Assembly: GCA_022566355.1 (NCBI GenBank)
Contig: JADFJB010000099.1
Location: 11,977-17,568 of the forward strand
Direction of reading: 5' to 3'
Source of the DNA: a candidate division KSB1 bacterium
Lineage (GTDB): Bacteria > Zhuqueibacterota > JdFR-76 > DREG01
Length of the DNA: 5,592 bases
Shown here: positions 1-5,592 of the stretch, piece after piece
Position numbering within the stretch: the stretch's first letter is position 1
Layout: each line of letters opens with the position of its first letter
Position numbers and translations under genes: made by a program
The notes under the pieces: generated by a model
What the model was told of the DNA's origin: nothing
What the model saw: the letters and a program-made list of their open reading frames with translations, nothing else
The model's database searches: none

Positions 1-2437
1 AAGCACGGCGGACGTTTTACAAAGTTTAGGTTTCCATGTTTCATCTTCAGTTTCGATTAAGCATTTAATATCCAATGGCGCCCAATCTGACACATTCAGT
101 GATAATTCCTCAGCGATTGGCGGAATTTATGATCTTTCCTCACCGCCATCGGGAACAGTGACCATCAATGATAAAACTGTCGCTATAGATCTATCAACAG
201 ATTCATTAAGTGATATCCGGGACAATATAAATACTGCTGCCCCAACAGGCGTAACTGCTTCTATCGTAACAACGACTGAAAATGGATCGACGGTGTATAA
301 GCTAAAAATTGCCGGAACCACCACATTTATAGACGTTAATAATGTCTTACAAACTATAGGGGTACTTGAAGGAGATAGAACCACTGCTCAACAGCTTACC
401 GGAAGTGTGGCAAATACTGAGATTTCTTCAAGTAATAATATAATAGCTTCTACGACTTTTGATGATATAACCGGGGCAAGTGTCGTTAATGGGGATACAA
501 TTACAATTTCCGGAACAGACCATTCCGGAGATTCGGTTTCATCAACATTTACGATTACTAATAAAAGCACACAAACAGTTCAAGATTTATTAACTGCAAT
601 TCAGGATGCTTATAATGGTGAGATTACAGCATCAGTAGATGTAAATGGTAAAATTGTCGTTACTAACAATACTTCAGGTACTAGTAATTTTGTTTTAACC
701 TTAACGGAAAACAATGAGGGTGCTGGAGCACTGGACTTTGGAACATTTTCTACAACTGTTACCGGGGGTGTAGGAGAATCGGGAGAACTTGAAGCCGGTC
801 GCGATAATTCACTCATAATTGATGGCATAAAAGTAACTCGGAATACAAACAGCATTTCCGATATTCTGAGTGGCACTACGCTTGATTTAAAAAAAGCCGA
901 TACCACAAAAACCATCATCATTTCAGTTACAAGAGATTATGATGCAATAATAGACAATGTGGAAAAGTTTGTAACCGAGTACAATAAATTAGTCGATTTT
1001 ATCAGTGAACAATTCACCTACGATGAAGAAACTGAAGAAGCCGGTGTGCTGTTTGGCGATGTCGGATTAACTTCCGTACAAAATGGAATTAGAGCTATCA
1101 TAAGCGATCGTAACACTGCTTTGCCGTCGGCCTTGAGATCCTTGTCCCAAGTTGGAATAGATACGGATCGAAATGGGAAATTATCTTTAGATTCAAATAA
1201 ATTTCTTGAAGAAATCAAGGATGATTTTGATGGCGTCATGAAAATATTTTCCGCATTCGGTTCAACGACAGACGGAGATGTTACATTTGTTTCTCATACA
1301 AAAAGCACTAATGCCGGGACCTATGCAGTAAATATTACGCAAGCAGCTACACAGGGCGCTTTAACCGGAACTACAGATCTGACTGCTGGGATAGCCGGTG
1401 CCGAGGTGCTTACGATAACCGATAAGGCGACAAGCCAAATTGCTTCCGTATCCATTGCAAGTGGCGCTGATATCGATGCAATTGTCAGTCAAATCAATGC
1501 TGAATTGGCCAAAGAACATAAGCAAATAAAAACTTCTACGGGAACTATATTAGAAAGTGCCGCTGCGGCTACTTCACTTACAGTGTGGACGAATACCGAT
1601 CATAGTGTTACCGTTGGAGATACCATCAGCATTTCAGGAAAGACCCACAGAGGTCAATCCGTATCCGGCACGTATACAATCGCTTCCGGGGATACGGTAC
1701 AAAAACTTCTGAACAAGATTCAGGATATTTATCAGAACACTGTCAACGCATCGATAGATAGTAATGGTGCAATTGTCGTAACAAATAACGAAACAGGTTC
1801 CAGTAACCTGGACATCACATTAACGGCAAATAATGAAGGCGCAGGAAGTTTAGACTTTAGTACCATGAGTTTAACGCAGACAGGGCGGTATTCTATAAAT
1901 ATGACTGCAAGTAATAGCAGCGGAAACCTAAAGCTGACTCATAATGATCACGGACTTAGTAACGGATTTACCATTAGTCAGAGTGTAAATAATTTGGGAA
2001 TGGCAGACGCAGAATATCTTGGCCAGGATGTGGCCGGGACGATAAATGGAGAATCCGCTACCGGCAAAGGACAATTTTTAACCGGGGATGCTGATGAATC
2101 AAACATAGACAGTCTTGTGCTCAAAGTTTCGATTACAACGAGCCAATTGACAACACAAGGCGCTTCGCAAGGTAATATTACTTTAACATTGGGTGTCGCT
2201 GAACAATTGTTTAATCACATTGAAAACATTACCGATTCATTCACAGGCTTTGTCTCCACAAAGCAAGATTCTTTAAAGGATACCGTTGACAATATACAAA
2301 AACAGATTGATGCCATGGAAATAAGGGTTGGTCAAAAAATTTCCACTTTGGAATTACGTTTCATAAACCTGGAAATAGTGATAGCACAAATGAATAGCCT
2401 TTCTAGTTTTTTAACAGCCCAACTTGCGTTATTATAA
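1..2437 (+). CDS. fliD: Flagellar filament cap protein FliD (hook-associated protein 2), 5' end outside window
   Basis: FliD forms the cap at the tip of the growing flagellum and helps exported flagellin fold into the filament. The frame is open from base 2, with no start visible, so 811 residues are seen and the N-terminus is missing; a GTG at 158 is internal, because homologous sequence continues upstream of it. Residues 50-100 (TINDKTVAID, then DSLSDIRDNIN, then GVTASIV) match the usual FliD pattern. The hook-associated-2 C-terminal domain starts near residue 268 (LIIDGIKVTR) and includes VTEYNKLVDF near 324. The last 80 residues are heptad-like helices ending in a QMNSLSSFLTAQL-type tail, as FliD proteins do, so the C-terminus is complete. 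Two insertion domains, near residues 150-255 and 523-629, are copies of each other and help explain a length above the usual 450-700. fliS follows after 43 bp. The family call is secure; the roles of the insertions are inferred. Confidence 0.93.
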   Translation, partial: STADVLQSLGFHVSSSVSIKHLISNGAQSDTFSDNSSAIGGIYDLSSPPSGTVTINDKTVAIDLSTDSLSDIRDNINTAAPTGVTASIVTTTENGSTVYKLKIAGTTTFIDVNNVLQTIGVLEGDRTTAQQLTGSVANTEISSSNNIIASTTFDDITGASVVNGDTITISGTDHSGDSVSSTFTITNKSTQTVQDLLTAIQDAYNGEITASVDVNGKIVVTNNTSGTSNFVLTLTENNEGAGALDFGTFSTTVTGGVGESGELEAGRDNSLIIDGIKVTRNTNSISDILSGTTLDLKKADTTKTIIISVTRDYDAIIDNVEKFVTEYNKLVDFISEQFTYDEETEEAGVLFGDVGLTSVQNGIRAIISDRNTALPSALRSLSQVGIDTDRNGKLSLDSNKFLEEIKDDFDGVMKIFSAFGSTTDGDVTFVSHTKSTNAGTYAVNITQAATQGALTGTTDLTAGIAGAEVLTITDKATSQIASVSIASGADIDAIVSQINAELAKEHKQIKTSTGTILESAAAATSLTVWTNTDHSVTVGDTISISGKTHRGQSVSGTYTIASGDTVQKLLNKIQDIYQNTVNASIDSNGAIVVTNNETGSSNLDITLTANNEGAGSLDFSTMSLTQTGRYSINMTASNSSGNLKLTHNDHGLSNGFTISQSVNNLGMADAEYLGQDVAGTINGESATGKGQFLTGDADESNIDSLVLKVSITTSQLTTQGASQGNITLTLGVAEQLFNHIENITDSFTGFVSTKQDSLKDTVDNIQKQIDAMEIRVGQKISTLELRFINLEIVIAQMNSLSSFLTAQLALL
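449..766 (+). repeat. FliD insertion domain, copy 1 (flagellin/hook IN-like)
   Basis: This is the first of two related segments of about 105 residues inside fliD. It has the order GDTITISGT, then QDLLTAIQDAY, then a conserved stretch at nt 632-739 (SVDVNG, IVVTNN, NNEGAG, LDF). Over that 36-residue stretch I count 25 identities with copy 2, without gaps. The pattern resembles the flagellin/hook IN motif that recurs in surface-exposed domains of flagellar axial proteins. The DNA has diverged more than the protein, so the duplication is not recent. Confidence 0.8.
1568..1888 (+). repeat. FliD insertion domain, copy 2 (flagellin/hook IN-like)
   Basis: This is the second copy of the fliD insertion domain. 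It has the same element order: GDTISISGK, then QKLLNKIQDIY, then the conserved stretch at nt 1751-1858 (SIDSNG, IVVTNN, NNEGAG, LDF). It lies within the C-terminal half of FliD, about 270 residues after copy 1 ends, so the pair is separated by core FliD sequence rather than being in tandem. It probably adds a second solvent-facing domain to the cap subunit; that structural role is inferred. Confidence 0.8.
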
Positions 2438-2480
2438 GTGGTTAAACAAAAAATCATATCAACGAGGGAATAAAACTAAC

Positions 2481-2915
2481 ATGGAATACCAGAGCCAGAT
2501 ATCTCACTACAAAAAAGTTCAGTTGTCCACTGCAAATCCCGGGAAATTAGTTTCAATGTTATTTGCCAGGCTTGAAAAAGAGCTTACCAATGCCAAGGAA
2601 TTTATCATTTTTAGTAAACTTGAAGATAAATGCAACTCAATATTATTAAGTCAAGAAATTCTTATTGAGCTGACTAGCTCTTTAAATTTTGAGGCAGGTG
2701 AAATTGCAAATAATCTGCAGTCACTTTATTTATACATGTATCGTGAACTCAACTTGATTAATCTTAAAAATGATACAGAAGCAGTGGATGTTGTCATACA
2801 AATCAGCAAAGATCTGAATTCTACATGGAGTGAAATGTTACAAAAAAATCCTGAAGTATCAAAAGAATCAAAATCAGCCCAAATAAATTACCAAAATATG
2901 TCGATAGTAGGATAA
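2481..2915 (+). CDS. fliS: Flagellin export chaperone FliS
   Basis: FliS binds the C-terminal helices of flagellin in the cytoplasm, prevents early polymerisation and delivers it to the flagellar type III export gate. The 144-residue product shows the family pattern: an N-terminal Y10 followed by VQLSTANPGKLVSML (residues 13-27), LSQEILIELTSSLNFEAGEIANNLQSLY-type helices around residues 56-83, then YMYREL, and LNSTWSEML at 112-120. The length is normal for FliS. I chose the ATG at 2481 because the family's N-terminus begins there and a GAGGG ribosome-binding site lies at 2464-2468; the in-frame ATG at 2424 would start inside fliD and add an unusual basic extension. The gene sits directly after fliD, a classic order, and is followed one base later by the next gene. 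Confidence 0.93.
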   Translation: MEYQSQISHYKKVQLSTANPGKLVSMLFARLEKELTNAKEFIIFSKLEDKCNSILLSQEILIELTSSLNFEAGEIANNLQSLYLYMYRELNLINLKNDTEAVDVVIQISKDLNSTWSEMLQKNPEVSKESKSAQINYQNMSIVG

Positions 2916-2916
2916 G

Positions 2917-3348
2917 ATGAATAAAACCAACGTAGCTGATATTGTTTGGCAACAATACATAAACGCTTTAAAACGCCTGGAAACATTAATAGAAGACCAG
3001 GCTTATACCTTAAGTGAAGAGGATTGGGATCATTTAACCTCAATTATGGGGAAAATAGAAAACTCCAAAATGCACTTAAAAAATAGCTGGGAACTTCTTA
3101 GTTCTTCAAAAGGAAGCCATTTAAAGAAAGGTTCAAAAGACAATTTGGCTGACAATGATAAGGGTGAAGCGAAAGCTATTTTGACGACACTTCTAAGCAT
3201 GAATAAGAAAAATGAAGAATTACTTCGAAAGGAAATGGAACAGCTGAAAATAAATATGTCAGTTTTGAAAAAGACCAGGAAGAGTCATAAGAAGTATATC
3301 ACACAAAAACAGATTGAAGAATTCTCCCCTTTGGACGTAAACGGATGA
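2917..3348 (+). CDS. Putative flagellar export chaperone, FliT/FlgN-like
   Basis: This 143-residue, highly charged and mostly helical protein has no signal peptide or membrane segment. The N-terminal half holds a helix with NALKRLETLIEDQ (residues 16-28) and EEDWDHL (34-40). A Lys/Gly/Ser-rich linker lies near 64-84. A long amphipathic helix near 85-125 (ILTTLLSMNKKNEELL onward) ends in KKTRKSHKKY. Two helices joined by a linker, with 'N..LL..E...L' spacing, is the general look of FliT/FlgN chaperones, and the place just after fliS is where fliT normally lies. The ATG follows the fliS stop by one base and an AGGA site (2909-2912) overlaps the end of fliS, so translation is probably coupled. 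If FliT, it would guard FliD before export. The sequence evidence is weak, so the name rests mainly on position. Confidence 0.6.
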   Translation: MNKTNVADIVWQQYINALKRLETLIEDQAYTLSEEDWDHLTSIMGKIENSKMHLKNSWELLSSSKGSHLKKGSKDNLADNDKGEAKAILTTLLSMNKKNEELLRKEMEQLKINMSVLKKTRKSHKKYITQKQIEEFSPLDVNG

Positions 3349-3375
3349 AATTCTTTAGAGAATTGTAACGATAGT

Positions 3376-3402
3376 TAAGGATGTTTGAGAGCGGGCCGAG
3401 AA
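3376..3402 (+). promoter_or_regulatory. Candidate sigma-28-type flagellar promoter
   Basis: TAAG at 3376-3379, a 15-base spacer, then GCCGAGAA at 3395-3402. The consensus for sigma-28 (FliA/SigD) is TAAA-N15-GCCGATAA, so the match is 10 of 12 with exact spacing. It lies in the 70-bp gap before the FlgN-like gene. Against it, transcription would begin near 3409, at the end of the AAGGA ribosome-binding site, so it would serve flgM better than the gene just after it. This is a by-eye match only. Confidence 0.3.
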
Positions 3403-3422
3403 CCAAGGAAATGAAATTATGA
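3381..3422 (+). other. Possible 13-codon leader reading frame ending on the next start codon
   Basis: An ATG at 3381 opens 13 codons (MFESGPRTKEMKL). Its TGA at 3420-3422 overlaps the ATG of the FlgN-like gene (ATGA, 3419-3422). A stop-start overlap of this kind is typical of translational coupling. The only ribosome-binding-like bases (AAGG) touch the ATG directly, which is too close to work well, so this frame may be chance. Confidence 0.2.
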
Positions 3423-3838
3423 ATAACCATAATGGCATGATGTTAATAAATGCCCTTAATTTACATAAGAGTTCAATAAATTCATTGCTAAGAATATCAA
3501 AAAAGCAGAATGACTGCATTAAAAAGCAGAACTTTTCTAAGTTATTTTCAAGTAGAGATGATAAGGAAGGTTTACTACATCGATTAAAGAAATGGGGTAG
3601 GGATATTAAATACTACTATGAAAATTGGTCGGAGTTACAGGAACACTTGACCGAGGAAGAAAGGATTAGAATATTAACATTGGTTGATTCGATTTCTAAG
3701 GTGATAGAGGATGTTCTAATTATTGAAAATGAAAATAGAATTTTTTTGGAAAAACGTAAAACAGAACTAACCCATGAGCTTGGAACAATTGACTTTTTTC
3801 AAGAATGCTTAATCTCGGTTTATACAAATCGGAATTAG
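3419..3838 (+). CDS. Putative flagellar hook-filament junction chaperone, FlgN-like
   Basis: This 139-residue, cytoplasmic, all-helical protein has no signal or membrane segment. The first helix runs about residues 10-60 and contains 'SLLRISKKQNDCIKKQNFSK' followed by DDKEGLLHRLKKW (48-59), like the 'E..aL..gd...L..l...Ke.ll' pattern of FlgN/FliT proteins. A second long helix near 80-120 carries IIENENRIFLEKRKTEL, like the 'l..l...N..Ll..r' pattern at the FlgN C-terminus. FlgN normally binds FlgK and FlgL and escorts them to the export gate, and its gene is often beside flgM, as here. The ATG at 3419 is chosen for its AAGGA site (3405-3409) at good spacing; ATGs at 3437 and 3440 lack one. Family similarity is moderate and FliT cannot be excluded. 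Confidence 0.6.
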   Translation: MNNHNGMMLINALNLHKSSINSLLRISKKQNDCIKKQNFSKLFSSRDDKEGLLHRLKKWGRDIKYYYENWSELQEHLTEEERIRILTLVDSISKVIEDVLIIENENRIFLEKRKTELTHELGTIDFFQECLISVYTNRN

Positions 3839-3931
3839 GAATAATAGCTTGTATTTTTATTACACATTGATTAATTTAAAACAAATTGTAACAAAATCTA
3901 TTTTGATTCTAATTGAAGAGGATTGGCCGAC
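3839..3931 (+). promoter_or_regulatory. AT-rich gap upstream of flgM, possible promoter region
   Basis: This is the longest gap in the flagellar cluster (93 bp) and is very AT-rich. It contains TTG-starting hexamers (TTGTAT at 3849, TTGATT at 3867) and AT-rich boxes downstream, but no pair scores well as a -35/-10 promoter and no sigma-28 pair is present. A separate flgM promoter is known in other bacteria, so one here is plausible, but the sequence does not prove it. No terminator hairpin follows the FlgN-like gene. Confidence 0.25.
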
Positions 3932-4414
3932 ATGAAGATTGACGGAATACCAAATGGCTTGATTCCTAAAAATCAACCGCTAGACGGTAACAATAAAGCA
4001 AAAGCGAAGGATAGCGCCAATACCCGACCAAAGAGTGACAAGCTGGATATTTCTCTCCGGGCGCATAAATTACATGATCAGGAAGAACTTTTGCAAATTG
4101 CAAAGTCCAAATTAAACTCTATCTCCGACATTCGTCAGGAACGAATTGAGGATGTCAAGGGGAAAATAGCATCAAAATATTATGATCAAGACCAAGTTAT
4201 TTCAGACATTGCCGGTAAAATGGCAAAGTCAGAAGAACTTGCCGATCTATTGGCTTCGGAGAATAAACAAGCATCTCAACTTAATGAAAAAGATGTTAAA
4301 AAACTAGCGATTATTTTTAACCGGATTGATAGAGGTTTTTACGATAAAGAAGCTGTTTTAAAAAGCGTAGCTGACAAGTTAAAGACTTACCTGTCTGATG
4401 ATTCTAAAGAATAA
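3932..4414 (+). CDS. flgM: Anti-sigma-28 factor FlgM, long form with duplicated C-terminal motif
   Basis: FlgM binds the flagellar sigma factor (sigma-28/FliA) and blocks filament-gene transcription; once the hook is complete it is exported through the flagellum and the sigma is freed. The product has 160 residues. A disordered, Lys/Asn-rich N-terminus precedes the hallmark SDKLDIS (35-41). A helix follows, then RIEDVKGKIASKYYD, and IAGKM near 97, which is the normal end of the sigma-binding region. Unusually, about 60 more residues follow and contain a second copy of that motif (124-150: RIDRGFYDKEAV, then VADKL). The ATG at 3932 is chosen because AGAGG (3917-3921) sits at correct spacing; the TTG at 3923 would add only three residues. 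It is the last intact gene before the decayed region. Only about 20 bp of AT-rich DNA, including a short TTAATA-T-TATTAA palindrome (4424-4436), separates its stop from the facing pseudogene, and no GC-rich terminator is seen. Confidence 0.88.
   Translation: MKIDGIPNGLIPKNQPLDGNNKAKAKDSANTRPKSDKLDISLRAHKLHDQEELLQIAKSKLNSISDIRQERIEDVKGKIASKYYDQDQVISDIAGKMAKSEELADLLASENKQASQLNEKDVKKLAIIFNRIDRGFYDKEAVLKSVADKLKTYLSDDSKE
4142..4222 (+). repeat. FlgM sigma-binding-type motif, copy 1
   Basis: Residues 71-97 of FlgM (RIEDVKGKIASKYYD to IAGKM) form the canonical motif in which two helices flank 'G/K-Y-Y-D'. They align without gaps to residues 124-150, with 6 identities and about 10 conservative changes over 27 positions. 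Confidence 0.65.
4301..4381 (+). repeat. FlgM sigma-binding-type motif, copy 2
   Basis: Residues 124-150 of FlgM repeat the motif of copy 1. The core RGFYDKEAV with VADKL is, if anything, closer to the common FlgM pattern 'GxYxxDxxxxAxKL' than copy 1 is. Conserved positions include I, Y, D, V, A and K. It is probably an old internal duplication. Confidence 0.6.
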
Positions 4415-4431
4415 GATTAAAAATTAATATT

Positions 4432-5008
4432 ATTAACGCGGACATACCTGCTGCCGTCGGTTTGGATCTCCTACTGATGGTTCCTTCGAGAACGTACTTC
4501 TACCTCCAACTTATCGCCTATTTGCACCAGCCCCTTTGTGGTGTTCTTGTACTGCATGGCGCTGGAGCGGGCAACAACTCCGAACCCAGATAACGACGTG
4601 TGATCTCGCCGGTTATTCCATCAGAAAAATAGGCATCTTCAGCCAACCTCAAATTCTCAAACGGCAGAACCCCAGCAATTTTCTTTCGGGGGTAAGTTGG
4701 CTTTCCCCTGGTCTGAAAAAGGAATATCAAGCTGAGTTTAAAATCACAATGCTAAGAACGGCTCCAGCGAAAAGAACCTTCGGAAGGTTTGAGATCCAAT
4801 TCCATCGGATTACCTGTCAGTAAAGCTGTGATTGGTTCTTGATTCTCATTCAGAATGGAATAGGTGATGGCTTGTTTAATCTCCTTTGAAGGACAGTTGG
4901 GCCTGGAAGCATTTCATAGATCAAAACTCCAAGGGAAATATACTATCAGTACGATAGTATATCTCTCCTCCTCTGCTTTGTTCACGTGACATGTATGACG
5001 TGCTCCGG
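4432..5008 (-). pseudogene. Remnant of a transmembrane Ser/Thr protein kinase with TolB-like domain
   Basis: Reading the minus strand and switching frames recovers a protein in the right order. SYMSREQSRG (about 4970-5000) corresponds to the kinase 'YMSPEQarG' motif (subdomain VIII) with P changed to R. It is followed by YYRTD, then SLGVLIYEML (4901-4933; subdomain IX), QLSFKGD (the usual QLPFKG), and AITYSILNENQEP with GNPMELD (about 4795-4880). A membrane helix follows, VLFAGAVLSIVIL (about 4730-4780). Then comes KKIAGVLPFENL with AYFSDGITGEIT (about 4590-4690), then GVVARSSAMQYKNT with VQIGDKLEVE (4495-4581), then YVLEGTIS (about 4470-4497), then DGSRYVRV near the 3' end. In the family a kinase domain is joined through one membrane helix to a TolB/cyclase-associated 'IAVLPFENL...DGITEEI' domain, often with TPRs. 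Here the kinase N-lobe is gone, the kinase end is deleted before the helix, and at least five frameshifts exist, so it cannot be active. Confidence 0.8.
4938..4962. repeat. Perfect 10-bp inverted repeat with 5-base loop
   Basis: Arms ATATACTATC (4938-4947) and GATAGTATAT (4953-4962) flank AGTAC. It has the shape of a repressor operator, but it falls inside the kinase remnant, where it encodes the EIYYRTDSI region between subdomains VIII and IX. It also lies near one of the frameshifts. It has no T-run, so it is not a terminator. It may be a coding coincidence or a small templated mutation. Confidence 0.5.
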
Positions 5009-5075
5009 ATAGGCTGAATCCATCTATTGCTTATATGAGCTTTTAGATTCGAGTTTAGAGGATAGCTAGATAAAC

Positions 5076-5592
5076 TCAGAACGTTACGATGCTGGCTGGA
5101 TCGCCGAAATACTTGAGCTTCCGAAAGTGGGACCGGATGCCCCGAAAAGCGTCGGATGATCGTTGTAGGGAATGCCGTGCTCACGGGCCACCTGTTCGAC
5201 GATAGGAGCCGATGGCAGGATAGTGAGTACTACAGATTTTGGGGAATAGATGGTGTTCGATCTGGAAGTTCAGACCGGCCACATAATAGCAAAGAAGCCG
5301 GTTCCTACGGGCGAAGTTCGCCGTGGTTTTCATTTCGTGCACAAGCCATGCGTCGTCAATCATTTCGCTCTGTTCCGCGCGCGCGGGCGTAATATTCCGG
5401 CCCTTCGATCACGTAGGCGAGCTGAAACACGAGGTTGAGGATCAAACCTGCGGTCACGTGCATGGCGAGGAACCCGATCAAGAACTGCCACCAGGCAATA
5501 TCGAGGAAAACGAGTGGCAAAACGATGATATAGGAGTAGTACACGAGCTTCATGGCGAACAGCCGCACCACTTCCCCGCGAGGAGGAACGAT
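5076..5592 (-). pseudogene. Membrane fatty acid desaturase, C-terminal half, frameshifted; 5' end outside window
   Basis: Such enzymes insert a double bond into fatty acyl chains using a di-iron centre held by three histidine boxes in a membrane protein. From the right edge, the frame gives KLVYYSYIIVLPLVF, two hydrophobic segments, and FQLAYVIEGPEYY, where the family usually has QLAHVVE. After a shift within the CG run at 5376-5385 it continues as DAWLVHEMKTTANFARRN, then AGLNFQIEHHLFPKICSTHYPAI. QIEHH (5250-5264) is the third histidine box in the Gln form typical of front-end, Delta-5/6-like desaturases. A second shift at about 5206-5211 leads to PIVEQVAREHGIPYNDHPT, and a third at about 5139-5143 leads to IRSHFRKLKYFGDPASIVTF and a stop at 5076. 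Boxes one and two would lie outside the window. The reading in one order across three shifts marks a decayed gene, unless the shifts are sequencing errors. GC content is higher than in the flagellar genes. Confidence 0.85.

Follow-up and report, generated by a model that had tools for sequence, protein, structure and literature searches.

In a candidate division KSB1 bacterium, the putative anti-sigma-28 factor FlgM carries its C-terminal helix-turn-helix module twice, residues 71–97 and 124–150 being confirmed at the sequence level as two copies of the same module. FlgM couples the expression of late flagellar genes to assembly in a textbook switch, models of which assume one sigma-binding region per molecule. 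The family and its pathway are textbook material, and the two-module form is a new variant. At 160 amino acids with two modules, the protein departs from the typical FlgM of ∼90–110 amino acids with a single module, a departure which marks a variant and not exclusion from the family because a single module is a typical, not a defining, property. No description of a duplicated, tandem or longer FlgM was found in the open-access literature searched, a weak indication of absence.

In the window, the whole stretch of 5,592 nucleotides analysed, flgM lies in an operon with fliD, fliS and FlgN-like genes, all of them upstream, and the double-form relatives in three phyla have flagellar neighbours as well. 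Such a setting is usual for flgM, which typically neighbours flgN. The flgM reading frame begins with ATG, preceded by the likely ribosome-binding site GAAGAGGA. The features, by window position, are as follows:

2–2437, plus strand: fliD, filament cap (PF07195, 139.9 bits), its 5′ end outside the window
2481–2915, plus strand: fliS, flagellin export chaperone, in the flgM operon (PF02561, 99.5 bits)
2917–3348, plus strand: FliT/FlgN-like export chaperone (PF05400, 23.6 bits; PF05130, 21.3 bits; both below cut-off)
3419–3838, plus strand: FlgN-like export chaperone directly upstream of flgM (PF05130, 25.3 bits, below the cut-off of 30.5)
3932–4414, plus strand: flgM, predicted anti-sigma-28 factor of 160 amino acids whose C-terminal part holds two FlgM-type modules, detected as two domains by a single-module FlgM HMM
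4034–4081, plus strand: N-terminal FlgM motif SDKLDIS..A..L, residues 35–50, occurring once; D36 and S41 invariant in alignments A1 and A3
4142–4222, plus strand: module 1, residues 71–97, colinear with the canonical FlgM C-terminal region (Pfam match at 51–98)
4223–4300, plus strand: linker, residues 98–123, with a short SEELADLL-like start and a variable remainder
4301–4381, plus strand: module 2, residues 124–150, the second FlgM-type helix-turn-helix copy; Y137 invariant

A sigma-28-like promoter match, TAAGGATG-N11-GCCGAGAA, is present at 3376–3402, shortly before the FlgN-like gene that starts at 3419, and agrees at 12 of 16 positions, a level at which chance alone would give 1.6 matches per window. 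Past flgM, from 4415 to the contig end at 5592, GC content rises from ∼0.31–0.38 to 0.45–0.51 and only broken reading frames are observed; judged by eye, these include fatty-acid desaturase-like pieces in two frames (5181–5592, minus strand) and an adenylate-cyclase/TolB-like piece, 'LPFENL..YFSDGI' (4518–4730, minus strand).

Identification of the gene as FlgM, made in the original prediction, is supported by the single-module HMM, the N-terminal motif and below-cut-off matches to the family models. The protein contains the N-terminal [VL]xIS motif (SDKLDIS, residues 35–41) followed by the C-terminal helix-turn-helix region (residues 66–97), with SDIR, the window's version of the canonical PDVR motif, preceding module 1. 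With FlgM as defined by PF04316 and TIGR03824 it shares this V/LxIS motif, the PDVR-type lead-in, a helix-turn-helix module with its conserved Tyr, colinearity over residues 1–100 and the flagellar operon context. It differs in possessing ∼60 extra C-terminal residues with the second module and in scoring below both curated cut-offs, albeit with significant E-values: PF04316 matches residues 51–98 only (23.2 bits, cut-off 25) and TIGR03824 gives 28.3 bits (cut-off 40.75). D36, S41 and Y84 are invariant across 10 double-form sequences. Around module 1 the family profile can be aligned with PDB 9wsf_B; 9wsf and 1rp3 were retrieved with a made-up consensus-like FlgM query, used for that purpose only, and 1rp3, 1sc5 (Aquifex) and 9wsf are FlgM structures. 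AlphaFold, given the window FlgM as a single sequence only, returned one continuous helix with a pTM of 0.32, not a usable model.

The second copy is detected by several comparisons. The 27-mers at 71–97 (RIEDVKGKIASKYYDQDQVISDIAGKM) and 124–150 (KLAIIFNRIDRGFYDKEAVLKSVADKL) align without gaps and are identical at 6 of 27 positions, as originally predicted, with coinciding hydrophobic positions (I72/L125, V75/I128, I79/I132, Y84/Y137, V89/V142, I93/V146, A94/A147 and M97/L150). The best ungapped match of residues 71–97 within 98–160 starts at 124, with a BLOSUM score of 38 compared to 7.8 ± 6.1 for shuffled tails (p 0.0004). Alignment of the module 1 and module 2 profiles from 8 relatives by hhalign gives a probability of 98.2% over 32 columns; over 19 proteins, module 1 against module 2 scores a mean of +1.66 versus −0.69 ± 0.24 for permuted columns, and all other tested registers are negative. 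The single-module HMM, trained on 31 single-module FlgMs from other phyla with no double-form sequence among them, scores 72.7 bits on the whole window protein, with domains at 13–100 (56.0 bits) and 105–154 (20.0 bits in context), and detects two domains in 19/19 double-form proteins. Isolated parts score 58.5 (residues 1–100), 23.3 (101–160) and 22.0 bits (110–160), the best of ∼2000 shuffles reaching 8.9 bits.

A FlgM profile search over residues 110–160, by which the original prediction proposed to judge the second copy, had a divided outcome: plain Pfam is blank there, the result named as counting against the copy, while the HMM score just given supports it. Neither the Pfam nor the NCBIfam FlgM model matches residues 100–160 of the window protein. 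The Pfam blank is nevertheless overruled because the more sensitive HMM and the relatives reveal the second copy, the Pfam FlgM model matching two stretches in 3/3 tested Latescibacterota relatives and, in the Zixibacteria genome G219, it being the second copy that exceeds the Pfam cut-off. That residues 124–150 are just another amphipathic helix pair, a reading to which the blank family models and a mere 6 identities lend some appeal, is extremely improbable, chance resemblance being ruled out by the HMM, the shuffles and the Latescibacterota Pfam stretches.

Module 2 is best read as an appended copy, added in an ancestor and kept, as its homology, distribution and conservation show, since the N-terminal motif and module 1 are colinear with ordinary FlgM. 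In the window the second copy begins at the helix, with a Tyr-to-Tyr spacing of 53 residues, and module 2 of the KSB1 phylum is without the PDVR-type lead-in found at module 1 and at Latescibacterota second copies. The Latescibacterota doubles (L214–L224) share the two-module layout and the flagellar neighbourhood, with spacings of 52–59, but differ in that most second copies repeat the PDVR-type lead-in (spacing 59), the copies are less diverged and some genomes have several FlgM-like loci. In cross-phylum scores module 1 did not consistently group with module 1, a pattern compatible with one ancient duplication or with several. Within the window's phylum, pairs of sequences are on average 31% identical in module 1, 33% in module 2 and 10% in the linker (residues 101–122), and in a same-genus pair (G010/G027) dN is 0.24 for module 2, 0.50 for module 1 and 1.11 for the linker; only dN contrasts were used because dS is saturated in most comparisons. 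Judged from these rates, module 2 is constrained and kept by selection. The original inference of long retention from the divergence of the copies thus agrees with a double form in at least three phyla whose module 2 is as strongly conserved as module 1.

A comparison of relatives for the same double form, proposed in the original prediction, revealed it in at least 8 sequence-checked genomes of the KSB1 phylum, which NCBI places as Candidatus Zhuqueibacterota in the FCB group, and in Latescibacterota and Zixibacteria. Double forms occur in at least 11/64 Latescibacterota genomes (loci L214–L224, plus the partial L225) and, with the FlgM N-terminus, in 2/132 Zixibacteria genomes as identified by sequence (L175 and L191). 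FlgM matches were obtained in 44/80 genomes of the Krumholzibacteria phylum, 63/299 of the Firmicutes phylum and 176/198 of the Spirochaetota phylum; the matches listed look like the single form, ending at about profile positions 95–118 except for a few reading through stop codons. Phylum labels here come from the titles of the centre genomes' records and do not amount to an independent classification, and a search of the phylum of G087 returned the same Spirochaetota genomes again. A first contig scan with the window FlgM as query gave no match.

Other arrangements of the module are also observed. Within the window's phylum, family f10 consists of single-module proteins of ∼115 amino acids whose module is closer to module 1 than to module 2 (hhalign 93.3 versus 82.5). 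In families f9 and f12 a single C-terminal module is clear and the middle segment is only weakly module-like (59.7); the first module of these families is, on this comparison, degraded or absent. A SEELADLL-like segment follows module 1 in other phyla too, with S-x-EL in Zixibacteria and in the single-module f10 forms. Reading frames of 45–54 amino acids encoding a lone FlgM-type module (e.g. TEIQNRIRGGFYFQYEIFKIIADKVFKELNIKK) are located apart from flgM at L036, L037 and L039 in the window's phylum, and the Zixibacteria proteins L174, L179 and L184 are built from a pair of FlgM-type modules and lack the N-terminal FlgM motif. Several FlgM-like matches are found in the Latescibacterota genomes G630, G637, G638 and G639 and at L224, whose double FlgM gene is immediately preceded by a gene for a single-module FlgM (ORF starts 965 and 1468).

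We favour, with moderate confidence, the reading that the window protein inhibits the genome's one clear FliA and that the appended module 2 adds a second contact on that same FliA. FlgM-family models match once in the host genome, and a single FliA (G000:C4:48966-49637) exceeds its family cut-off of 189.6 with 275.5 bits, the next sigma factor scoring 142.6. FliA matches place the genome near 'uncultured Deferribacteres bacterium DRR093004_bin.37' and 'candidate division KSB1 bacterium 4484_219', which, judged from coinciding contig numbers and coordinates, appear to be the assemblies G002, of the window's family, and G003, of its order. The N-terminal motif and module 1 would act as an ordinary FlgM, wrapping FliA so that core RNA polymerase cannot take it up, on the model of the Aquifex sigma-28/FlgM complex. 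Module 2 would extend the wrap by contacting sigma-2 or sigma-4 on a further face, for instance, resulting in stronger inhibition and perhaps sigma protection, and inhibition would end with the export of FlgM upon completion of the hook-basal body. Largely disordered, FlgM is known as an export substrate (PMC3861889, PMC8306008); its export follows hook-basal body completion and sigma-28 is its export chaperone (PMC3861889). The hydrophobic positions and invariant Tyr which module 2 shares with module 1 are consistent with the same binding mode, although that mode may differ given that module 2 of the KSB1 phylum begins without the lead-in. Counting against an added FliA contact are the same-phylum members with one module (f10) or a degraded or absent first module (f9, f12), as well as a host FliA which looks ordinary. 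In CnrY two short helices embrace the sigma domains (PMC4598750), and wrapping ECF anti-sigma factors of this type, which belong to another family and act on another sigma group, serve as a working analogy only.

Among the alternatives, a division of labour in which the N-terminal motif and module 1 bind FliA while module 2 is a site for FliS or a FlgN/FliT-like chaperone, both being bound at once, appears unlikely. In Salmonella and Yersinia, FliS and FlgM form a 1:1 complex through a site close to that of FliA or overlapping it (PMC8306008), and fliS and FlgN-like genes adjoin the double flgM both here and in relatives. However, FliS binding is described for ordinary single-module FlgMs and so requires no second module, and module 2 resembles the sigma-binding module, with no chaperone-specific signature found in it. 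We likewise consider it improbable that module 2 is kept for folding, stability or export kinetics, as part of a longer and more helical substrate, without a specific sigma contact. An exported, largely disordered protein whose conservation is limited to short amphipathic helices is compatible with such a role, but the sigma-binding residue pattern is kept in three phyla and module 2 evolves as slowly as module 1, a degree of constraint that seems to go beyond what stability alone requires.

A broader proposal is that FCB-group bacteria reuse the C-terminal module of FlgM as a sigma-binding unit, doubled in FlgM, paired in the proteins lacking the N-terminus and alone in the small proteins, with some copies controlling sigma factors other than FliA or binding two targets at once; we regard it as speculative and rather improbable. 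Doubtful to a greater degree is a changed stoichiometry, in which one sigma-28 is bound per module or module 2 takes a different sigma factor. The homologous modules are 53 residues apart and the Zixibacteria proteins without the N-terminus hint at modules working independently of classical FlgM; against this, the whole wrapped chain is believed to take part in canonical inhibition. Among the plausible options of the original prediction, namely tighter binding, two sigma factors and slower export, binding of two sigma-28 molecules looks the least natural because there is one clear FliA and the N-terminal segment is unduplicated.

Standard Pfam annotation overlooks the second module in divergent lineages. 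A natural two-module family, kept by selection in at least three phyla, provides ready-made pairs with and without module 2, and such pairs would allow one to ask what share the module 2 region has in FlgM affinity, sigma protection and export rate.
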